From positions 930,001-994,000 of the forward strand of contig CP003801.1 in assembly GCA_000299115.1 (NCBI GenBank): a DNA stretch of 64,000 nucleotides. Reading direction: 5' to 3'. Below, piece after piece: positions 1 through 64,000 of this stretch. Both the position numbers and the translations under genes were made by a program. The notes beneath the pieces are model-generated. The model was not told the origin of the DNA. It worked only from the letters and a program-made list of their open reading frames with translations, and made no database searches. This DNA comes from an alpha proteobacterium HIMB59. GTDB taxonomy: Bacteria; Pseudomonadota; Alphaproteobacteria; HIMB59. Each line of letters begins with the position of its first letter. The first letter of the stretch is position 1.

Positions 1-1698
1 AAAGTTCCAAGAATTTGTTTCTGTAATAAGATGGATAGACTAGGTGCTGATTTTGAGATGAATATTCAGTCTATTAAAGATAGATTGGGTGCAAATCCAC
101 TAGTTCTCCAAATGGCAATTGGTAAAGAAGCTGATTTCAAAGGAGTTGTTGATCTTGTTAACTTTAAATCAATCATTTGGCAAGATGATAGCTTAGGTGC
201 AAAATTTGATGTCGTTGACATAAGTGATGATTTGCTAGAAGAAGCAAAGAAAAAAAGAGAAGAGTTAATTGAAATGGCTGTAGAGGCAGATGATCAGGCC
301 ATGGAAGATTATTTAGAAGGCAATGAAATTTCAATTGAGACTTTAAAAAAGTGTATAAGAAAAGGCACAATTGAGTTTAAATTTGTTCCTGTTCTTTGTG
401 GCACAGCTTTCAAAAATAAAGGTGTTCAACCTTTATTAGATGCTGTCGTTGATTACTTACCATCTCCTAAAGATATCGGTTACGTAGAAGGTGTAAAAGA
501 AGGATCTGATGAAAAAATTCATATCCCAAATACTCCTGAAGAACCATTCGCTGCCTTAGCTTTTAAAGTTGCTGCAGATCCTTTTGTTGGCCAGATAACT
601 TTCTGTAGACTTTACTGTGGTAATTTAAGTTCTGGCTCTACTATTTTAAATTCATCTAAAAATCAAAAAGAAAGAATTGGTAGAATGTTATTGATGCATT
701 CAAATACTAGAGAAGAAATCAAAGAAGCAAAAGCAGGTGATATCGTTGCTTTGGTTGGAATGAAAAACGTTACTACTGGAGACACTCTATGTGAACCATC
801 TAAGCCGGTTATTTTGGAAAAAATGGAATTCCCAGATCCTGTTATTGAAGTAGCTGTTGAGCCAAAAACTAAAGCTGATTATGAAAAAATGGGTCAAGCT
901 CTTGGAAGATTGGCGCAAGAAGATCCTAGCTTCAGAGTTACTTCTGATGAAGAGTCAGGTCAAACGATTATTAAAGGAATGGGTGAGTTACACCTAGAAA
1001 TCCTCGTTGATAGAATGAAAAGAGAATTTAAAGTCGAAGCTGATGTGGGTGCCCCACAGGTAGCCTATAGGGAAACAATTACTAAAGATGTCGAAGTTGA
1101 CTACACCCACAAAAAGCAATCTGGTGGTGCGGGTCAATTTGCTAGAGTTAAAATGAAATTTAAACCTCTCGAGAGAAACTCTGGGATTAAATTCAACAAC
1201 ACTGTTGTTGGTGGAAATATTCCAAAAGAGTACATCCCAGGAGTTGAAAAGGGTATAAATAGCGCTGCTCAAAACGGAGTTATAGCAGGATATAATGTTA
1301 TCGATTTCGAAGCTGAAGTATATGACGGCGCATATCACGATGTTGACTCATCAGTTTTAGCGTTTGAAATTGCTTCCAGAGCTGCCTTCAGAGATGCTGT
1401 AGCTAAAGCTGGTCCTAAATTATTAGAACCTATGATGAAAGTAGAAGTTGTGACTCCTGAAGACTATATGGGAGATATCATTGGTGACCTTAACTCTAGA
1501 AGAGGTCAAATTGAAAAAATGGAAGATAGAGGAAACGCTAAGGTCGTTTCTTCAGTTGTTCCTCTTGCTAATATGTTTGGTTATGTTAATAATCTACGTT
1601 CCATGAGCCAAGGAAGAGCGAGTTATACAATGTTATTTTCACATTACGATGTAGTACCATCAAATGTTGAAGAAGAAATAAAGTCAAAGTTAGCATAA
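1..1698 (+). CDS. fusA: Elongation factor G, 3' part (5' end outside window)
   Basis: EF-G is the ribosomal translocase GTPase. The reading frame is open from base 1, so the gene enters from the left; the ATG at 31 is internal. The first visible residues carry the G4 guanine-specificity motif NKMD, followed by domains II to V, ending in the typical domain V signature with [10 protein letters not shown] near the C-terminus. About 565 residues are visible out of the usual 690-700, so the P-loop and switch regions lie upstream. It is followed after 3 bases by rpsJ, with no tuf gene in between, which departs from the classical str operon order. Confidence 0.98.
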
Positions 1699-1701
1699 AC
1701 C

Positions 1702-2016
1702 ATGATTAATCAAAACATTAGAATTAGACTTAAATCATTTGATCACAATATATTAGATAGAAGTTCAATAGATATTCTACAAACAGCAAAAAGAACGGGT
1801 GCTAAAGTTATTGGACCTATTCCAATGCCCTCAAGAATTGAAAGAGTTACGGTTAATAAATCACCTCACGTTGATAAAAAGAGCAGAGAGCAATTTGAAC
1901 TAAGAACTCATATTAGAATGATGGATATTATTGAACCTACTCCTCAAACAGTGGATGCTTTAATGAAATTAGATCTCGCTTCTGGTGTGAATGTAGATAT
2001 TAAAATAAAGAAATAA
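1702..2016 (+). CDS. rpsJ: 30S ribosomal protein S10
   Basis: S10 of the small subunit head, also the NusE partner in antitermination. The 104-residue product has the family pattern [10 protein letters not shown] at the N-terminus and the central [19 protein letters not shown] stretch. It opens the S10 operon and starts 3 bases after the fusA stop codon, so it is probably cotranscribed with fusA. No separate leader or promoter fits in this gap. Confidence 0.97.
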
Positions 2017-2022
2017 AAAATT

Positions 2023-2628
2023 ATGATTATTAGTACAAAAATAGGTCAAACATCATTTATTAGTGAAGAAGGCAAAAGAGTTTGTGCTACTGTTTTAGAT
2101 TACAATACATGTACAGTTGTTGGAAATAGAACTGAAGATAAAGACGGCTATACAGCTAACATTCTAGGTTTCCTTAAACCAAAAAAATTAAACAAACCTC
2201 AATTAAAAGATTTTAATAAAAAAAATATTGAACCTAAGAAAATTATAAAAGAAGAAAGACTTAATTCCTCTGAAGATTTATTAGAAGTAGGAAGTGAAGT
2301 ATCTCCTAAATTTAATGTAGGAGATAAAGTTTGTGTTCAATCAAAATCAACTGGAAAAGGTTTTGCTGGAGCTATGAAACGTCATAATTTCAGCGGTATG
2401 AGAGCTTCTCACGGTGTATCTATTTCACACAGAGCCCATGGATCAACTGGTCAAAACCAAAATCCTGGTAAAGTTTTTAAAGGTAAGAAAATGGCTGGTC
2501 ACCTTGGCGATGAAATTACAACAACTAAAAATTTAGAGGTGCTATTAGTAGATACTGATAAGAAATTGATTTTTCTCAAAGGTTCTGTCCCAGGAAAAAA
2601 TAAATCAGTTGTAAGGGTATATAAATAA
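2023..2628 (+). CDS. rplC: 50S ribosomal protein L3
   Basis: L3 binds 23S rRNA near the peptidyl transferase centre. The 201-residue product has the conserved region around residues 120-150 (HGVSISHRAHGSTGQ) and the KMAGHLGD motif. It begins IISTKIGQTS where most L3 proteins have GLIGKKVGMT, a mildly divergent N-terminus. Its stop overlaps the rplD start (TAATG). Confidence 0.96.
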   Translation: MIISTKIGQTSFISEEGKRVCATVLDYNTCTVVGNRTEDKDGYTANILGFLKPKKLNKPQLKDFNKKNIEPKKIIKEERLNSSEDLLEVGSEVSPKFNVGDKVCVQSKSTGKGFAGAMKRHNFSGMRASHGVSISHRAHGSTGQNQNPGKVFKGKKMAGHLGDEITTTKNLEVLLVDTDKKLIFLKGSVPGKNKSVVRVYK

Positions 2629-3197
2629 TGATTGAACAAATCACTCTTAAAAACGCCAATATTTCTGATAAATCTTTGCATCTTTCAGTACAAAAAACGT
2701 ATTCTCACAAACAAGGCAACAATCATAGCCTTGATCGATCTGAAGTTACTGGTTCAGGAAAGAAACTTTTTAAACAAAAAGGAACTGGTAACGCTAGAGC
2801 TGGTAACAAAAAAACAACACAAAGAAGAGGTGGTGGTAAAGCCTTTGGTCCTAAATTTCATTTAGTTTCATTTAAAGTTAACAAAAAAGTAAAAAATCTT
2901 GCTTTAATGTCTTCAATTTCAATCAAAAGTAACAACAAATCACTTTATTCTATCGACGAAACCAAACTAGATGAGAAGGCAGTTAAAGATATTCTAAGTA
3001 GTAATACAAATAAAAAAATTATGATTGTTCTTAAAAATACCAATGAAAATAATGTTGTATCTAAGTTTCAAAATTATAAAAATATTTCTTTTCACTCAGA
3101 TAAAAACTATTCAATACATGCTTCTTTAAAATCTGACATGCTTATTTTTTCAAACACTTCATCTCTTTATGAGACTTATATTGGGAAAAATATCTAA
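2628..3197 (+). CDS. rplD: 50S ribosomal protein L4
   Basis: L4 lines the peptide exit tunnel. The 189 residues are a little shorter than the usual 200-210. The conserved loop is clear: KLFKQKGTGNARAG followed by the RRGGGKAFGP region. Start and stop overlap rplC and rplW by the TAATG arrangement, implying translational coupling. In enterobacteria L4 autoregulates the operon through a leader; no such leader is visible here because fusA runs directly into rpsJ. Confidence 0.95.
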   Translation: MIEQITLKNANISDKSLHLSVQKTYSHKQGNNHSLDRSEVTGSGKKLFKQKGTGNARAGNKKTTQRRGGGKAFGPKFHLVSFKVNKKVKNLALMSSISIKSNNKSLYSIDETKLDEKAVKDILSSNTNKKIMIVLKNTNENNVVSKFQNYKNISFHSDKNYSIHASLKSDMLIFSNTSSLYETYIGKNI

Positions 3198-3481
3198 TGG
3201 ATTTAAATCTAATTAAAAAACCCGTCATTACAGAAAAATCTACCGCCAATGCGCAATTTAATAAATATATATTCGAAGTTACTAAGTCTGCAAATAAATC
3301 GGAAATTAAAGCAACTATAGAAGATGTTTATAAAGTTAAGGTTGAAAAGTTAAATAGTGTTATCGTTAAAAGTAAGCCTAAAGTTTTTAAGGGGCAAAGA
3401 GGCACTAGATCAGAGCAAAAAAGGATTATCGTTACTCTCAAAGAGGGTAACACAATTGATATGAGCGGAAAGGTTAAATAA
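3197..3481 (+). CDS. rplW: 50S ribosomal protein L23
   Basis: L23 sits at the exit of the peptide tunnel and is the docking site for trigger factor and SRP. The 94-residue protein has the N-terminal [11 protein letters not shown] motif, the YIFEV strand and the central [18 protein letters not shown] segment. It overlaps the rplD stop and lies 2 bases before rplB. Confidence 0.95.
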
Positions 3482-3483
3482 AT

Positions 3484-4308
3484 ATGGGTCTAATTACTTA
3501 TAAACCTACCACTCCTTCTTTTAGAAAGACTGTTAAGATTGATAAATCAGTTTTATTTAAAGGTAGACCTGAAAAAAACCTAATTGAAGAATTACAGCCT
3601 AATTCTGGAAGAAATAATACTGGAAAAATTACCATTAGACATAGATCTGGCGGTCATAAAAAGAAATATAGAATTATTAATTTCAAAAGAAATACATTCG
3701 ATAAAATTGGTACAGTTGAGAGAATAGAATACGATCCTAATAGAAGCGCATTTATTGCTCTTATTGATTATCAAGATTTAAAAGAATACATCATAGCCCC
3801 GTCTGATATTAAATCAGGTGACAAAGTTATTTCATCTTCAAAGGCTGAGATTAGCTCTGGAAATGCTATGAAAATTAAAAATATCCCTACCGGTACTTCG
3901 ATTCATAATATTGAATTAAAGCCTGGTGCCGGAGGTAAATTATGTAGATCTGCTGGTTCTTTCGCCCAGGTGCTTGGTGTGCAAGATAAATATATTATGA
4001 TTAAGTTATCTTCGAGAGAAACTCGCCTTGTTCATGGAGAGTGTATGGCCACTGTGGGTGTAGTTTCTAACCAAGATAATAAAAATAAAAAGATTGGTAA
4101 GGCAGGAATTAAGAGACACTTGGGAATTAGACCAACGGTTAGAGGTGTTGTGATGAACCCTGTTGATCATCCACATGGTGGTGGTGAAGGTAGAACATCA
4201 GGCGGAAGACATCCATCTACTCCTTGGGGTATGAAAACCAAAGGTAAAAAGACCAGAAAAATTAAATTCACATCTAAAATGATAATTTCAAGAAGGGCTA
4301 AGAAATAA
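3484..4308 (+). CDS. rplB: 50S ribosomal protein L2
   Basis: L2 is a primary 23S rRNA binder needed for subunit association and peptidyl transfer. The 274 residues are full length: KPTTPSFR near the start, [11 protein letters not shown] near residue 55, and the C-terminal [18 protein letters not shown] signature with the conserved histidine near residue 229. Order and overlap with rplW and rpsS are standard. Confidence 0.98.
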
Positions 4309-4592
4309 TGGCAAGATCTGTCTGGAAGGGACCTTACTTTGATATAACTCTTTATAAAAAAGTAAAAAAATCAAAAGAAGAAAATTCAAAATCTCCGATT
4401 AAAACATGGTCAAGAAGATCTACTATTATTCCAGATTTTGTTGGCGTTACACTCTCTGTATATAACGGCAAATCCTTTATTCCAGTATTTGTCACTGAAG
4501 ACATGGTTGGCCATAAACTAGGAGAATTTTCTCCAACCCGAGTATTTAAAGGCCACTCTGGTGATAAGAAAGCAGTTCAAGGTAAAAAATAA
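4308..4592 (+). CDS. rpsS: 30S ribosomal protein S19
   Basis: S19 of the small subunit head. The 94-residue product starts [11 protein letters not shown] and carries the conserved [14 protein letters not shown] and [10 protein letters not shown] motifs. It overlaps rplB at the start and rplV at the stop by one base each. Confidence 0.97.
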
Positions 4593-4933
4593 TGTCAATA
4601 GAAGTCAAAGCTATAAATAAAATGATCAGAACAAGCTCTCAGAAATTAAATCTTATAATTAAAGATATTAGAAAAAAAGACATTAACGCTGCTGTTAACA
4701 TATTAAAATTCTCCAATAAAAGAGTGAGCAAAGAAGTTTTAAAGACACTTAATTCTGCTGTAGCAAATGCAGAAAACAATAATAATTTAGATATTGATAA
4801 ACTAGTTGTTAAAGAGGCTTATGTTGGAAAAAGCCTAAGAATGAAAAGATTTAGACCGATGAGTAAAGGAAGAGCTTTCCAAATCATCAAACCTTTTTCA
4901 AGACTAACCCTAGTATTAGAGGAGAGGGCATAA
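4592..4933 (+). CDS. rplV: 50S ribosomal protein L22
   Basis: L22 extends a beta hairpin into the peptide exit tunnel. The 113-residue protein has the N-terminal segment with SSQKLNLI (usually SPRKARLV, so divergent), [11 protein letters not shown] in the middle and the hairpin sequence [11 protein letters not shown]. It lies in the standard place between rpsS and rpsC. Confidence 0.95.
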
Positions 4934-5595
4934 TGGGACAAAAAGTTAACCCTAACTCTTTAAGAGTAGGAATAAACAAATATTGGCAATCAACTTGGTT
5001 TGAAAAAAAAGATTACTCTAATTTTCTTAAAGAAGATCATAATATTCGAAGCTATATCGAAAAAAATTATGCTATTGCAGGCATAAGCTCAGTTATTATT
5101 GAAAGAGCAGCTGCCAACCTCAAAATTATTATTCATACTTCCAAGCCTGGTGTACTTATTGGTAAAAAAGGTGCAGATATAGAAAAACTAAGAAATAGTT
5201 TATCAAAATTATCTGATAAAAATATATCACTCGATATCAAAGAGATTAAAAAACCTGAAACCGATGCATCATTAGTTGCAGATTCTATCGCAAGACAGTT
5301 GGAAAAACGTGTTGCTTTCAGAAAAGCTATGAAAAAATCAGGACAGTCTGCTATTAAATTAGGTGCAAAAGGCATTAAAATTGTTTGTGGTGGTAGATTA
5401 GGTGGTGCTGAAATTGCAAGATCCGAAAAATTTAGCGAAGGTAGTGTGCCGCTTCATACGTTGCGAGCAGACATCGATTATGCAACAGCTCGCGCTTTAA
5501 CTACTTATGGAATTATTGGTATCAAAGTTTGGTTATTTAAAGGCGAAAGTAAAAATACAAAAAATAACATCTCTAATGAAAAGGTGAGTTCATAA
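4933..5595 (+). CDS. rpsC: 30S ribosomal protein S3
   Basis: S3 forms part of the mRNA entry tunnel. The 220 residues begin [13 protein letters not shown] and contain the KH domain with the [11 protein letters not shown] loop near residues 78-88 and the C-terminal [12 protein letters not shown] motif. The C-terminal tail is short and polar. Confidence 0.97.
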
Positions 5596-6008
5596 TGCTT
5601 TTACCAAAAAATACGAAATATAGAAAACAGCACAAAGGAAGGATTCATGGCAACGCTAAAGGTAACTACGAATTAACTTTTGGTTATTATGGATTAAAAT
5701 CCCTAAATGCTGAAAGAGTCACAGCTAGACAAATAGAAGCTTCAAGAAGAGCTATTACAAGATTTTTAAAAAGAGCAGGCCGTCTATGGATAAGAGTATT
5801 TCCTGATGTTCCAGTCACAGCTAAGCCAGCTGAGGTTAGAATGGGTAAAGGAAAAGGTTCAATAGATAGATGGGTATGTAGAGTAAAGCCTGGAACAATA
5901 ATGTTTGAAGTTGACGGTGTTGATAAACACCTTGCAAAAAAAGCATTTGAACTTGCATCTGCTAAATTACCTGTTAAAACCACATTCGTTTCATTGGATC
6001 AATTTTAA
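5595..6008 (+). CDS. rplP: 50S ribosomal protein L16
   Basis: L16 binds the A-site region of 23S rRNA. The 137 residues start with [15 protein letters not shown] and contain [11 protein letters not shown] and the WVCRVKPG segment. Its stop codon overlaps the ATG of rpmC (TTTTAATGG). Confidence 0.97.
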
Positions 6009-6163
6009 TGGCAGATAAAGATTTAAATAGTTTGAAAAAAGAGTTGTTTAACTTAAAGATAATGAAGAAAAGTGGTCAACTTACTGATACTTCACAATTT
6101 AAGAAGGTGAGAAAAAAAATTGCATCATTATTAACCAAGGAAAGAATGGAAAAAAATGCCTAA
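6008..6163 (+). CDS. rpmC: 50S ribosomal protein L29
   Basis: A 51-residue reading frame starting [20 protein letters not shown] fits the two-helix L29 pattern (LRKELFNLRFQ in most bacteria), although the usual basic linker is diverged. It fills the slot between rplP and rpsQ exactly where rpmC belongs, starts on the rplP stop codon and overlaps rpsQ by 8 bases. L29 lies beside L23 at the peptide exit. The gene is short enough to be missed by length cut-offs. Confidence 0.9.
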
Positions 6164-6383
6164 AAGAATTTTAAGTGGTAAAGTTGTTAAGAAATCAGGT
6201 GATAAAACCGTTTCTGTTTTAGTTACTAGACAGACAACCCATCCTATTTACAAAAAAATTATAAGAGTTTCAAAAAAATATTTAGCTCATGACGCAGAAA
6301 ATACTATTGCGATAGGTGAGAACGTAAAAATTCAAGAAACAAAACCATTATCAAAAAATAAATCGTGGGAAGTTATTAAATAA
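6156..6383 (+). CDS. rpsQ: 30S ribosomal protein S17
   Basis: S17 is an early 16S rRNA binder. The 75 residues have [18 protein letters not shown], then [18 protein letters not shown] and the [13 protein letters not shown] ending, the standard OB-fold pattern. The start lies inside the rpmC 3' end and the stop overlaps rplN. Confidence 0.95.
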
Positions 6384-6751
6384 TGATACAAGCAGAATCC
6401 AATTTGCAAGTTGCTGATAATTCAGGTGCAAGATTAATTAGCTGCATTAAAGTTATCGGTGGATCAAAAAGAAGATATGCTAGAATTGGAGATATAATTA
6501 TTGTTTCTGTTAAGGATGCTATTCCTAGATCAAAAGTTAAAAAAGGTGAAGTTCAAAGAGCTATTATCGTTAGAACAAAGAAACCTTTGATTAGAGAAGA
6601 TGGTACATCAATTAAATTTGATACAAATGCAGCAGTTTTGCTTGATAAACAAAATGAACCTATTGGAACAAGAATTTTCGGTCCAGTTACAAGAGAGTTA
6701 AGAAAAAAGAATATGATGAAGATCGTAAGCTTAGCTCCAGAGGTGCTTTAA
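6383..6751 (+). CDS. rplN: 50S ribosomal protein L14
   Basis: L14 contributes to the subunit interface. The 122-residue product starts [16 protein letters not shown] and contains [14 protein letters not shown] and [10 protein letters not shown], all diagnostic. It opens the spc part of the cluster but is translationally coupled to rpsQ by an overlapping stop/start. Confidence 0.98.
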
Positions 6752-7059
6752 TGATAAAAAAATATAAAAAAGGCGATGAAGTTATTGTGAAAGTTGGCAA
6801 AGACAAAGGAAAAATTGGAAAAATTGCTAAAGTCTTCAATTCCATTGATAAAGTAATTATTTCTGGTGTTAATGTTAGTAAAAAGCATCAAAAACCATCT
6901 CAAGACTCAAAGGGCGGAATTGTAAATAAAGAAATGCCCATTCATATTTCTAATGTCTTGGCTTATGACTCAAAAGCTAAAAAATCATCAAAAGTTGGAT
7001 TTAAAATCGAAGATGGTAAAAAAGTTAGAATTTTAAAATCTTCTGGAGAAAAATATTAA
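6751..7059 (+). CDS. rplX: 50S ribosomal protein L24
   Basis: L24 initiates large subunit assembly. The 102 residues have the KOW motif early ([20 protein letters not shown]) and the [15 protein letters not shown] segment. It overlaps rplN and rplE by one base each. Confidence 0.96.
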
Positions 7060-7595
7060 TGAGCGCTTCTATACAAGAATTATTTAATATATCTGATCAA
7101 TTAGCTAAAAATTTAGAAATACCGCATAAATTAGCAGTTCCTAAAATGACAAAAATTGTTGTAAATGCAGGCATAGGTAGCATCAAAGAAGACAATAAGG
7201 CTATCGAAAAAATGAAGAAAGATTTATCTCTAATTACAGGACAGGCACCGGTAGTTCGTTTATCTAAGAAAGCTATAGCTTCATTTAAAATTAGAAAAGG
7301 AATGCCTGTTGGTTTATCTGTCACTCTTAGAAAAAATATTATGATGGAGTTCTATGACAGATTGGTGAATATAGCTATGCCACGAATTAAAGACTTTAGA
7401 GGTTACTCAAAGAAATCATTTGACGGTCAGGGTAACATTACTATTGGTATCAAAGATCACATTATCTTTCCTGAGATAAGTGTCGAAAATGTAGAAAATA
7501 TTTTTGGTTTTGATATCACAATCGCAACTTCAGCAACTAATGATAAGGAAGGGTATGAATTGTTAAAGTTAATGAACTTTCCATTCTTGAATTAA
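7059..7595 (+). CDS. rplE: 50S ribosomal protein L5
   Basis: L5 binds 5S rRNA and the P-site tRNA. The 178 residues contain KIVVNAGIG, the conserved [17 protein letters not shown] region and the RIKDFRGYS motif, followed by [16 protein letters not shown]. Length and position are standard. Confidence 0.97.
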
Positions 7596-7597
7596 AT

Positions 7598-7903
7598 ATG
7601 GCAAAACAAAGCGCAATCCAAAAAAATATTAATAGAAAAACACTCATTGATAGATTGAGTGAAAAAAGAGCAAAATTAAAAAAAGTTTTAATGAATAAAG
7701 AACTTCCTTTTGAAGAAAGAGTAAAAATTCAAATGAAATTAGAGTCTATGCCTAGAAATTCATCACGAATTAGATATAGAAATAGATGTTTTTTATCTGG
7801 TAGACCAAGAGGCGTTTACTCAAAATTTAATTTATCAAGAATAGCAATCAGAGATATGGCTGGAAAAGGTCAAATTCCCGGTCTAACGAAAGCGAGCTGG
7901 TAA
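7598..7903 (+). CDS. rpsN: 30S ribosomal protein S14
   Basis: S14 is a late-assembling protein of the 30S head. The 101-residue form is the zinc-free type: it lacks the CxxC pairs of the short form. It has the C-terminal [15 protein letters not shown] and [12 protein letters not shown]-like segments (here [12 protein letters not shown]). It lies 2 bases after rplE and 1 base before rpsH. Confidence 0.97.
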
Positions 7904-7904
7904 A

Positions 7905-8291
7905 ATGAGCGATACTCTAGCTGATATGATTACAAGAATTAGAAATGGCCAAAAAGCCAATAAAGTTTCTATAAAAGCTATATATTCAAAATTAAACGTG
8001 AATGTCTGTAATGTTTTAAAGAACGAAGGGTATATAGAAAGCTTTGAAGTAATTGGAGATAACAAAAAGGACTTATCTATTACTCTTAAATATTACAAAG
8101 GTAGTCCATTAATCAATAAAATAGAAAAGATTACTAAACAGGGATGCAGAGTTTACAGTTCAGTTGAAGAAATACCCAAAACAATTGGTGGCTTAGGAAC
8201 AACAATTCTTTCTACATCAAAAGGTGTAATGTCTGACTCTGACGCAAGAAATCAAAAAGTAGGTGGAGAGGTGCTAATTAGCGTATTTTAA
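7905..8291 (+). CDS. rpsH: 30S ribosomal protein S8
   Basis: S8 binds 16S rRNA in the central domain and in enterobacteria represses the spc operon. The 128 residues have SDTLADMITRIRNGQ at the N-terminus and the ILSTSKGVMSDSDAR motif near the C-terminus, the conserved RNA-binding loop. Confidence 0.97.
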   Translation: MSDTLADMITRIRNGQKANKVSIKAIYSKLNVNVCNVLKNEGYIESFEVIGDNKKDLSITLKYYKGSPLINKIEKITKQGCRVYSSVEEIPKTIGGLGTTILSTSKGVMSDSDARNQKVGGEVLISVF

Positions 8292-8293
8292 TC

Positions 8294-8809
8294 ATGTCAC
8301 GTTTAGCTAGAAATCCTATTACCATACCATCAGATGTGAAAATATCTGTTAATGATAATGTAATTAATTTTGAAGGTAAGTTAGGTAAGTCAAGTTCCAC
8401 TTTACCTAATGGAATTGCTGTTGATATGAAAGATAACTTACTTCATTTCTCAGGAGAAAATAAGGCACTATTGGGCACTGTCTACGCGAATGTAAAAAAC
8501 GAGATAGTAGGCAACTCCCAGGGTTTTGAAAAAAGATTAGAATTAGTTGGAACAGGTTATAAAGCAAATGTTAGCGGCAAAACTTTAGTTTTATCTCTTG
8601 GATACAGTCACGACATTAATTTTCAAATCCCAGAAGGGATTACTGCTAAGGTTGAGAAAAATATTGTTTCAATCTCTGGTACTAGTAAACAGTTAGTCGG
8701 ACAAGTTGCTGCAGAAATAAAATCATTTAGAAAACCTGAACCTTATAAAGGTAAAGGTGTCAGATATGAAGGTGAAAGAATTTATAGAAAAGAAGGGAAG
8801 AAAAAATAA
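8294..8809 (+). CDS. rplF: 50S ribosomal protein L6
   Basis: L6 lies near the sarcin-ricin loop. The 171 residues start SRLARNPITIPSDVKI and end with the C-terminal signature KPEPYKGKGVRYEGE. Two repeated beta domains are evident. It overlaps rplR by one base. Confidence 0.97.
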   Translation: MSRLARNPITIPSDVKISVNDNVINFEGKLGKSSSTLPNGIAVDMKDNLLHFSGENKALLGTVYANVKNEIVGNSQGFEKRLELVGTGYKANVSGKTLVLSLGYSHDINFQIPEGITAKVEKNIVSISGTSKQLVGQVAAEIKSFRKPEPYKGKGVRYEGERIYRKEGKKK

Positions 8810-9156
8810 TGAATAACGATAAACTCAGATCCCTTAGAAGAAAAACGAGAATTAGAAAAAAACTTAGCGCAGTAAAAAAACATAAGCTTTTAGTTTTTAG
8901 ATCATCCAAACATATTTACGCTTCTGTATTAACTGAGCAAAATGATAAAACATTATGCTCATATTCATCTGTGAAAATTAATAAAACAGAGGGTCAAAAA
9001 AAGCTTGATATTGCAAAACTAGTTGGAGAAAAAATTGCTGAAATGGCAATTGAAAAGGGCGTCAAAGAAGTAAAGTTTGATAAGGGCCCATATAAGTATC
9101 ACGGTAGATTGAAAGTTCTTGCTGATGCTGCAAGAGAGAAGGGCTTGTCATTTTAA
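8809..9156 (+). CDS. rplR: 50S ribosomal protein L18
   Basis: L18 escorts 5S rRNA. The 115 residues show [16 protein letters not shown], a [13 protein letters not shown] helix and the C-terminal [17 protein letters not shown] signature. Translationally coupled to rplF and rpsE. Confidence 0.96.
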
Positions 9157-9668
9157 TGCTTGAAAATAATACAAACAAAGAATTAATCGAAAAATTAATA
9201 TCAGTCAGACGTGTTTCTAAAGTTGTTAAAGGTGGTAGAAGATTTGGTTTTGCAGCTTTAGTAGTCAGCGGAGACGGTCAAGGCAGAGTTGGTTTTGGCT
9301 CAGGTAAAGCAAAAGAAGTCCCGGAAGCAATTCGTAAAGCATCTGAAGAGGCAAAGAAAACAATGGTTAGAATTCCTCTAAGAGAAGGCAGAACTATTCA
9401 TCATGATATTAAAGCTAAGTTCTCATCGAGCACAGTGATTTTAAGATCTGCGCCCAAGGGTACAGGGATCATTTCAGGTGGTCCATCAAGAGCAATTTTT
9501 GAAGCATTAGGTATTTCTGATGTTGTATCAAAGGCTATTGGTACAAAAAACCCTCATAATATTGTTCGATCTACTATTAAGGCTCTGAGAATGATTAATA
9601 CACCAAAATCTGTATCTGCTAGAAGAAGTATTGAAATTAATTCCGTAATTAGCAAAAGAGAAAACTAA
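9156..9668 (+). CDS. rpsE: 30S ribosomal protein S5
   Basis: S5 acts in decoding accuracy and 30S head-body contacts. The 170-residue product has [19 protein letters not shown] and [13 protein letters not shown], then the [15 protein letters not shown] region. The TAATG junction leads straight into rplO; rpmD (L30), usually between these genes, is not present. Confidence 0.97.
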
Positions 9669-10102
9669 TGATCAACAAATTATCAAAACAAAGAACCACA
9701 AATAGAAAAAGAAAAGGAAAAGGTGTTGGCTCAGGTCTGGGTAAAACAGCAGGTAGAGGACATAAAGGTCAAAAATCTAGATCTGGTGTTGCTGTTAGAA
9801 ACTTTGAAGGTGGTCAAATGCCTATTTATAGAAAAACCCCTAAAAGAGGTTTTAATTCTATAAAAAAACTAAGATCTAATAATCTTTCTATTTCACTTGT
9901 AAGCTTTAATAAATTCCAAGACGACTCAACTATTGATATGAAAACGCTTGTAGAGTCAGGATTTCTGAAGAAAAAAGATCACAAAAAAAATATTAAAGTA
10001 ATTGACTCAATTCAATTCAAGAAAAAACTACAATTCAAAGATTTTAAATTTACACCCGGTGCTAAGAAAAGAATAGAAGACTTAGGCGGTTCAGCTTCTT
10101 AA
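9668..10102 (+). CDS. rplO: 50S ribosomal protein L15
   Basis: L15 is a 23S rRNA binder. The 144 residues have the glycine-rich basic N-terminal region [22 protein letters not shown] and [15 protein letters not shown], both diagnostic. The C-terminal half is AT-driven and diverged. It is followed after 9 bases by secY. Confidence 0.96.
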
Positions 10103-10111
10103 GACTAAGCT

Positions 10112-11440
10112 ATGAACACTAAAGTTCCTAATATCGATTATAACGAAGCAATCAAGAACTCTGGTTTATTTCGAAAACTTGGTTTCGTTCTTTTTGCAGT
10201 AATAGTTTATAGACTAGGGACATACGTACCAGTTCCCGGTATTAATTCTGCTGTTCTAGAGCAAATCTTTGCACAACATCAAAATGGTATTCTTGGTATT
10301 TTTGATATGTTTTCAGGTGGCGCTCTCATGAGAATGTCTGTCTTTACACTCGGAGTTATGCCGTATATTTCAGCTTCTATTATTATGACTTTGATGCAAT
10401 CTTCTTTTGACAGTTTAAAAGCCCTCAAGGAGCAAGGAACTAACGGAAGAAAGAAAATTCAACAATATACACGATATCTCACAATACTACTGGCTCTATT
10501 TCAAAGCTATGGTATTTCCAACGGTATTTTGAACCTTTCTGATACTGTAGATCCTACTTTAGGAAGCGTAGCCTTTTTTCAACTTTCAGCTATCATAACA
10601 ATGACCTCCGGAACTATTTTTCTTATGTGGTTAGGTGAGCAAATTACCGAACACGGTTTTGGAAGTGGTATTTCAATAATTATTTTCGCTGGGATAGTAG
10701 CTAATTTACCTTTTGCTATTTTTAATACATTCGAGCTTGGCAGAACTGGAGCTCTGTCAGCTATAGCAATCATCTTTATCATTTTCTTATTACTAGCGCT
10801 AATAGTCGTAATTGTTTTCATTGAGAGAGGGCAAAGAAGACTTTTGGTTCAATACCCAAAAAGACAAGTTGGAAACAAAGTCTTTGGCGGGCAATCATCT
10901 TATCTACCTATTAAAGTTAATGTAGCAGGTGTTATTCCTGCTATCTTTGCATCTTCTTTACTTTTATTCCCAAATACAATTTCTAATTTTTCTCCTGAAA
11001 GTACAGGCTTTTTATCTAGCCTAGGTTTTTACTTATCTCACGGTAAGCCTTTATATATGATTTTCTTTTTTGGTCTTATTGTATTTTTCGCTTTCTTTTA
11101 TACAGGTATTGTTTTTAATCCAAAAGAACAAGCCGATAATCTAAGAAATAACGGAGGTTTTGTTCTTGGTTATAGACCTGGAGAACAAACAGCTCAACAT
11201 TTAGAACACGTAATTTATCGTTTAACTTTTGTCGGAGCTATTTATTTGGGTTTAATTGCACTAATCCCAGAATTTTTAATCGCAAGACTCTCAGTTCCTT
11301 TTTATTTAGGGGGAACTAGTTTGTTGATTGTTGTTGTTGTTGCAATGGATTTCTTCTCTCAAATTCAAACACATTTGTTTACCTCTCAATATGAAAAAAT
11401 ATTGAGTAAAAATAAAATATACAAAAGTAAATGGTTATAA
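10112..11440 (+). CDS. secY: Protein translocase subunit SecY
   Basis: SecY is the channel subunit of the Sec translocon in the inner membrane. The 442 residues have ten predicted hydrophobic segments, the early YRLGTYVPVPGI motif, GALMRMSVFTLGVMPYISASI around the plug and lateral gate, and FVLGYRPGEQTAQHLEHVIYR in the cytosolic C5 loop (GYRPG). It keeps the usual place at the end of the spc operon, and adk starts within its last codons. Confidence 0.97.
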   Translation: MNTKVPNIDYNEAIKNSGLFRKLGFVLFAVIVYRLGTYVPVPGINSAVLEQIFAQHQNGILGIFDMFSGGALMRMSVFTLGVMPYISASIIMTLMQSSFDSLKALKEQGTNGRKKIQQYTRYLTILLALFQSYGISNGILNLSDTVDPTLGSVAFFQLSAIITMTSGTIFLMWLGEQITEHGFGSGISIIIFAGIVANLPFAIFNTFELGRTGALSAIAIIFIIFLLLALIVVIVFIERGQRRLLVQYPKRQVGNKVFGGQSSYLPIKVNVAGVIPAIFASSLLLFPNTISNFSPESTGFLSSLGFYLSHGKPLYMIFFFGLIVFFAFFYTGIVFNPKEQADNLRNNGGFVLGYRPGEQTAQHLEHVIYRLTFVGAIYLGLIALIPEFLIARLSVPFYLGGTSLLIVVVVAMDFFSQIQTHLFTSQYEKILSKNKIYKSKWL

Positions 11441-11985
11441 TCTTTATTGGCCCTCCAGGATCTGGTAAGGGAACCCAAGCCCAAGTTTTAAAAGATACAG
11501 TATTACCTAATCTACATATTTTAACAGTAAGCTCTTTACTGAAAGAAAAGTCATCTGATGGAAGTGTTTTAGGTAATGAAATAAAGCAAAAAATGGATAA
11601 TGGTGATTTGATTGAAGACACAATAGTTATATCCGTGCTAAAAGAAAAATCAGATAGCCTTGGAGATGAACAAATTTTAGTTGATGGCTTTCCTAGAAGT
11701 TCTGTTCAGGCTGAGTCTCTTAAAGAGATATTTATGAACAAAAATTTAAATATTATTAATTTTACAGTCACTGATGAAGAGCTTCTCACTCGTATTAAAA
11801 AAAGATCTCAAGAAGAGTCTAGAGCAGACGATAGTGTATTTGATAAACGCTTGGCTATTTATAAAAAATCTCATAATGAAATCATTGAATCTTTGTTAAA
11901 AGATCACGACGTGATCAATATAGATGCCAATGATCAAATTGACTCTATTTCTCAAAAAATTATTGAAAAACTTGGCTTAAATTGA
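11431..11985 (+). CDS. adk: Adenylate kinase, short-LID type
   Basis: Adenylate kinase interconverts AMP, ADP and ATP in the cytosol. The 184 residues begin with the P-loop GPPGSGKGTQ (residues 6-15); DGFPR is the AMP-site motif near residue 80, and RADD is the conserved pair near residue 131. The segment between KRSQEE and RADD is very short, so the mobile LID domain with its Cys4 or His/Ser zinc motif is absent. The ATG overlaps the end of secY by 10 bases. Linkage of adk to secY is common. Confidence 0.93.
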   Translation: MVIIFIGPPGSGKGTQAQVLKDTVLPNLHILTVSSLLKEKSSDGSVLGNEIKQKMDNGDLIEDTIVISVLKEKSDSLGDEQILVDGFPRSSVQAESLKEIFMNKNLNIINFTVTDEELLTRIKKRSQEESRADDSVFDKRLAIYKKSHNEIIESLLKDHDVINIDANDQIDSISQKIIEKLGLN

Positions 11986-11996
11986 TGTATTTTATA

Positions 11997-12025
11997 TTGA
12001 CTTTTAAATACTTTTTTACTATTTT
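11997..12025 (+). promoter_or_regulatory. Candidate sigma-70 promoter for the rpsM-rpoA-rplQ operon
   Basis: TTGACT (11997-12002), a 17-base spacer, then TATTTT (12020-12025) match a housekeeping promoter. It is the only sizeable gap (61 bases) inside the translation cluster, between adk and rpsM. A strong AGGAG ribosome site follows at 12035-12039. This suggests the alpha operon has its own start as well as readthrough. A TACTTT at 12008 is a weaker alternative -10. Confidence 0.5.
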
Positions 12026-12046
12026 CACCCCTTCAGGAGATCTCAA

Positions 12047-12424
12047 TTGGCAAGAATAGCAGGCGTAAATTTACCAGTTAACAAACGTGCTTTAGTTTCA
12101 CTAACTTATATTCACGGTATTGGACCTAAATTTGCTTTAGACATTTTAAAAGCAAATGACTTAGACCACACTAAAAGAATTAAAGACTTTACTGAAGATG
12201 AAATTTCTAAAATAAGAAAATCTATTGAAGAAAGCTACACAGTTGAGGGAGACTTAAGACGTGTTGTATCTCAAAATATCAAACGTTTAAAAGATTTAGG
12301 CTGCTATAGAGGTTTAAGACATCGTCGCCAGCTACCTACACGAGGTCAAAGAACTCATACCAATGCTAGAACAAGAAAAGGAAAAGCTGTAGCAATAGCT
12401 GGGAAGAAAAAAGTTACAAAATAA
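12047..12424 (+). CDS. rpsM: 30S ribosomal protein S13
   Basis: S13 contacts the P-site tRNA and the intersubunit bridges. The 125 residues start ARIAGVNLP and include the LTYIHGIGP helix-turn region and [22 protein letters not shown] near the C-terminus. The start is TTG, fixed by the universal N-terminal ARIAGV and by AGGAGA at 12035-12040. Confidence 0.96.
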
Positions 12425-12426
12425 AA

Positions 12427-12825
12427 ATGGCAAAAACTGAAAAAAAATCATCTGATAAGAAAAAATCAAAAAAGAATTTCGGACAAAACGGCGTTGTCCA
12501 TATTAAAAGTTCTTTTAACAATACTATTGTTACCATCTCCGATGTTAGTGGAAATGCTGTATCATGGTCATCTAGTGGTGCAATGGGTTTTAGGGGTTCA
12601 AAAAAATCTACTCCTTATGCGGCTCAAATGGCAACAGATGCTGCTGGAAAAAAAGCTTATGACGTTGGTCTAAGGAAACTTGATGTTCTCATGAAAGGCC
12701 CCGGCTCTGGAAGAGAGTCAGCGCTAAGAGCACTACAAAATATTGGTTTCATAATTAATAACATCAAAGATGTTACACCGCTTCCACATAATGGATGCAG
12801 ACCGAAGAAAAAAAGAAGAGTATAA
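12427..12825 (+). CDS. rpsK: 30S ribosomal protein S11
   Basis: S11 lies on the 30S platform. The 132 residues have a lysine-rich N-terminal tail, [29 protein letters not shown] and the C-terminal [18 protein letters not shown] signature. It begins 2 bases after rpsM. Confidence 0.97.
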
Positions 12826-12845
12826 AACTTTAATAGGAGTATAAA

Positions 12846-13874
12846 TTGATCGAAAATAATTGGATAACCCTAGTTAAGCCAAATAAGGTTGACTACAAAA
12901 TTAGTGAAAATAAAAAATTTGGTACAGTTGTAATTGAACCTCTTGAAAAGGGTTTCGGAACTACTCTAGGTAATGCTTTAAGAAGAGTTTTGCTCTCTTC
13001 TCTACAGGGTACTGCAATTACTTCTATTAAGATTAACGGGGTATTACACGAGTTCTCTACTATCGAGGGAGTTAGGGAAGATGTAACAGATATCATTATG
13101 AATTTAAAAAATGTTACATTTAACTCTAAAAGTAATCATACTCAAAAACTAACATTGAATGTAAAAGGCCCAAAAGAAGTATTATCCTCAGATTTTGATG
13201 AAAACCCTGAGGTTGAGATAGTTGATAAAGATGCTGTTATCATGAATGTTGACTCAAATAGAGAGGTTAATCTTGAGATCTTTTTGGATGTAAATAAAGG
13301 TTATATCTCAGCTGAAAAAAATAAAGATAACGAGAATAAAAGTGTTGGACAAATCATGCTCGACGCCACTTTCAGTCCTGTAAAAAGAGTAGCTTTTAGC
13401 GTAGATAACTCACGTATCGGCCAAGATACAGAATTTGATAAATTAATTCTTGATATCGAAACTAATGGTACGGTATCACCAGACGATGCTGCCGCATTGG
13501 CTGCTCGAATTCTACAAGACCAATTAAAGCCATTTATCAATTTTGAAGAACCTACTGAAGACGAAAGAAAAAAATTACAATCTTCGAAAGAACCACAATT
13601 CAATAAAAATTTACTTAAGAAAGTTGATGAGCTTGAATTATCAGTTAGATCAGCTAATTGTTTAAAAAATGATAATATTTTCTATATCGGAGATTTGGTT
13701 CAAAAAACTGAAGGTGAAATGTTAAGAACTCCAAACTTTGGAAGAAAATCATTAGATGAAATTAAAGAAGTCCTTTTATCAATGGGTCTAAATATGGGAA
13801 TGGATTTACCCGGTTGGCCACCAGAAAACATAGAAGAACTTTCCAAAAAATACGAGGATCCATTTAAGGTATAA
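12846..13874 (+). CDS. rpoA: DNA-directed RNA polymerase subunit alpha
   Basis: The alpha subunit nucleates core RNA polymerase assembly. The 342 residues contain the N-terminal dimerisation domain ([23 protein letters not shown] near residues 32-54) and the C-terminal domain from about residue 255 with NCLKNDNI and [16 protein letters not shown]-type helix-hairpin-helix residues (here [11 protein letters not shown]). The start is TTG at 12846, preceded by AGGAG at 12836-12840. It overlaps rplQ by one base. Confidence 0.97.
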
Positions 13875-14230
13875 TGAAACACGGATTAAAACAAAGAAAG
13901 TTAAATAGGACTTCTTCTCATAGACTGGCTTTGCTTAAAAACTTATCTATTAGTCTCATTAAACATGAAACAATTACAACCACTACTGAAAAAGCAAAAG
14001 AATTAAGACCTTTTATAGAAAAGTTAATTACTAAAGCGAAGAGCGACAACCTAAGTAATAGAAAATATATTTTATCTAAGCTTTTTAATAATAAAGAAGC
14101 ATGTCAAAAACTCTTCTCTGAAATTTCTGTCCAACAAAAAGATAGAAATGGTGGTTACACAAGAATTATTAAAAAGGGTAATCGCTTTGGTGATTTTGCT
14201 CACACTAGCATCATCCAGTTCGTAAAATAA
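13874..14230 (+). CDS. rplQ: 50S ribosomal protein L17
   Basis: L17 closes the alpha operon. The 118 residues start KHGLKQRKLNRTSSHRLALLKN and have the ETITTTTEKAKELRPFIEKLIT motif, with NGGYTRIIKKGNRFGD near the C-terminus. It starts on the rpoA stop and lies 6 bases before crcB. Confidence 0.97.
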   Translation: MKHGLKQRKLNRTSSHRLALLKNLSISLIKHETITTTTEKAKELRPFIEKLITKAKSDNLSNRKYILSKLFNNKEACQKLFSEISVQQKDRNGGYTRIIKKGNRFGDFAHTSIIQFVK

Positions 14231-14236
14231 TCCTTA

Positions 14237-14593
14237 ATGCAATCCTATCTAGCTCTGATTTTAGGAGCTATCATAGGCTCTAGTATTCGGTATCTTTTCT
14301 ATTTAATTAATCTGTCAGCCTTTGGTGTACCTTTATCTACCATAATAGTTAATATTATAGGTTCTTCGTTAGCAGGTTTCTTTTATGGAAAATTTCAAAA
14401 TTCAGCATATGTATTTTTGTATGTAGGTTTATTTGGAAGCTTGACTACATTATCAGCTTTCAATTTAGAATTATTTCAACTATTAGGTAATAAAGATTTT
14501 TTAAGAGCAATAATATATTTTCTTTTTAATATAATTATTACTTTGGCTTTTTTTTATATATTTCATGTTATTAGTGTAAAAATTGCAAGTTAA
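14237..14593 (+). CDS. crcB: Fluoride-specific ion channel, CrcB/Fluc family
   Basis: Fluc channels export fluoride as small dual-topology dimers. The 118 residues form four hydrophobic segments. GAIIGSSIRY near the start corresponds to the family GAxxGaxxRy motif; NIIGSSLAGFFYG and the GLFGSLTTLSAFN segment match the conserved N and the GGxTTfSTF region, here with serine for the second glycine. No fluoride riboswitch is visible in the 6-base gap to rplQ. It overlaps the next gene by 11 bases. Confidence 0.88.
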   Translation: MQSYLALILGAIIGSSIRYLFYLINLSAFGVPLSTIIVNIIGSSLAGFFYGKFQNSAYVFLYVGLFGSLTTLSAFNLELFQLLGNKDFLRAIIYFLFNIIITLAFFYIFHVISVKIAS

Positions 14594-15395
14594 AGTAAAT
14601 CAACCATTTAATCGTTTAGATAAATTTTTATTTCAATATTTTGAGTCCATACCTTTATCTTTAATACAAAGATTAATTCGACAATATAAGATTAAAATTA
14701 ATAATAAAAAATCTAAAGCTAATTCTGATTTAAAAAAAGGAGATATAATTTTTATTTATTATAATTTTGAAATTAAAAATCAAAAAAACTTTAAAATTAA
14801 AATTTCCGAAGATTTTCGAAAGACATTAAGAAAAAAAATTGTTTTTGAAAATAATGATTTTATTATCATTAATAAACCAAGAGGGTATTCTGTTCAAAGA
14901 GGATCTAAAGTTAGAACATCTTTAAAAGATTATTATGAAAGTTTATTGGGATACCCGCTTTATATAGTTCATAGATTAGACAAAGATACATCTGGCTTAA
15001 TGATTTTCACTAAAAACAGATTGGCAGCTAGCGGTATTTCAAAACTTTTTTTATCTAATAATATTCATAAATATTATTTAGCCAAAACTCACAAAAGTTT
15101 TAACAAACAATCAGGAATGCTTGAAAATGTTAACAATGAAAATAAGATATTAAAACTATTTTATAGAAAAATTAATTCAACTAATGATGAACAACTCTAT
15201 TTAATTAAACTTTTAACAGGCAGAAAACACCAGATCAGACTTCAATTCTTTCTCAATGACAATCCCATAATTGGTGATAAAAAATTTAGCCAAGATAAAA
15301 ATAAAAATTTATCTCTTAGTGCTGTATCAATTCATTTTTATTATTTAAATAAATTCTATAAATTTAATTTGAATTTAAATGAAATTGACTTATAA
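14583..15395 (+). CDS. RluA-family pseudouridine synthase (RluC/RluD type)
   Basis: These enzymes isomerise uridines in 23S rRNA. The 270 residues start with an S4-like RNA-binding segment (about residues 1-60) and contain the catalytic motif HRLDKDTSGLMIFTK near residues 131-145, with the aspartate of RLDKDTSG as nucleophile. GRKHQIRLQ near residue 217 is the second family motif. The start is TTG inside crcB. RluC is the usual neighbour of crcB in alphaproteobacteria. RluC versus RluD cannot be decided here. Confidence 0.88.
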   Translation: MQVKVNQPFNRLDKFLFQYFESIPLSLIQRLIRQYKIKINNKKSKANSDLKKGDIIFIYYNFEIKNQKNFKIKISEDFRKTLRKKIVFENNDFIIINKPRGYSVQRGSKVRTSLKDYYESLLGYPLYIVHRLDKDTSGLMIFTKNRLAASGISKLFLSNNIHKYYLAKTHKSFNKQSGMLENVNNENKILKLFYRKINSTNDEQLYLIKLLTGRKHQIRLQFFLNDNPIIGDKKFSQDKNKNLSLSAVSIHFYYLNKFYKFNLNLNEIDL

Positions 15396-16008
15396 ATTCC
15401 ATTTTTAAGTCATTTATTAATTCTTTTTTATTATAAGTAATATTCAATTCTTTTAAGCTGCTTATTTGATCCGCTTCAAGACCACATGGATTAATTTTTC
15501 TAAAATCATCCAGTGATAAATCTAAGTTAATTGAAATTCCATGATAAATTACTCCTTTTGAATATCTTAATCCTATAAAAATTATTTTTTTATCCTTTTT
15601 GTTTTTTTCATCTCTTGTCCATAGACCTCTGTTTGTTTCTTTTTTGGCAAATAATGTAATTTTGTTATTTTTGAATACTTTAATAATAATCTCTTCAATT
15701 TTATTTATATATTCAATGATATTTAATTTTCTTTTTCGAATATTTAAAATTGGATAAATGATTACCTGACCAGGTCCATGGAATGTAATTTTTCCACCTC
15801 TATTTATAAATACTACAGGTATATTATTTATTTTTTTTTGATTAAAATTTTTGGGTGTAGAACTTCCTGCGGTAAATACACTTTGATGCTCTAAAAACCA
15901 GATTTCTTCATTTTTGATGTCTTTTGAAACTTCTAAAACCTTTGAATTCATTTTATTTAGAGCCTCAACATAATTTATTCTTCCTTTTAGTTGTTTTATT
16001 TTTAACAT
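15364..16008 (-). CDS. lipB: Lipoyl(octanoyl) transferase
   Basis: LipB moves octanoate from acyl carrier protein to lipoyl domains of 2-oxoacid dehydrogenases and GcvH. The 214 residues include RGGKITFHGPGQVIIYPIL near residues 70-88, the conserved HGISINL segment and the C-terminal NPCGLE motif with the catalytic cysteine; the partner lysine is probably in GLRYSKGVIYHG, where the family has the invariant lysine. It converges with and overlaps the pseudouridine synthase gene by 32 bases. Confidence 0.93.
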   Translation of the reverse strand: MLKIKQLKGRINYVEALNKMNSKVLEVSKDIKNEEIWFLEHQSVFTAGSSTPKNFNQKKINNIPVVFINRGGKITFHGPGQVIIYPILNIRKRKLNIIEYINKIEEIIIKVFKNNKITLFAKKETNRGLWTRDEKNKKDKKIIFIGLRYSKGVIYHGISINLDLSLDDFRKINPCGLEADQISSLKELNITYNKKELINDLKMEFISQFHLNSN

Positions 16009-16033
16009 TGTTTATTAATTACATTTTATAATT

Positions 16034-16121
16034 GCGGACGTGGCGGAACTGGTAGACGCGCAGCGTTGAGGTCGCTGTGGGATAATATCCTGTGGAAGTT
16101 CGAGTCTTCTCGTCCGCACCA
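16034..16121 (+). tRNA. tRNA-Leu (GAG)
   Basis: A complete class II tRNA: acceptor GCGGACG (16034-16040) pairs with CGTCCGC (16111-16117), then discriminator A and an encoded CCA (16119-16121). The anticodon arm is CAGCG-TTGAGGT-CGCTG, giving anticodon GAG. A long variable arm follows (TGGGATAATATCCTG), and the T loop reads TTCGAGT. It lies between lipB and mgtE. Confidence 0.95.
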
Positions 16122-16136
16122 TATTTATTAGTATAA

Positions 16137-17435
16137 ATGGTTAAATTTAATAAGAAAGAATACATTCAATCAATAAAATCTAAGCATCCAGCAGATCAGG
16201 CCGACAGTATAGAAAATCTAAATCTTAAAGACCAAACCTCAGTTTTAAAAACTTCTACTAAAAATCTCCATCCTGATTTTATTGCTTATCTTAGAGAAGA
16301 GACTAGAGAAGAAATTTTAAATCTAATCCCCAAAAAACAGTTAATAAATTTAATTAAATACCTAGATTTAGATGATGCGGTAGAAATTCTAAGTGAATTT
16401 GAAACAAAGGATCTAGTTAATACTTTATCGAATTTAGGTCAACTTCAACGTTCTAGAATTGAAGAAAACTTAAAATATCCTGAGGATTCAGCAGGTCGAA
16501 TAATGAATAGAGATTTTCTTGCTGTTAAATCAACTTTAACTGTAGGAAATTTGATTGATCAATTGAGAACTTCTCGAAGAGGTCCTAAGGATTTTTATAA
16601 TGTATTTATTGTCGATGAAAATAATACTCCTATCGGATATATCCCATCTGGAAGAATTCTAAGATCTAAAAGAAGTAAAAAACTTAAAGATATGACTCTA
16701 GAAAATGTTCATTTAATTAAATCTAATGAATCTGTGGAGGATATTGCATACACTTTTAGACAATATGGATTAGTATCGGCTCCAGTTGTCTCTACTCAAA
16801 ATAAAATTTTAGGTATTATAACTGTTGATGACGTGGTGGAAATTGTCCATGAGGAAACAGAGGATGATATTCAGAAATTAGGAGGTTTATTTGTCAATGA
16901 TTTTTATAAAGGTGCCTTCAACTCTGCCTCATCTAGATTTATTTGGCTTGGATTAAATTTATTAACTGCAATTTTGGCATCTTTAGTTATAGATATTTAT
17001 TCTGATCAACTTCAACAGATGATCGCTATAGCTGTTTTAATGCCAATAGTTGCTTCTATGGGGGGCAACGCAGGAACTCAGGCTATGACCATATATGTTC
17101 GTGCTATAGCTACTAAAGATATTGATAATTCAAACTATTTTAAATTAATTATTAAAGAGTTTTTGATTGGTAGTATAAACGGATTAGCTCTATCTATGAT
17201 AATGGGGATCATAGCTTATTATTGGTTCGATAGTCTAATTTTGGCCTTTGCTATTTCTTTTGCAATACTAATTAATTTAGGTTTTGCTTGCTTAGTTGGT
17301 ATAATTATACCTTTATCGATAAATAAGTTAAAGATAGATCCAGCTTTGGCTTCTGGAATTGTATTAACTACTTTTACAGATGTTTTTGGATTTCTCTCAT
17401 TCTTATCAATCGCTACTTATATTTTAAATTTATAA
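16137..17435 (+). CDS. mgtE: Magnesium transporter MgtE
   Basis: MgtE is a magnesium-gated channel in the inner membrane. The 432 residues have the N-terminal superhelical domain (about 1-115), with the EDSAGRIMNRDF motif leading into two CBS domains (about 120-240), and five C-terminal membrane segments (about 265-430) with the pore sequence PIVASMGGNAGTQAMT near residue 302. Magnesium gates the channel through the cytosolic domains. It follows tRNA-Leu by 15 bases. Confidence 0.94.
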   Translation: MVKFNKKEYIQSIKSKHPADQADSIENLNLKDQTSVLKTSTKNLHPDFIAYLREETREEILNLIPKKQLINLIKYLDLDDAVEILSEFETKDLVNTLSNLGQLQRSRIEENLKYPEDSAGRIMNRDFLAVKSTLTVGNLIDQLRTSRRGPKDFYNVFIVDENNTPIGYIPSGRILRSKRSKKLKDMTLENVHLIKSNESVEDIAYTFRQYGLVSAPVVSTQNKILGIITVDDVVEIVHEETEDDIQKLGGLFVNDFYKGAFNSASSRFIWLGLNLLTAILASLVIDIYSDQLQQMIAIAVLMPIVASMGGNAGTQAMTIYVRAIATKDIDNSNYFKLIIKEFLIGSINGLALSMIMGIIAYYWFDSLILAFAISFAILINLGFACLVGIIIPLSINKLKIDPALASGIVLTTFTDVFGFLSFLSIATYILNL

Positions 17436-17438
17436 ACA

Positions 17439-18833
17439 ATGATTAATCAAGAAATATTAAGAGAATACGATATTAGAGGGATATTTCAAAAATCTTTAAC
17501 TTTAGAAGATGTAAAAAATATATCCTGTAAGTTAGCTACAATTATAAAAAAAACCAACGATCATAAAATTATTATTGGACACGATGGTAGATCCTCTTCT
17601 TTAGAAATAAAAAACACATTAATTTCAAATTTTCTTAATTTTGGAATTGATGTTTATGATATTTCATTAATCCCGACACCTATTAGTTATTTCGCAAATA
17701 AATATTTTCAAATTACAAATCTAATTATGATTACAGGATCTCATAATCCAAAAGAATACAATGGTCTCAAGATGATCATTGAAGGAAAACCTTTTTTTGG
17801 AGATAAAATTAAATCATTAAATCGAATAGTAGATTATAATAAAAATGATGTTTCAGGAAATCTTTATTTTAAGAGTCCAATTGAGCCATACACAAAAGAA
17901 ATTTTAAATAGATTTAAAGATATTAATAAACTTAAAATAGTCTGGGATCCAGGTAATGGGGCTATATCTCCAATAATTCATAGAATTGTAAAAATGATTG
18001 GTGGAAATAATGTTATTCTTAATAGATCAATAGATAGTACTTTTCCAAATCATCACCCAGACCCAACTATTAAAAAAAATATTATTCAAATTTCTGAATA
18101 TGTAAAAAAACATTCATTTGATTTAGGTATTTCTTTTGATGGTGACGGCGATAGAGTAGGTATTATCGATAATAATGGGGAATTAGTTTACTCAGATATT
18201 ATTTTACTTTTATTAGTTCTTGATTTGCGTGAAGAAAAAAAAGATATCACCGCTGTTGCTGATGTAAAATGCAGCAAAGTTTTATTTGATACCTTGAAAG
18301 ATAAAGGAATAAACATCTTAATGTCAAAAACTGGACATTCTTTAATTAAAGAAATGATTACTAGTGAAAACGCTGATATAGCAGGAGAAATGAGCGGACA
18401 TATATTTTATAAATATCAATATTATGGTTATGATGATGCAATCTATGCATCATTAAAAATAATTAATCTTCTGAGCAAAAGTGATCAAAAATTAAGTGAC
18501 ATAATAGAACCTTATATAAAATCAAGCTCAACACCTGAAATTAAACTTCACTGTGATGAAAAGGATAAATTTCAAATATTAAGCACTATTATTGGTGAAA
18601 TCAGAACTACTTATACTAGTGAAGTTGACATCATAGATATTGACGGAGTAAGGGTTGAGAGCAAAGATTTTTGGTTTTTGATAAGGGCTTCAAATACTCA
18701 AAACTGCCTTGTTTTCAGATTAGAGCATTTTAATAAAGACTATTTCAAAAAAGAAATAAATAAATTAATAAAATTTTTAAAAAATTATAATTTAGACATA
18801 TCTGAATTAACTAGCTTTAACAATACAATCTAG
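17439..18833 (+). CDS. Phosphomannomutase/phosphoglucomutase
   Basis: An alpha-D-phosphohexomutase of the bacterial PMM/PGM type, which interconverts hexose 1- and 6-phosphates for cell-surface sugars. The 464 residues show REYDIRGIF at the N-terminus, the active-site phosphoserine loop TGSHNPKEYNG near residue 100, the metal-binding loop DGDGDRVG near residue 236, and the sugar-binding loop GEMSGH near residue 318. It follows mgtE by 3 bases and converges with the carboxypeptidase gene with 27 bases of overlap. Confidence 0.92.
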   Translation: MINQEILREYDIRGIFQKSLTLEDVKNISCKLATIIKKTNDHKIIIGHDGRSSSLEIKNTLISNFLNFGIDVYDISLIPTPISYFANKYFQITNLIMITGSHNPKEYNGLKMIIEGKPFFGDKIKSLNRIVDYNKNDVSGNLYFKSPIEPYTKEILNRFKDINKLKIVWDPGNGAISPIIHRIVKMIGGNNVILNRSIDSTFPNHHPDPTIKKNIIQISEYVKKHSFDLGISFDGDGDRVGIIDNNGELVYSDIILLLLVLDLREEKKDITAVADVKCSKVLFDTLKDKGINILMSKTGHSLIKEMITSENADIAGEMSGHIFYKYQYYGYDDAIYASLKIINLLSKSDQKLSDIIEPYIKSSSTPEIKLHCDEKDKFQILSTIIGEIRTTYTSEVDIIDIDGVRVESKDFWFLIRASNTQNCLVFRLEHFNKDYFKKEINKLIKFLKNYNLDISELTSFNNTI

Positions 18834-19856
18834 TTTCTCCTTTTTCATTTCGTTGCATAAAAATTTAGCTGTAGACATAGAATCTAATTCAAAAAAACTA
18901 ACGAAAAATTTTCCTCTTTTTTTAATATGATGATAGTGATCTCTTAGAAAAAACATCTTTTTTTGTATGTAAGATATATGTTTTTTTGAGTCACTTATCT
19001 TTTTAAAAGTTGAAGTTTCAACAACATAATCATTTGAGGTGTTACTGGAATTGTATGTGTTTTTATTTATAGCTTTCTTATTTTGATATTTATTCATTAA
19101 AAAATGGATCTTATTATTCCTTTCTTTGGCTGAATTTCCTCCAAAATATACACCAAGTAAATAATTTTCATCTATCTTTGAGAGTAATGATATTTGAAAA
19201 CCAGATTTTCGAATATATCCAGTTTTTAAACCGATATAATAATCATATTTATTTAATAGGGTATTATGGGTTTTATAAGTTTTACCATTAATAGTAACTT
19301 TTTTTCTTTTAAATCTATCTAAATATTCCGGGTATTGTTTAATCAATTCAGAACTTAAAATAAAAATATCATTAGCTGATGAAAGATTTGATTTATTAGG
19401 TAAGCCATGAGGATTGGCAAAATTAGTATTTTTTAAACCTATTTCTTTTGCTATCAAATTCATTTTTTTTACAAAAGCTTTTTCAGATCCTGATATTTTT
19501 TCAGCAACTGCAATTGCTACATCATTGGCTGATTTGATTATTAAAGAATCTATAGCCTGATCAACCGTTATCGACTTTCCTTGAGGTATATTTAATTTTG
19601 AAGGTTGTTGTTGAGTTGCTTTTTTTGAAAATATTATTTTGTCATTTAATTTAAGATTATTTTTGTTTAATTCATCAAAAACTATATAGAGTGTCATTAT
19701 TTTAGTTAATGATGCTGGGTAATTTCTCGTATTTTTGTTTACCTCAAAATATATCTCATTGTTGATAGGATTTCCTATTACACTGGCTATTTTAGCTAAA
19801 CTTAACTGTGATAAATTGACTATTACAAATGTAAAAATTAGTATTATTTTGATCAC
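18807..19856 (-). CDS. D-alanyl-D-alanine carboxypeptidase (PBP5/6 family, S11) with SPOR-like tail
   Basis: This periplasmic enzyme trims the terminal D-alanine of peptidoglycan stem peptides. The 349 residues start with a signal peptide (about 1-21), then the catalytic SLTK (SxxK) near residue 50, SAN near residue 107 and KTGYIRKSG near residue 214. The last 60 residues, ending with an FVSFFELDS...AKFLCNEMKKEKLDCIV pattern, resemble a diverged SPOR domain, which binds denuded septal glycan and is common on alphaproteobacterial carboxypeptidases. That domain call is inference. Confidence 0.9.
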   Translation of the reverse strand: MIKIILIFTFVIVNLSQLSLAKIASVIGNPINNEIYFEVNKNTRNYPASLTKIMTLYIVFDELNKNNLKLNDKIIFSKKATQQQPSKLNIPQGKSITVDQAIDSLIIKSANDVAIAVAEKISGSEKAFVKKMNLIAKEIGLKNTNFANPHGLPNKSNLSSANDIFILSSELIKQYPEYLDRFKRKKVTINGKTYKTHNTLLNKYDYYIGLKTGYIRKSGFQISLLSKIDENYLLGVYFGGNSAKERNNKIHFLMNKYQNKKAINKNTYNSSNTSNDYVVETSTFKKISDSKKHISYIQKKMFFLRDHYHHIKKRGKFFVSFFELDSMSTAKFLCNEMKKEKLDCIVKAS

Positions 19857-19877
19857 TGGTTTTTTATAATTAGAAAA

Positions 19878-20186
19878 ATGTCATTAGGTTTTAAAATATA
19901 TTCTTATTTTAATGGTAGTCTTGTTCATCAAGATTCGCTAGGTAATAAATTTTATCAAGATAAAAAAAATTCAAGTAAAAGATGGATCATTTATGCTGAT
20001 GGTTTAGGCCCTGAGTCTATTCCTACTAATTATCATAATTGGCTTCACAATACATCCGATGTACTAGATAAGAATATCCATGAACTTGATGAACTTGTTA
20101 ACAACATCAAGGGGCGTACTCAAAAACACATCACCACACATAAACCAAATGACACTAAAGGTTATAATAGTTGGCAGCCCAAATAA
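19878..20186 (+). CDS. NADH:ubiquinone oxidoreductase 17.2 kDa (NDUFA12-like) accessory subunit
   Basis: A small accessory protein of respiratory complex I, shared by alphaproteobacteria and mitochondria. The 102 residues show the family patterns GNKFYQDKK, RWIIYADG and IPTNYHNWLHNTSD. Its presence is a good marker for an alphaproteobacterial origin. It is transcribed divergently from the carboxypeptidase gene (21 bases apart) and overlaps the next gene by 16 bases, so it probably heads an operon with the two MCE-domain genes and the DUF2155 gene. Confidence 0.92.
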   Translation: MSLGFKIYSYFNGSLVHQDSLGNKFYQDKKNSSKRWIIYADGLGPESIPTNYHNWLHNTSDVLDKNIHELDELVNNIKGRTQKHITTHKPNDTKGYNSWQPK

Positions 20187-20632
20187 AAATTGAGTTAGAT
20201 AGTTTTTCTTCATCGTTTCATTTAAAGATAGGATTTGTATTTCTATCTATTTTTCTAATCTGTTATTTTTTAATTAATTCTTTTAATCATCAAACAAATC
20301 ATTTTAAAGCTCACTTTGGTTATGTTGAAGGTCTTGATATCGGGTCTGATGTAAAACTAGCAGGTATTCCAATTGGGAAAGTAACAAATCTTGAAATAGA
20401 AAATGATTTAATTGCTGTTACGGGATTTATAGATAAAGATTTTGATATACCCAGAGACTCTATCGCGTCTATAAGATCAGAGGGTCTTTTCGGAAAAAAA
20501 TCTCTGCTTATCAATCCTGGTTTTGATATCCCTTTTGACTCCTCAAACAAAAATATTGCATTTACAGAAACTACAGACTCTTATTCAATAGATATGTTTT
20601 TAAGGTATTTAAGAAGTATAAATGAAAAATAA
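20171..20632 (+). CDS. MlaD-like MCE-domain protein, copy 1
   Basis: MlaD-type proteins form periplasmic hexamers that carry phospholipids between the outer and inner membranes. The 153 residues have one N-terminal membrane anchor (about 19-37) and an MCE domain with YVEGLDIGSDVKLAGIPIGKV near residues 51-71 and SEGLFGKKSLLINPG further on. The best start is TTG at 20171, inside the NDUFA12-like gene. It overlaps a second MCE gene by 11 bases, an unusual tandem. No MlaE permease or MlaF ATPase gene is nearby. Confidence 0.87.
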   Translation: MAAQIKIELDSFSSSFHLKIGFVFLSIFLICYFLINSFNHQTNHFKAHFGYVEGLDIGSDVKLAGIPIGKVTNLEIENDLIAVTGFIDKDFDIPRDSIASIRSEGLFGKKSLLINPGFDIPFDSSNKNIAFTETTDSYSIDMFLRYLRSINEK

Positions 20633-21062
20633 AATAAGTTTTGAATTTATCATAGGATTATTGATACTAATTATCACAATAATATCTTTTTTTTATTTTT
20701 CTTTAAAAATTGATTATTTTGATAATTCTAAAAAAATAAATTTAAATTCAAATTTTTTTGATATTGGCGGTCTTACAGTGGGTGCTGATGTTAAAACTAA
20801 GGGTGTAAAAATTGGTGAAGTTACAGAAATTTCTTTAGATGGTGACTCTTATATGGCAATAGTAAAAAGCTCTCTCAACTATGATTTAAATATTCCATTA
20901 GATTCTGAATTTAAAATAGCTAATAATGGCTTTATTGGTTCTCCTTACATAGAAGTAACAATGGGCATTAATGAACAATATTATCAAAATAATGATTTGA
21001 CGGAAAATAATGTCGATGCTGTATCTCTTGAAGAGATTATTAATAGTTTTATTTTTAATTAA
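20622..21062 (+). CDS. MlaD-like MCE-domain protein, copy 2
   Basis: The 146 residues have an N-terminal membrane segment (about 8-28) and an MCE domain with GGLTVGADVKTKGVKIGEV near residues 48-66 and NGFIGSPYIEV further on. The layout is the same as in the gene immediately upstream, but the two proteins are clearly diverged, so this is an old duplication or two specialised subunits that might form a mixed ring. The start overlaps copy 1 by 11 bases and the end overlaps the DUF2155 gene by 53 bases. Confidence 0.86.
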   Translation: MKNKISFEFIIGLLILIITIISFFYFSLKIDYFDNSKKINLNSNFFDIGGLTVGADVKTKGVKIGEVTEISLDGDSYMAIVKSSLNYDLNIPLDSEFKIANNGFIGSPYIEVTMGINEQYYQNNDLTENNVDAVSLEEIINSFIFN

Positions 21063-21369
21063 TACTTTTTCTTCTCAAGCTTTTTCTAAAAATAGCAAAA
21101 ATGCGTCTATTTTAATTTTAGATAAATCAGCCTCTACAAAATATGAGCTTAATTTTTCAAAAGAAATCCAATTTCGTAATCTCTCTTTTGAATTGATAAC
21201 ATGTGAAAGTATGAAATTTGATAAATATGTTGATGAAATAGCTTTAATTAAAATTTCTCAAGAAGAAGATATCTTTATTGGCTGGTTTTTTTCAATTACT
21301 GATGAATTAAATTTATATTCAAATAAAATATATGAAGTTACTTTGAAATCTTGTTCTAATGAAAATTAG
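21010..21369 (+). CDS. Exported DUF2155 family protein
   Basis: The 119 residues begin with a signal peptide (hydrophobic core about 5-24, then SQAFSK) and continue with a small domain holding a single RNLSFELITCES region, matching the DUF2155 family, whose alphaproteobacterial members sit next to NDUFA12-like and MlaD genes. The molecular role is unknown. It overlaps the MCE gene upstream by 53 bases, and its end converges with accC by 14 bases. Confidence 0.75.
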   Translation: MSMLYLLKRLLIVLFLINTFSSQAFSKNSKNASILILDKSASTKYELNFSKEIQFRNLSFELITCESMKFDKYVDEIALIKISQEEDIFIGWFFSITDELNLYSNKIYEVTLKSCSNEN

Positions 21370-22699
21370 AAATATTTTTTTCAAGCCAATTAGTATTATA
21401 TTGACCAGTAGTAAATATATCTTGTTTTAAAATCCATTTATGAAGATCGATGTTAGTGTCGATGCCTTCTATGATAATCTCATTTAATGCTCTATGCATA
21501 ATAGAAATAGCTTCATCTCTATTTTCGCCTCTTGAAATTAACTTTAAAATAAGACTGTCATAATGAGGGTTAACTCGATAATTAGTGTATATAGCTGTAT
21601 CTACTCTTACACCTCGACCTCCAGGTAAGTTTATAAACTTAATTGTACCGGGACTAGGGGAGAAATCTTTTGCATTTTCAGCGTTTATTCGACATTCAAT
21701 AGTATGAAATTTTTTATTTAAATCATTAATCTCTATTTTATAACCTGCTGCCACCATAATTTGATTTTTTACTAAATCTAAATCATAAGCTTCTTCGGTT
21801 ACCGGGTGTTCAACTTGTAGTCTTGTATTCATTTCAATAAAATAAATTTGATTATCTTGATATAAAAATTCAAGTGTACCAACACCCTCATATTGACTTG
21901 ATAGTAGTAAATTTTGAACATTATTTTCTAAATTCTCTAAATTATTAATATCAACAAAATCCGAAGGTATTTCTTCAATAATTTTTTGATTTTTTCTTTG
22001 TATTGAGCAGTCTCTTTGCCCAATTATCTTAGCTGTTTGGTGTTTGGGGTCAGAAATCACTTGAAATTCTATATGTTTCGCATTGGTTAAAAATTTTTCT
22101 GCGTACATAGTATCGTCACCAAAATAGTTTTTAGCTTCTGTTTTTAATTGCTGGAAATATTGTTTGATTTCATTTTCATTATTGAAGACTCTCATTCCTT
22201 TACCACCGCCACCATAAGCGGCTTTAATTACAACTGGAAAACCAATAGATTTAGCAATTTTTAGGGCATCAGAAGTATCTTTGATATTTTTAGCCTCAGG
22301 ATTGCCAAGTATTGGTAATTTGTATTCATTAGCTAACTTCAAAGCATTGCTCTTATTTCCTAAATCTAAGATTGACTTTGAAGATGGCCCAATAAACTTA
22401 ACATCATGTTTTTGTAAAATATCAGCAAATTTATCATTTTCACTAAGAAAGCCATATCCAGGGTGAACGGCCTCAGCTCCTGTAATATTAATTGCACTCA
22501 TGATATTTGGAATATTCAAATAACTGCTAGATGGAAGAGCTCCACCAACACAAATACTTTCATCAGCTAGTTTTACGTGCATGGCATCGCTATCCACATC
22601 TGAGTGGATCGCTACAGATTGAATTCCTAGTTCTTTACATGCACGGATTATTCTAACAGCTATTTCACCTCTGTTAGCAATTAGTATTTTTTTAAACAA
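21356..22699 (-). CDS. accC: Acetyl-CoA carboxylase, biotin carboxylase subunit
   Basis: AccC carboxylates biotin on AccB with ATP and bicarbonate, the first step of fatty acid synthesis. The 447 residues start FKKILIANRGEIAVRI; the ATP-grasp glycine loop is GGGGKGMRVF near residue 164, and the catalytic region EMNTRLQVEHPVTE is near residue 288. It follows accB with no gap. The C-terminus converges with the DUF2155 gene. Confidence 0.97.
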   Translation of the reverse strand: MFKKILIANRGEIAVRIIRACKELGIQSVAIHSDVDSDAMHVKLADESICVGGALPSSSYLNIPNIMSAINITGAEAVHPGYGFLSENDKFADILQKHDVKFIGPSSKSILDLGNKSNALKLANEYKLPILGNPEAKNIKDTSDALKIAKSIGFPVVIKAAYGGGGKGMRVFNNENEIKQYFQQLKTEAKNYFGDDTMYAEKFLTNAKHIEFQVISDPKHQTAKIIGQRDCSIQRKNQKIIEEIPSDFVDINNLENLENNVQNLLLSSQYEGVGTLEFLYQDNQIYFIEMNTRLQVEHPVTEEAYDLDLVKNQIMVAAGYKIEINDLNKKFHTIECRINAENAKDFSPSPGTIKFINLPGGRGVRVDTAIYTNYRVNPHYDSLILKLISRGENRDEAISIMHRALNEIIIEGIDTNIDLHKWILKQDIFTTGQYNTNWLEKNISNFH

Positions 22700-23134
22700 T
22701 TAAGAAATTTCGAATAGTGGTTGGCCAAATTCAACAGCCTCACCATTTTTTATTAGGATAGATTTAACTACGCCATCTTTATCTGATTTAATTTCATTAA
22801 ATGTTTTCATCGCTTCAATTAAACAAATAGTATCTCCTTTTTTAATTTTTTGACCACTTTTTACAAAAGGTGGGGAACTTGGTTTAGGAGTAAGATAAAT
22901 TATACCTACCATCGGGCTATCAATACTTTGCATAATTGAGGACTCATTGGTTGGGGTATTAGAAACATTTTGAGGCTGGCTAGATATAGGACTTTGAGCT
23001 ATCTGAACAGAGCCTGAGTTGTTAGAAATTTCAATGGAAATAGTTTTATTTGAAAATTTTAAAGATCCTAAATTTTCATCTTTAAGTTTTTTAATCAGAA
23101 GATTAATCGAATTTTCAGTTTTCTTATCAATCAT
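22700..23134 (-). CDS. accB: Acetyl-CoA carboxylase, biotin carboxyl carrier protein
   Basis: AccB carries the covalently bound biotin. The 144 residues have an N-terminal helical part, a serine/proline/asparagine-rich linker (about 45-68) and a C-terminal biotinyl domain with IEAMKTFNEI, where the lysine near residue 109 is biotinylated. It directly precedes accC. aroQ, its usual upstream neighbour in many bacteria, is not here. Confidence 0.96.
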   Translation of the reverse strand: MIDKKTENSINLLIKKLKDENLGSLKFSNKTISIEISNNSGSVQIAQSPISSQPQNVSNTPTNESSIMQSIDSPMVGIIYLTPKPSSPPFVKSGQKIKKGDTICLIEAMKTFNEIKSDKDGVVKSILIKNGEAVEFGQPLFEIS

Positions 23135-23184
23135 TTCCTAAATATACCTCATCAATTAAAAAATTAAACTGTTAACATTGATAT

Positions 23185-24171
23185 TTATTTAAATTGTTTA
23201 GCTAATTTGAGTCTTTGATTATAGTAATTAGATTTGATTTTCTTCCCATAAATATTTTTTGAATTTTTCTCTATTCGATAATAATTTAGTTGGCCAACTA
23301 ATTGACCATCTTTGATCATAAATGGGGTATCATAGGCTCTTAATTCTAATACAGCAGGAACACCTTTTAGAAGACCAAAACCAGGGTCAAAAAAACCTGC
23401 ATAATGTACTCTAAAATTACCAAAGCTATCTTTGAAAGGTTCTAATTCTGCTGCATTATTTTCAGGAACCACAATAGACTCTTTAGATCTTAAAATATAA
23501 AACTCGTCTTTTTCTATAATAAAAGAGTCACTTTTAGGGACTATCTCTTCCCAGTATTTTTCTTTTAGGTAATGATTAATTTTATTTAAATTTATAGAGG
23601 ATGTTATTTTTTTAGCTCGATATGCAGACACTTTACCTTTTTTAATTGAAACAGAAATTTTTATTTTCTTTTGTATGTTTTCGTCTGATCCCTCAAAAAA
23701 TCTTATTTGATTAAGACAAATATTTTTCTTCAATTCTATGCTAAAAGATTGTGGTATAATTTCCAAATATAACTTACCAGAGTAGCCATAATCTATTTCA
23801 TCATATTCAGTTCCATATTCAGTGATCAAACGAGTAAAAATATCTAGCCTACCAGTTGTGCTTTTAGGATTAGCTTTTCCTTTTATCTTTTTTGGTAAAT
23901 TTAAACTTTCATTTAATTCGCATAAATAAATACAATTTTTTTCAAATAAAAATTCCTTATTAAGGTCAATTTGAACTAATGATAATTCATCAATAATTTT
24001 AGAAATTGGCTGATTGTTTGGAATAAAAGATGCTTTTATTCTGTAACATTTAGATGAGAGACTTAGATCTAGTGAAGCTGGTTGTATTTGATTCTTATTA
24101 AAAGAAGATGATGTTCTGATAGAATTTGTTTTGATTAAATTTTTGATATCTTTATTAATTAGATAGGGCAT
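23185..24171 (-). CDS. dcd: 2'-deoxycytidine 5'-triphosphate deaminase family, two-domain form
   Basis: dCTP deaminases supply dUTP for thymidylate synthesis. This 328-residue product is about twice the length of classical Dcd and carries two related dUTPase-like halves: GYSGKLYLEIIPQ plus ICLNQIRFF in the first half (about 130-165) and FFDPGFGLLKGVPAVLELRA plus GQLVGQLNYYRI in the second (about 262-305). Such long forms are known in alphaproteobacteria. Its start overlaps the end of the M48 protease gene by 17 bases, so the two are probably cotranscribed. Actual activity is inferred from the family. Confidence 0.8.
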   Translation of the reverse strand: MPYLINKDIKNLIKTNSIRTSSSFNKNQIQPASLDLSLSSKCYRIKASFIPNNQPISKIIDELSLVQIDLNKEFLFEKNCIYLCELNESLNLPKKIKGKANPKSTTGRLDIFTRLITEYGTEYDEIDYGYSGKLYLEIIPQSFSIELKKNICLNQIRFFEGSDENIQKKIKISVSIKKGKVSAYRAKKITSSINLNKINHYLKEKYWEEIVPKSDSFIIEKDEFYILRSKESIVVPENNAAELEPFKDSFGNFRVHYAGFFDPGFGLLKGVPAVLELRAYDTPFMIKDGQLVGQLNYYRIEKNSKNIYGKKIKSNYYNQRLKLAKQFK

Positions 24172-25384
24172 AAGAGTTGTCTAAATTTGAAATTTTATTT
24201 TTATCATAATTATTGCAATAATAATCAATTTTTTGAGATAGGTTTGTTGATTTGAAAAATTGGCAAAAATAGAAATTTGATAAATTTAAATTATTTCGTT
24301 TTGCGTAATATTTTCCATAAATATAATGAAAGTAATATTCTTTTTGTATTGCTTTATTTTGTTTGTTTTTTTCAATTAATTCATAAAGATCAGATAATTG
24401 ATTATCTATTATATAATTGAAGTATTCTATTTTTAAAAAACTATTGTCATTTATAGAATACAATTCTTGAAACATTTCTTCATTATTTAATTGGCCTATA
24501 CCTTTCTTATATATTTCATAATTGAAATATGAATTCGGTACTGATTTTTCTTCAATTTGTGAGACAATACCTTTTTCTAGATTAATAAAGAATTCATTAA
24601 AATCATCAATTTGAGAATTTTTACCATATTTAGCTTTTATCCAATTAAATTCTGGAGAGTTAATTGCTGAGTCTTTTCTGGCTAAATTTTTAAGGATATT
24701 TATTCTATCTTCATTTCTGGGATGTGTAGCAAAGTAGACATTTTGGTTATCAGGCAATTCTTCAATAAAATTGATCAAACCTTTTGTATTTAAATTTCTC
24801 TCTTTGATTTTACTAATCATAAAATCATCTGCTTGAATTTCAAATTTTATAGAATTATAGGAAAGTTCACTTAATAATTTTTGATTAATTGCCAGACTAG
24901 ACGCTATTCCGATACTAGGATCACCCGATAAAACAGCTAGGCCTATAGATAATAAATTATTAAGGGAATTTGATTTACTAGCATCCAGTATTTTGATCTT
25001 TTTAGATGCATAGTGATTGTGCTCAATGTGTCCCAATTCATGATAATATATAGATTTTAAGGTATCCTCATCTTCAATTAATTTAATAAGCTCGGATGTA
25101 AAATATATATTATTTTCTATTACAAAAGCATTAGGTTTGTTGTCAAAGACGATATAACTTTGAAAATTCTTATCGTTATTACTTAAATTGTAAAAATAAT
25201 CTTCAGCAATAGGATCTCTAACAATCTCCAATGAATTAGCATTGAAACTAATTATAAATAGAAAAAAACTAACTAATGTCTTCAGTTGATTTTTTCTTAA
25301 TTTTTCTTCTATAAGATTTTTCAGATTTTTCTTCAACAGTATGTTTTTCAATATTTTCTTTAGATTTAATGTTAATTTTTTCAA
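24155..25384 (-). CDS. M48-family metalloprotease with export signal (start uncertain)
   Basis: A zinc protease of the BepA/LoiP-like group that works in the periplasm on outer-membrane protein quality. HELGH, with its histidines and glutamate, is near residue 117, and an EIQADDF segment provides the third ligand near residue 183; TPR-like helices follow. The longest frame starts at a TTG at 25384, deep inside the RNase gene. A likelier start is the CTG at 25285, which would give a clean signal peptide (KTLVSFFLFIISFNANS) and leave little overlap. There is no ATG in this stretch. Confidence 0.82.
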   Translation of the reverse strand: MKKLTLNLKKILKNILLKKNLKNLIEEKLRKNQLKTLVSFFLFIISFNANSLEIVRDPIAEDYFYNLSNNDKNFQSYIVFDNKPNAFVIENNIYFTSELIKLIEDEDTLKSIYYHELGHIEHNHYASKKIKILDASKSNSLNNLLSIGLAVLSGDPSIGIASSLAINQKLLSELSYNSIKFEIQADDFMISKIKERNLNTKGLINFIEELPDNQNVYFATHPRNEDRINILKNLARKDSAINSPEFNWIKAKYGKNSQIDDFNEFFINLEKGIVSQIEEKSVPNSYFNYEIYKKGIGQLNNEEMFQELYSINDNSFLKIEYFNYIIDNQLSDLYELIEKNKQNKAIQKEYYFHYIYGKYYAKRNNLNLSNFYFCQFFKSTNLSQKIDYYCNNYDKNKISNLDNSYALSN

Positions 25385-26930
25385 GAATTTTTTGATCTAT
25401 TTCAAAAGTGTTAAATTCTAAATCTTTTTCAACTTTTATAAATTTAACTTCAAAAGTTAATTTTAATGACTTAATTCTTTTATTAATCTCATTTTCATTA
25501 TCTTTAAAAAACTGATCATCTATTCTAATCTCATAAGTCTCGTTCTCATCCAATGAATTCAGGTTTTTAATAAGAGATATTAAATTATGTATGACAATAG
25601 ACTTAGTTTTCTTCAATCCATTTCCATTACAACATTCACATTTTTGATAAAAAGTCTCATATATACTTTGGCCAATTCTTTGTCTTGAAATTTCCATGAG
25701 CCCAAATTGTGAAATTTTAGTCATTTGAACTCTTGCTCTATCTTTATAAAAGAGCTCTTTAATTTTTCTCTCAACCTTATTGTTGTTTCCAGAAATACTC
25801 ATATCGATAAAATCGATTACTATTAAACCAGCTATATTTCTAAGCTGTACTTGTTTGAAAATTTCATCACACGCCTCCAAATTAGTATTCAGTGCAGTGA
25901 TTTCTATATTCTTTTCTGAGGTTGATCTTCCTGAATTTATATCAATACTAGTTAGAGCTTCTGTAGGATTTATGACTAAATAACCACCAGATTTTAAATA
26001 AATATTTTCCTCACTAAGAGAGTTAATTGGATTTTTTATTCCATAACTTTCAAAAAGAGGAAATTTTTCTTTATAAAGGGTAATCTTTTTATTTTTATTG
26101 ACACTAAATTCATCCTCTAATTTTTTATATTCCTTCAATGTTTTTGAGTCTGAGAAAATGATTTCATCAACAGATCTTTGGTTTAAGTCTCTAGCTATTT
26201 TAATTAGGGGTGTATCTAATTCAGATATTAATTTGGGTGCCTTTGACTTAAGAGTATCTTCTCTAATTTTTGTCCATAATTTTCTGAGATACGTAAAATC
26301 AGCTATTATATCCTCATCTTCAGCAGAAATAGCATTTGTTCTTATAATGATCGACATTCCTTCAGGTAAATTAAATCCATCATGAAGTTTTTTAAGTCTT
26401 TTTCTATCATTGGGATTTGATATTTTTTTTGAAACTCCACCATTTGAAGAGTTATTCGGTAATAAGACACTATATCGTCCTGGTAAAGATATGAATGTAG
26501 TTATTGCAGCCCCTTTATTTCCTCTTTCTTCTTTTACAATTTGTATTAATAAAACTTGGTCTTTTTTTATTACATCTTGTATTTTGTATTTTCTGTAAAA
26601 GGATAAAAATTGTTTTTTTGTCTGTTTTTCATCTTCCACATCTTCATTCTGACTTTTGGAGCTATCAATTACTTTTTCATTATGGGGTATCTTAAAATAA
26701 CTCGGATGAATTTCATCAAAGGGTAAGAATGCTTTTTTTTCAGATCCAAAATCAATAAATGCAGCTTGTAAAGATGGTTCTACTCTTGATACGATGCCTA
26801 AATATATATTATTTTTTTTACTTGATATTAATTCGTCAGAATAGTCGAAATAATTGATATCTTGCCCATCTGTGGCGATGATGCATAATTCTGAGTTGAT
26901 GTTTCCATCAATAAAAATTCGTTTTGACAT
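25269..26930 (-). CDS. rng: Ribonuclease E/G, catalytic part only
   Basis: RNase E/G endonucleases process rRNA and start mRNA decay. The 553 residues start KRIFIDGNINSELC and contain an S1-type domain (IYLGIVSRVEPSLQAAFIDFG near residue 43), an insertion with FLSFYRKYKIQDVIKKDQ, the INSGRST and VIDFIDM catalytic regions near residues 325-370, and the zinc-link cysteines CECC near residue 430. The long acidic/basic scaffold of alphaproteobacterial RNase E is missing, so the length is closer to RNase G. It is divergent from mrcA, the usual neighbour of rne in alphaproteobacteria, so descent from rne is possible. Confidence 0.87.
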   Translation of the reverse strand: MSKRIFIDGNINSELCIIATDGQDINYFDYSDELISSKKNNIYLGIVSRVEPSLQAAFIDFGSEKKAFLPFDEIHPSYFKIPHNEKVIDSSKSQNEDVEDEKQTKKQFLSFYRKYKIQDVIKKDQVLLIQIVKEERGNKGAAITTFISLPGRYSVLLPNNSSNGGVSKKISNPNDRKRLKKLHDGFNLPEGMSIIIRTNAISAEDEDIIADFTYLRKLWTKIREDTLKSKAPKLISELDTPLIKIARDLNQRSVDEIIFSDSKTLKEYKKLEDEFSVNKNKKITLYKEKFPLFESYGIKNPINSLSEENIYLKSGGYLVINPTEALTSIDINSGRSTSEKNIEITALNTNLEACDEIFKQVQLRNIAGLIVIDFIDMSISGNNNKVERKIKELFYKDRARVQMTKISQFGLMEISRQRIGQSIYETFYQKCECCNGNGLKKTKSIVIHNLISLIKNLNSLDENETYEIRIDDQFFKDNENEINKRIKSLKLTFEVKFIKVEKDLEFNTFEIDQKILEKINIKSKENIEKHTVEEKSEKSYRRKIKKKSTEDIS

Positions 26931-26984
26931 GTTTTTAAATCCTTTTGGTATGATAAATTACAAGTAAAATTTGAGTTACTTGAT

Positions 26985-29279
26985 ATGAAACTTTTTAAAT
27001 TAATTAAATACATTTTTTTATTATTTGTATTAGGCATCTCAATCATGATTATTTTTTTATGGAATATCCAAGAAGATTTGCCAAATGCAAATATATCTGA
27101 ATATTTTCCAAATGAAATAACTAAAATTTATGACAATAATTATGATTTATTATATCACGTAGGGGCCAGAGACAGGTTTTATATCGAATATAACGATATA
27201 CCTGTTGAAATGATACAAGCTATCTTAGCTGCAGAGGACAAGACCTTTTTTCAACATCAAGGTTATGATATCAAAGGAATAATAAATGCCTTTTTGGTTA
27301 ATTTAAAAAATATTTATTCCAAAACTAATAGTAACTATGTTGGCGCTTCTACAATTACCCAACAATTGGTCAAAAATATTTTGCTAAATAATGATCAAAC
27401 AATCACTAGAAAAGTTAAAGAATTAATCCTTTCTATTAGAATTGAAAATGAATATTCAAAAGAATTTATTTTAGAATTATATTTAAATGAAATTTATTTT
27501 GGCAGAAGGTCATATGGAGTCGCTTCAGCTGCAAATAATTATTTTAATAAATCTATTTTTGACTTAGATATCCATGAATATGCCTATTTAGCTGCGTTGC
27601 CAAAGGGCCCAAATAACTATGATCCTAAAAGAAATTATCAGAAAGCTTTCGATAGAAGGAATTATGTTTTAAATCAGATGTTTTTGAATGACTTTATTGA
27701 TGAAAAAAAGTACGAAATATATTCAAAGAAAGAGATTATTTTATCTGAGAGAAATAATAAGAAATATAATCTTGATTATAAGACTGACTATATTCTTCAA
27801 CAACTTTCTCAAAATTCTATTAGTGCAAATGCATACTATATTCAATCAACCATTGACCAAAATCTACAATTCATAGCTGAAAAATCTTTATTAGATAATT
27901 TATTACTTTTTGAAAAAAAATATAAAAGTTGGTCTGGTAGTTATAAGGATTTAAACTCAATTCAGGAACTTAATTATTCCCCTCATTGGATCATAGCTAA
28001 AGTTCAAAAAATTCTAAACAATCGCGTTGAATTGGAATTATTAAATAATGAAGAAACCGTTGTAATTATTGATGATTTAAATTTATTCGGTCCTAAAAAA
28101 CAAAAACCATCTTCTTTTTTGGTCCCAGGTGATTATTTGTATTTAACTCTTATTAATGACAAATACTTTTTAGCACAAGACATTGATATAAATGGATCCG
28201 TTTTGGTTATGGATCCTTATAATGGAAACATACTGGCTATGGTGGGTGGAACTAATTATAAAAAAAGCAACTTTAATAGAGCCACTCAGGCATTTAGACA
28301 ACCCGGATCTTCAATAAAACCTTTTATTTATGCAAGCGCTTTAGAAAATAAATTATATTTGCCTAATACTTTGATTTTAGACTCTAGCGTTTTATTGGAA
28401 CAAGGACCTAATTTGCCAATATGGGTTCCAAAAAACTACTCAGATAAATCGTATGGTGAAATGACATTTAGAAGAGCTTTAGAAAATTCAAATAATCTAA
28501 TTACTTTAAAGATAGGGTTAGATTTAGGTATTAATAAAGTTTCAAAATTTTTTGAAGAAATAAATTTATATGAAAATAATATGCAAAAAGATGTGTATTC
28601 ATCATTACTTGGTGCTATTGAAAATAATTTATTAAATATTACTAAATCATACTCAGTTTTCGTTAACGGTGGATATCAAGTTGAACCAAATATAATTAAA
28701 AAAGTTGTTTCAGATAAAGGAAATTTAGTTTTAAATCAAGATTACTTTTCATGTAATTACTGTGATTTTCAAATTACTGATCGCTCTTATAGAAAACCTC
28801 AAATTCAAATCAAGCAAGATAATACAATCTCACCTCAAACTTCATATCAAATACTTAGTATTCTTAGAGGTGCGATTGAAAGAGGAACAGGAAAGTCTTT
28901 AAATAGTATTCAATATCCAATTGCAGGTAAAACCGGAACTACTAATGATAGTAAAGATTTATGGTTTTTTGGATTAACGCCAAAGTTTGTGGTTGGTGTT
29001 TATGTCGGCTATGATAATCCAAAAAAAATTGGCTATAGAGAAACAGGCTCATCTGTAGCATTGCCAATTTTTAAAAGTTTTATGGAAGCCTACCTTCAAA
29101 AAGATACAGAAGAGAACATAGATTTTTTTATTCCTGACAATATTATTTTAAAAAAGATAGATGCAAATACAGGTTCTTTTGAAACTACAAATTCTTCAAT
29201 AATTGAATATTTTACTAAAGATCAACTTGAAACTATCAATAATCTAAATAAAGTGAATACTATTGGTGGTATAAACTAA
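26985..29279 (+). CDS. mrcA: Penicillin-binding protein 1A (bifunctional transglycosylase/transpeptidase)
   Basis: A class A PBP that polymerises and cross-links peptidoglycan. The 764 residues have an N-terminal membrane anchor (about 9-28), a GT51 domain with ILAAEDKTFFQHQGYD near residue 76 and GASTITQQLVKN near residue 119, and a transpeptidase domain with SSIKPF (SxxK) near residue 444, SNN near residue 500 and KTGTT near residue 648. In the neighbourhood it sits between the divergent RNase E/G gene and prfB; the amidase gene often found here is absent. Confidence 0.95.
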   Translation: MKLFKLIKYIFLLFVLGISIMIIFLWNIQEDLPNANISEYFPNEITKIYDNNYDLLYHVGARDRFYIEYNDIPVEMIQAILAAEDKTFFQHQGYDIKGIINAFLVNLKNIYSKTNSNYVGASTITQQLVKNILLNNDQTITRKVKELILSIRIENEYSKEFILELYLNEIYFGRRSYGVASAANNYFNKSIFDLDIHEYAYLAALPKGPNNYDPKRNYQKAFDRRNYVLNQMFLNDFIDEKKYEIYSKKEIILSERNNKKYNLDYKTDYILQQLSQNSISANAYYIQSTIDQNLQFIAEKSLLDNLLLFEKKYKSWSGSYKDLNSIQELNYSPHWIIAKVQKILNNRVELELLNNEETVVIIDDLNLFGPKKQKPSSFLVPGDYLYLTLINDKYFLAQDIDINGSVLVMDPYNGNILAMVGGTNYKKSNFNRATQAFRQPGSSIKPFIYASALENKLYLPNTLILDSSVLLEQGPNLPIWVPKNYSDKSYGEMTFRRALENSNNLITLKIGLDLGINKVSKFFEEINLYENNMQKDVYSSLLGAIENNLLNITKSYSVFVNGGYQVEPNIIKKVVSDKGNLVLNQDYFSCNYCDFQITDRSYRKPQIQIKQDNTISPQTSYQILSILRGAIERGTGKSLNSIQYPIAGKTGTTNDSKDLWFFGLTPKFVVGVYVGYDNPKKIGYRETGSSVALPIFKSFMEAYLQKDTEENIDFFIPDNIILKKIDANTGSFETTNSSIIEYFTKDQLETINNLNKVNTIGGIN

Positions 29280-30371
29280 TGGATAAATTTGAACTTATTA
29301 ATTTGATAAAAGATATAGAAAATCTCCTTACTGTAACAAGGAGGGGTCTTTGACTATGAAAACTCTGTTAAAAGGATATTAGAAATCAATGAAATACTAT
29401 CCAGTCCTGACAATTGGAACAACATCGCTTTAATTAATAAATCTCAAACTGAGTTAAAATCTTTAAAAAATATCATAAATAATTTTGATGAGTTGAATAA
29501 CTTATTTAACGATTACAAGGATTTTGCTGAGATTTATGAAAGTCTCAATCCAGATGATAAAAATGAACTTGTTTCTAATCTTCAACAGCTAAATAACAAT
29601 TTAGAAAAACTCAAAATTCAATCTCTACTGAATGGAGAAACCGATGATTGTAATTGTTTCGTGGAAATCCATGCTGGAGCAGGGGGTACTGAAAGTCAAG
29701 ATTGGGCTGAAATGTTAATGAGAATGTATGAAAGATTTGCTGAGAAGAACGATTATAAATGCTCAATCATTGACTATCAAAAAGGAGAGGAGGCAGGTAT
29801 TAAAAATACAACTCTTTTGCTTTCAGGTTTCAAATCTTATGGATATCTAAAAAAAGAGTCAGGGATTCATCGATTAGTAAGAATATCTCCGTTTGATTCA
29901 AACAAACGTCGACATACTAGTTTTTCAAGTGTTTGGGTATATCCTGAAATTGATGAAAATATAGAAGTGGAAATTAACCCTAAAGATCTAAGAATAGATA
30001 CTTATAGGGCCTCAGGGGCAGGCGGCCAACATGTTAATAAAACAGATAGTGCTGTAAGAATTACACATCTAAAATACAATGTAGTAGTTCAAAGCCAGAA
30101 TGAACGTTCTCAGCATCGAAATAGAGATACTGCTATGAAAATGCTGAAATCTAGGATTTATGAAATAGAACTTGAAAAGCAAAATGAAGAAAAGAAGAAA
30201 GACGAAAGTAATAAAAAAGAAATAGGATGGGGAAACCAAATAAGATCATATGTATTACATCCTTATAAAATGGTAAAAGATCTTCGTACAAACTATCAAA
30301 CATCTAATACTGAAGCAGTTCTTGATGGAAGTATATTTGATTTTTTAGAGGCAAGTCTCTTAGATGATTAA
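29279..30371 (+). CDS. prfB: Peptide chain release factor 2 (programmed +1 frameshift)
   Basis: RF2 reads UGA and UAA. The gene needs a +1 frameshift: the first frame starts at the ATG at 29279 (overlapping the mrcA stop) and reaches an in-frame CTT-TGA at 29348-29353. A Shine-Dalgarno-like AGGAGG lies 3 bases before the CTT, as in E. coli. Shifting gives RRGLDYENSVKRI and the full product of about 363 residues. The downstream frame holds the GGQ motif (GAGGQHVNKTDSAVR) and the tripeptide region SPFDSNKRRHTS; SPF is the RF2 anticodon. Confidence 0.95.
29339..29353 (+). promoter_or_regulatory. prfB autoregulatory frameshift signal
   Basis: AGGAGG at 29339-29344, three bases, CTT (29348-29350) and the in-frame stop TGA followed by C (29351-29354). 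This is the recognised RF2 control site: low RF2 lets ribosomes slip on CTT into the +1 frame, and ample RF2 terminates at the TGA. Confidence 0.93.
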
Positions 30372-31392
30372 AAATCTTTTTTTTATATCTTTTTTTATTT
30401 TCTTCTCTCATAGCATATTTGCCTATAATTATGAATATAAATCAGACGACGTATCAATAAGCCTAAAATTTGATCAGAGTAAAATTAGTGAAATTAAATT
30501 TGAATTTGTAAAAGATAATCAAAAACATTTTGGAGTTATTGACTATAGTAATCAAGAAATAAATATTAATTTGAATACTAATATAATCACCTTTGATGAA
30601 TTCAAAAAATTTTTTCCAAAACCTCAAACAAATAGTAAGTTAAATAAAAAAATTAATTTTAATTGGGAAATAGCTGAATTACTTGTATCTGATAAATATT
30701 CGCTTTATTCAAATAAATTAAATTTTACTTATAACAAAGGTTTTGAATTACTTACTTTTTATGACTCTAAAAAAGATTTTGAATTCTCAATTCTTCCTAA
30801 TTTAAATGGAGATAAGCAACTTTATCTTTCAGCAAGAGATGCTGGTCAATTTTTTTATGCCCAAAAAATTACAAAAAATATGATAGGGGGAGCGTTAATC
30901 GGTAAAGGCAATTTTAGAAGATTTGATGATTATGATTTAACCATTAAGGTAAAGGACTTTAGTGTTAACAAAGAATCTAAATTTTATAATTTAATTTTCA
31001 CCTCTCGCTTACTTGATATTTTCTCTATTTTGCAAAACAAACAAGACGAATTTAATTATCTGGAGATACCTATTCAGAAAAAAGGAAAAGTATTTAATTT
31101 TGATCATGCCATTATGCTGGGCGGAACCGTTGCTTTTTCTTTTAAAGGGGAGGCCAACCCAAGTCAAAAAACTGCCAAAGTTAATGGCACTTATGGTCCT
31201 CTTTACTTATTTGAAAAAAACTTTCAAAACGTTCCATTTTTAAAGGAGTTGTTTGGTAAAAACGTTGAAGAAAGTCTTATAGCTGCCGATTTTAAAGTAT
31301 CTAAAAATGGTAATAAAACAGATTTTATATTTAATCCTCTATCTGTTTTGACTCCTGGAAAAACCAGAAACTTCTTTGATATATGGGAATAG
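30364..31392 (+). CDS. Exported short AsmA-like (DUF3971-type C-terminal domain) protein
   Basis: The 342 residues start with a signal peptide (about 1-20, SIFAYNY). The last third has GTYGPLYLFEKNFQNVPFLKELFGKN near residues 277-302 and ends with NPLSVLTPGKTRNFFD, which resembles the conserved end of large alphaproteobacterial AsmA-like/DUF3971 proteins (NPLSxLxPGxxR). Those proteins form lipid-carrying bridges and usually exceed 1000 residues. Here only a short N-terminal part is present, yet it has its own signal peptide. It overlaps the end of prfB by 8 bases. Function in lipid transport is inference. Confidence 0.6.
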   Translation: MIKNLFFISFFIFFSHSIFAYNYEYKSDDVSISLKFDQSKISEIKFEFVKDNQKHFGVIDYSNQEININLNTNIITFDEFKKFFPKPQTNSKLNKKINFNWEIAELLVSDKYSLYSNKLNFTYNKGFELLTFYDSKKDFEFSILPNLNGDKQLYLSARDAGQFFYAQKITKNMIGGALIGKGNFRRFDDYDLTIKVKDFSVNKESKFYNLIFTSRLLDIFSILQNKQDEFNYLEIPIQKKGKVFNFDHAIMLGGTVAFSFKGEANPSQKTAKVNGTYGPLYLFEKNFQNVPFLKELFGKNVEESLIAADFKVSKNGNKTDFIFNPLSVLTPGKTRNFFDIWE

Positions 31393-31839
31393 TTATTTTG
31401 GTATTTTTATGACATCACCAACAGAAAGGCTACCCGAGGATAGTATTTCTGCCCTGACACCACTTTTATTTACTAACATTTTAACGAGCCCTGGTATTTT
31501 AAGTCGATCTTGTAAATATTTGCAAGGTTGACAAATTTCATGAATTTTTAAAGTTATTTCATTAACTTTAATTTTTTTATCGATTAATTCATTTAGATTT
31601 ATTCCGGAGACGATAATATTTCTCCTAAAATCTTTAGCATCTATATCCTGTTTAATTTGTTTATTGAAATTATCAATATCTTCTAGATTTATTAGTGTTA
31701 CCTGTTCTTTTTTTTCTTTAAAATTTTCATAATACCTATCATTCACTATTCCTTTCCCTTTTTCTAGAATAGCTTGATTGACATAAAAAGTATTTTCTTC
31801 ACTTATATTAGTAATGTTGATTGCTTCAATTTTTCCCAT
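31393..31839 (-). CDS. MOSC-domain protein
   Basis: MOSC domains occur in molybdenum-cofactor sulfurases and YiiM-like proteins and are thought to handle sulfur on a cysteine. The 148 residues contain GIVNDRYY near residue 30, a DFRRNIIVSGINLNELI strand-helix (about 72-88) and HEICQPCKYLQ near residue 106, with the conserved cysteine. It is a stand-alone small form of the YiiM or MOSC-only type. It converges with the AsmA-like gene and is divergent from a small membrane protein gene. Confidence 0.85.
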   Translation of the reverse strand: MGKIEAINITNISEENTFYVNQAILEKGKGIVNDRYYENFKEKKEQVTLINLEDIDNFNKQIKQDIDAKDFRRNIIVSGINLNELIDKKIKVNEITLKIHEICQPCKYLQDRLKIPGLVKMLVNKSGVRAEILSSGSLSVGDVIKIPK

Positions 31840-31880
31840 TTTTCAATATATTTGTAAATTTATTTCATTATAATTTTATT

Positions 31881-32153
31881 ATGGAAGATAACACTAATTT
31901 ATACAATCAAAGAAATATTTTAATACGTAACTTCCTTATTTTTTCTCGTCTTGCCCCATTAGTTACAAGCCTAATTGGTTCTATACTAATTAATAAGATT
32001 TTTCTTAAATCTGCAAATTTGATTAATCTTGATTTTATTTTAATTTTTTTATCTCTCTATTTGGTTCTTTATGTTTTTATTTCCCACACCAAGACGCTTT
32101 GTGAACAATTAGCTATTGTTAACCAAAAAATCGATACTTATAACGATTCATAG
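31881..32153 (+). CDS. Small two-helix membrane protein, unknown
   Basis: I do not recognise this 90-residue product. It begins MEDNTNLYNQRN, has two hydrophobic segments (about 22-42 and 48-69) and a polar C-terminal tail. A longer frame opens at 31821, but it would start inside the divergent MOSC gene and has a poor N-terminus, so the ATG at 31881 is preferred. A perfect 12-base palindrome lies on its stop codon. Confidence 0.55.
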   Translation: MEDNTNLYNQRNILIRNFLIFSRLAPLVTSLIGSILINKIFLKSANLINLDFILIFLSLYLVLYVFISHTKTLCEQLAIVNQKIDTYNDS

Positions 32154-32161
32154 GCGCCTAT
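32150..32161. promoter_or_regulatory. Perfect 12-bp palindrome upstream of umuD
   Basis: ATAGGCGCCTAT is self-complementary and GC-rich in its core compared with its surroundings. It sits on the stop of the small membrane protein gene and about 60 bases before umuD. It has no loop, so it is not a terminator hairpin; a protein-binding site is possible, but chance cannot be excluded. Confidence 0.3.
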
Positions 32162-32183
32162 ATATCTAATTTAAATTTTTCTT

Positions 32184-32212
32184 CTTTTATAGAGTATGAT
32201 AGTCTATAAAAG
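32184..32212. promoter_or_regulatory. 10-bp inverted repeat overlapping a likely umuD -10 element
   Basis: CTTTTATAGA (32184-32193) and TCTATAAAAG (32203-32212) are exact reverse complements separated by 9 bases. The spacer contains TATGAT (32195-32200), a good -10 hexamer, but no convincing -35 lies upstream. Such a dyad over a promoter is typical of a repressor operator. It abuts a separate LexA-type direct repeat. Confidence 0.6.
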
Positions 32213-32226
32213 AACAAAATATGAAC
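32212..32226 (+). promoter_or_regulatory. LexA (SOS) box, GAAC-N7-GAAC
   Basis: GAAC (32212-32215), seven bases, GAAC (32223-32226). This is the alphaproteobacterial LexA target (GTTC-N7-GTTC read on the other strand). It spans the ATG of umuD at 32221-32223, just downstream of the probable transcription start, so LexA bound here would block initiation or elongation. The context, directly on an SOS polymerase operon, makes the call strong despite the short motif. Confidence 0.75.
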
Positions 32227-32649
32227 AAAAATGAAGGAGATTTTAAGGGCAGCTTAACCCCCGTTCCTTATCTATTATCAAGAATTTCTGCTGGTTTTCC
32301 TTCCCCGGCGGATGATTATATAGAAAATAATTTAAGTCTGTCAGAATTGTTGATTAGAAACCATTTATCAACTTTTTTGATGAAAACGAGTGGAGACTCC
32401 ATGATGGATGTGGGTATTAATGATGGAGATATTTTAGTGGTTGACCGCAGTATTGAACCTAAAAATAGAGATATTGTCATTGCTATACTAGAAGGCAATT
32501 TAACCGTAAAGCGCTTACTTTTTAAAACGAATGGTTCAGTGGTGCTAAAGTCAGAAAATACAGCGTATAAAGATATCAAAATACCAGAGTCTGCAGACCT
32601 AGAGATATGGGGAGTGGTCACTAGTGCTATCCATCAATTTATTAAGTAA
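32221..32649 (+). CDS. umuD: UmuD-like SOS mutagenesis protein (S24 autoprotease)
   Basis: UmuD self-cleaves with RecA filaments to UmuD', which joins UmuC in DNA polymerase V. The 142 residues show AGFPSPADDY with the cleavage bond Ala24-Gly25 (Cys-Gly in E. coli), the catalytic serine in GDSMMD (about residue 60) and the catalytic lysine in TVKRL (about residue 98). Length equals the E. coli protein. The leader is almost absent: the LexA box overlaps the start, and there is no clear ribosome-binding site. It precedes umuC directly. Confidence 0.93.
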   Translation: MNKNEGDFKGSLTPVPYLLSRISAGFPSPADDYIENNLSLSELLIRNHLSTFLMKTSGDSMMDVGINDGDILVVDRSIEPKNRDIVIAILEGNLTVKRLLFKTNGSVVLKSENTAYKDIKIPESADLEIWGVVTSAIHQFIK

Positions 32650-33924
32650 ATGAATGTTGTGGCATTAGTAGACTGTAACTCGTTTTATGCTTCTTGTGAG
32701 GCTATTTTCAAACCTCATCTAAAAAATCAACCTGTAGTGGTTCTTTCAAATAATGATGGTTGTGTCATTGCGAGGAGTTCTTTAGCTAAAAAAGTTGGGA
32801 TTAAGATGGGAGTTCCTTTTTTTGAAGTTAAAGAATTAGTAAAACAAAATAACGTAAAAGTTTTCTCTTCAAATTATACTTTATATGCAAATATTTCTTC
32901 TAGGGTGATGGGGGTATTGAAAAATTATTGTGATGAATTGGAGGTCTATTCAGTAGATGAAGCTTTTTTGATTTTAAACAAATACTCTGAAAGAAGTTTT
33001 TTTCAAAGAGCAATGCAAATTAAAAAAACTGTTAAAAAATGGATTGGAGTTCCGGTTAGCATAGGTATAGCTAACAATAAAACACTATCTAAGATAGCTA
33101 ACCATTTAGCTAAAAAAGATGAACTAGGAACACAGGTAGTCGAATTATTAGATCGGCAACAAATAGAAATAGCATTAAAAGTATTAGAAGTAGGAGACGT
33201 TTGGGGGATTGGGAGTAGAATTTCAAAATTTCTTCAATCCAATTCAATACAAACAGCTTATGATCTATATTCTTCTGATCCAAGATGGGTACGACAACAT
33301 CTAGGAGTGGTAGGAGAAAGAACCTATCGAGAATTACACGGAGAGATGTGTTTTCCCATCATAGAAAGCCCTGAGGCAAAAAAACAATGTCGCGTATCTA
33401 GATCATTCGAGAGCTATGTTGAAAATTTCAAAGAACTTGAACAAAGAATTATTTCTTATGCAACGCGCGCATCTGAAAAAATAAGATCAGATCATTTGCA
33501 GGCAAAAAAAATAACAGTTTTTATCCGTTCCAATAAATTTAATAAGAAAAATCAACCCTATTATGGAGATAAAACTTATAGCTTCATTTCACCGACTAAT
33601 GATTTATTTGAAATAGTTCGCTCAGCAGTTAAGGCATTGAGTTCTATTTATAAGTCAGGAATAAAATATAAAAAAGCAGGGGTTTTGTTATCTGATTTAA
33701 GTAGCGAAGGCATTTATAATAGAGATTTATTTTTTCAGAGATCAGAGAAGGATCTACTAAAGAAAATAAAGGTGAATAGAGTTTTTGATCGATTAAATAG
33801 TAGGTATGGTAGCGGGACTATCTGCATAGCAAAAGAGAACTATGAGAAATTCTATCTTACGAGAAGAAAGAATTTGAGCCCCGCTTACACTTCAAATTTT
33901 TATGACCTACCTGTGGTTAATTAA
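32650..33924 (+). CDS. umuC: DNA polymerase V catalytic subunit UmuC
   Basis: A Y-family translesion polymerase. The 424 residues show VALVDCNSFYASCE with the first metal aspartate (about residue 6), YSVDEAFL with the DE pair near residue 101, and the helix-hairpin-helix region DVWGIGSRISKFLQ near residue 187, followed by little-finger and UmuC-specific C-terminal parts. It starts immediately after the umuD stop. It converges with the TrpB2-like gene, overlapping 8 bases. The base composition here looks less AT-rich than the flanking genes at 20-31 kb. Confidence 0.95.
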   Translation: MNVVALVDCNSFYASCEAIFKPHLKNQPVVVLSNNDGCVIARSSLAKKVGIKMGVPFFEVKELVKQNNVKVFSSNYTLYANISSRVMGVLKNYCDELEVYSVDEAFLILNKYSERSFFQRAMQIKKTVKKWIGVPVSIGIANNKTLSKIANHLAKKDELGTQVVELLDRQQIEIALKVLEVGDVWGIGSRISKFLQSNSIQTAYDLYSSDPRWVRQHLGVVGERTYRELHGEMCFPIIESPEAKKQCRVSRSFESYVENFKELEQRIISYATRASEKIRSDHLQAKKITVFIRSNKFNKKNQPYYGDKTYSFISPTNDLFEIVRSAVKALSSIYKSGIKYKKAGVLLSDLSSEGIYNRDLFFQRSEKDLLKKIKVNRVFDRLNSRYGSGTICIAKENYEKFYLTRRKNLSPAYTSNFYDLPVVN

Positions 33925-35278
33925 CTGCAGGAATAGCCGATAAGGACTCTTCAAAAGCTTTAGCATCGAAGGAGTCTTCGGCTAACTCGCCGGAGAAATA
34001 ATCCATATATGCTTGCATATCAAAGTGACCATGACCACAAAGATTAAATAATATAGATTTTGATTTTCCTTCAGCTTTACATTTTAAGGCTTCATCCACC
34101 GCACCTTTAATAGCGTGTGTAGCTTCAGGTGCAGGCATAATGCCTTCTGTTCTTGCAAATTGAATACCGGCTTCTAAGCATTCTTTTTGACCATAAGCTC
34201 TGGGTTCAACATGGCCATGATGAACTAAGTGACTTAATACCGGGGCCATCCCATGATATCTCAATCCACCAACATGAGTAGGAGAAGGCATGAAATCAGA
34301 TCCTAATGTATGCATCTTCATTAACGGCGTAGACTTTAAAGTATCACCAAAATCATAAGAGTACGTTCCTTTTGTTAAAGAAGGACAAGATGAAGGTTCT
34401 ACAGCTATTGCATGAACATCTTGTTCTCCTCTAAATTTCTTACCAAGAAATGGATTACAAAGACCTGAGAAGTTACTTCCACCACCAGTACAGCCTACGA
34501 CGATATCAGGATAATCATCAGCCATTTCCATTTGAAGTAAAGCCTCTTGTCCAATAATGGATTGATGCATAAGTACGTGATTTAAAACACTCCCAAGCGC
34601 ATATTTAGTATCATCATTAGTAGCTGCAACCTCAACTGCCTCAGAAATAGCAATACCTAATGAACCAGAATTATTAGGATCTTTTTCTAATATTGCTTTT
34701 CCTGAATTAGTTAAATCTGAAGGGCTGGCTACAACACTTCCACCATAGCCTTCTATAATTGCTTTTCTGTATGGTTTCTGGTTAAAACTAACCTTCACCA
34801 TAAATACTTGAATTTCGATACCAAATACTGCACCTGCATATGACAAAGCAGTACCCCACTGACCAGCACCTGTTTCAGTTGCTATTTTTTTAACTCCAGC
34901 TTCTTTGTTATAAAAAGCTTGTGCTAATGCTGTATTGGGTTTGTGGCTACCTGAAGGACTAGCTCCTTCATATTTGTAATATATTCTTGCAGGGGTATCC
35001 AAGGCTTTTTCTAAAGCTCTTGCTCTAACTAATGGTGTACATCTCCAACGGCTATAAGCCTCTTGAACAGGCTTTGGTATATCAATATATCGATCCTGTG
35101 AGACTTCCTGCATGATAAGCTCCATAGGAAAAAGAGGAGCCAAATCATCTGGGCCGATGGGTTGTTTTGTTCCTGGATGTAAAGGGGGACTCATAGGCTC
35201 CTTTAAATCCGCTACCAGGTTGTACCATTGTTTCGGCACATCACTGTCTTTTAAAAAAAATTTACTATCCTCGCTCAT
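33917..35278 (-). CDS. TrpB2-like tryptophan synthase beta chain
   Basis: A fold type II PLP enzyme of the TrpB2 group, which joins indole and serine in the absence of a tight TrpA partner. The 453 residues carry the TrpB2-type N-terminal extension; the PLP lysine is in SGSHKPNTA near residue 110, ETGAGQWG is near residue 136, and the phosphate-binding loop is GCTGGGSNFSG near residue 264. No trpA or other trp genes are near, so it is an orphan; it may act in indole salvage or be a serine deaminase-like side enzyme. The start at 35278 gives the usual N-terminal length. Confidence 0.88.
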   Translation of the reverse strand: MSEDSKFFLKDSDVPKQWYNLVADLKEPMSPPLHPGTKQPIGPDDLAPLFPMELIMQEVSQDRYIDIPKPVQEAYSRWRCTPLVRARALEKALDTPARIYYKYEGASPSGSHKPNTALAQAFYNKEAGVKKIATETGAGQWGTALSYAGAVFGIEIQVFMVKVSFNQKPYRKAIIEGYGGSVVASPSDLTNSGKAILEKDPNNSGSLGIAISEAVEVAATNDDTKYALGSVLNHVLMHQSIIGQEALLQMEMADDYPDIVVGCTGGGSNFSGLCNPFLGKKFRGEQDVHAIAVEPSSCPSLTKGTYSYDFGDTLKSTPLMKMHTLGSDFMPSPTHVGGLRYHGMAPVLSHLVHHGHVEPRAYGQKECLEAGIQFARTEGIMPAPEATHAIKGAVDEALKCKAEGKSKSILFNLCGHGHFDMQAYMDYFSGELAEDSFDAKAFEESLSAIPAVN

Positions 35279-35321
35279 GTAGTGAATCTTAAAGTATTTT
35301 AATTTAGAAATGTAGTTTTTT

Positions 35322-36233
35322 TTAATCAGAATAATAACGACTTGACGCAGCTTCTTTATTAAATAGGGGTATTAATTGTGCTGCAAGTACACCAATCAAT
35401 ATCATTAAACATCCAAAGATTTGAGTAATCGTTAAAAATTGAGATAAAATAACCCAAGCAGCTAGCGCCCCAAATACGCCCTCTAAGGAAAACGTAATAG
35501 CCGCCGTTGACGGCTTAACATATCTTTGACCCATAACCTGTAACGTGTAGGCAATTCCTACAGACATTATTCCTACATATAATAGCTCAAAAGACTCTTT
35601 ATAAATTCCACTGAAGGAGGGATCTTCAAAAATAAACATAAAAGGAAAGCTATAAATAAAACATAGTAAAAATTGAGCAGAAGCTAAACTAAAAGGGGCA
35701 TCAACAATTTCAAAATACTCATCGATCAATATACAATGGAGAGCAAAAAATAATGCACAAACCACAACTAAAAAATCAGCAAATTGTGCTTCAAACGAAT
35801 TTTCGATCGTTAAATAGTATGATCCAATCAAACAAATACTTACGGATAGCCAAATACTCCAATGAATTTTCTTTTTGAGAATAAATCGAGAAATAATTGG
35901 TACGAATGGAACGTAGAGAATAGTTAAAAAAGCAGCATTTCCTATTTTTGTATATTGAAGCGCATACTGTTGTAAATAGGAGCCAAGAAGTAAACATAAA
36001 CCTGTTGCTAAAATAATTAGCAGAAGTTTTTTTTTATTAGTAACTTTTTTGATCAGTGAAATTTCTTTTAAGGCAAAAGGTAGAACCAGCATGCCTCCAA
36101 TAATAAAACGAATATTGGTAAAAGTTAGTGGCCCTACGTATTCCATTCCCGTAGTTTGTGCAACAAAAGCCGTGCCCCAAATTAGAGCAGCACCTATTAA
36201 GCACAATGTTGAAATAAACTGTTTGGAAAACAT
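35322..36233 (-). CDS. EamA/DMT-family transporter
   Basis: Inner-membrane drug/metabolite exporter with two EamA repeats. The 303 residues form ten hydrophobic segments; AALIWGTAFVAQ near residue 13 and the second-repeat region SVGIAYTLQVMGQRYVKPSTAAITFSLE (about 221-248) are typical. The substrate cannot be told; amino acids or metabolites are usual. It lies 43 bases upstream of the TrpB2-like gene on the same strand, so an operon is possible, and is immediately beside tRNA-Asn. Confidence 0.88.
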   Translation of the reverse strand: MFSKQFISTLCLIGAALIWGTAFVAQTTGMEYVGPLTFTNIRFIIGGMLVLPFALKEISLIKKVTNKKKLLLIILATGLCLLLGSYLQQYALQYTKIGNAAFLTILYVPFVPIISRFILKKKIHWSIWLSVSICLIGSYYLTIENSFEAQFADFLVVVCALFFALHCILIDEYFEIVDAPFSLASAQFLLCFIYSFPFMFIFEDPSFSGIYKESFELLYVGIMSVGIAYTLQVMGQRYVKPSTAAITFSLEGVFGALAAWVILSQFLTITQIFGCLMILIGVLAAQLIPLFNKEAASSRYYSD

Positions 36234-36242
36234 AAAGAAAAC

Positions 36243-36317
36243 TGGCTCCGCAGGTAGGATTCGAACCTACGACCTGTCGGTTAACAGCCGAATGCTCTAC
36301 CGCTGAGCTACTGCGGA
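36243..36317 (-). tRNA. tRNA-Asn (GTT)
   Basis: On the minus strand the acceptor TCCGCAG pairs with CTGCGGA, followed by discriminator G and encoded CCA (36245-36243). The D arm is GCTCAGCGGTAGAGC, the anticodon loop CTGTTAA gives anticodon GTT, and the T arm is CGTAGGTTCGAATCCTACC-like. The first pair of the anticodon stem (position 27-43) is a U-C mismatch, slightly unusual. It lies between the EamA gene and a divergent DUF1289 gene. Confidence 0.94.
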
Positions 36318-36399
36318 ACGTTGGAACAAACTACAATAATTTTTTGATTTTTCAATTAGCATTTTACGATTTATTGCTCCGCAAAATCTTTATTATCAT

Positions 36400-36405
36400 T
36401 ATAAT
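36400..36405 (+). promoter_or_regulatory. Candidate -10 element of the DUF1289 operon
   Basis: TATAAT at 36400-36405, nine bases before the ATG at 36414. If used, the transcript would start within about 2 bases of the start codon and be nearly leaderless. There is no well-spaced -35. Confidence 0.3.
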
Positions 36406-36413
36406 TTACCAAT

Positions 36414-36671
36414 ATGAGCAAAATTATTTCACCTTGTATTTCTGTATGTAAAACTGACCCAGAAACTGGATATTGCTATGGCTGCGGTAGAACCAATGAA
36501 GAAAAGTCTATTTGGAAGGAGGAAAATACTTCTAGTGATTGGAAACATGAAAATTTAGAAATAATTAAATGCCGGTTGTCTGGATGGCAATTGGAGTCTT
36601 TTAATAAATCATATGAATTCAAATTAAAAAATGGAATTTCTTTGATTAAATATAAATTAATGAACAAATGA
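36414..36671 (+). CDS. DUF1289 small zinc-ribbon-like protein
   Basis: The 85 residues show the DUF1289 pattern: SPCISVCK, then GYCYGCGRTNEEKSIW, with cysteines at about residues 8, 12, 21 and 24 that could bind a metal. The family is widespread in proteobacteria and its role is not established. It heads a tightly overlapping plus-strand run that continues to the exonuclease gene at 40104. Confidence 0.85.
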   Translation: MSKIISPCISVCKTDPETGYCYGCGRTNEEKSIWKEENTSSDWKHENLEIIKCRLSGWQLESFNKSYEFKLKNGISLIKYKLMNK

Positions 36672-37093
36672 AAAAAATTAAAGGCTCTTGCCTCTGTAAA
36701 AATATAGTTTTTGAAATTTTCAACGAATGTAGATACTTAGTCTTATGTCATTGTACAATGTGCCAGAAATCCAATGCAGAATTCAGTAATTATACCAAAG
36801 TAAAAAAAGAAAATTTAAAATTTTTAAAGAAAAAAAATTTAAAATGGTTTTTTTCTAGTAAAAAATTTAAAAGAGGATTTTGCTCTAATTGTGGTAGTTC
36901 ATTATTTTTTCAATCGAGATCATCGAATGAAGAAATCGCCATTTCATCAGGTTCATTAAATAGTAAAGTCCCTGTAAAAGGACATATATTTTACAAGGAT
37001 AAAAAATCAAATTTATCATTTCCCAAGATGCACAAGAAATTTTCTCAATCAGCTAAAGGTTTTTTTGATAAGTTTATTTATAAAATTAAATGA
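36668..37093 (+). CDS. GFA-family (Gfa-like) zinc protein
   Basis: Members of the GFA (glutathione-dependent formaldehyde-activating) family bind structural zinc through several cysteines. The 141 residues have GSCLCKNIVFEI, LCHCTMCQKS and FCSNCGSSLFFQ, the complete cysteine set of the family. Despite the name, most members do not clearly use formaldehyde, so a function is not assigned. It overlaps the DUF1289 gene and the next gene by 4 bases each. Confidence 0.85.
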   Translation: MKKIKGSCLCKNIVFEIFNECRYLVLCHCTMCQKSNAEFSNYTKVKKENLKFLKKKNLKWFFSSKKFKRGFCSNCGSSLFFQSRSSNEEIAISSGSLNSKVPVKGHIFYKDKKSNLSFPKMHKKFSQSAKGFFDKFIYKIK

Positions 37094-37908
37094 ATATGTC
37101 ATTGTTTTTAAAAATAATTGGAATTATTTTTATAATATATCTGATTATAGTTTTTTACGTTTATTCCAAACAAAGATCTCTTTTATATGTTCCAAATATT
37201 GATAATTATGACGATGAGACTTTGATCATTGATGTAAATGAAGTTTTTATTGAAAATAGTGATGGCAATAAACTTCGTTCAGTTTTCTATGAAAGCCCGA
37301 AGACCACAAAAAATACTTTATTGATGTTTCATGGTAATGCTGGTCCGATTGAAAATAGATTTTATAAATTGAATAAATTATCAAAATATAATCAAAATAT
37401 TCTTCTTATATCTTGGCGTTCTTATAGTGATAACGAAGGAAGTCCTACTGAGCAGGGACTCTATGATGATGCAAAGAGCGCTATCAAGTGGCTTCAAAAT
37501 AAAGGGTATGAAAATGAAGATATCATTGTATATGGCGAGTCTCTGGGAACCGCTGTTTCAATTGAAATGACTCAAAATAAATCTTTTAAAGGATTAATTT
37601 TAGAGGCTCCATTTACCTCGATGGTTGATGCCGCTAAATTTCATTATCCCTATTTACCTGTTTCTTGGATGCTTAAAGATCGATATATGAGCAAAGATAA
37701 AATTAAGAATATAAATACTCCTTTATTGATTATGCATGCAAAAGGAGACTCGATAGTTCCTTTTTGGATGGGTGAGAAGATGTATGAATTAGCTAAAGAA
37801 CCTAAAATGAATTATTTCATTGATGAGAATGAACATTTAGTAACTTATGACGATGAATTGATGAAAAATATGGATAATTTCTATAAATTAATTGGTTTAA
37901 ATGAATAA
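37090..37908 (+). CDS. Membrane-anchored alpha/beta hydrolase (BEM46/ABHD13 type)
   Basis: The 272 residues start with a hydrophobic anchor (about 5-24). The fold features are FHGNAGPIENR (oxyanion HGN region near residue 80), the nucleophile elbow YGESLGTAV (GESLG near residue 150), the catalytic aspartate in HAKGDSIVP near residue 219 and the histidine in NEHLV near residue 250. The substrate is unknown; acyl or thioester substrates are plausible since an acyl-CoA synthetase gene follows with an 8-base overlap. Confidence 0.85.
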   Translation: MNMSLFLKIIGIIFIIYLIIVFYVYSKQRSLLYVPNIDNYDDETLIIDVNEVFIENSDGNKLRSVFYESPKTTKNTLLMFHGNAGPIENRFYKLNKLSKYNQNILLISWRSYSDNEGSPTEQGLYDDAKSAIKWLQNKGYENEDIIVYGESLGTAVSIEMTQNKSFKGLILEAPFTSMVDAAKFHYPYLPVSWMLKDRYMSKDKIKNINTPLLIMHAKGDSIVPFWMGEKMYELAKEPKMNYFIDENEHLVTYDDELMKNMDNFYKLIGLNE

Positions 37909-39604
37909 ATATCAAAATCTTCCAGAGTTATTTTTTTCAAAAGCAAAAGAGAATTTAAAAAATCAGCATTTATTAAAAATTAATAACAATATCAATCAAA
38001 TTGAAAGCTGGACTTGGTCAAATAGTTATAGTTCAGTAAATAAAATATATCAGTTTATTAGTTCTCAAAATTTAGAGAAAAATGAGAGAATTTTACTAGT
38101 TTCTGAAAATAGACCTGAATGGATGGCAGCAGATATCGCTATTATGTCTAATCAGTTAATAGCTGTTCCAAACTACATCACCTATACATCTCGAGATTTT
38201 GAACATATTCTAAATGACTCCAAACCTAAGGGTTTAATAGTTTCAAATAAAACTCTTCTCGATACTGTGTTGATGGCGTCTAAGAAAATAAATTTTGAAT
38301 TACAATTTATTATTTGTTTTGATCAATTTGAGAATACAAATATTCCAAACTTAACTTTTTATGATGATTTAATTGAAGATCCTTCAATAGAACCTAATAA
38401 ATACCAATCAATTCAGAGAAATGATCCTGCTAGTATTATTTACACTTCGGGAACCCAAGGTCTTCCCAAAGGGGTCATTTTAAGCCATGGTGGAATTTTA
38501 AGTAATTGTGAGGGTGCCTATGAATTATTACAAACTTTGAAAAGCCCAGATTTAACTTTTTTAACCTGGCTTCCTTTATCTCATTCGTATGAGCATGTAG
38601 TGCAGTTTGTTACTTTAATGATGGAAGCAAAAGTATTTTACAATAAAAGTATCGAGACTCTTCTTCCAACCATCAAAATTGCTAAACCTCATATAATGAC
38701 TGCTGTTCCTCGATTTTATAATAATCTTTTTGCAAAAATGCAGATTAATTTAAAAAATCAATCCCAGTTTAAACAAAATTTATTCAATAGTGCGATATCA
38801 CTAGGAACTAAAAAACTCCATCAACAAAAATTATCCTTCAGTGAAAAAATTTTAAATTTCTTGCTAGATAAATTAGTTAGAAAAAAAGTGAAAAATAACT
38901 TTGGTGGAAGATTAGAGGCATTTGTATCCGGAGGAGGTCCTTTGGATAGCCGAGTAGGAGAAGCCCTTAATGCTCTAGGACTCAAGACGCTACAAGGTTA
39001 TGGTTTAACAGAAACATCTCCTGTTGTAAGTTGTAATCCTTTACACAAAGTAAAAGTTGAAACTGTAGGACCTATTTTTCCAGGAGTAGAGGTTAAGTTA
39101 GCTGAAGATGGCGAAATACTAGTCAGAGGAGAGAATTTAATGCTAGGTTATTGGAATAACCCAGAAGCAACCAGTAAAACCATTATTGATGGATGGCTAC
39201 ATACTGGAGATATCGGGGAGTTTGATGGGGAGGGATATTTAAAAATTACCGACCGAAAAAAAGATATTATTGTATCATTAGGCGGCGATAATATAGCACC
39301 TTCAAAACTTGAAAATTTACTAACCCTATCATCAGATATAGAGCAGGCCTGTGTTTTTGGAGAACAAAAAAATTATATTGCGGCATTGATTATTTTAAGT
39401 GCTGATAGCAAAGCTACAAAAGAGCAAATAGATCTTTATATAGAAAAGATGAATGCTGACTTAACACAGCCTGAAAAAATTAAACGATATCATATCATTG
39501 ATGAACCATTTACAATTGAAAATAATTTAATGACACCCACAATGAAAGTTAGAAGACACGAAGTTGAAAAAAAATATTCTGAGGTCATTAACGAAATGTT
39601 TTAA
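37901..39604 (+). CDS. Long-chain acyl-CoA synthetase (AMP-forming)
   Basis: Activates fatty acids to acyl-CoA through acyl-AMP. The 567 residues contain YTSGTQGLPKGV near residue 181, GYGLTETSPVVS near residue 366, DGWLHTGDIGEF near residue 425 and DRKKDIIVSLGG near residue 444, all ANL-superfamily motifs. Length and the long bacterial FACS-type N-terminus fit class FadD15-like enzymes more than FadD. It is coupled to a hydrolase upstream and an exonuclease downstream. Confidence 0.92.
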   Translation: MNKYQNLPELFFSKAKENLKNQHLLKINNNINQIESWTWSNSYSSVNKIYQFISSQNLEKNERILLVSENRPEWMAADIAIMSNQLIAVPNYITYTSRDFEHILNDSKPKGLIVSNKTLLDTVLMASKKINFELQFIICFDQFENTNIPNLTFYDDLIEDPSIEPNKYQSIQRNDPASIIYTSGTQGLPKGVILSHGGILSNCEGAYELLQTLKSPDLTFLTWLPLSHSYEHVVQFVTLMMEAKVFYNKSIETLLPTIKIAKPHIMTAVPRFYNNLFAKMQINLKNQSQFKQNLFNSAISLGTKKLHQQKLSFSEKILNFLLDKLVRKKVKNNFGGRLEAFVSGGGPLDSRVGEALNALGLKTLQGYGLTETSPVVSCNPLHKVKVETVGPIFPGVEVKLAEDGEILVRGENLMLGYWNNPEATSKTIIDGWLHTGDIGEFDGEGYLKITDRKKDIIVSLGGDNIAPSKLENLLTLSSDIEQACVFGEQKNYIAALIILSADSKATKEQIDLYIEKMNADLTQPEKIKRYHIIDEPFTIENNLMTPTMKVRRHEVEKKYSEVINEMF

Positions 39605-40104
39605 TGCAATTATTTGCTGCATTAGATTTTGAAACAGCTTCTAGTGAAAGAAACTCTGCTTGTGCTATTGGATATGTGATTTTTAATCATTCCAAAATTA
39701 TTAAAAAACAAGCATATCTCATTAAACCTCCCAAACCCGAAGTTCAATTTACTGAAATCCATGGATTAACATGGGATATGCTAAAAAAAGAAAAAACATT
39801 TGATAAGGTATGGCGTTTGATTAAGGATGAATTGCTAAGAGTTGATTATTTCTTTGCTCACAACGCACCATTTGATAAATCTGTTCTTCATTCTTGCTGC
39901 TATCATTATAATATCGATATTCCTCCACAAGAATTTAAAGATACCGTTCTTTTGGCTAGAAAATATTGGGAATTTGAAAATAACAAACTCAACACTGTCT
40001 GTAAAAATTTACAAATACCTCTTAATCATCATGATGCACTCTCTGATGCAAAAGGATGTGCCTTAATTGCTATAGAGGCGTTTAAAAAAGGTTTTACTAT
40101 TTAA
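39604..40104 (+). CDS. DEDDh 3'-5' exonuclease (DNA pol III epsilon-like)
   Basis: The 166 residues have the DEDDh exonuclease motifs: DFETA near residue 8, HNAPFD near residue 86 and HHDALSDA near residue 144. It is a stand-alone exonuclease domain, smaller than DnaQ and without its clamp-binding tail, so a role in repair or RNA trimming is as likely as replication proofreading. It starts on the acyl-CoA synthetase stop and converges with the MFS gene by 8 bases. Confidence 0.87.
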   Translation: MQLFAALDFETASSERNSACAIGYVIFNHSKIIKKQAYLIKPPKPEVQFTEIHGLTWDMLKKEKTFDKVWRLIKDELLRVDYFFAHNAPFDKSVLHSCCYHYNIDIPPQEFKDTVLLARKYWEFENNKLNTVCKNLQIPLNHHDALSDAKGCALIAIEAFKKGFTI

Positions 40105-41290
40105 ATTTATTAGCAAATAGCGCTAAAGATGAAAAAATAGTTATTAAAATTAAACTCAAATAGATCAATATATCAATGGAGTTTGTTTGATCGATGATTA
40201 TTCCGTAAAGAAAAGGAGAGGAGGCTGAAGCCAAAACACCAAAGAATGTCAAAAGAGCTTTAATTGAGCCAAGATTATTCACTCCATATATTTCAGCCCA
40301 CAAAGAATTAGAGATATTTTCGGTAAATCCATTAGATAAACCTAGTCCAGCCATATAAAGATACAAAATATAAACATGATCAGAAAACAACATCACTATT
40401 AAAATACCCGCCATAGGAATAAGATGAAAAGGGACTAATTTTTTCCCTGTAAATTTATCAACTAATAATCCAGAAATAATAGATCCGCCAATACCGCAAG
40501 TGGCATAAAATACAAAACTTTGAGCTAAATTTATCATAGACCAAGATTTCATTTCCGCGATAAAAACTTGGTGAAAAAGAAAACCTGTAACAGTAAAAGA
40601 CATCAACAATGTCAAAGGAAGATATAAATAAAATTTAAAATCTTTTAAAACATCTCTTCTTCTCCAGGAAATATCTTGATAGCTTATGTGTTGTTCAAAA
40701 CCTTCTTCTTTTTGAAAATTATTTCTTCTTAAAAGGAAATAAAAACTTCCGCCAAGAATTATGAATACAAAAAGAAAAGAACTAAACCATGCTAGTCTCC
40801 AGCCAATAGTAATTAGCAAAATTACAACTATAGTTGGATAAATCATCTCACCTATCGAAAAACCAAAACCTGAAATAGCCAATGCTTTGCCACGATTAAT
40901 ACTAAAATACCGAGCCATTGTAGTTCTTGAAGTATGTCCCATTAATCCTTGACCAAATAATCTTAAAAAATAAATAGTTAAAAAAAGAAAAAAGATATTA
41001 AATACAATACTTGCCATTAAGCAGGTCAAGGCTAGACCTAAAACAATTACAAGTGTGTATTTTTTTAATGACACCGTATCAATGAGCTTACCTGCCCATA
41101 TAATAGTAATGGCGCTCATCACAGTTGCGATTGAGTATAAACTTCCGAACTCTGTATTAGTTAGATCAAAGGTTTGTCTGAAATCATTACTAAATAAAGA
41201 AATAAAAAATGTTTGTCCAAAACCTGATGAAAAGGCAATCAAAAACCCAAAAAAGAGTAGGTGAATATTTTTGTAAATAAAATTGATCAA
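40097..41290 (-). CDS. Major facilitator superfamily transporter
   Basis: The 397 residues form twelve hydrophobic segments. There is a loop 2-3 motif of the WAGKLIDTVSLKK type near residue 60 (GxLxDrxGrr pattern weak) and a similar SGLLVDKFTGKKL in the second half near residue 260. An N-terminal GFGQTFF and the MGHTSRTTMARYF region resemble the oxalate/formate or monocarboxylate-type group, but the substrate is not predicted. It is divergent from the AhpD-like gene. Confidence 0.88.
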   Translation of the reverse strand: MINFIYKNIHLLFFGFLIAFSSGFGQTFFISLFSNDFRQTFDLTNTEFGSLYSIATVMSAITIIWAGKLIDTVSLKKYTLVIVLGLALTCLMASIVFNIFFLFLTIYFLRLFGQGLMGHTSRTTMARYFSINRGKALAISGFGFSIGEMIYPTIVVILLITIGWRLAWFSSFLFVFIILGGSFYFLLRRNNFQKEEGFEQHISYQDISWRRRDVLKDFKFYLYLPLTLLMSFTVTGFLFHQVFIAEMKSWSMINLAQSFVFYATCGIGGSIISGLLVDKFTGKKLVPFHLIPMAGILIVMLFSDHVYILYLYMAGLGLSNGFTENISNSLWAEIYGVNNLGSIKALLTFFGVLASASSPFLYGIIIDQTNSIDILIYLSLILITIFSSLALFANKFK

Positions 41291-41353
41291 AATTAGAGGG
41301 ATATTATGATTTAATTTGATTTAAGCAATGAGTTTAAAGGAGAGTTTGGATTT

Positions 41354-41755
41354 ATGAGCACAATCAAAAAAACTACTGAAGAAAATGATCAATTAGTTAA
41401 AGAAACATATCAAGACATCAGAGACACAAGAAAAACCGAATACGTAGGTAATTTTTGGAAATATTTAGCTTTTGATCCATCTCTTTTGAAAGAAGTTTGG
41501 ACAGATGTAAAAAATGTCATGACTAAAGAGACTTTGATTGACAAAAAAACTAAAGAGATGATTTATATGGCTGTATCTATTACTAATAACTGTAGTTATT
41601 GCACTCACTCTCATACGGCATCAGCTAAAAAACTAGGAATGAGCGATGAAGAACATTCTGAATTTTTAAGAATAGTTGCTTTAGCAGCTAAAACCAATCA
41701 ATTAGTAAATGGGCTACAGGTTCCCGTCGATGAAATATTTGATGCTGATAAATAA
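41354..41755 (+). CDS. Carboxymuconolactone decarboxylase/AhpD-like protein
   Basis: The 133 residues have the AhpD redox motif NNCSYCTHSHT, i.e. CxxC with a nearby histidine near residue 77, and the KTKEMIYMAVS helix before it. Members act as thiol peroxidase helpers or in peroxide defence. A strong ribosome site AAAGGAGAG (41337-41345) precedes it. It is followed directly by a tiny membrane protein gene. Confidence 0.88.
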   Translation: MSTIKKTTEENDQLVKETYQDIRDTRKTEYVGNFWKYLAFDPSLLKEVWTDVKNVMTKETLIDKKTKEMIYMAVSITNNCSYCTHSHTASAKKLGMSDEEHSEFLRIVALAAKTNQLVNGLQVPVDEIFDADK

Positions 41756-41860
41756 ATGATTGATTTTTTAATTTGGTTTTGGAATGCAGGTGAATTGTTA
41801 ATGATTATTGGTGTGTCAATCATTATCATTGGATTGATATTTTATAGAAAGAAAAAATAA
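41756..41860 (+). CDS. 34-residue single-helix membrane protein, unknown
   Basis: An ATG immediately after the AhpD-like stop opens MIDFLIWFWNAGELLMIIGV and ends in YRKKK. The product is one hydrophobic helix with a basic tail. It is too short for reliable family assignment; position and composition support a translated small protein coupled to the gene before it. It is the first of three small membrane protein genes. Confidence 0.5.
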   Translation: MIDFLIWFWNAGELLMIIGVSIIIIGLIFYRKKK

Positions 41861-41874
41861 AAGGTTTTATTGAA

Positions 41875-42084
41875 ATGTGGGCTTTTGTTCTTTTTTGTTT
41901 ATCGTTAGTCTTCACGATCTATTTCTATGTTAAACGAAATAAAATTTATGATAGCAGTGAAAATCTCGATAATGATACTCTCGATCAATATAATAAATTA
42001 GATCGAATGTTTATAATAATGTTGTTAGTCACATTTGGTTTATTTGGACTATCTACTTATGTCCTCGGTTGGTTTAATTTTTAA
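41875..42084 (+). CDS. 69-residue two-helix membrane protein, unknown
   Basis: The product has a helix at about residues 2-19, a polar acidic middle (YDSSENLDNDTLDQYNKLDR) and a second helix at about 46-66. I do not recognise the family. It lies 14 bases after the 34-residue gene and 6 bases before another small membrane gene. Confidence 0.55.
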   Translation: MWAFVLFCLSLVFTIYFYVKRNKIYDSSENLDNDTLDQYNKLDRMFIIMLLVTFGLFGLSTYVLGWFNF

Positions 42085-42090
42085 TTAATA

Positions 42091-42273
42091 ATGAACTCTG
42101 AATTAATAATTAATTCTTTTTGGATTTTAACAATCATCACAGCTGCTTTATATATTACTAGAAAAAGATATGTGGGAAAAAAAGAATATAATTTATTAGA
42201 TCTTATTTTTAAAATTTTTTTTGTTCTTTCAATAATAATGATTGGTATAAGTTTTATAAGCTTAATAATTTAA
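42091..42273 (+). CDS. 60-residue two-helix membrane protein, unknown
   Basis: Two hydrophobic segments (about residues 7-22 and 38-58) flank a basic loop RKRYVGKKEYN. No family recognised. It is the last of three consecutive small membrane protein genes and ends one base before the convergent VOC gene stop. Confidence 0.55.
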   Translation: MNSELIINSFWILTIITAALYITRKRYVGKKEYNLLDLIFKIFFVLSIIMIGISFISLII

Positions 42274-42642
42274 TTACCAATTATTAGTCCAGTCTCTATT
42301 TTCATAGTCTTTTAAATGCCAAATTATCCCCTCATGATCTTTAAAGAAATAAATTTTACCATTTGGGCTTTCCGCTTCATTTACAATTTCTAAGCTATTT
42401 TTATCAATAAATTCTTTTGCATTACTCTTTCTAAGACAAGGCTGACAGAAGCCTGATAAAATCGGATCTGCTTGTAAATCTTTTGTTTTTAATTCTATAA
42501 ATAGACCATCGGGACTTTTAAACATAGATGTGCCATTTTCAGATAACTCTTTAAATTCACCACCTTCGAATAGCTTTTTTAAAAAATTTATATATTTACT
42601 GATATCGCTGACATGGACTTCAATATGATCAAATGATGTCAT
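42274..42642 (-). CDS. VOC (glyoxalase/dioxygenase superfamily) protein
   Basis: The 122 residues start FDHIEVHVSDISKYINFLKKLF, the beta-alpha-beta-beta-beta opening of a VOC half, with a histidine at residue 6 as possible metal ligand, and end with KIYFFKDHEGIIWHLKDY. A CQPC pair near the middle is unusual. The substrate is unknown. tRNA-Cys lies just upstream (on the minus strand). Confidence 0.72.
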   Translation of the reverse strand: MTSFDHIEVHVSDISKYINFLKKLFEGGEFKELSENGTSMFKSPDGLFIELKTKDLQADPILSGFCQPCLRKSNAKEFIDKNSLEIVNEAESPNGKIYFFKDHEGIIWHLKDYENRDWTNNW

Positions 42643-42653
42643 GGTTTAGATTT

Positions 42654-42727
42654 TGGAGGCCCACCCCGGAATCGAACCGAGCTACAAGGATTTGCAGTCC
42701 TCTGCATAACCAATCTGCCAGCGGGCC
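42654..42727 (-). tRNA. tRNA-Cys (GCA)
   Basis: On the minus strand GGCCCGC pairs with GTGGGCC (one G-U), followed by discriminator U and an encoded CCA (42656-42654). The anticodon arm GAGGA-CTGCAAA-TCCTT gives anticodon GCA; the T arm carries GGTTCGATTCC. The discriminator U is the expected tRNA-Cys identity base. Confidence 0.95.
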
Positions 42728-42750
42728 TTAAAAGGAATATTTACAGTATA

Positions 42751-42786
42751 AGCTTTGAAAATTCTAGAAATTTTCTTATTTAAGCT
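42751..42786. repeat. Interrupted inverted repeat between tRNA-Cys and zntB
   Basis: GAAAATT (42757-42763) and AATTTTC (42769-42775) pair around a 5-base loop, and AGCTT (42751-42755) can pair with AAGCT (42782-42786). It lies in the 66-base gap at the zntB 3' end. There is no clear T-run after it on the minus strand, so terminator function is only possible. Confidence 0.3.
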
Positions 42787-42793
42787 ACCAAAA

Positions 42794-43756
42794 TCATATC
42801 CATTTTAATTTTTTATAAATGATTAATTGAATCACTAAAACTAATGATAACAGTATGGAAAATCCAATAAACGCGCTTCCACTTGATGCATAGGGTATTC
42901 CACTTAAATTAATTCCTAGAAGCCCCGTCAAGAAACTAATGGGTATAAATATCATTGAGATGATGGCTATCTTATACATGGTTTTATTCATCTTTTCAGA
43001 AATAACATGACTATGTTCATCATAAATAAACTGAATTCTTTCCTTTAAGGAAGATATATCTTCAACTCTTCTTAAAATATCATGATAACTTTCATTAATT
43101 TTTTTTAAATCTTGTTCGCTAATTAAAATATCATTTGAGTTATTTATCATAGAATTAATTGCCTCTGCCTGAGGAATTAAATATCTAGAGAAGATGGCAC
43201 ATTTTTTTCTAATATTGCTTAAACGATCACCTTGAGTCTTTGATAGTAAATTCAAATCAAGCATTTCAAAATTATCAGTATCTTTAATTAATTCATCAAA
43301 TGGAACTTCCATTTTAAATACAAGTATTTCAATTAATTTTTGAATAAATTCAGAGATTGATTTTGGACCTTTGCCATTTATGAGTGAGTCTTTCAGTTCA
43401 GAAACTGTTTGAAGATTTCTTTTCTGAAAAGATATAATTCTATTTTTTTCTATCCATAATCTCAGGGAAATCATATCTTCATGAGATTGATCTTTATTTA
43501 AATTCACTCCTCGAATGATTAAAAGAAAACCATTTTCAAAAGGAACATACCTTGGTCTGGTTTGTTCAGCTAATACTGCTCTTTTAATATGAGGATCCAA
43601 ATGGGAGAGGTTTTGATCGACAAACTCTCGTGTTTCATTTGAGTCCGCATCAAAATGCAACCAAACTGTCTTTTCTTTATCAGTAGTATTTATAGAATTG
43701 AAATTATCTTGAATATTCGCACCACCTTGATGATCGAAGTTTAATCCAAATATCAT
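42794..43756 (-). CDS. zntB: CorA-family cation channel, ZntB type
   Basis: The 320 residues have a long cytosolic domain and two C-terminal membrane helices (about 260-280 and 292-312). Between them is GLLGINLSGIPY in the place of the CorA GMN signature; GIN followed by GGIP-like residues is characteristic of ZntB, which moves zinc with protons, rather than magnesium CorA. The early TRPRYVPFENGFLLIIRGVN segment also fits ZntB. It is divergent from the glutamine synthetase-like gene. Confidence 0.82.
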   Translation of the reverse strand: MIFGLNFDHQGGANIQDNFNSINTTDKEKTVWLHFDADSNETREFVDQNLSHLDPHIKRAVLAEQTRPRYVPFENGFLLIIRGVNLNKDQSHEDMISLRLWIEKNRIISFQKRNLQTVSELKDSLINGKGPKSISEFIQKLIEILVFKMEVPFDELIKDTDNFEMLDLNLLSKTQGDRLSNIRKKCAIFSRYLIPQAEAINSMINNSNDILISEQDLKKINESYHDILRRVEDISSLKERIQFIYDEHSHVISEKMNKTMYKIAIISMIFIPISFLTGLLGINLSGIPYASSGSAFIGFSILLSLVLVIQLIIYKKLKWI

Positions 43757-43813
43757 TTTAGCCTTTCAATAAAAATATTATTAGATATTAGTAAATATTG
43801 TTATTAATACATC

Positions 43814-45208
43814 ATGAAAAAAAATGACTCTAAGAAGTATATAGCGGAAGCTAAAAAATTTCTGGATAAAAACCCCTTAATTAAATCTGTTGATATTGTT
43901 CTCCACGATGTCAATGGCGTTGGAAGAGGTAAAATTATTAGAAGACATGAACTTTTAAAACTTTATGAGTCTGGTAGACAGTTTCCTTTATCTTTACTTG
44001 GGATGGATATTACTGGTGAAGATGTGCCTGAAACTGGATTAATTCTAGAACAAGGTGATGGCGATATAAAAGCTTGGCCAATTACTTCCTCTCTAAAACC
44101 AATTTATAATAGCAAACCTCCTAGAGGTGAACTTTTTATGACCATGTCAGATATTGAAGGAAACAAACTCAATATCGATCCTCGAAATGTTCTTGAAGCC
44201 TCAGTAAATCAATGTGAAAAAGAAGGAATACGATTATGTGGCGCTTTTGAATTAGAATTTTTTCTTGTATCAAATGATTTAGATCAATACGGAAAACTTC
44301 AACCCGCTAAGTCTATTATTGGAAAAAAAAGATCACACAGAAAAACAGATGTTTACTCAGTAGATAACCTTCATGGAATGCTTCCATTATTAAATGATAT
44401 TTATGAGGCAACTGCTATTGCAGGGATTGAAGCTGAAACGGTAATTTCTGAATATGCACCTGGTCAATATGAATTAACGCTTAAACATCAAAAAAATTTA
44501 CTTAAAGCCGCTGATGATATTGTTCGTCTTAAAAGAATAATTCGATCGCAAGCTCGTGCTCATGGTGTTACAGCATGTTTTATGGCTAAACCTATGGAAA
44601 ATGTATCAGGTTCAGGAATGCACTTTCATGTTTCGATGTATAATAATAAAGGCGATAATATTTTTGCAGAGAAAAATTCAAACACACTTAATCCTAATCT
44701 AAACCATGCTCTTGGCGGTTTAGCTAAAACGATGGGGGAGTGTATGCTTGTATTTGCCCCTAATGCGAATAGCTGGAGAAGATTGGTTCTAGGTTCCTAT
44801 GCTCCCGTAACTCCAAATTGGGGTCAGGATAATCGATCTGTTGCATTTAGAATTCCTTCAAGTAACTCCAAGAATAGAAGAATTGAGCACCGTGTCTCTG
44901 GTGTTGATGCTAATCCTTACTTAGTAGCTTTAACTGTACTTTCTGCAATGAGATTTGGTATGAAAAACAAAATTAAAGCTCCCTCTCAAACAAAAGGAAA
45001 TGCATATAAACAAAAATCAAGCACCAAATATCATATGCCTCACGATTGGAGTTCGGCTATTCTTTCCGCAAAAAAATCGAAGTTTTTAAAAGAAACCCTC
45101 GGACCAGATCTTCATAAGGCTTTTATAGCGATCAAAGAGATGGAGTATCAAAAAGTAGCCAGTACAGTTTCAGAATTAGATATCGATTTATATCTAAACG
45201 CTATTTAA
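43814..45208 (+). CDS. Glutamine synthetase family ligase (PuuA/gamma-glutamylamide type)
   Basis: The 464 residues carry the GS fold: DVNGVGRGKIIRR near residue 34, LELEFF-type FELEFFLV near residue 146, the ammonia/nucleotide region VSGSGMHFHVSM near residue 270, and NRSVAFRIP...RRIEHRVSGVDANPYL near residues 340-372. The arrangement matches gamma-glutamylputrescine or gamma-glutamyl-amine ligases rather than GlnA, which has the adenylylation loop. The amine partner is unknown. It converges with the PanB-like gene by 8 bases. Confidence 0.85.
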   Translation: MKKNDSKKYIAEAKKFLDKNPLIKSVDIVLHDVNGVGRGKIIRRHELLKLYESGRQFPLSLLGMDITGEDVPETGLILEQGDGDIKAWPITSSLKPIYNSKPPRGELFMTMSDIEGNKLNIDPRNVLEASVNQCEKEGIRLCGAFELEFFLVSNDLDQYGKLQPAKSIIGKKRSHRKTDVYSVDNLHGMLPLLNDIYEATAIAGIEAETVISEYAPGQYELTLKHQKNLLKAADDIVRLKRIIRSQARAHGVTACFMAKPMENVSGSGMHFHVSMYNNKGDNIFAEKNSNTLNPNLNHALGGLAKTMGECMLVFAPNANSWRRLVLGSYAPVTPNWGQDNRSVAFRIPSSNSKNRRIEHRVSGVDANPYLVALTVLSAMRFGMKNKIKAPSQTKGNAYKQKSSTKYHMPHDWSSAILSAKKSKFLKETLGPDLHKAFIAIKEMEYQKVASTVSELDIDLYLNAI

Positions 45209-45986
45209 TTTTCTCTTGAAATTTTTCAAATTCAATTGAGTCCATTTTAATTTCGTGTTTGCTCTCAGGGTATCCGCCATTATTCATATCTTCCACAAAC
45301 ATTCGAAAACCTTTCTCGCGTAGAGCTTGTAACTTTTCTTCTTCTGTTTTTAAGTCAATATATTTTTTTGCGTGTCTAGGGTAGTGACCAGTATTGGTTC
45401 CTAAAATATCATTACAAAATAAATATTGAGTATCGCATACATCACCACAACCCATTCCCATAGTGATCATTTTTGTATTCTTAGTGATAAAATCCGCCAA
45501 TTCCACAGGCACCACCTCAACTTCAACACAAGCCGCCCCAGCATTTTCTAGATCTTTAACATTTTGATAAACTTGTATTGCTTCATCGGCCGTTTTACCG
45601 ACTGCGCGGTAATTGGTCCAAGTCGCTCTATTAGGCACTAATCCTACATGAGCTGTTATAGGGATACCTTCTTTGGCCATTGCTTCTATCCAGTCAATGG
45701 AATGAGAGCAATAAACAGCATCGCCACCCATTTCTAAAATTTCAAATCCCTTTTTAATAGCCTCTTGTTTGGAACTGACCGTTCCGTGTTTTAATCCAAC
45801 CGATAAAAAAGCACCAGATGCTACTTCTCTTACTTTTGGAAAATAGTGATCAGGTTCACAAGAGATAATTTCAATTCCTGCTTTGAATGCCGCCTCAGCT
45901 TCTTTATCCGTATCGATATGAGTTTGAGCCCATTTTCTTTTTCCTTTTTGGCTCCATAAATCGTAAACAGATATTCTTTTAGACAA
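45201..45986 (-). CDS. Divergent PanB-like (ketopantoate hydroxymethyltransferase superfamily) protein
   Basis: The 261 residues align in outline with PanB: GIPITAHVGLVPNRA near residue 109 (PanB has GHLGLTPQ), a VEVVPVELADFIT segment near residue 156 (PanB LECVPVELA), MGMGCGDVCDTQ (GIGAG region) and a DILGTNTGHYPRHAKKY segment. However, the PanB metal loop (VGDSLG) and its second aspartate loop are not found; ISCEPDHYF stands near the first position. So it may be a paralogue with another aldol-type reaction. It is 5 bases from the desaturase gene, probably cotranscribed. Confidence 0.68.
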   Translation of the reverse strand: MSKRISVYDLWSQKGKRKWAQTHIDTDKEAEAAFKAGIEIISCEPDHYFPKVREVASGAFLSVGLKHGTVSSKQEAIKKGFEILEMGGDAVYCSHSIDWIEAMAKEGIPITAHVGLVPNRATWTNYRAVGKTADEAIQVYQNVKDLENAGAACVEVEVVPVELADFITKNTKMITMGMGCGDVCDTQYLFCNDILGTNTGHYPRHAKKYIDLKTEEEKLQALREKGFRMFVEDMNNGGYPESKHEIKMDSIEFEKFQEKIK

Positions 45987-45991
45987 AATAT

Positions 45992-46972
45992 TTATTGAGG
46001 AACAGCTACTTTAAGTTCGTAACTGGGGTCCTTTGCTTGTTTGAGAATAGTGGGAATAATTTCAGAATAAGCTCCCCACAAACCTTTTTTTGCGGGTGGC
46101 ATTTGATCTTTTATCATCTCGTGTAATTTTGGTAAATTATGAGAGGGAACAGTTGGAAACATGTGATGTTCAATATGATATTCCATTTGCCAATATAAAA
46201 AGCTGAAAATCGGATTTAAATGCATAGTTCGAGTACTATAACGATGATCTTTTATGTTATCTTTCAAACCTGTGTGCTGCGTCAGACCAAAAAGTCTTTT
46301 TAGAGTAATTCCATAATAGTTAGGTAAAACAAAATATAGAACTGGTAGCCATGATTGAAACATTATGGAGATAAGTATTACAAATACCCAAATTCCAACA
46401 TGAAGCCGTGAAGAGTTAATGCATTTTTGGTGCTCCTTTTCTGGGATAACTTGCTTCATGACTTCGGTTTTGATACCTAATGCGTGAAGAATAGTTTCAT
46501 ACTGAGTGGTTTTTTTAAAATTGATAAAGTCATAAAAGGGAATAAATAAACTAAAGAAATAAAAAACATCTGCAGGTTTTCTTATAGCTATTTCAAAATC
46601 AAGAGGATCATCAAAATAAGTATAGCCATGATGGCGAAAATGAGACCATCTCCAACGCACAGGTTCAAAACCATTCATGTAACTTCCTATATGATAAAAA
46701 AAGTTATTCCAAAAATTTGATTTAAAAGCTGTTTTGTGTCCTGTTTCATGCCATATAGGATCGGCACAATTCCATATATTCCCATAAATAAAAAAGAAAA
46801 GTACAGTCCACCAAGTTCCCCAAGTAGCATATGCTAAATATCCAAAAAGTATTAAAGAGCCAAAAAAGATAAACATATGTTTAAATCCTTGGTAGTCAGA
46901 TTTTTGCAGTAATTTTACGAACTCTTGTTTGTCAACAGTACAATGATGCCATTTATCAAGATTAACTTGCAT
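45992..46972 (-). CDS. Fatty acid desaturase, membrane di-iron type
   Basis: The 326 residues contain all three histidine boxes: HETGH near residue 77, HFRHH near residue 110 and HIEHH near residue 272, with hydrophobic membrane segments between them. These ligate the di-iron centre. The substrate might be a phospholipid or acyl chain for membrane fluidity, or another long-chain compound. It follows the unknown four-helix protein on the minus strand by 36 bases and precedes the PanB-like gene. Confidence 0.88.
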   Translation of the reverse strand: MQVNLDKWHHCTVDKQEFVKLLQKSDYQGFKHMFIFFGSLILFGYLAYATWGTWWTVLFFFIYGNIWNCADPIWHETGHKTAFKSNFWNNFFYHIGSYMNGFEPVRWRWSHFRHHGYTYFDDPLDFEIAIRKPADVFYFFSLFIPFYDFINFKKTTQYETILHALGIKTEVMKQVIPEKEHQKCINSSRLHVGIWVFVILISIMFQSWLPVLYFVLPNYYGITLKRLFGLTQHTGLKDNIKDHRYSTRTMHLNPIFSFLYWQMEYHIEHHMFPTVPSHNLPKLHEMIKDQMPPAKKGLWGAYSEIIPTILKQAKDPSYELKVAVPQ

Positions 46973-47008
46973 AAATTCAAGTTAGCATAATTTTAAAAAA
47001 ATTAAATA

Positions 47009-47431
47009 TTACGCAAATGTCCAAATTGCTCCACCTAGCGCTAACAAAAATCCAAGTCTTCCTGCAGAGGCGCAGTATTTCATTGTATTTTGATTTGGTG
47101 GTGTTTGGTTTTGTGCAGATTTTTTTAAGTGAATATTGATTATTAAGCTCGCAATCAAAATAAAAGTTGCACCTAAAAGCTTAATATGAAAAGACCAACC
47201 TAAATTAAAACCTCCATAAATAGATAAAGTTTGAATTACTCCAGTTACCCACATGATGATTATGGCTAAAAGTGAGAGAAAAGCCAAAACTCTAAATCCT
47301 TTAGCTAAATGTGGTTCGGGAGTCTTTCCTTCTTTTTTGTAAATGGATTGAATAACAGCAACACCTATAACACCTCCACCAGCCAAAAGCAGAGAAAATA
47401 AATGTAAAAATTTGCTGATGAAAATAAACAT
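47009..47431 (-). CDS. Four-helix membrane protein (CopD/DUF2269-like), unknown role
   Basis: The 140 residues have four hydrophobic segments, an early HLFSLLLAGGGVIG, and W-SFHIKLLG in helix 3 (about residue 80-88), the pattern seen in CopD/DUF2269-like proteins, where histidines could bind haem or copper. I cannot assign a function. It is likely the first gene of the minus-strand run with the desaturase and PanB-like genes. Confidence 0.55.
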   Translation of the reverse strand: MFIFISKFLHLFSLLLAGGGVIGVAVIQSIYKKEGKTPEPHLAKGFRVLAFLSLLAIIIMWVTGVIQTLSIYGGFNLGWSFHIKLLGATFILIASLIINIHLKKSAQNQTPPNQNTMKYCASAGRLGFLLALGGAIWTFA

Positions 47432-47483
47432 AATTTACATTAACACAAATTCGATAAAATAGGATAAATTTATAAAAATCTAA

Positions 47484-48626
47484 ATGACATCAAATTCATT
47501 AAAGAAACCAGAAAAATCTCTTCCTTTTTATTGGTATTATGATCCCAAAATTTTTCAAAAAGAAATAGATAAAATTTTTAATGATGAATGGATTTATGTT
47601 TGCCATGTAAATTCAATTGAAAAAAATCATTACAGAACTCTTAACATTAATAATAAGAATATTGTTTTAATAAAAAATAAGTCTGAAAATATTTCTATAT
47701 TTTATAATTCTTGCCTACATCGTGGATCTCAAATATTTGAAGAACAAGAGGGGAAAATGAAATCCCCTGTTATAGTCTGTCCTTACCACCAATGGTCTTA
47801 TGATGCCAGTAGTGGTTCTTTATTAAATACAACATCTATGAAGTTAAATAATTTTGATAAAAAAAATTACAGCCTTCAAAAAGTTAATTTTCATATATGG
47901 AAAGGTTTAGTCTTTGTTAATTTAAAGTCGAAAAAAAAATTTAATGTTCAATCCATATTTCAATACTACGACCGAACAATAGAAAAAATTGATATCGAAA
48001 AATATCTAGTTGGTCATATTTGGAAAAAGAAAGTCCAATGTAACTGGAAGATTTATTGGGAGAATTATAGCGAGTGTTTACATTGCCCTAACATACATCC
48101 TGAATTATCAGAATTAGTTCCCCTCTATCAGAGAAGGCTTGTCGATATTCAAGATCATCCAGAATGGGACATTTTAAAAAAAACTGAAACTCATGCCAAA
48201 TATCACGGTGGTCTAAAGAAAGGTGCTGAAACTTGGTCTGCAGATGGTAGTTCTCAAGGCCATACAATTAAGGAAGTTCAATCAGAATTAGAGTCAAGAG
48301 GGCAGGTATATATTTCAACTTGGCCTACAATGTTTTTAGGCATCTACGGAGATCATATTCGAATAGTAAGACTAATTCCGGTCAATTCAGAAGAAGTGGA
48401 ATTAACTGCAGAATGGTTGTTTCCTGAGCCTACGTTAGCTGATCCTGATTATAAAATGGGTAATGTTGTAGATTTTGGAATACTAGTAATGAAACAAGAT
48501 GCAAATATTTCTGAGGTAAATCAACGAGGTGTCTATAATTTAGGAAGATCTTCAGGTGTTTTAATGCCTGAGGAATATATCATTAAAAAATTTCATCAGT
48601 ACGTTAAAAAGAAAATTATGAAGTGA
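47484..48626 (+). CDS. Rieske non-haem iron oxygenase, alpha subunit
   Basis: The 380 residues show the Rieske cluster ligands CLHRG near residue 76 and CPYHQW near residue 97 (CxH and CxxH), and the mononuclear iron site ECLHCPNIHPEL near residue 196 with histidines in the D/ExxHxxxxH pattern. Members hydroxylate or demethylate aromatics or quaternary amines (glycine betaine, carnitine). No reductase or ferredoxin gene is near, so an unlinked reductase must be used. It is divergent from the membrane protein gene upstream and ends exactly at the foot of a long hairpin. Confidence 0.87.
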   Translation: MTSNSLKKPEKSLPFYWYYDPKIFQKEIDKIFNDEWIYVCHVNSIEKNHYRTLNINNKNIVLIKNKSENISIFYNSCLHRGSQIFEEQEGKMKSPVIVCPYHQWSYDASSGSLLNTTSMKLNNFDKKNYSLQKVNFHIWKGLVFVNLKSKKKFNVQSIFQYYDRTIEKIDIEKYLVGHIWKKKVQCNWKIYWENYSECLHCPNIHPELSELVPLYQRRLVDIQDHPEWDILKKTETHAKYHGGLKKGAETWSADGSSQGHTIKEVQSELESRGQVYISTWPTMFLGIYGDHIRIVRLIPVNSEEVELTAEWLFPEPTLADPDYKMGNVVDFGILVMKQDANISEVNQRGVYNLGRSSGVLMPEEYIIKKFHQYVKKKIMK

Positions 48627-48671
48627 AAGAATGGCTTACCAAAGTTATGAACAGTGGTAAGTCCATTCTTT
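48626..48671 (+). ncRNA. Long intergenic hairpin (possible ncRNA 5' element or 3' structure)
   Basis: AAAGAATGGCTTACCA (48626-48641) pairs with the stretch 48655-48671 ending CCATTCTTT: 16 base pairs with one bulged T at 48662, capped by a 13-base loop that could form a further GTT/AAC pair. It begins on the last base of the Rieske stop codon. There is no T-run on either side, so it is not a simple terminator. A stable stem like this is unusual in such an AT-rich intergenic region. Confidence 0.45.
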
Positions 48672-48680
48672 GTATACACA

Positions 48681-48730
48681 TCTTGGCTTGTGCCAAGAAT
48701 TCCCCTTATAAAAAAAGAGGATTTATTTTG
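48681..48730 (+). terminator. Hairpins with T-rich tail after the Rieske gene
   Basis: TCTTGGC (48681-48687) and GCCAAGA (48692-48698) form a 7-bp stem around TTGT. Just after it, CCCCTT at about 48703-48708 can pair with AAGAGG around 48716-48721 (one C-A mismatch), followed by ATTTATTTTG. Either could act as terminator for the plus strand. Confidence 0.4.
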
Positions 48731-48870
48731 TAAAGTTACGCAATGTTAACTTAACAACTTTGGTGGCGTCATCTTTGTAACCTCCGACCTTATACCTATC
48801 CTTATAGGTAATAAAAATGTTACCAGAAAAATTTAAAAAAAATACTTTTAAAAAAAAATCTTGTGGAAAA
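48731..48870. other. Intergenic remainder with small dyads
   Basis: Rest of the largest gap, between convergent genes. It holds AAAGTT/AACTTT (48732-48737 with 48756-48761), GTTAACTTAAC (48745-48755) and a 7-bp hairpin TACCTAT-CCTT-ATAGGTA (48793-48810), then a very A-rich stretch that on the minus strand reads as T-runs after the exported protein gene. No gene is seen. Confidence 0.4.
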
Positions 48871-49452
48871 TTATTTTGGACAATTTTCTATTTCCCAAAA
48901 CTTATTTACTTTAGGCATTATTAAAGGAAGTTTTGCAATAACTAAGGGCCCAAATTTTTCTATATCTCCAGTAGCTAAAACATACTTTCCTTGATTATTA
49001 TTATTGAAAACTTTTATTAAATATTCTCCTGCTTTATAAACATTAGTGCTTTTAAACTCTGCCCCGTACTCTGGACCTATCCAATAAAATTTTTTTCCAT
49101 AAGGTTCGTACCATTCCCACCATTCATAATTTTCACCATCTAATTCTAGCAACGTTTCTTGCATACCATTGGAAACATTAATGACATCTACAGAAAATTT
49201 ATCAAAAGTATCACAGCCATCAATTTTGGGAGTAGTAATACCAACATAAAAGTTAAAATCTATTTCAGATTTTATTGAATAGTAATGAGCATCACCCTCT
49301 AATGTTCCATAAATCGCTTTAGATATTTCTGGTTTTTCAATTAAATACGCTTTGCTGGGAGAGTTGGTGTTCTCCTCATTTAAAGCGGGTTGATGAGCGG
49401 ATAAATTAAAAATTGGAAAAGCTATTAAAAGCAAAACTGTTAGATACTTCAT
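48871..49452 (-). CDS. Exported protein of unknown function
   Basis: The 193 residues start with a signal peptide (about 1-19, ending in NLSAHQP). The mature part is rich in tyrosine and tryptophan (ENYEWWEWYEPYGKKFYWIGPEYG near residue 105) and has beta-sandwich character, with KAGEYLIKVFNNNNQGKYVLATG typical of pre-peptidase C-terminal or similar extracellular beta domains. Two cysteines are far apart. No enzyme motif is seen. It is divergent from the isoaspartate methyltransferase gene. Confidence 0.6.
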   Translation of the reverse strand: MKYLTVLLLIAFPIFNLSAHQPALNEENTNSPSKAYLIEKPEISKAIYGTLEGDAHYYSIKSEIDFNFYVGITTPKIDGCDTFDKFSVDVINVSNGMQETLLELDGENYEWWEWYEPYGKKFYWIGPEYGAEFKSTNVYKAGEYLIKVFNNNNQGKYVLATGDIEKFGPLVIAKLPLIMPKVNKFWEIENCPK

Positions 49453-49550
49453 ACTATTTTTACTTTCATTAATCTTAGATAGATTGCCATATCTGAGGCG
49501 ATAATGATCTTTGAAAAGTTAATATTTTTGCTATAAATCAAAAACTAATC

Positions 49551-50213
49551 ATGAATTTTGAACAAGCTAGATCTAATATGGTTTTAAACCAACTAAGAGC
49601 AAATCGTATTAGAGATATCGATTTAATTGAAAAAATTGAAGATTTTCCTCGAGAGGATTTGTTTCCCAAAAATTTAAAACATCTATCTTATTCTGATCAA
49701 ATTATAACATTAGAGCAGGGTAGATTCATCTTACCTCCACTTACTTCGAGTCATTTGGTTCAATGTCTAGATTTAAAAAGTGATGATAACGTATTGGAAG
49801 TTGGCTCTGGAATAGGAACGATTACTTCTATTATCAATCAATATACAACTTCCATTGATTGCATTGAAAGTTCTGAAGCATTAATTGAAACTTTTAAAAA
49901 AAGTTTAAGTGAAAATTTATTCCAAGCTAATCTTTTAAAAACTTCAATTGAGAGTTTTTTTTCAAATAAAAACCCGAATGTTAACAAATATAATAAAATA
50001 ATTATTAATGGTTCCCTTGACGTTGAGCCATCTCAAATTATTAAAAAAGCATCAGAAAATGCGACGATAGTTTGTGTAATAGATAACCAAGAGATTAAAC
50101 ATAAAATAGTTAAATACGTAAAAGTTAACAATAATTGTAATCGATTTATTGTTGAAGAAGCTCTATCTAATTATCTTTATAGGTTTATTACCAAAGAACC
50201 TTTCGTTTTTTAA
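49551..50213 (+). CDS. Protein-L-isoaspartate O-methyltransferase family protein
   Basis: A SAM-dependent methyltransferase of the Pcm-like type found in alphaproteobacteria. The 220 residues start NFEQARSNMVLNQLRANRI; the LPP-S/T substrate region is ILPPLTSSHLVQ near residue 63, and the SAM-binding motif is VLEVGSGIGTI near residue 82. The C-terminal half is diverged, so repair activity is not certain. tolC, often downstream of this gene in alphaproteobacteria, is absent; valS follows after 5 bases. Confidence 0.85.
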   Translation: MNFEQARSNMVLNQLRANRIRDIDLIEKIEDFPREDLFPKNLKHLSYSDQIITLEQGRFILPPLTSSHLVQCLDLKSDDNVLEVGSGIGTITSIINQYTTSIDCIESSEALIETFKKSLSENLFQANLLKTSIESFFSNKNPNVNKYNKIIINGSLDVEPSQIIKKASENATIVCVIDNQEIKHKIVKYVKVNNNCNRFIVEEALSNYLYRFITKEPFVF

Positions 50214-50218
50214 ATTTG

Positions 50219-52822
50219 ATGGATGACCTCCAAGATAAAAAAAAATATGAAAGTGAAATTTATCAAAATTGGATAGATCAAGGCTGTTTTAAACCTACTT
50301 ACAACTTCGATAAAAACTTTTCTATCTGTATTCCTCCACCAAATGTTACTGGCTCTTTACATATGGGCCATGCCCTTAACAATACCATCCAAGATATTTT
50401 AGTTCGTTACCATCGTATGAACGGTTTTAATACCTTATGGCAACCTGGTACTGATCACGCTGGCATAGCAACTCAAATGGTTGTGGAAAGAAATTTAGAA
50501 AAAGAAAATATTTTTCGTAAAGATTTATCGCGTGAAGAATTTATTGAGAAGGTTTGGGAATGGAAAGAGTACTCAGGCTCGACCATCATCAACCAGTTAA
50601 AAAGACTTGGTAGTTCTTGTGATTGGTCAAGAGAACGTTTTACAATGGATGAAGGCCTATCCGCGGCCGTTCGAAAAGTTTTTGTCTCTCTATATAAAGA
50701 GGGGTTAATTTATAAAGGACAATCGTTAGTAAATTGGGACACTAAATTTAAAACCGCTATTTCTGATTTAGAGGTCGTACCGACTGATGTAAGTACGCAA
50801 ATTTACTATATCAAATATCCTGCTTCTAATGGCAGCTCTATTACTGTAGCAACAGTTAGACCAGAGACAATATTTGGTGACACCGCTATCGCAGTTAACC
50901 CAAGTGATGAACGCTATCAATCCATGAAAGACATCACTTTTACTATTCCATTAACTGATAGATCTGTGCCATTAATTTTTGATGAGTATTCTGATCCCGA
51001 GATGGGTAGTGGTGCTGTTAAGATTACGCCTGCTCATGATTTTAATGATTTTGAAGTAGGCAAAAGACATAATTTAGAACTTTTAAATATTTTGAATGAT
51101 GATGGTTCGTTGAATGAAAATTGCCCTGCCGAATATCAAGGAATGGATCGTTTTGATGCAAGAAAGCAAGTTGTCAAAGCTTTAAAAGAAAATGGTTTTA
51201 TTGAAAAAATTGAAGATTATAAAACAACAATCCCTTATGGTGATCGATCCAATACAATCGTAGAACCATACTTAACTCACCAGTGGTTTTGTAATGCAGA
51301 AGAACTAGCTAAACAAGCTATGAAAGTAGTAAATGATGGAGAGACGAAATTTTTTCCTCAAAATTGGGAGAAAACTTATTTTCAGTGGATGGAAAATATC
51401 AGACCATGGTGTATCTCCCGTCAAATTTGGTGGGGACATCAAATTCCTGTTTGGTATGGGCCTGATGGTAAAGAATTTTGTGCCGAAACAGAAGAGGAAG
51501 CAAGGGATCAAGCCATTGATTACTACAAGGCCGATAAAATTATTTTAAAACGTGATCAAGACGTATTAGATACCTGGTTCTCATCTGCTTTATGGCCTTT
51601 TTCAACTTTAGGATGGCCAGAAAAAGAAAAGACTCTTGAAAATTTTTATCCTAATTCAGTTCTTGTTACAGGCTTTGATATTATATTCTTCTGGGTTGCT
51701 CGAATGATGATGATGGGTAACAAGTTTATGTCACAAACACCATTCCATACTGTCTATGTTCATGCCCTTGTAAGAGATGAAAAAGGACAAAAAATGTCAA
51801 AATCAAAAGGCAATGTTATCGATCCTCTTGAAATAATTGACAAATACGGAGCTGACACTCTTCGTTTCACTTTAACTTCTCTTAATACACCTGGTCGTGA
51901 TGTCCGACTAAGTGAGCAAAGAATTGCTGGTTATCGAAATTTTGTTACCAAAATTACTAATGCTTATAAATTTGCTGAATTTAAGAATATATATCCTTTA
52001 AAAAATGAACCTAATCAATTGGTTCCGAAACATATTTTTAACCAATGGATTATTAATGAATTTCAAAAATTATACAGAGATGTTCAAATAAATTATCAAA
52101 ATTATTATTTTCATGAAGTTGCTAATCAACTTTACCATTTCACTTGGCATAGTTTTTGTGATTGGTACATCGAACTTTCCAAAAATTTATTAGACTCAGA
52201 TGAATATCGAGAGGAAACCACTTATACGTTTCATTTAATTTTTAATTCTCTTCTCCAGTTATTACATCCAATTATACCATTTATTACTGAGAAACTATGG
52301 TCATATAACAATCAAAATATTTTGATGACAAATCAATGGAACTATCAAGATATTCAAATTGACAATCAATCCATCGAAGCAGCCAACAACTTTATTGAGT
52401 TCATTGAAGAATATAGATCTATTGAAAAGCTCTTCGATATTAAAAAAGAACATGATGTGCTGATTTATTCTTCAAGTGAAAACTTACAAAAATTATTTTC
52501 AGAAAACCAAGAAGTATTTGAATTCTTAACTCGAAAAAAATTATCCTTAAATCCATTAACAAATGGAGTTTCTTTACCTTTTAAAAATTTTGATTATGAG
52601 ATTGAAACTGATCAAATCGATAAAGATAAGATTATTAAAAAACTAACTGAAAACTCTGAAGCTTTAACAAAAGAGAAAAACGGTGTCGATAAAAATTTAA
52701 ATAATCAAAATTTTGTTGACCGTGCTCCGAAAGATTTAATTGAGCAAAACAAAAATAGGCAAAATGCTATTAGTTTGGAATTATCAAAAATTGATAGTAT
52801 ATTAAGCAATCTAAATGGTTGA
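50219..52822 (+). CDS. valS: Valyl-tRNA synthetase
   Basis: Class I synthetase charging tRNA-Val, with an editing domain. The 867 residues have PPPNVTGSLHMGHAL (HIGH motif near residue 41), the CP1 editing region starting at about 190, KMSKSKGNVIDP near residue 525 and a C-terminal coiled-coil tRNA arm. The ATG at 50219 gives MDDLQDK; a TTG 3 bases earlier is a possible alternative. It overlaps ilvD by 8 bases. Confidence 0.97.
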   Translation: MDDLQDKKKYESEIYQNWIDQGCFKPTYNFDKNFSICIPPPNVTGSLHMGHALNNTIQDILVRYHRMNGFNTLWQPGTDHAGIATQMVVERNLEKENIFRKDLSREEFIEKVWEWKEYSGSTIINQLKRLGSSCDWSRERFTMDEGLSAAVRKVFVSLYKEGLIYKGQSLVNWDTKFKTAISDLEVVPTDVSTQIYYIKYPASNGSSITVATVRPETIFGDTAIAVNPSDERYQSMKDITFTIPLTDRSVPLIFDEYSDPEMGSGAVKITPAHDFNDFEVGKRHNLELLNILNDDGSLNENCPAEYQGMDRFDARKQVVKALKENGFIEKIEDYKTTIPYGDRSNTIVEPYLTHQWFCNAEELAKQAMKVVNDGETKFFPQNWEKTYFQWMENIRPWCISRQIWWGHQIPVWYGPDGKEFCAETEEEARDQAIDYYKADKIILKRDQDVLDTWFSSALWPFSTLGWPEKEKTLENFYPNSVLVTGFDIIFFWVARMMMMGNKFMSQTPFHTVYVHALVRDEKGQKMSKSKGNVIDPLEIIDKYGADTLRFTLTSLNTPGRDVRLSEQRIAGYRNFVTKITNAYKFAEFKNIYPLKNEPNQLVPKHIFNQWIINEFQKLYRDVQINYQNYYFHEVANQLYHFTWHSFCDWYIELSKNLLDSDEYREETTYTFHLIFNSLLQLLHPIIPFITEKLWSYNNQNILMTNQWNYQDIQIDNQSIEAANNFIEFIEEYRSIEKLFDIKKEHDVLIYSSSENLQKLFSENQEVFEFLTRKKLSLNPLTNGVSLPFKNFDYEIETDQIDKDKIIKKLTENSEALTKEKNGVDKNLNNQNFVDRAPKDLIEQNKNRQNAISLELSKIDSILSNLNG

Positions 52823-54527
52823 TAAAAAGAATTTACCTAGTCGTCATGTCTCTGTAGGTCCAAATAGCGCTCCTCATCGTGCATTTTATTATGCAATGGG
52901 TATGACAGAAAAAGATATTAGTCAGCCTTTTGTTGGTGTTGCAACAACTTGGAATGAAGCAGCACCTTGTAATATTTCATTATCAAGACAAGCTCAAGCA
53001 GCTAAAAAGGGCGTTAAAGATGCCAATGGAACACCGAGAGAATTCACTACCATCACAGTTACTGATGGTATAGCTATGGGCCATGAGGGTATGAAATCAT
53101 CTCTTACTAGCCGAGAAATAATTGCAGATTCTGTTGAATTAGCTGTTAGAGGTCATTGTTATGACGCCTTAGTTGGTCTAGCTGGATGCGATAAGTCTTT
53201 GCCTGGAATGATGATGGCAATGGTTCGTCTGAACGTTCCTTCTGTCTTTATGTACGGTGGTTCTATTTTGCCAGGTGTTCATAAAGGTAAAGATGTAACG
53301 ATTGTAGATGTATTTGAAGCTGTTGGAAAACACTCAAGCGGCAACATGACCGATGAAGAGCTTCACGAATTAGAATGTGTTGCTTGTCCTTCTGCTGGTT
53401 CTTGTGGAGGTCAATTTACAGCTAATACCATGGCCTGTGTCTCAGAGACGATTGGACTGGCACTCCCAGGTTCTGCCATGACGCCCGCTCCATTTGAGAG
53501 TAGGGATCAATACGCCTATGAAAGTGGAAAAGTAGTCATGGATTTAATAGAAAAAAATCTAAGACCAAGAGACATCGTTACCAAACAATCCTTGATCAAT
53601 GCCGCTATTGTTGTTTCTGCTTCGGGTGGTTCAACAAATGCTGGCCTTCATTTACCTGCGATTGCTCATGAAGCAGGTATCGATTTTAATTTAGAAGATG
53701 TCACAAAAATTTTCCAATCCACACCTTACATAGGTAATTTAGCTCCAGGTGGTAAGTATGTTGCAAAAGATCTTTATGAAGTAGGAGGTGTTCCAGTTTT
53801 AATTAAAACTCTCATTGACGGAGGTTTGATAGATGGATCATGTATCACCGTTACCGGAAAAACATTGGCAGAAAATGTGAAAGATGTTGAGCTTCCAAAA
53901 AATCAAGATGTTATTTATCCTATTTCTAATCCAATTAGTAAAACAGGTGGTGTCGTTGGTTTAAAAGGTTCGCTAGCACCAGAAGGCGCTATAGTAAAAA
54001 TTGCTGGTCTTAAAAAATTACAGTTTAAAGGAAATGCAATTTGTTTTGATCGAGAAGAAGAGGCTTTATCAGCTGTTCTCGAGGGCAAAATTAAACCTGG
54101 TAACGTATTAGTTATTCGTTACGAAGGTCCAAAAGGTGGTCCTGGTATGCGCGAAATGCTTTCTACCACAAGTGCGATTTACGGACAAGGCATGGGCGAA
54201 GAGGTTGCTTTAATTACAGATGGTCGTTTTTCAGGAGGGACTCGCGGATTTTGTATCGGTCATGTAGGACCTGAAGCTTATGATTGTGGACCCATAGCTT
54301 TAATAGAAGATGGTGATGAAATTGAGATTGATGCAGAAAAAAATACACTTGATTTAAATGTTTCACCTGAAATTCTTGAACAGCGAAAAGCAAAATGGAA
54401 ACCTAAGGAACCCCATTTTCATTCAGGAACACTTTGGAAATATGCCCAAACAGTTGGCCCAGCATATTTAGGTGCAGTCACACATCCTGGCGGTAAAAAA
54501 GAAAAAAGAACTTATTCAGATATTTAA
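52815..54527 (+). CDS. ilvD: Dihydroxy-acid dehydratase
   Basis: Iron-sulfur dehydratase of the valine, isoleucine and leucine pathway. The 570 residues contain GCDKSLPGMMMAM near residue 125 and CPSAGSCGGQFTANTMAC near residue 194, which hold cluster cysteines, and the C-terminal TDGRFSGGTRGFCIGHVGPEA. The start overlaps valS. The xth gene converges with 12 bases of overlap. Confidence 0.97.
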   Translation: MVDKKNLPSRHVSVGPNSAPHRAFYYAMGMTEKDISQPFVGVATTWNEAAPCNISLSRQAQAAKKGVKDANGTPREFTTITVTDGIAMGHEGMKSSLTSREIIADSVELAVRGHCYDALVGLAGCDKSLPGMMMAMVRLNVPSVFMYGGSILPGVHKGKDVTIVDVFEAVGKHSSGNMTDEELHELECVACPSAGSCGGQFTANTMACVSETIGLALPGSAMTPAPFESRDQYAYESGKVVMDLIEKNLRPRDIVTKQSLINAAIVVSASGGSTNAGLHLPAIAHEAGIDFNLEDVTKIFQSTPYIGNLAPGGKYVAKDLYEVGGVPVLIKTLIDGGLIDGSCITVTGKTLAENVKDVELPKNQDVIYPISNPISKTGGVVGLKGSLAPEGAIVKIAGLKKLQFKGNAICFDREEEALSAVLEGKIKPGNVLVIRYEGPKGGPGMREMLSTTSAIYGQGMGEEVALITDGRFSGGTRGFCIGHVGPEAYDCGPIALIEDGDEIEIDAEKNTLDLNVSPEILEQRKAKWKPKEPHFHSGTLWKYAQTVGPAYLGAVTHPGGKKEKRTYSDI

Positions 54528-55283
54528 TTGCATCATTATGGGACAATGATCAGAGGGTCGTTCCATCTCGCGATATTCTTTTAATACCTTTAATTTCATA
54601 ACCTTGCTTTTTAAAAAAGGGGAGGTTAAAAAGAAATCAATTCTTATACCTTCCTCTTTTCCAAATTTATAAGTTTTATAATCAAAAAATGTATAACTTT
54701 GATTTTTTGGTTGATTTTCAAAAACATCTAATAAATCGAGGTTTAAATACTTATAAAATTCTTTTCGGGACTCTGGTTGAGCTAATGCATCTTTTTTATA
54801 TTTCTTAATATCATGGGCGTCATCGTCTTCAGGGATAACATTAAAATCTCCAGTAATAATAATTTCATATTTCTGTTTAATATTTTTGACTTCATAATAC
54901 AGGTCATTCATCCATTGTTTTTTAAAATCAAATTTTTCTGAGTCGATGGGATTTCCATTAGGAAAATAATTATTCAGTAGGACGATATTTTTGTCTTCTA
55001 AAATGATTGTATTATTTCGAGCTTGATGATCATTCAATTTTGAAAGTTTTAATTCTTTAAATTCATATTGATTTTTAATTGAGATACTTACCCCATTGTA
55101 ACTTTTTTGAGTTTGAGAAATTGTTTGATAATCAAAGCCAGTAAAGAAATTATTAACGTATTCACTGTCATCTATTTTTAGTTCTTGAACACACAGAATA
55201 TCGGGGTTTTCTTGTTCAATGAGTTTTTGAACTAAAGGTTCTCTTGCTCTTAAAGAGTTTACGTTCCAAGAAACAAGTTTCAA
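54516..55283 (-). CDS. xth: Exodeoxyribonuclease III (AP endonuclease)
   Basis: Cleaves abasic sites and trims 3' ends in base excision repair. The 255 residues start KLVSWNVNSLRAR, with the catalytic asparagine in WNVNS; VQELKID (metal glutamate) is near residue 34, GDFNVIP near residue 147 and SDHCPI near residue 244. The TTG at 55283 is preferred because it gives this family N-terminus and sits just after the stop of the Fe-S carrier gene; a longer frame to 55328 would overlap that gene. Confidence 0.9.
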   Translation of the reverse strand: MKLVSWNVNSLRAREPLVQKLIEQENPDILCVQELKIDDSEYVNNFFTGFDYQTISQTQKSYNGVSISIKNQYEFKELKLSKLNDHQARNNTIILEDKNIVLLNNYFPNGNPIDSEKFDFKKQWMNDLYYEVKNIKQKYEIIITGDFNVIPEDDDAHDIKKYKKDALAQPESRKEFYKYLNLDLLDVFENQPKNQSYTFFDYKTYKFGKEEGIRIDFFLTSPFLKSKVMKLKVLKEYREMERPSDHCPIMMQLNI

Positions 55284-55284
55284 T

Positions 55285-55620
55285 TTAGATACTAAAGGAA
55301 CTCCCGCATCCACAAGAGTTTTTGGCATTTGGGTTGGAAATACTAAAACTAGATCCGATTAATTCATCTTTATAATCTAGTTCGGCTTGATCAATATATT
55401 CTATTGAATTTTTATCTACAAGTATCTGAAGGTCTTTAAAGTTAAAAATTATATCTTTTTCTGAATTTAGCTGGTTATCACTTTTAAAGATATATTGAAA
55501 ACCAGAACATCCTCCACCTTTAACTTTAATTCTAAAGTATTTCATTCCTTGACTCGCAAGAACTTCTTGAATTTTACTTATAGCTTTATCTGTTATATTA
55601 ATATTTCCCATATGTTTCAT
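55285..55620 (-). CDS. A-type Fe-S cluster carrier (IscA/ErpA-like)
   Basis: Delivers Fe-S clusters to target proteins. The 111 residues have the three conserved cysteines: GGGCSGFQY near residue 35 and NSCGCGSSF at the C-terminus (CxC... CGCG). The gene could start at the ATG at 55620 or 55611 (MGNINIT). The 5' end overlaps dgt on the other strand by a few bases, so the two promoters must interleave. Position beside dgt and xth is common in alphaproteobacteria. Confidence 0.9.
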   Translation of the reverse strand: MKHMGNINITDKAISKIQEVLASQGMKYFRIKVKGGGCSGFQYIFKSDNQLNSEKDIIFNFKDLQILVDKNSIEYIDQAELDYKDELIGSSFSISNPNAKNSCGCGSSFSI

Positions 55621-56715
55621 AATTTATCAGCTTTAAATGAAAATTCAAAAGGAAGACTTTTTCCTATAGATGAAGATCATCGTCTTCCTTATGAAAGAGA
55701 TAGAGACCGAATTTATCATTCTACTGCCTTTCGAAAGTTAAAGGACAAAACCCAAGTTTTTATGTTTGAAAAAGGTGATTATTATAGAAATCGCTTAACT
55801 CACACACTCGAAGTTTCCCAGATAGCTCGATCTGTCAGTCGGCGATTTTCTTTAAATGAAGATTTAGCTGAATGTATAGCTCTTTGCCATGACTTAGGCC
55901 ATAGTCCTTTTGGTCATGTGGGCGAAGATATAATTAGTCAAGAAATTGATCAAAATTTTAATCATAATTTTCAATCATATCGACAAGTCACATTTTTAGA
56001 AAAAAAATATATAAGTTATGAGGGATTAAATCTGACTTGGGAAACTTTGGATGGTTTAATTAAACATAATGGAAAAATATTAGAAACTTCATTTAACTAT
56101 GATTTGTCAGATAATTTTACATTTGATTTAAATAAAAATCCTTCTCTTGAGGCTCAAATTGCCTCTCTATCAGATGATATAGCTTACATAGCTCATGATT
56201 TTGATGATGGCATTAGAGCAGAAATACTAGAGATCAAAAAAATAGCTAATTTAAGTGACTTATTTGATTTCATTGATTTTAAATATATGCAGTCATTGGA
56301 TAAAAAAGTTGCCCGTAACTATTTTACAAGAAGTACCATTAATTATTTTGTGAAAGATTTAATCTCCCAGACAGAGTTAAACCTAAAAAGCAAGGATCTT
56401 AAATCTTATCAAGATGTAATTAATCAGAAGAATTTTTTAGTTTCCTTTAGTACGTTAACCCAAAGTAAAATTAATTTAATAAAAAACTATCTATATGAAA
56501 ATTTTTATACATCTGACTTTGTATATCAAAGTAGATCTAGAGCAGAACAAATCTTGCTTTTTATTATAAAATTTCTTGAAAAAGACCAATCACCACTTCC
56601 CAATAGTTGGAGGTCTAAAATTCAGGATGAAGATAGCAAAAAACAAATTATAGTTGACTATATTTGTGGTATGACTGACCAATACGCCATAAACTTTTAT
56701 AACAATTATGCTTGA
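55612..56715 (+). CDS. dgt: Deoxyguanosinetriphosphate triphosphohydrolase-like protein
   Basis: HD-domain dNTP triphosphohydrolase. The 367 residues have DRIYHSTAFRKLKDKTQVF near residue 25, the metal histidine in RLTHTLEVSQIARS near residue 64, the HD pair in CHDLGHSPFGHVG near residue 95, and a later aspartate in DDIAYIAHDFDDG near residue 187. The start at 55612 (MFHNLSALNEN) is chosen because an upstream in-frame extension lies in the opposite-strand gene. Overlaps argS by 8 bases. Confidence 0.93.
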   Translation: MFHNLSALNENSKGRLFPIDEDHRLPYERDRDRIYHSTAFRKLKDKTQVFMFEKGDYYRNRLTHTLEVSQIARSVSRRFSLNEDLAECIALCHDLGHSPFGHVGEDIISQEIDQNFNHNFQSYRQVTFLEKKYISYEGLNLTWETLDGLIKHNGKILETSFNYDLSDNFTFDLNKNPSLEAQIASLSDDIAYIAHDFDDGIRAEILEIKKIANLSDLFDFIDFKYMQSLDKKVARNYFTRSTINYFVKDLISQTELNLKSKDLKSYQDVINQKNFLVSFSTLTQSKINLIKNYLYENFYTSDFVYQSRSRAEQILLFIIKFLEKDQSPLPNSWRSKIQDEDSKKQIIVDYICGMTDQYAINFYNNYA

Positions 56716-58360
56716 TCAAATTAAACTCTCACTAAAAAATTGCCTTAGTAAGATTGATGCTAGCGTCAATGTATCTATAGATGAGATAGAAGTTTCACTA
56801 CTTTTTGATGAAAAAGGAGACTTTACAACTAATATCGCTTTAAAATTTTCTAAATTATATAAACAAAAACCAGCAGATTTAGCAAAATCAATTATTGAAA
56901 ATTTTTCTTCTGAAGAATTTTCCAAAATTGAAATGGCAGGGCCTGGTTTTATTAATTTCTTTTTAAAAGATCAGTTCTTTTTCAACCTTCTAAATTCTCA
57001 ACAAAATCGTTTTCAAGATCAATCATCTGTCAATATTGAATTTGTATCTGCTAATCCTACTGGTCCTCTTCATTTAGCCCATGGTAGAGGTGCAATCGTA
57101 GGTGATGTTCTTTCAAATCTTTACCAATTTTACGGACATAATGTGACGAGAGAGTATTATGTCAATAATACTGGAAATCAAATTAATGAATTTTTATCTT
57201 CAATTCTTTTTCAAATCTCTTCAAAACATAATTTTAATTTACCTTATCAACAGTTTTATAAAGGTGATTATATCCAAGAATTAGCAGAAAAATGTTTTGA
57301 AAATTTTAAAAATATATTCGAGATAACCAAGCTATCTAAAGATGAAGAATTAAAAATTGTTAACTTTGCTATTGAAAATTTAGTTAACCAATCTTTAAAG
57401 ACATTAAAAGACTCTGGAATTAATTTTGATCAAATTACTTATGAAACTTCAATTGTTGAAAAAAAACTTCTTCCAGAGATCATTAAAGAACTAGAAAAAA
57501 AAGGACTCGTTTATAACGGACAACTCCATGATCCTAAAGATTTCCAAGGTACAAAAAAAGATAATGAAATAACTATTTTTAAATCAACTAACTTTGGCGA
57601 TGACGAAGACCGAGCCATAACCAAAAATGACGGCACACCGACTTATTTTGCTAATGATATAGCTTATCATGTTGATAAATATCAAAGACAATATTCAAAA
57701 TTAATTAATATTTGGGGCGCAGACCATTTAGGTTATCTAAAAAGACTATCTTCTGCGTTAGTTTCGTTATACCCAGAAATTAATTTTTCCGTTGTTTTTT
57801 GCCAAATCGTTAACTTAAAAAGAGATAATACAATTCAAAAGATGTCCAAAAGAGAAGGTAATATCTTTGAGTTAGATGAATTGGTCAAAGAAATTGGTAT
57901 AGAAAATTATCGCTATTTTATGTGCTATCGAAAAAATGATACTCACATGGATTTAGACATTGATTTGATTAAAAAAGAGAACAAAGAAAATCCTATCTAT
58001 TATATTCAATATTCATTTGCACGATCACAATCTGTGCTAGAAAGAGTGAATAAAGTGATTTCTAGTAATATGGAGCTTTCATTTGAATTAAAAAATTTAA
58101 TAAAAAAGATACATGAGTGGGACTCAGTGGCTCTTAATTCTTATAAAAGAAATGAGGTACATCTAATCGCTCATTACCTAGAGTCAGTTGCTTCAATGTT
58201 TCATTCATTATGGTCATCTGCTAAATCAAATCCAAATTCAAGATTTTTAGATGATGAAAATAATCTAACTGAAAATGCCCAATCACTATTAAAAAAATAT
58301 CAATCAGTAATTTCTGAAGGTTTAGGTATATTAGGGATTAAGCCTAAATTAAAAATGTGA
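56708..58360 (+). CDS. argS: Arginyl-tRNA synthetase
   Basis: Class I synthetase for tRNA-Arg. The 550 residues have the N-terminal tRNA-recognition domain (about 1-90), the HIGH region ANPTGPLHLAHGRGA near residue 120, QKMSKREGNI near residue 378 and the anticodon-binding DALR domain at the end. Its TGA overlaps the GTG of a 47-residue gene by 4 bases. Confidence 0.96.
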   Translation: MLDQIKLSLKNCLSKIDASVNVSIDEIEVSLLFDEKGDFTTNIALKFSKLYKQKPADLAKSIIENFSSEEFSKIEMAGPGFINFFLKDQFFFNLLNSQQNRFQDQSSVNIEFVSANPTGPLHLAHGRGAIVGDVLSNLYQFYGHNVTREYYVNNTGNQINEFLSSILFQISSKHNFNLPYQQFYKGDYIQELAEKCFENFKNIFEITKLSKDEELKIVNFAIENLVNQSLKTLKDSGINFDQITYETSIVEKKLLPEIIKELEKKGLVYNGQLHDPKDFQGTKKDNEITIFKSTNFGDDEDRAITKNDGTPTYFANDIAYHVDKYQRQYSKLINIWGADHLGYLKRLSSALVSLYPEINFSVVFCQIVNLKRDNTIQKMSKREGNIFELDELVKEIGIENYRYFMCYRKNDTHMDLDIDLIKKENKENPIYYIQYSFARSQSVLERVNKVISSNMELSFELKNLIKKIHEWDSVALNSYKRNEVHLIAHYLESVASMFHSLWSSAKSNPNSRFLDDENNLTENAQSLLKKYQSVISEGLGILGIKPKLKM

Positions 58361-58500
58361 GTAAAAGATTAATTTTTATTTTAATAGTAGTTTTTTTGAT
58401 TCTTATTTTTTCTTACGCCTTGTTTGATAATTACTTGAAGTACATATTTTTCGATCATTTTCTTACTATAGAACCCGATAGTTTCGATTTTATAAAATGA
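58357..58500 (+). CDS. 47-residue membrane protein in the SPOR-gene slot
   Basis: A GTG start overlapping the argS stop gives one N-terminal hydrophobic helix (residues 5-24: KRLIFILIVVFLILIFSYAL) and a short polar tail ending PDSFDFIK. The gene is coupled at both ends (argS upstream, ATGA overlap with nagZ downstream). In many alphaproteobacteria a SPOR-domain protein with one membrane anchor lies at exactly this place; here no SPOR domain remains. Remnant versus small functional protein is open. Confidence 0.55.
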   Translation: MSKRLIFILIVVFLILIFSYALFDNYLKYIFFDHFLTIEPDSFDFIK

Positions 58501-59504
58501 GCTTCCCCCTTATAATTTCAATCAAGTCTTCTCAAATTTCAAAATTTGAGAGTGAAAATATTAGAAAATATAAACCTTTTGGTGTTATTCTTTTTAAAAG
58601 AAATATTTTAAATTTAAATCAGACTAAAAAACTTATCAAATCTATCAAAAGCCTTCATCCAAAAATACATATTTTAATAGATCAAGAGGGCGGAATAGTA
58701 AATCGTTTTCCAAAATTAAATGAATTTAATTTTTTAGATAATTTTGACTATTATCAGACTTATTTAGATTATCCTTCGTTAGCTAAACAGTTAGTATATT
58801 TAAAGTCTTTTATTACAAGTTATCATTTATCTGAAATGGGTTTTGACATTAATACTATTCCCGTTTTGGACATCCCAAATTCAAAAACTATTTCTATGAT
58901 TAAAAAGAGAACATTTGGGAGTGAACTAGATATCAGTATTAAATTGAATGAAATTTTAGTAAATACTTCTATTTCTATGGGTATTACTCCAGTTATGAAG
59001 CATATACCAGGTCACGGTCTAACTTCAAAAGACTCACATTTATCACTCCCTAAAGTGAACTCTTCACTTAAAAAATTACAAAATCAATTAAAGCTATTTC
59101 AGTATTTCAATCATCTCCCATATGCGATGACAGCGCATATCAAATACGAAAAATGGGATAAAGAAAACATGGCAACTTATTCAAAGAGCATTATCCAAAA
59201 CATTATTCGTCAACAAATTAGGTTTAAAGGTCAAATCATGAGTGATGATATGACAATGAAGGCAAATCAATACGATATAAAAGAAAGCATAATTAAGTGT
59301 AACCAATCTGGTGTGGATATATTCCTGGATTGTAGTTCTGATTGGGGAAGATATCTTGAAGTCATTAAATCTTTCAAAGTCACCAGTCGATATAAAAATT
59401 CATTGAAAATTAAGAAAGCTAAAGGGAAAGTTGATCTTAAATCTATTAATATTATTCAATATCATGATTTGTATAATGAATTAATTAAACTCTATGGAAT
59501 CTAA
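58497..59504 (+). CDS. nagZ: Beta-N-acetylhexosaminidase
   Basis: Family GH3 enzyme that removes N-acetylglucosamine from muropeptides in recycling. The 335 residues show the IDQEGGIVNRF motif near residue 63 and KHIPGHGLTSKDSHLSLP near residue 166, with the catalytic His/Asp dyad region, and an SDDMTMKA segment with the nucleophile aspartate near residue 251. It is followed by scpA with an 11-base overlap. Confidence 0.93.
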   Translation: MSFPLIISIKSSQISKFESENIRKYKPFGVILFKRNILNLNQTKKLIKSIKSLHPKIHILIDQEGGIVNRFPKLNEFNFLDNFDYYQTYLDYPSLAKQLVYLKSFITSYHLSEMGFDINTIPVLDIPNSKTISMIKKRTFGSELDISIKLNEILVNTSISMGITPVMKHIPGHGLTSKDSHLSLPKVNSSLKKLQNQLKLFQYFNHLPYAMTAHIKYEKWDKENMATYSKSIIQNIIRQQIRFKGQIMSDDMTMKANQYDIKESIIKCNQSGVDIFLDCSSDWGRYLEVIKSFKVTSRYKNSLKIKKAKGKVDLKSINIIQYHDLYNELIKLYGI

Positions 59505-60228
59505 TCTCAATATTGAAATAAAGGACTATAACGGTCCTCTTGATGTCCTTTTGGAGCTAGTTCATAAAAATAAATATGATTTAAAAAATCTTCCTATCTT
59601 AGAATTATGCAATCAATACATCGCTTTTATCGAAGATCTTAAAAAAGTTAGTATTGAAATAGCCTCAGAATATTTATTGATGGCTTCCATAATGGTTTTT
59701 TTAAAATCTAAATTTCTAGTTAATAAAGACAAAGAAGAAGATGTAAAAAAAGTAACAAAGTTTTTAACTAATAGATTAACAATTTTAGAATTAGTTCACA
59801 AAAATAGTAAATTGCTTTTTGAATTACCACAATATAAACAACAATTTTTCTCTAGTACATATAAACATAAACTCAAAGTAGAAAAAAACTTTATAATTAA
59901 AGATAAATTAATCGACCTATTAAAAGCATATGCTGACATACACAGAAGAAATCAGCAATACACTCTCAAGTTTTCCTCTTCTAAATTATTTACTATTAAG
60001 GATGGTCAAAATGTAATTAGTAATAAAATAGCTTCTAATTCTGATTGGTTTTCACTTAAAAGCCTAATTCCTGATAATTTACAATCAGAGATAATGAGTA
60101 AATCTTTTTATTCGAGTACGTTTAATGCAAGTTTGCACATGGCAAAAAAAGATAAGGAGGAAGTCAAGAAGATTGATATTAGGCAATCAAAACCTTTTTC
60201 TGATATATATTTAAAAAAACATGAGTGA
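59494..60228 (+). CDS. scpA: Segregation and condensation protein A
   Basis: Kleisin subunit of the SMC-ScpAB condensin. The 244 residues start with the N-terminal kleisin domain (YNGPLDVLLELVHKNKYDLKNLPI near residue 9) and end with the C-terminal winged-helix region. It is coupled to scpB by an 8-base overlap and to nagZ, the alphaproteobacterial arrangement. Confidence 0.93.
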   Translation: MESNLNIEIKDYNGPLDVLLELVHKNKYDLKNLPILELCNQYIAFIEDLKKVSIEIASEYLLMASIMVFLKSKFLVNKDKEEDVKKVTKFLTNRLTILELVHKNSKLLFELPQYKQQFFSSTYKHKLKVEKNFIIKDKLIDLLKAYADIHRRNQQYTLKFSSSKLFTIKDGQNVISNKIASNSDWFSLKSLIPDNLQSEIMSKSFYSSTFNASLHMAKKDKEEVKKIDIRQSKPFSDIYLKKHE

Positions 60229-60874
60229 AACTTCTCAAAAAATTGAAGCTTTAATTTTTGCCTCTAGCAAACCTGTCTCTGAAAATGAGATTAAGAAAAG
60301 ATTAGATATTCATGAAGATATCTCTGAAGTAATGTCTAATTTAGAGTCTGCTTATCAGCACCGAGGTATTAATTTGAAAAAAATATCTAGAGGATGGATT
60401 TTCTTAACCAATACTGAAGTGAGTGAAATTTTTCATGAAAAAAGAGAAGTTCAAAAGAGACTTTCCAAACAAGCAATAGAGACTCTTGCTATCGTTGTAT
60501 ATCATCAACCTATTACCAAAGCGGAAATAGAAAGTATTCGTGGTGTTGTTGTTGGTCAGGGTATTTTTGATCAACTTATGGAATTAGGTTGGATAGCACC
60601 TGGTGGTAGAAAAGAGGTTCCTGGTCGACCTATATTATGGGAAACGACTGACGATTTTTTATTACATTTTGGGTTGGGTACTTTAGATAACCTTCCGGGC
60701 ATAGAAGAAATGAAGAGCTCTGGTTTGCTTAATGATAATTTTGCCTCAATGAATATCCAAGAAATTAATGAGGATTTAAACAAAGATGAGGCTTTTGTGG
60801 ATGAAGAGGAAGCAAATGAAGAAAATTTAGATGAATTTTCACAAAGTCAATTAAATCAAAATAATGATACTTGA
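60221..60874 (+). CDS. scpB: Segregation and condensation protein B
   Basis: Winged-helix partner of ScpA. The 217 residues include IEALIFASSKPVSE at the N-terminus, QAIETLAIVVYHQPITKAEIESIRGV near residue 84 and GRPILWETTDDFLLHFGL near residue 134. The last 40 residues are acidic and asparagine-rich (DEEEANEENLDEF) and probably disordered. It overlaps the ABC ATPase gene by 11 bases. Confidence 0.93.
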   Translation: MSETSQKIEALIFASSKPVSENEIKKRLDIHEDISEVMSNLESAYQHRGINLKKISRGWIFLTNTEVSEIFHEKREVQKRLSKQAIETLAIVVYHQPITKAEIESIRGVVVGQGIFDQLMELGWIAPGGRKEVPGRPILWETTDDFLLHFGLGTLDNLPGIEEMKSSGLLNDNFASMNIQEINEDLNKDEAFVDEEEANEENLDEFSQSQLNQNNDT

Positions 60875-61910
60875 TGTAAAACAACTTTCTCATTTCTTTG
60901 GAGAAAAAGAGGCTCTTGCTAATTTAAATTTTTCAATTGATCACAATTCGATTGTTTCTGTTTTGGGACCTTCGGGTTGTGGAAAAACCACATTAATCCG
61001 CCTTATTGCAGGTTTAGAACAAATACAAAATGGAGAAATTTTTTTAGAAAAGTCTTTAGTTGCCAATAAAAATCTTAACGTACCTCCGGAGAAAAGATCT
61101 ATTTCTTATGTTTTTCAAGATTTTGCATTATTTCCTCATATGACTGTTTTGGAAAATATTAGCTTTGCTGCTGGATCTAAATCAAACAAAAAACAATTAA
61201 TTGATCAGGTAATTAATCTTTCAAAAGTTGAAAACTTTTTGGATAAGTATCCACATTCTTTGAGTGGTGGAGAGCAACAAAGAGTTGCTTTGGCACGATC
61301 TATTGCCGTTCAACCAAAATTATTATTATTAGACGAACCCTTTTCCGATTTAGATATAAATTTAAAGAGGGAAATAATAGATGATACTTTGCATTTAATT
61401 AATAGTCTTGAGTCATCAGCTATAGTAGTTACTCATAATGCAGAAGAGGCTATGTTTTTAAGCGATACCATTTTAGTAATGGAAAAAGGTAAATTGCTTC
61501 AAATTGGTACTCCTCATGAAATATATTTTAAACCTTCTAATCTTTATGTAGCCTCTTTATTTGGTGAAACAAATATTTTTCAATCTAAAGTTATCGACAA
61601 TACTTGCCTTACACCCCTTGGGAGAATTAAAGTTTCTAATTTGTCAAATAATCAAGATGTAGATGTTGTAATCAGACCAGAAGCTATAAAATTAAATTTA
61701 GAAAAATCGCCTTTACTCAATCCAAATTCTGGAGTTGTTGTCGACTCAAAATTTTTAGGTAATAGTGCTATAATCCATATGACTGTAAATGATGAGAGAA
61801 ATAACAAACATCATATTCATAGTAAGGTAATGGGTAATTTTTTACCTCCTCCAGCTAGTTCTGTATCAGTAACTTTAGATGAGGATCACGTATTCATTTT
61901 CCCTAGATAA
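60864..61910 (+). CDS. Iron-type ABC transporter ATPase (FbpC-like), orphan
   Basis: The 348 residues have Walker A GPSGCGKTT near residue 34, the signature LSGGEQQRV near residue 131, Walker B LLLLDEPFSDLD near residue 150, and the H-loop VVTHNAEEA. The C-terminal part is a TOBE-type domain (about 240-348), as in FbpC/PotA. It is an importer ATPase, but no permease or binding protein is in the window, so its partners must be elsewhere. The location between scpB and tatA is unusual. Confidence 0.88.
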   Translation: MILDVKQLSHFFGEKEALANLNFSIDHNSIVSVLGPSGCGKTTLIRLIAGLEQIQNGEIFLEKSLVANKNLNVPPEKRSISYVFQDFALFPHMTVLENISFAAGSKSNKKQLIDQVINLSKVENFLDKYPHSLSGGEQQRVALARSIAVQPKLLLLDEPFSDLDINLKREIIDDTLHLINSLESSAIVVTHNAEEAMFLSDTILVMEKGKLLQIGTPHEIYFKPSNLYVASLFGETNIFQSKVIDNTCLTPLGRIKVSNLSNNQDVDVVIRPEAIKLNLEKSPLLNPNSGVVVDSKFLGNSAIIHMTVNDERNNKHHIHSKVMGNFLPPPASSVSVTLDEDHVFIFPR

Positions 61911-61938
61911 TTGAGAAATTATATTATATAAAAAACCT

Positions 61939-62133
61939 ATGGGAGCTTTTAGTATTTGGCATTGGATAATAGTTTTGATCATTGTTCTTTTATTGTTTGG
62001 AAAAGGTAAAATTCCAACTTTAATGGGTGACATGGCCAAAGGTATTAAATCGTTTAAAAAGAATATGTCAGACGAAGATAATGCTTCTACTTCCGACTCC
62101 GATAATAAAGACTCTTCAAATAAGGATCAGTAA
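61939..62133 (+). CDS. tatA: Sec-independent translocase TatA
   Basis: Pore-forming subunit of the twin-arginine translocase. The 64 residues have a single N-terminal helix with [17 protein letters not shown] and the FGKGKIP hinge, then an amphipathic helix ([16 protein letters not shown]) and an acidic serine-rich tail. It starts 28 bases after the ABC gene and overlaps tatB. Confidence 0.94.
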
Positions 62134-62426
62134 TGTTTTCTTTAGGTTGGATGGAGATATCCATCATCCTAATTATTACTATTGTTGTCGTAGGTCCTAA
62201 AGAAATACCTACAGTTATTCGTTTTATTAAAGGCATGACTTCCGGCATTAGAAAAATGTCTAAAGAGTTCACTTCAACAGTGGATGAGTTAACTAATTTA
62301 GATGAAGTAAAAGATATCAAAAAAGAAATTCTAGATACTAAGGAGTCTATTATCAAAGATGGTAAAGAGTTAGATGAATTTATTGATAAAAGTAATAAAG
62401 AAATTATGGATGATAAAAATAAATGA
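62133..62426 (+). CDS. tatB: Sec-independent translocase TatB
   Basis: Receptor subunit pairing with TatC. The 97 residues start FSLGWMEISIILIITIVVVGPKEIP, the TatB signature with glutamate in the membrane helix and the GPKEIP hinge, followed by a long amphipathic and polar helix. It is overlapped by tatA and tatC. Confidence 0.93.
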   Translation: MFSLGWMEISIILIITIVVVGPKEIPTVIRFIKGMTSGIRKMSKEFTSTVDELTNLDEVKDIKKEILDTKESIIKDGKELDEFIDKSNKEIMDDKNK

Positions 62427-63196
62427 GTGAAATCGAACAATCATCGATGAATTTTTTTGATCATATTAAAGAACTTCGTCAAAAATTAATGTATTCCATT
62501 ATTTTTTTCCTTATTTCTTTTGTGGTTTCGTTTTATTTTTCCCAGTCTATTTTTGAATTTCTTGCCAAACCTTTAACTTCTATTCTTCCAGATGGAAATG
62601 GTCTCATTTATACAGCTCTACAAGAGGCTTTTTTAACTAACGTAAAAGTAGCTTTCTTTACTGCAGCGTTCATTTCATTTCCTTTCCTTTCTATCCAAAT
62701 TTGGTCATTTGTTGCACCAGGCTTGCTCAAGAAAGAAAAACAAATCTCATTGCCAACTTTAATAGCTATTCCATTTCTTTTTTTATTAGGAGCAGCAGTT
62801 GTTTACTATGTTATTTCTCCAATAGCGTGGAAGTTTTTTTTGAGTTTTCAAACAGCTCAAACTGAAGGCATAAACATAACTCTCCAAGCAAAAATGAATG
62901 AATATTTATCATTAATGATGACATTTATATTTGCTTTTGGACTTGCTTTTCAATTGCCTGTCATTTTGCTTTTATTAGTTCGTTTTGGTGTTTTGTCTAT
63001 AGAGCAACTAGTATCTTTCAGAAAATACGCAATTGTTTTGTCATTTGTTTTTGCAGCTATCATTACTCCACCAGATCCTTTTTCACAAATTTCTCTGGCT
63101 TTGCCTGTTATTATTTTATATGAAGTATCTATTCTTATTTCTAGATTTTTAGCTAAAAAAAAGAAAAATGAGAAATCCGAAGATATTACAGACTAA
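62423..63196 (+). CDS. tatC: Sec-independent translocase TatC
   Basis: Signal-peptide receptor of the Tat translocase. The 257 residues have six membrane helices, the N-terminal [13 protein letters not shown] motif with the conserved glutamate near residue 16, the PLTSILPDG region, [12 protein letters not shown] near residue 90 and PPDPFSQ near residue 214. It is coupled to serS by a TAATG overlap. Confidence 0.96.
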
Positions 63197-64000
63197 TGCA
63201 TGATATTAATTTTATAAGAGAGAATCCTTCACAATTTGACGAGGGTCTAAAAAAAAGATTTTTAGAACCTCAATCTCATATCATTTTAGATTTAGATCTT
63301 AAAAAGAGGGAATTATTAACTAAATCTCAAGATCTTCGATCTGAAAGAAAAAATCTTTCTTCTGAATTCTCAAAGCTAAATGATGAAGAAAAATCATCTT
63401 TACAAAAAAAAGTTCAAAATATTAAAAATGAAATTGAACAATTCGAAAATGAAATTTCAGATATTGACTCAAAATTAAAAGATTTATTAGCATCTTTACC
63501 AAACTTGCCTCATCCAGATGTTCCGGTAGGGGAAGATGAACAGAGTAATATTATTATAAAAAAAGTTGGTGAAATCCCTAAGTATGACTTTAAACCCAAA
63601 CCTCATTTTGAACTTGGAGAGGATTTGGAAATGCTTGACTTTGATCAAGCGGGTAAAGTTTCTGGTACTCGTTTTGTTTATGTAAAAAACCATCTAGCGC
63701 GTTTAGAAAGAGCAATTGCTAATTTTATGTTGGACAAGCATACCGGTGAATTTGGATACACCGAAATCATCCCTCCAAATTTGGTTAGAGATGCAGCAGC
63801 TTATGGAACTGGTCAACTACCAAAATTTTCTGAAGATTTATTTAAAACAAACACTGAACATTGGCTAATTCCTACCGCGGAAGTCCCTCTGACTAATTTA
63901 GTATTAGATACTATTGTTTCAGAAAAAACTTTACCTCAAAGACTTACCGCATGGACACCTTGCTATCGATCAGAAGCGGGCGCAGCTGGAAGAGATACAA
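63196..64000 (+). CDS. serS: Seryl-tRNA synthetase, 5' part (continues beyond window)
   Basis: Class II synthetase for tRNA-Ser. The visible 268 residues start [20 protein letters not shown], contain the N-terminal coiled-coil tRNA arm (about 30-98) and the catalytic core up to motif 2: motif 1 region [10 protein letters not shown] near residue 189, and the [15 protein letters not shown] segment at the end of the window. The 3' third is missing. It starts on the tatC stop codon. Confidence 0.96.

Follow-up and report, generated by a model that had tools for sequence, protein, structure and literature searches.

A predicted LexA box at the umuDC promoter of HIMB59 and a possible contraction of the SOS circuit in its genus

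Introduction

In the alphaproteobacterium HIMB59, the start codon of umuD lies within a GAAC-N7-GAAC direct repeat, and a perfect inverted repeat with 10-bp arms abuts it over the promoter. Whether one regulator or two would act on this short region is the question that the locus raises. A preliminary description recognized in the direct repeat an SOS box of the type bound by LexA, proposed a second dimeric regulator on the dyad and considered translation initiation at umuD to be unusual. The LexA motif of Alphaproteobacteria is GTTC-N7-GTTC (PMC8565304, PMC9578287, PMC3323433), and in phage-infected SAR11 the genes recA, lexA, umuD and umuC rise together (PMC12753301). No publication on the SOS response of HIMB59 came up in a literature search. 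Here, we analyze the window, the whole stretch of 64,000 nucleotides that contains the locus, within a genome that is a single contig of 1,410,127 bp, together with its relatives.

Results

The region lies directly upstream of umuD and umuC, which are directly coupled according to the open reading frames and their domain matches (Table 1). A residue check of UmuD placed the Ala-Gly cleavage site at residues 24-25, with Ser60 and Lys97 present, at the positions that they have in E. coli UmuD; this agreement in position supports the umuD start codon. With the UmuD cleavage site, the Ser/Lys dyad and the Y-family domains of UmuC all found, umuDC is, as judged from its predicted products, a polymerase V operon. 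The nearest named relatives of UmuD were MAGs labelled Pelagibacteraceae or uncultured Alphaproteobacteria. Upstream of umuD, positions 31878-32153 encode a 91-aa putative membrane protein that is conserved in the genus, adjoins a MOSC-domain gene and gave no Pfam match.

Table 1. Features of the umuDC control region and operon, in window coordinates
Feature	Position	Strand	Remarks
LexA (SOS) box GAAC-AAAATAT-GAAC, predicted	32212..32226	+	Overlaps umuD start codon; published-motif match and conservation
Likely -10, TATAAA	32205..32210	+	Abuts the box; columns 97-100% conserved in the genus; putative assignment
Possible weak -35, TTCTTT	32182..32187	+	17 bp upstream of TATAAA; putative, from spacing only; TTCACT at the same spacing in L020
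Alternative -10 of the preliminary description, TATGAT	32195..32200	+	TATTAT, TATGAT or CATGAT in most of the genus; not in L019-L021
umuD	32221..32649	+	142 aa; Peptidase_S24 (E 1e-29); A24-G25 cleavage site, Ser60, Lys97
umuC	32650..33924	+	424 aa; start codon immediately after umuD stop; IMS, IMS_C and DUF4113 matches
10-bp perfect dyad	32184..32212	.	Chance inverted repeat; chance level in simulation, left arm not conserved

The direct repeat was found where the preliminary description had placed it, as GAACAAAATATGAAC across the umuD ATG. It reproduces exactly the GAAC/GTTC direct repeat with 7-bp spacing of the alphaproteobacterial box, it sits at the promoter of an SOS operon (umuDC), and it is conserved at orthologues in the genus, a sister family and SAR11-type loci. 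Genome-wide, GAACN7GAAC occurs at chance frequency (26 sites, compared to 42 for a reversed-pattern control), but the umuD site is the only one of the 26 outside coding sequence and is conserved in relatives. The other 25 sites, all inside genes, were rejected as LexA boxes; those closest to gene starts adjoin genes for ferrochelatase, a putative methyltransferase, threonine synthase, MurJ and a CDGSH protein, which are not SOS genes. Near-matches to AAGAACAAAATATGAAC with up to three mismatches were also rejected, being located inside genes or overlapping the boundaries of non-SOS genes.

Conservation in the genus was assessed on two samples. A set of 35 distinct aligned sequences was chosen by containing GAACAAARTATGAAC, so the box is fixed there by selection; independent evidence comes from the genus members retrieved solely by the similarity of their proteins, which carry the box wherever the start region is available (L098 and L099 end at a contig edge before it). 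Identity to the box was 15/15 or 14/15 in every genus member with the umuD start region in sequence, these sequences being related to one another rather than independent events. GAACAAAACATGAAC is carried by L068 and L072 and GAACAAAGTATGAAC by L019, with both half-sites intact, and umuD third codon positions are only 41-51% identical to the window, closest relatives excepted. All 35 distinct sequences have AAC as the second umuD codon, which the box-based selection likewise fixes there, and so do all genus members shown in the protein-only sample; AAC makes up 19% of the Asn codons in the window.

Beyond the genus, boxes also occur in family f2 of the same order. There, GAACAAAAGTAGAAC precedes umuD by 62 bp, GAACATATATAGAAC or a close variant precedes lexA by 15-22 bp, recA has GAACAAAAATAGAAC in its upstream region, and GAACAAAATAAGAAC or variants of it separate a gene resembling ribonucleotide reductase (named by eye) from a response regulator. 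At this last site (L110, L115, L117, L119 and L123), the response regulator is divergent and has Response_reg and Trans_reg_C domains. In f2 sequences upstream of recA (L139-L149, L151 and L152), the recA box is followed by one more stretch similar to AGAACAAAACGTGTAC, which contains an additional GAAC half-site. In SAR11-type loci L105-L108 the box closely precedes the coding sequence of umuD, and GAACN7GAAC lies upstream of most lexA genes sampled across the class. Since the distance from the start differs among f2 umuD, lexA and recA, the box is not a start-codon effect.

An alternative hypothesis is that the conserved block serves the promoter and the translation start only and that GAAC-N7-GAAC within it is incidental. 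The block does include the likely -10, the start codon and codons 2-4, and a pattern at chance frequency in the genome would fit such a reading; however, the sister family has the same 15-mer design at lexA, recA and umuD, placed elsewhere relative to the start, and the second codon of umuD is invariably the rare AAC, making an incidental pattern unlikely. The LexA-type identity of the direct repeat is instead supported by its conservation, by its match to the published motif and by the presence of lexA in the genome.

The claim of unusual translation initiation at umuD was not borne out. A Shine-Dalgarno-like 4-mer precedes only 13 of 70 window open reading frames (those of at least 100 aa, crudely called from the first ATG). 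By this standard umuD, which lacks one, is no exception in this genome, in which a short leader without such a motif is usual. In the genus, recA also has a hexamer resembling TATAAT near its ATG.

The dyad exists as described, as CTTTTATAGA-GTATGATAG-TCTATAAAAG, that is, CTTTTATAGA-N9-TCTATAAAAG, and its exact sequence occurs once in the genome. The window has one perfect dyad (arms of at least 10, spacer 3-20), compared to 2-5 per 64 kb in eight sequences simulated with a first-order Markov model of its composition. Searching the whole genome for TTTATAGA-N9-TCTATAAA with up to three mismatches returned fewer matches than the control (80/80 compared to 123/123). The arms are complementary at 10/10 positions in the window and at 9/10 in the closest relative L004, whose sequence in this part is identical to that of L068; L070 and L021 reach 7/10, and the remaining aligned genus sequences 0-6/10. 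The right arm is retained because it contains TATAAAA, the strongly conserved columns of the likely -10. The dyad, neither above chance nor conserved nor recurrent, is a chance inverted repeat with no role, and not one common to relatives. Dual control, in which LexA would occupy the direct repeat and another dimeric regulator the dyad, is therefore very improbable. The dyad is perfect, has a sequence that occurs only once in the genome, lies on the promoter and is nearly intact in L004 and L068, but it stands at chance level in simulation, its complementarity drops to 0-7/10 elsewhere in the genus with the box unchanged, and similar matches elsewhere in the genome fall below control. Thus, of the two motifs whose conservation in close relatives the preliminary description had made decisive, the direct repeat held up and the dyad did not.

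That description had also tied its reading to the existence of a lexA gene, and one is present from G000:C1:1134329 onward, following moeA with overlapping ends. It encodes 193 aa with LexA_DNA_bind and Peptidase_S24 domains, an ISAG cleavage site and the Ser and Lys residues. The suggested genome scan for GTTC-N7-GTTC near recA and lexA returned no strict box at either: none was found at the lexA start in the genus members examined, HIMB59 included, nor at recA in any genus member examined. A box at both lexA and recA, the mark of a canonical SOS regulon, was thus found in f2 and not in the genus. GTTC-N7-GTAA next to recA in the HIMB59 genome, with two mismatches, was rejected because it is not conserved in the genus. 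A close match to the box, GAACAAAAGATGAAC (L002:1228-1242; G000:C1:1134053-1134067, minus strand), lies within moeA at a distance of 276 bp from lexA on its upstream side; it is common only to the HIMB59 genome and G009 and is either a chance match or an internal LexA site. Upstream of recA in the genus (L150, L153-L168), a conserved TTTACTATTTAnnATAGAATC stands right before the ATG, with a loose AGTA/TACT inverted repeat upstream; this region could be a promoter or another operator. The reading helix of LexA is KSKSSIFQY in the genus, in contrast to KSKSGIHRL in f2 and nearly all LexAs examined in the class, and its specificity may therefore have shifted.

Discussion

The region is very probably an umuDC promoter under LexA repression, of the type known from Alphaproteobacteria. 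As a predicted operator, the umuD LexA box is genuine and of an ordinary kind, an expected SOS element. The sequence itself shows the box and its conservation, a lexA gene and the catalytic residues; from these we infer binding, repression and induction as follows. LexA would bind the GAAC-N7-GAAC repeat directly downstream of the TATAAA -10, where it would cover both the transcription start and the start codon and thereby block RNA polymerase. Upon DNA damage, RecA filaments would trigger self-cleavage of LexA, and transcription of the derepressed umuDC would then give an mRNA whose leader is very short or missing. Self-cleavage of UmuD at A24-G25 would yield the UmuD'2C translesion polymerase. 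Counting against this reading are the altered reading helix of the genus LexA, the lack of a strict box at lexA or recA in the genus, and the partial overlap of box conservation with coding sequence and promoter.

As far as motif searches can tell, umuDC is the only promoter left with a strict box in the genus. Together, boxless lexA and recA, the single extragenic site and the altered reading helix suggest that the SOS circuit may have contracted to umuDC. This contraction is read from the absence of a motif, and the absence of a strict box is weak evidence because degenerate boxes or a shifted motif are possible at recA and lexA. We tentatively suggest, as a scenario plausible but short of probable, that in this genus of ocean bacteria LexA is no longer autoregulated, has a remodelled reading helix and represses umuDC only, with recA uncoupled from it. 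If so, DNA damage would induce mutagenic polymerase V and nothing else through the LexA route. Relatives within the order have retained the box at lexA, recA and umuD, whereas the genus has retained only that of umuDC, providing a testable case of SOS regulon contraction. The genus-level loss of the lexA and recA boxes is the part worth following.

Compared to known systems, the HIMB59 umuD box shares half-site, spacing and direct-repeat orientation with the Caulobacter crescentus-type alphaproteobacterial box (GTTC-N7-GTTC), and the classical target (umuDC) and a lexA gene in the genome are further points of likeness to alphaproteobacterial SOS systems. It differs in that the box overlaps the start codon, that the genus lacks a strict box at lexA and recA, and that the LexA reading helix is different. 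In E. coli umuDC (Pol V), the operator is a palindrome, whereas the predicted HIMB59 operator is a direct repeat and its leader is likely very short and free of a Shine-Dalgarno motif; the order and coupling of umuD and umuC are common to both.
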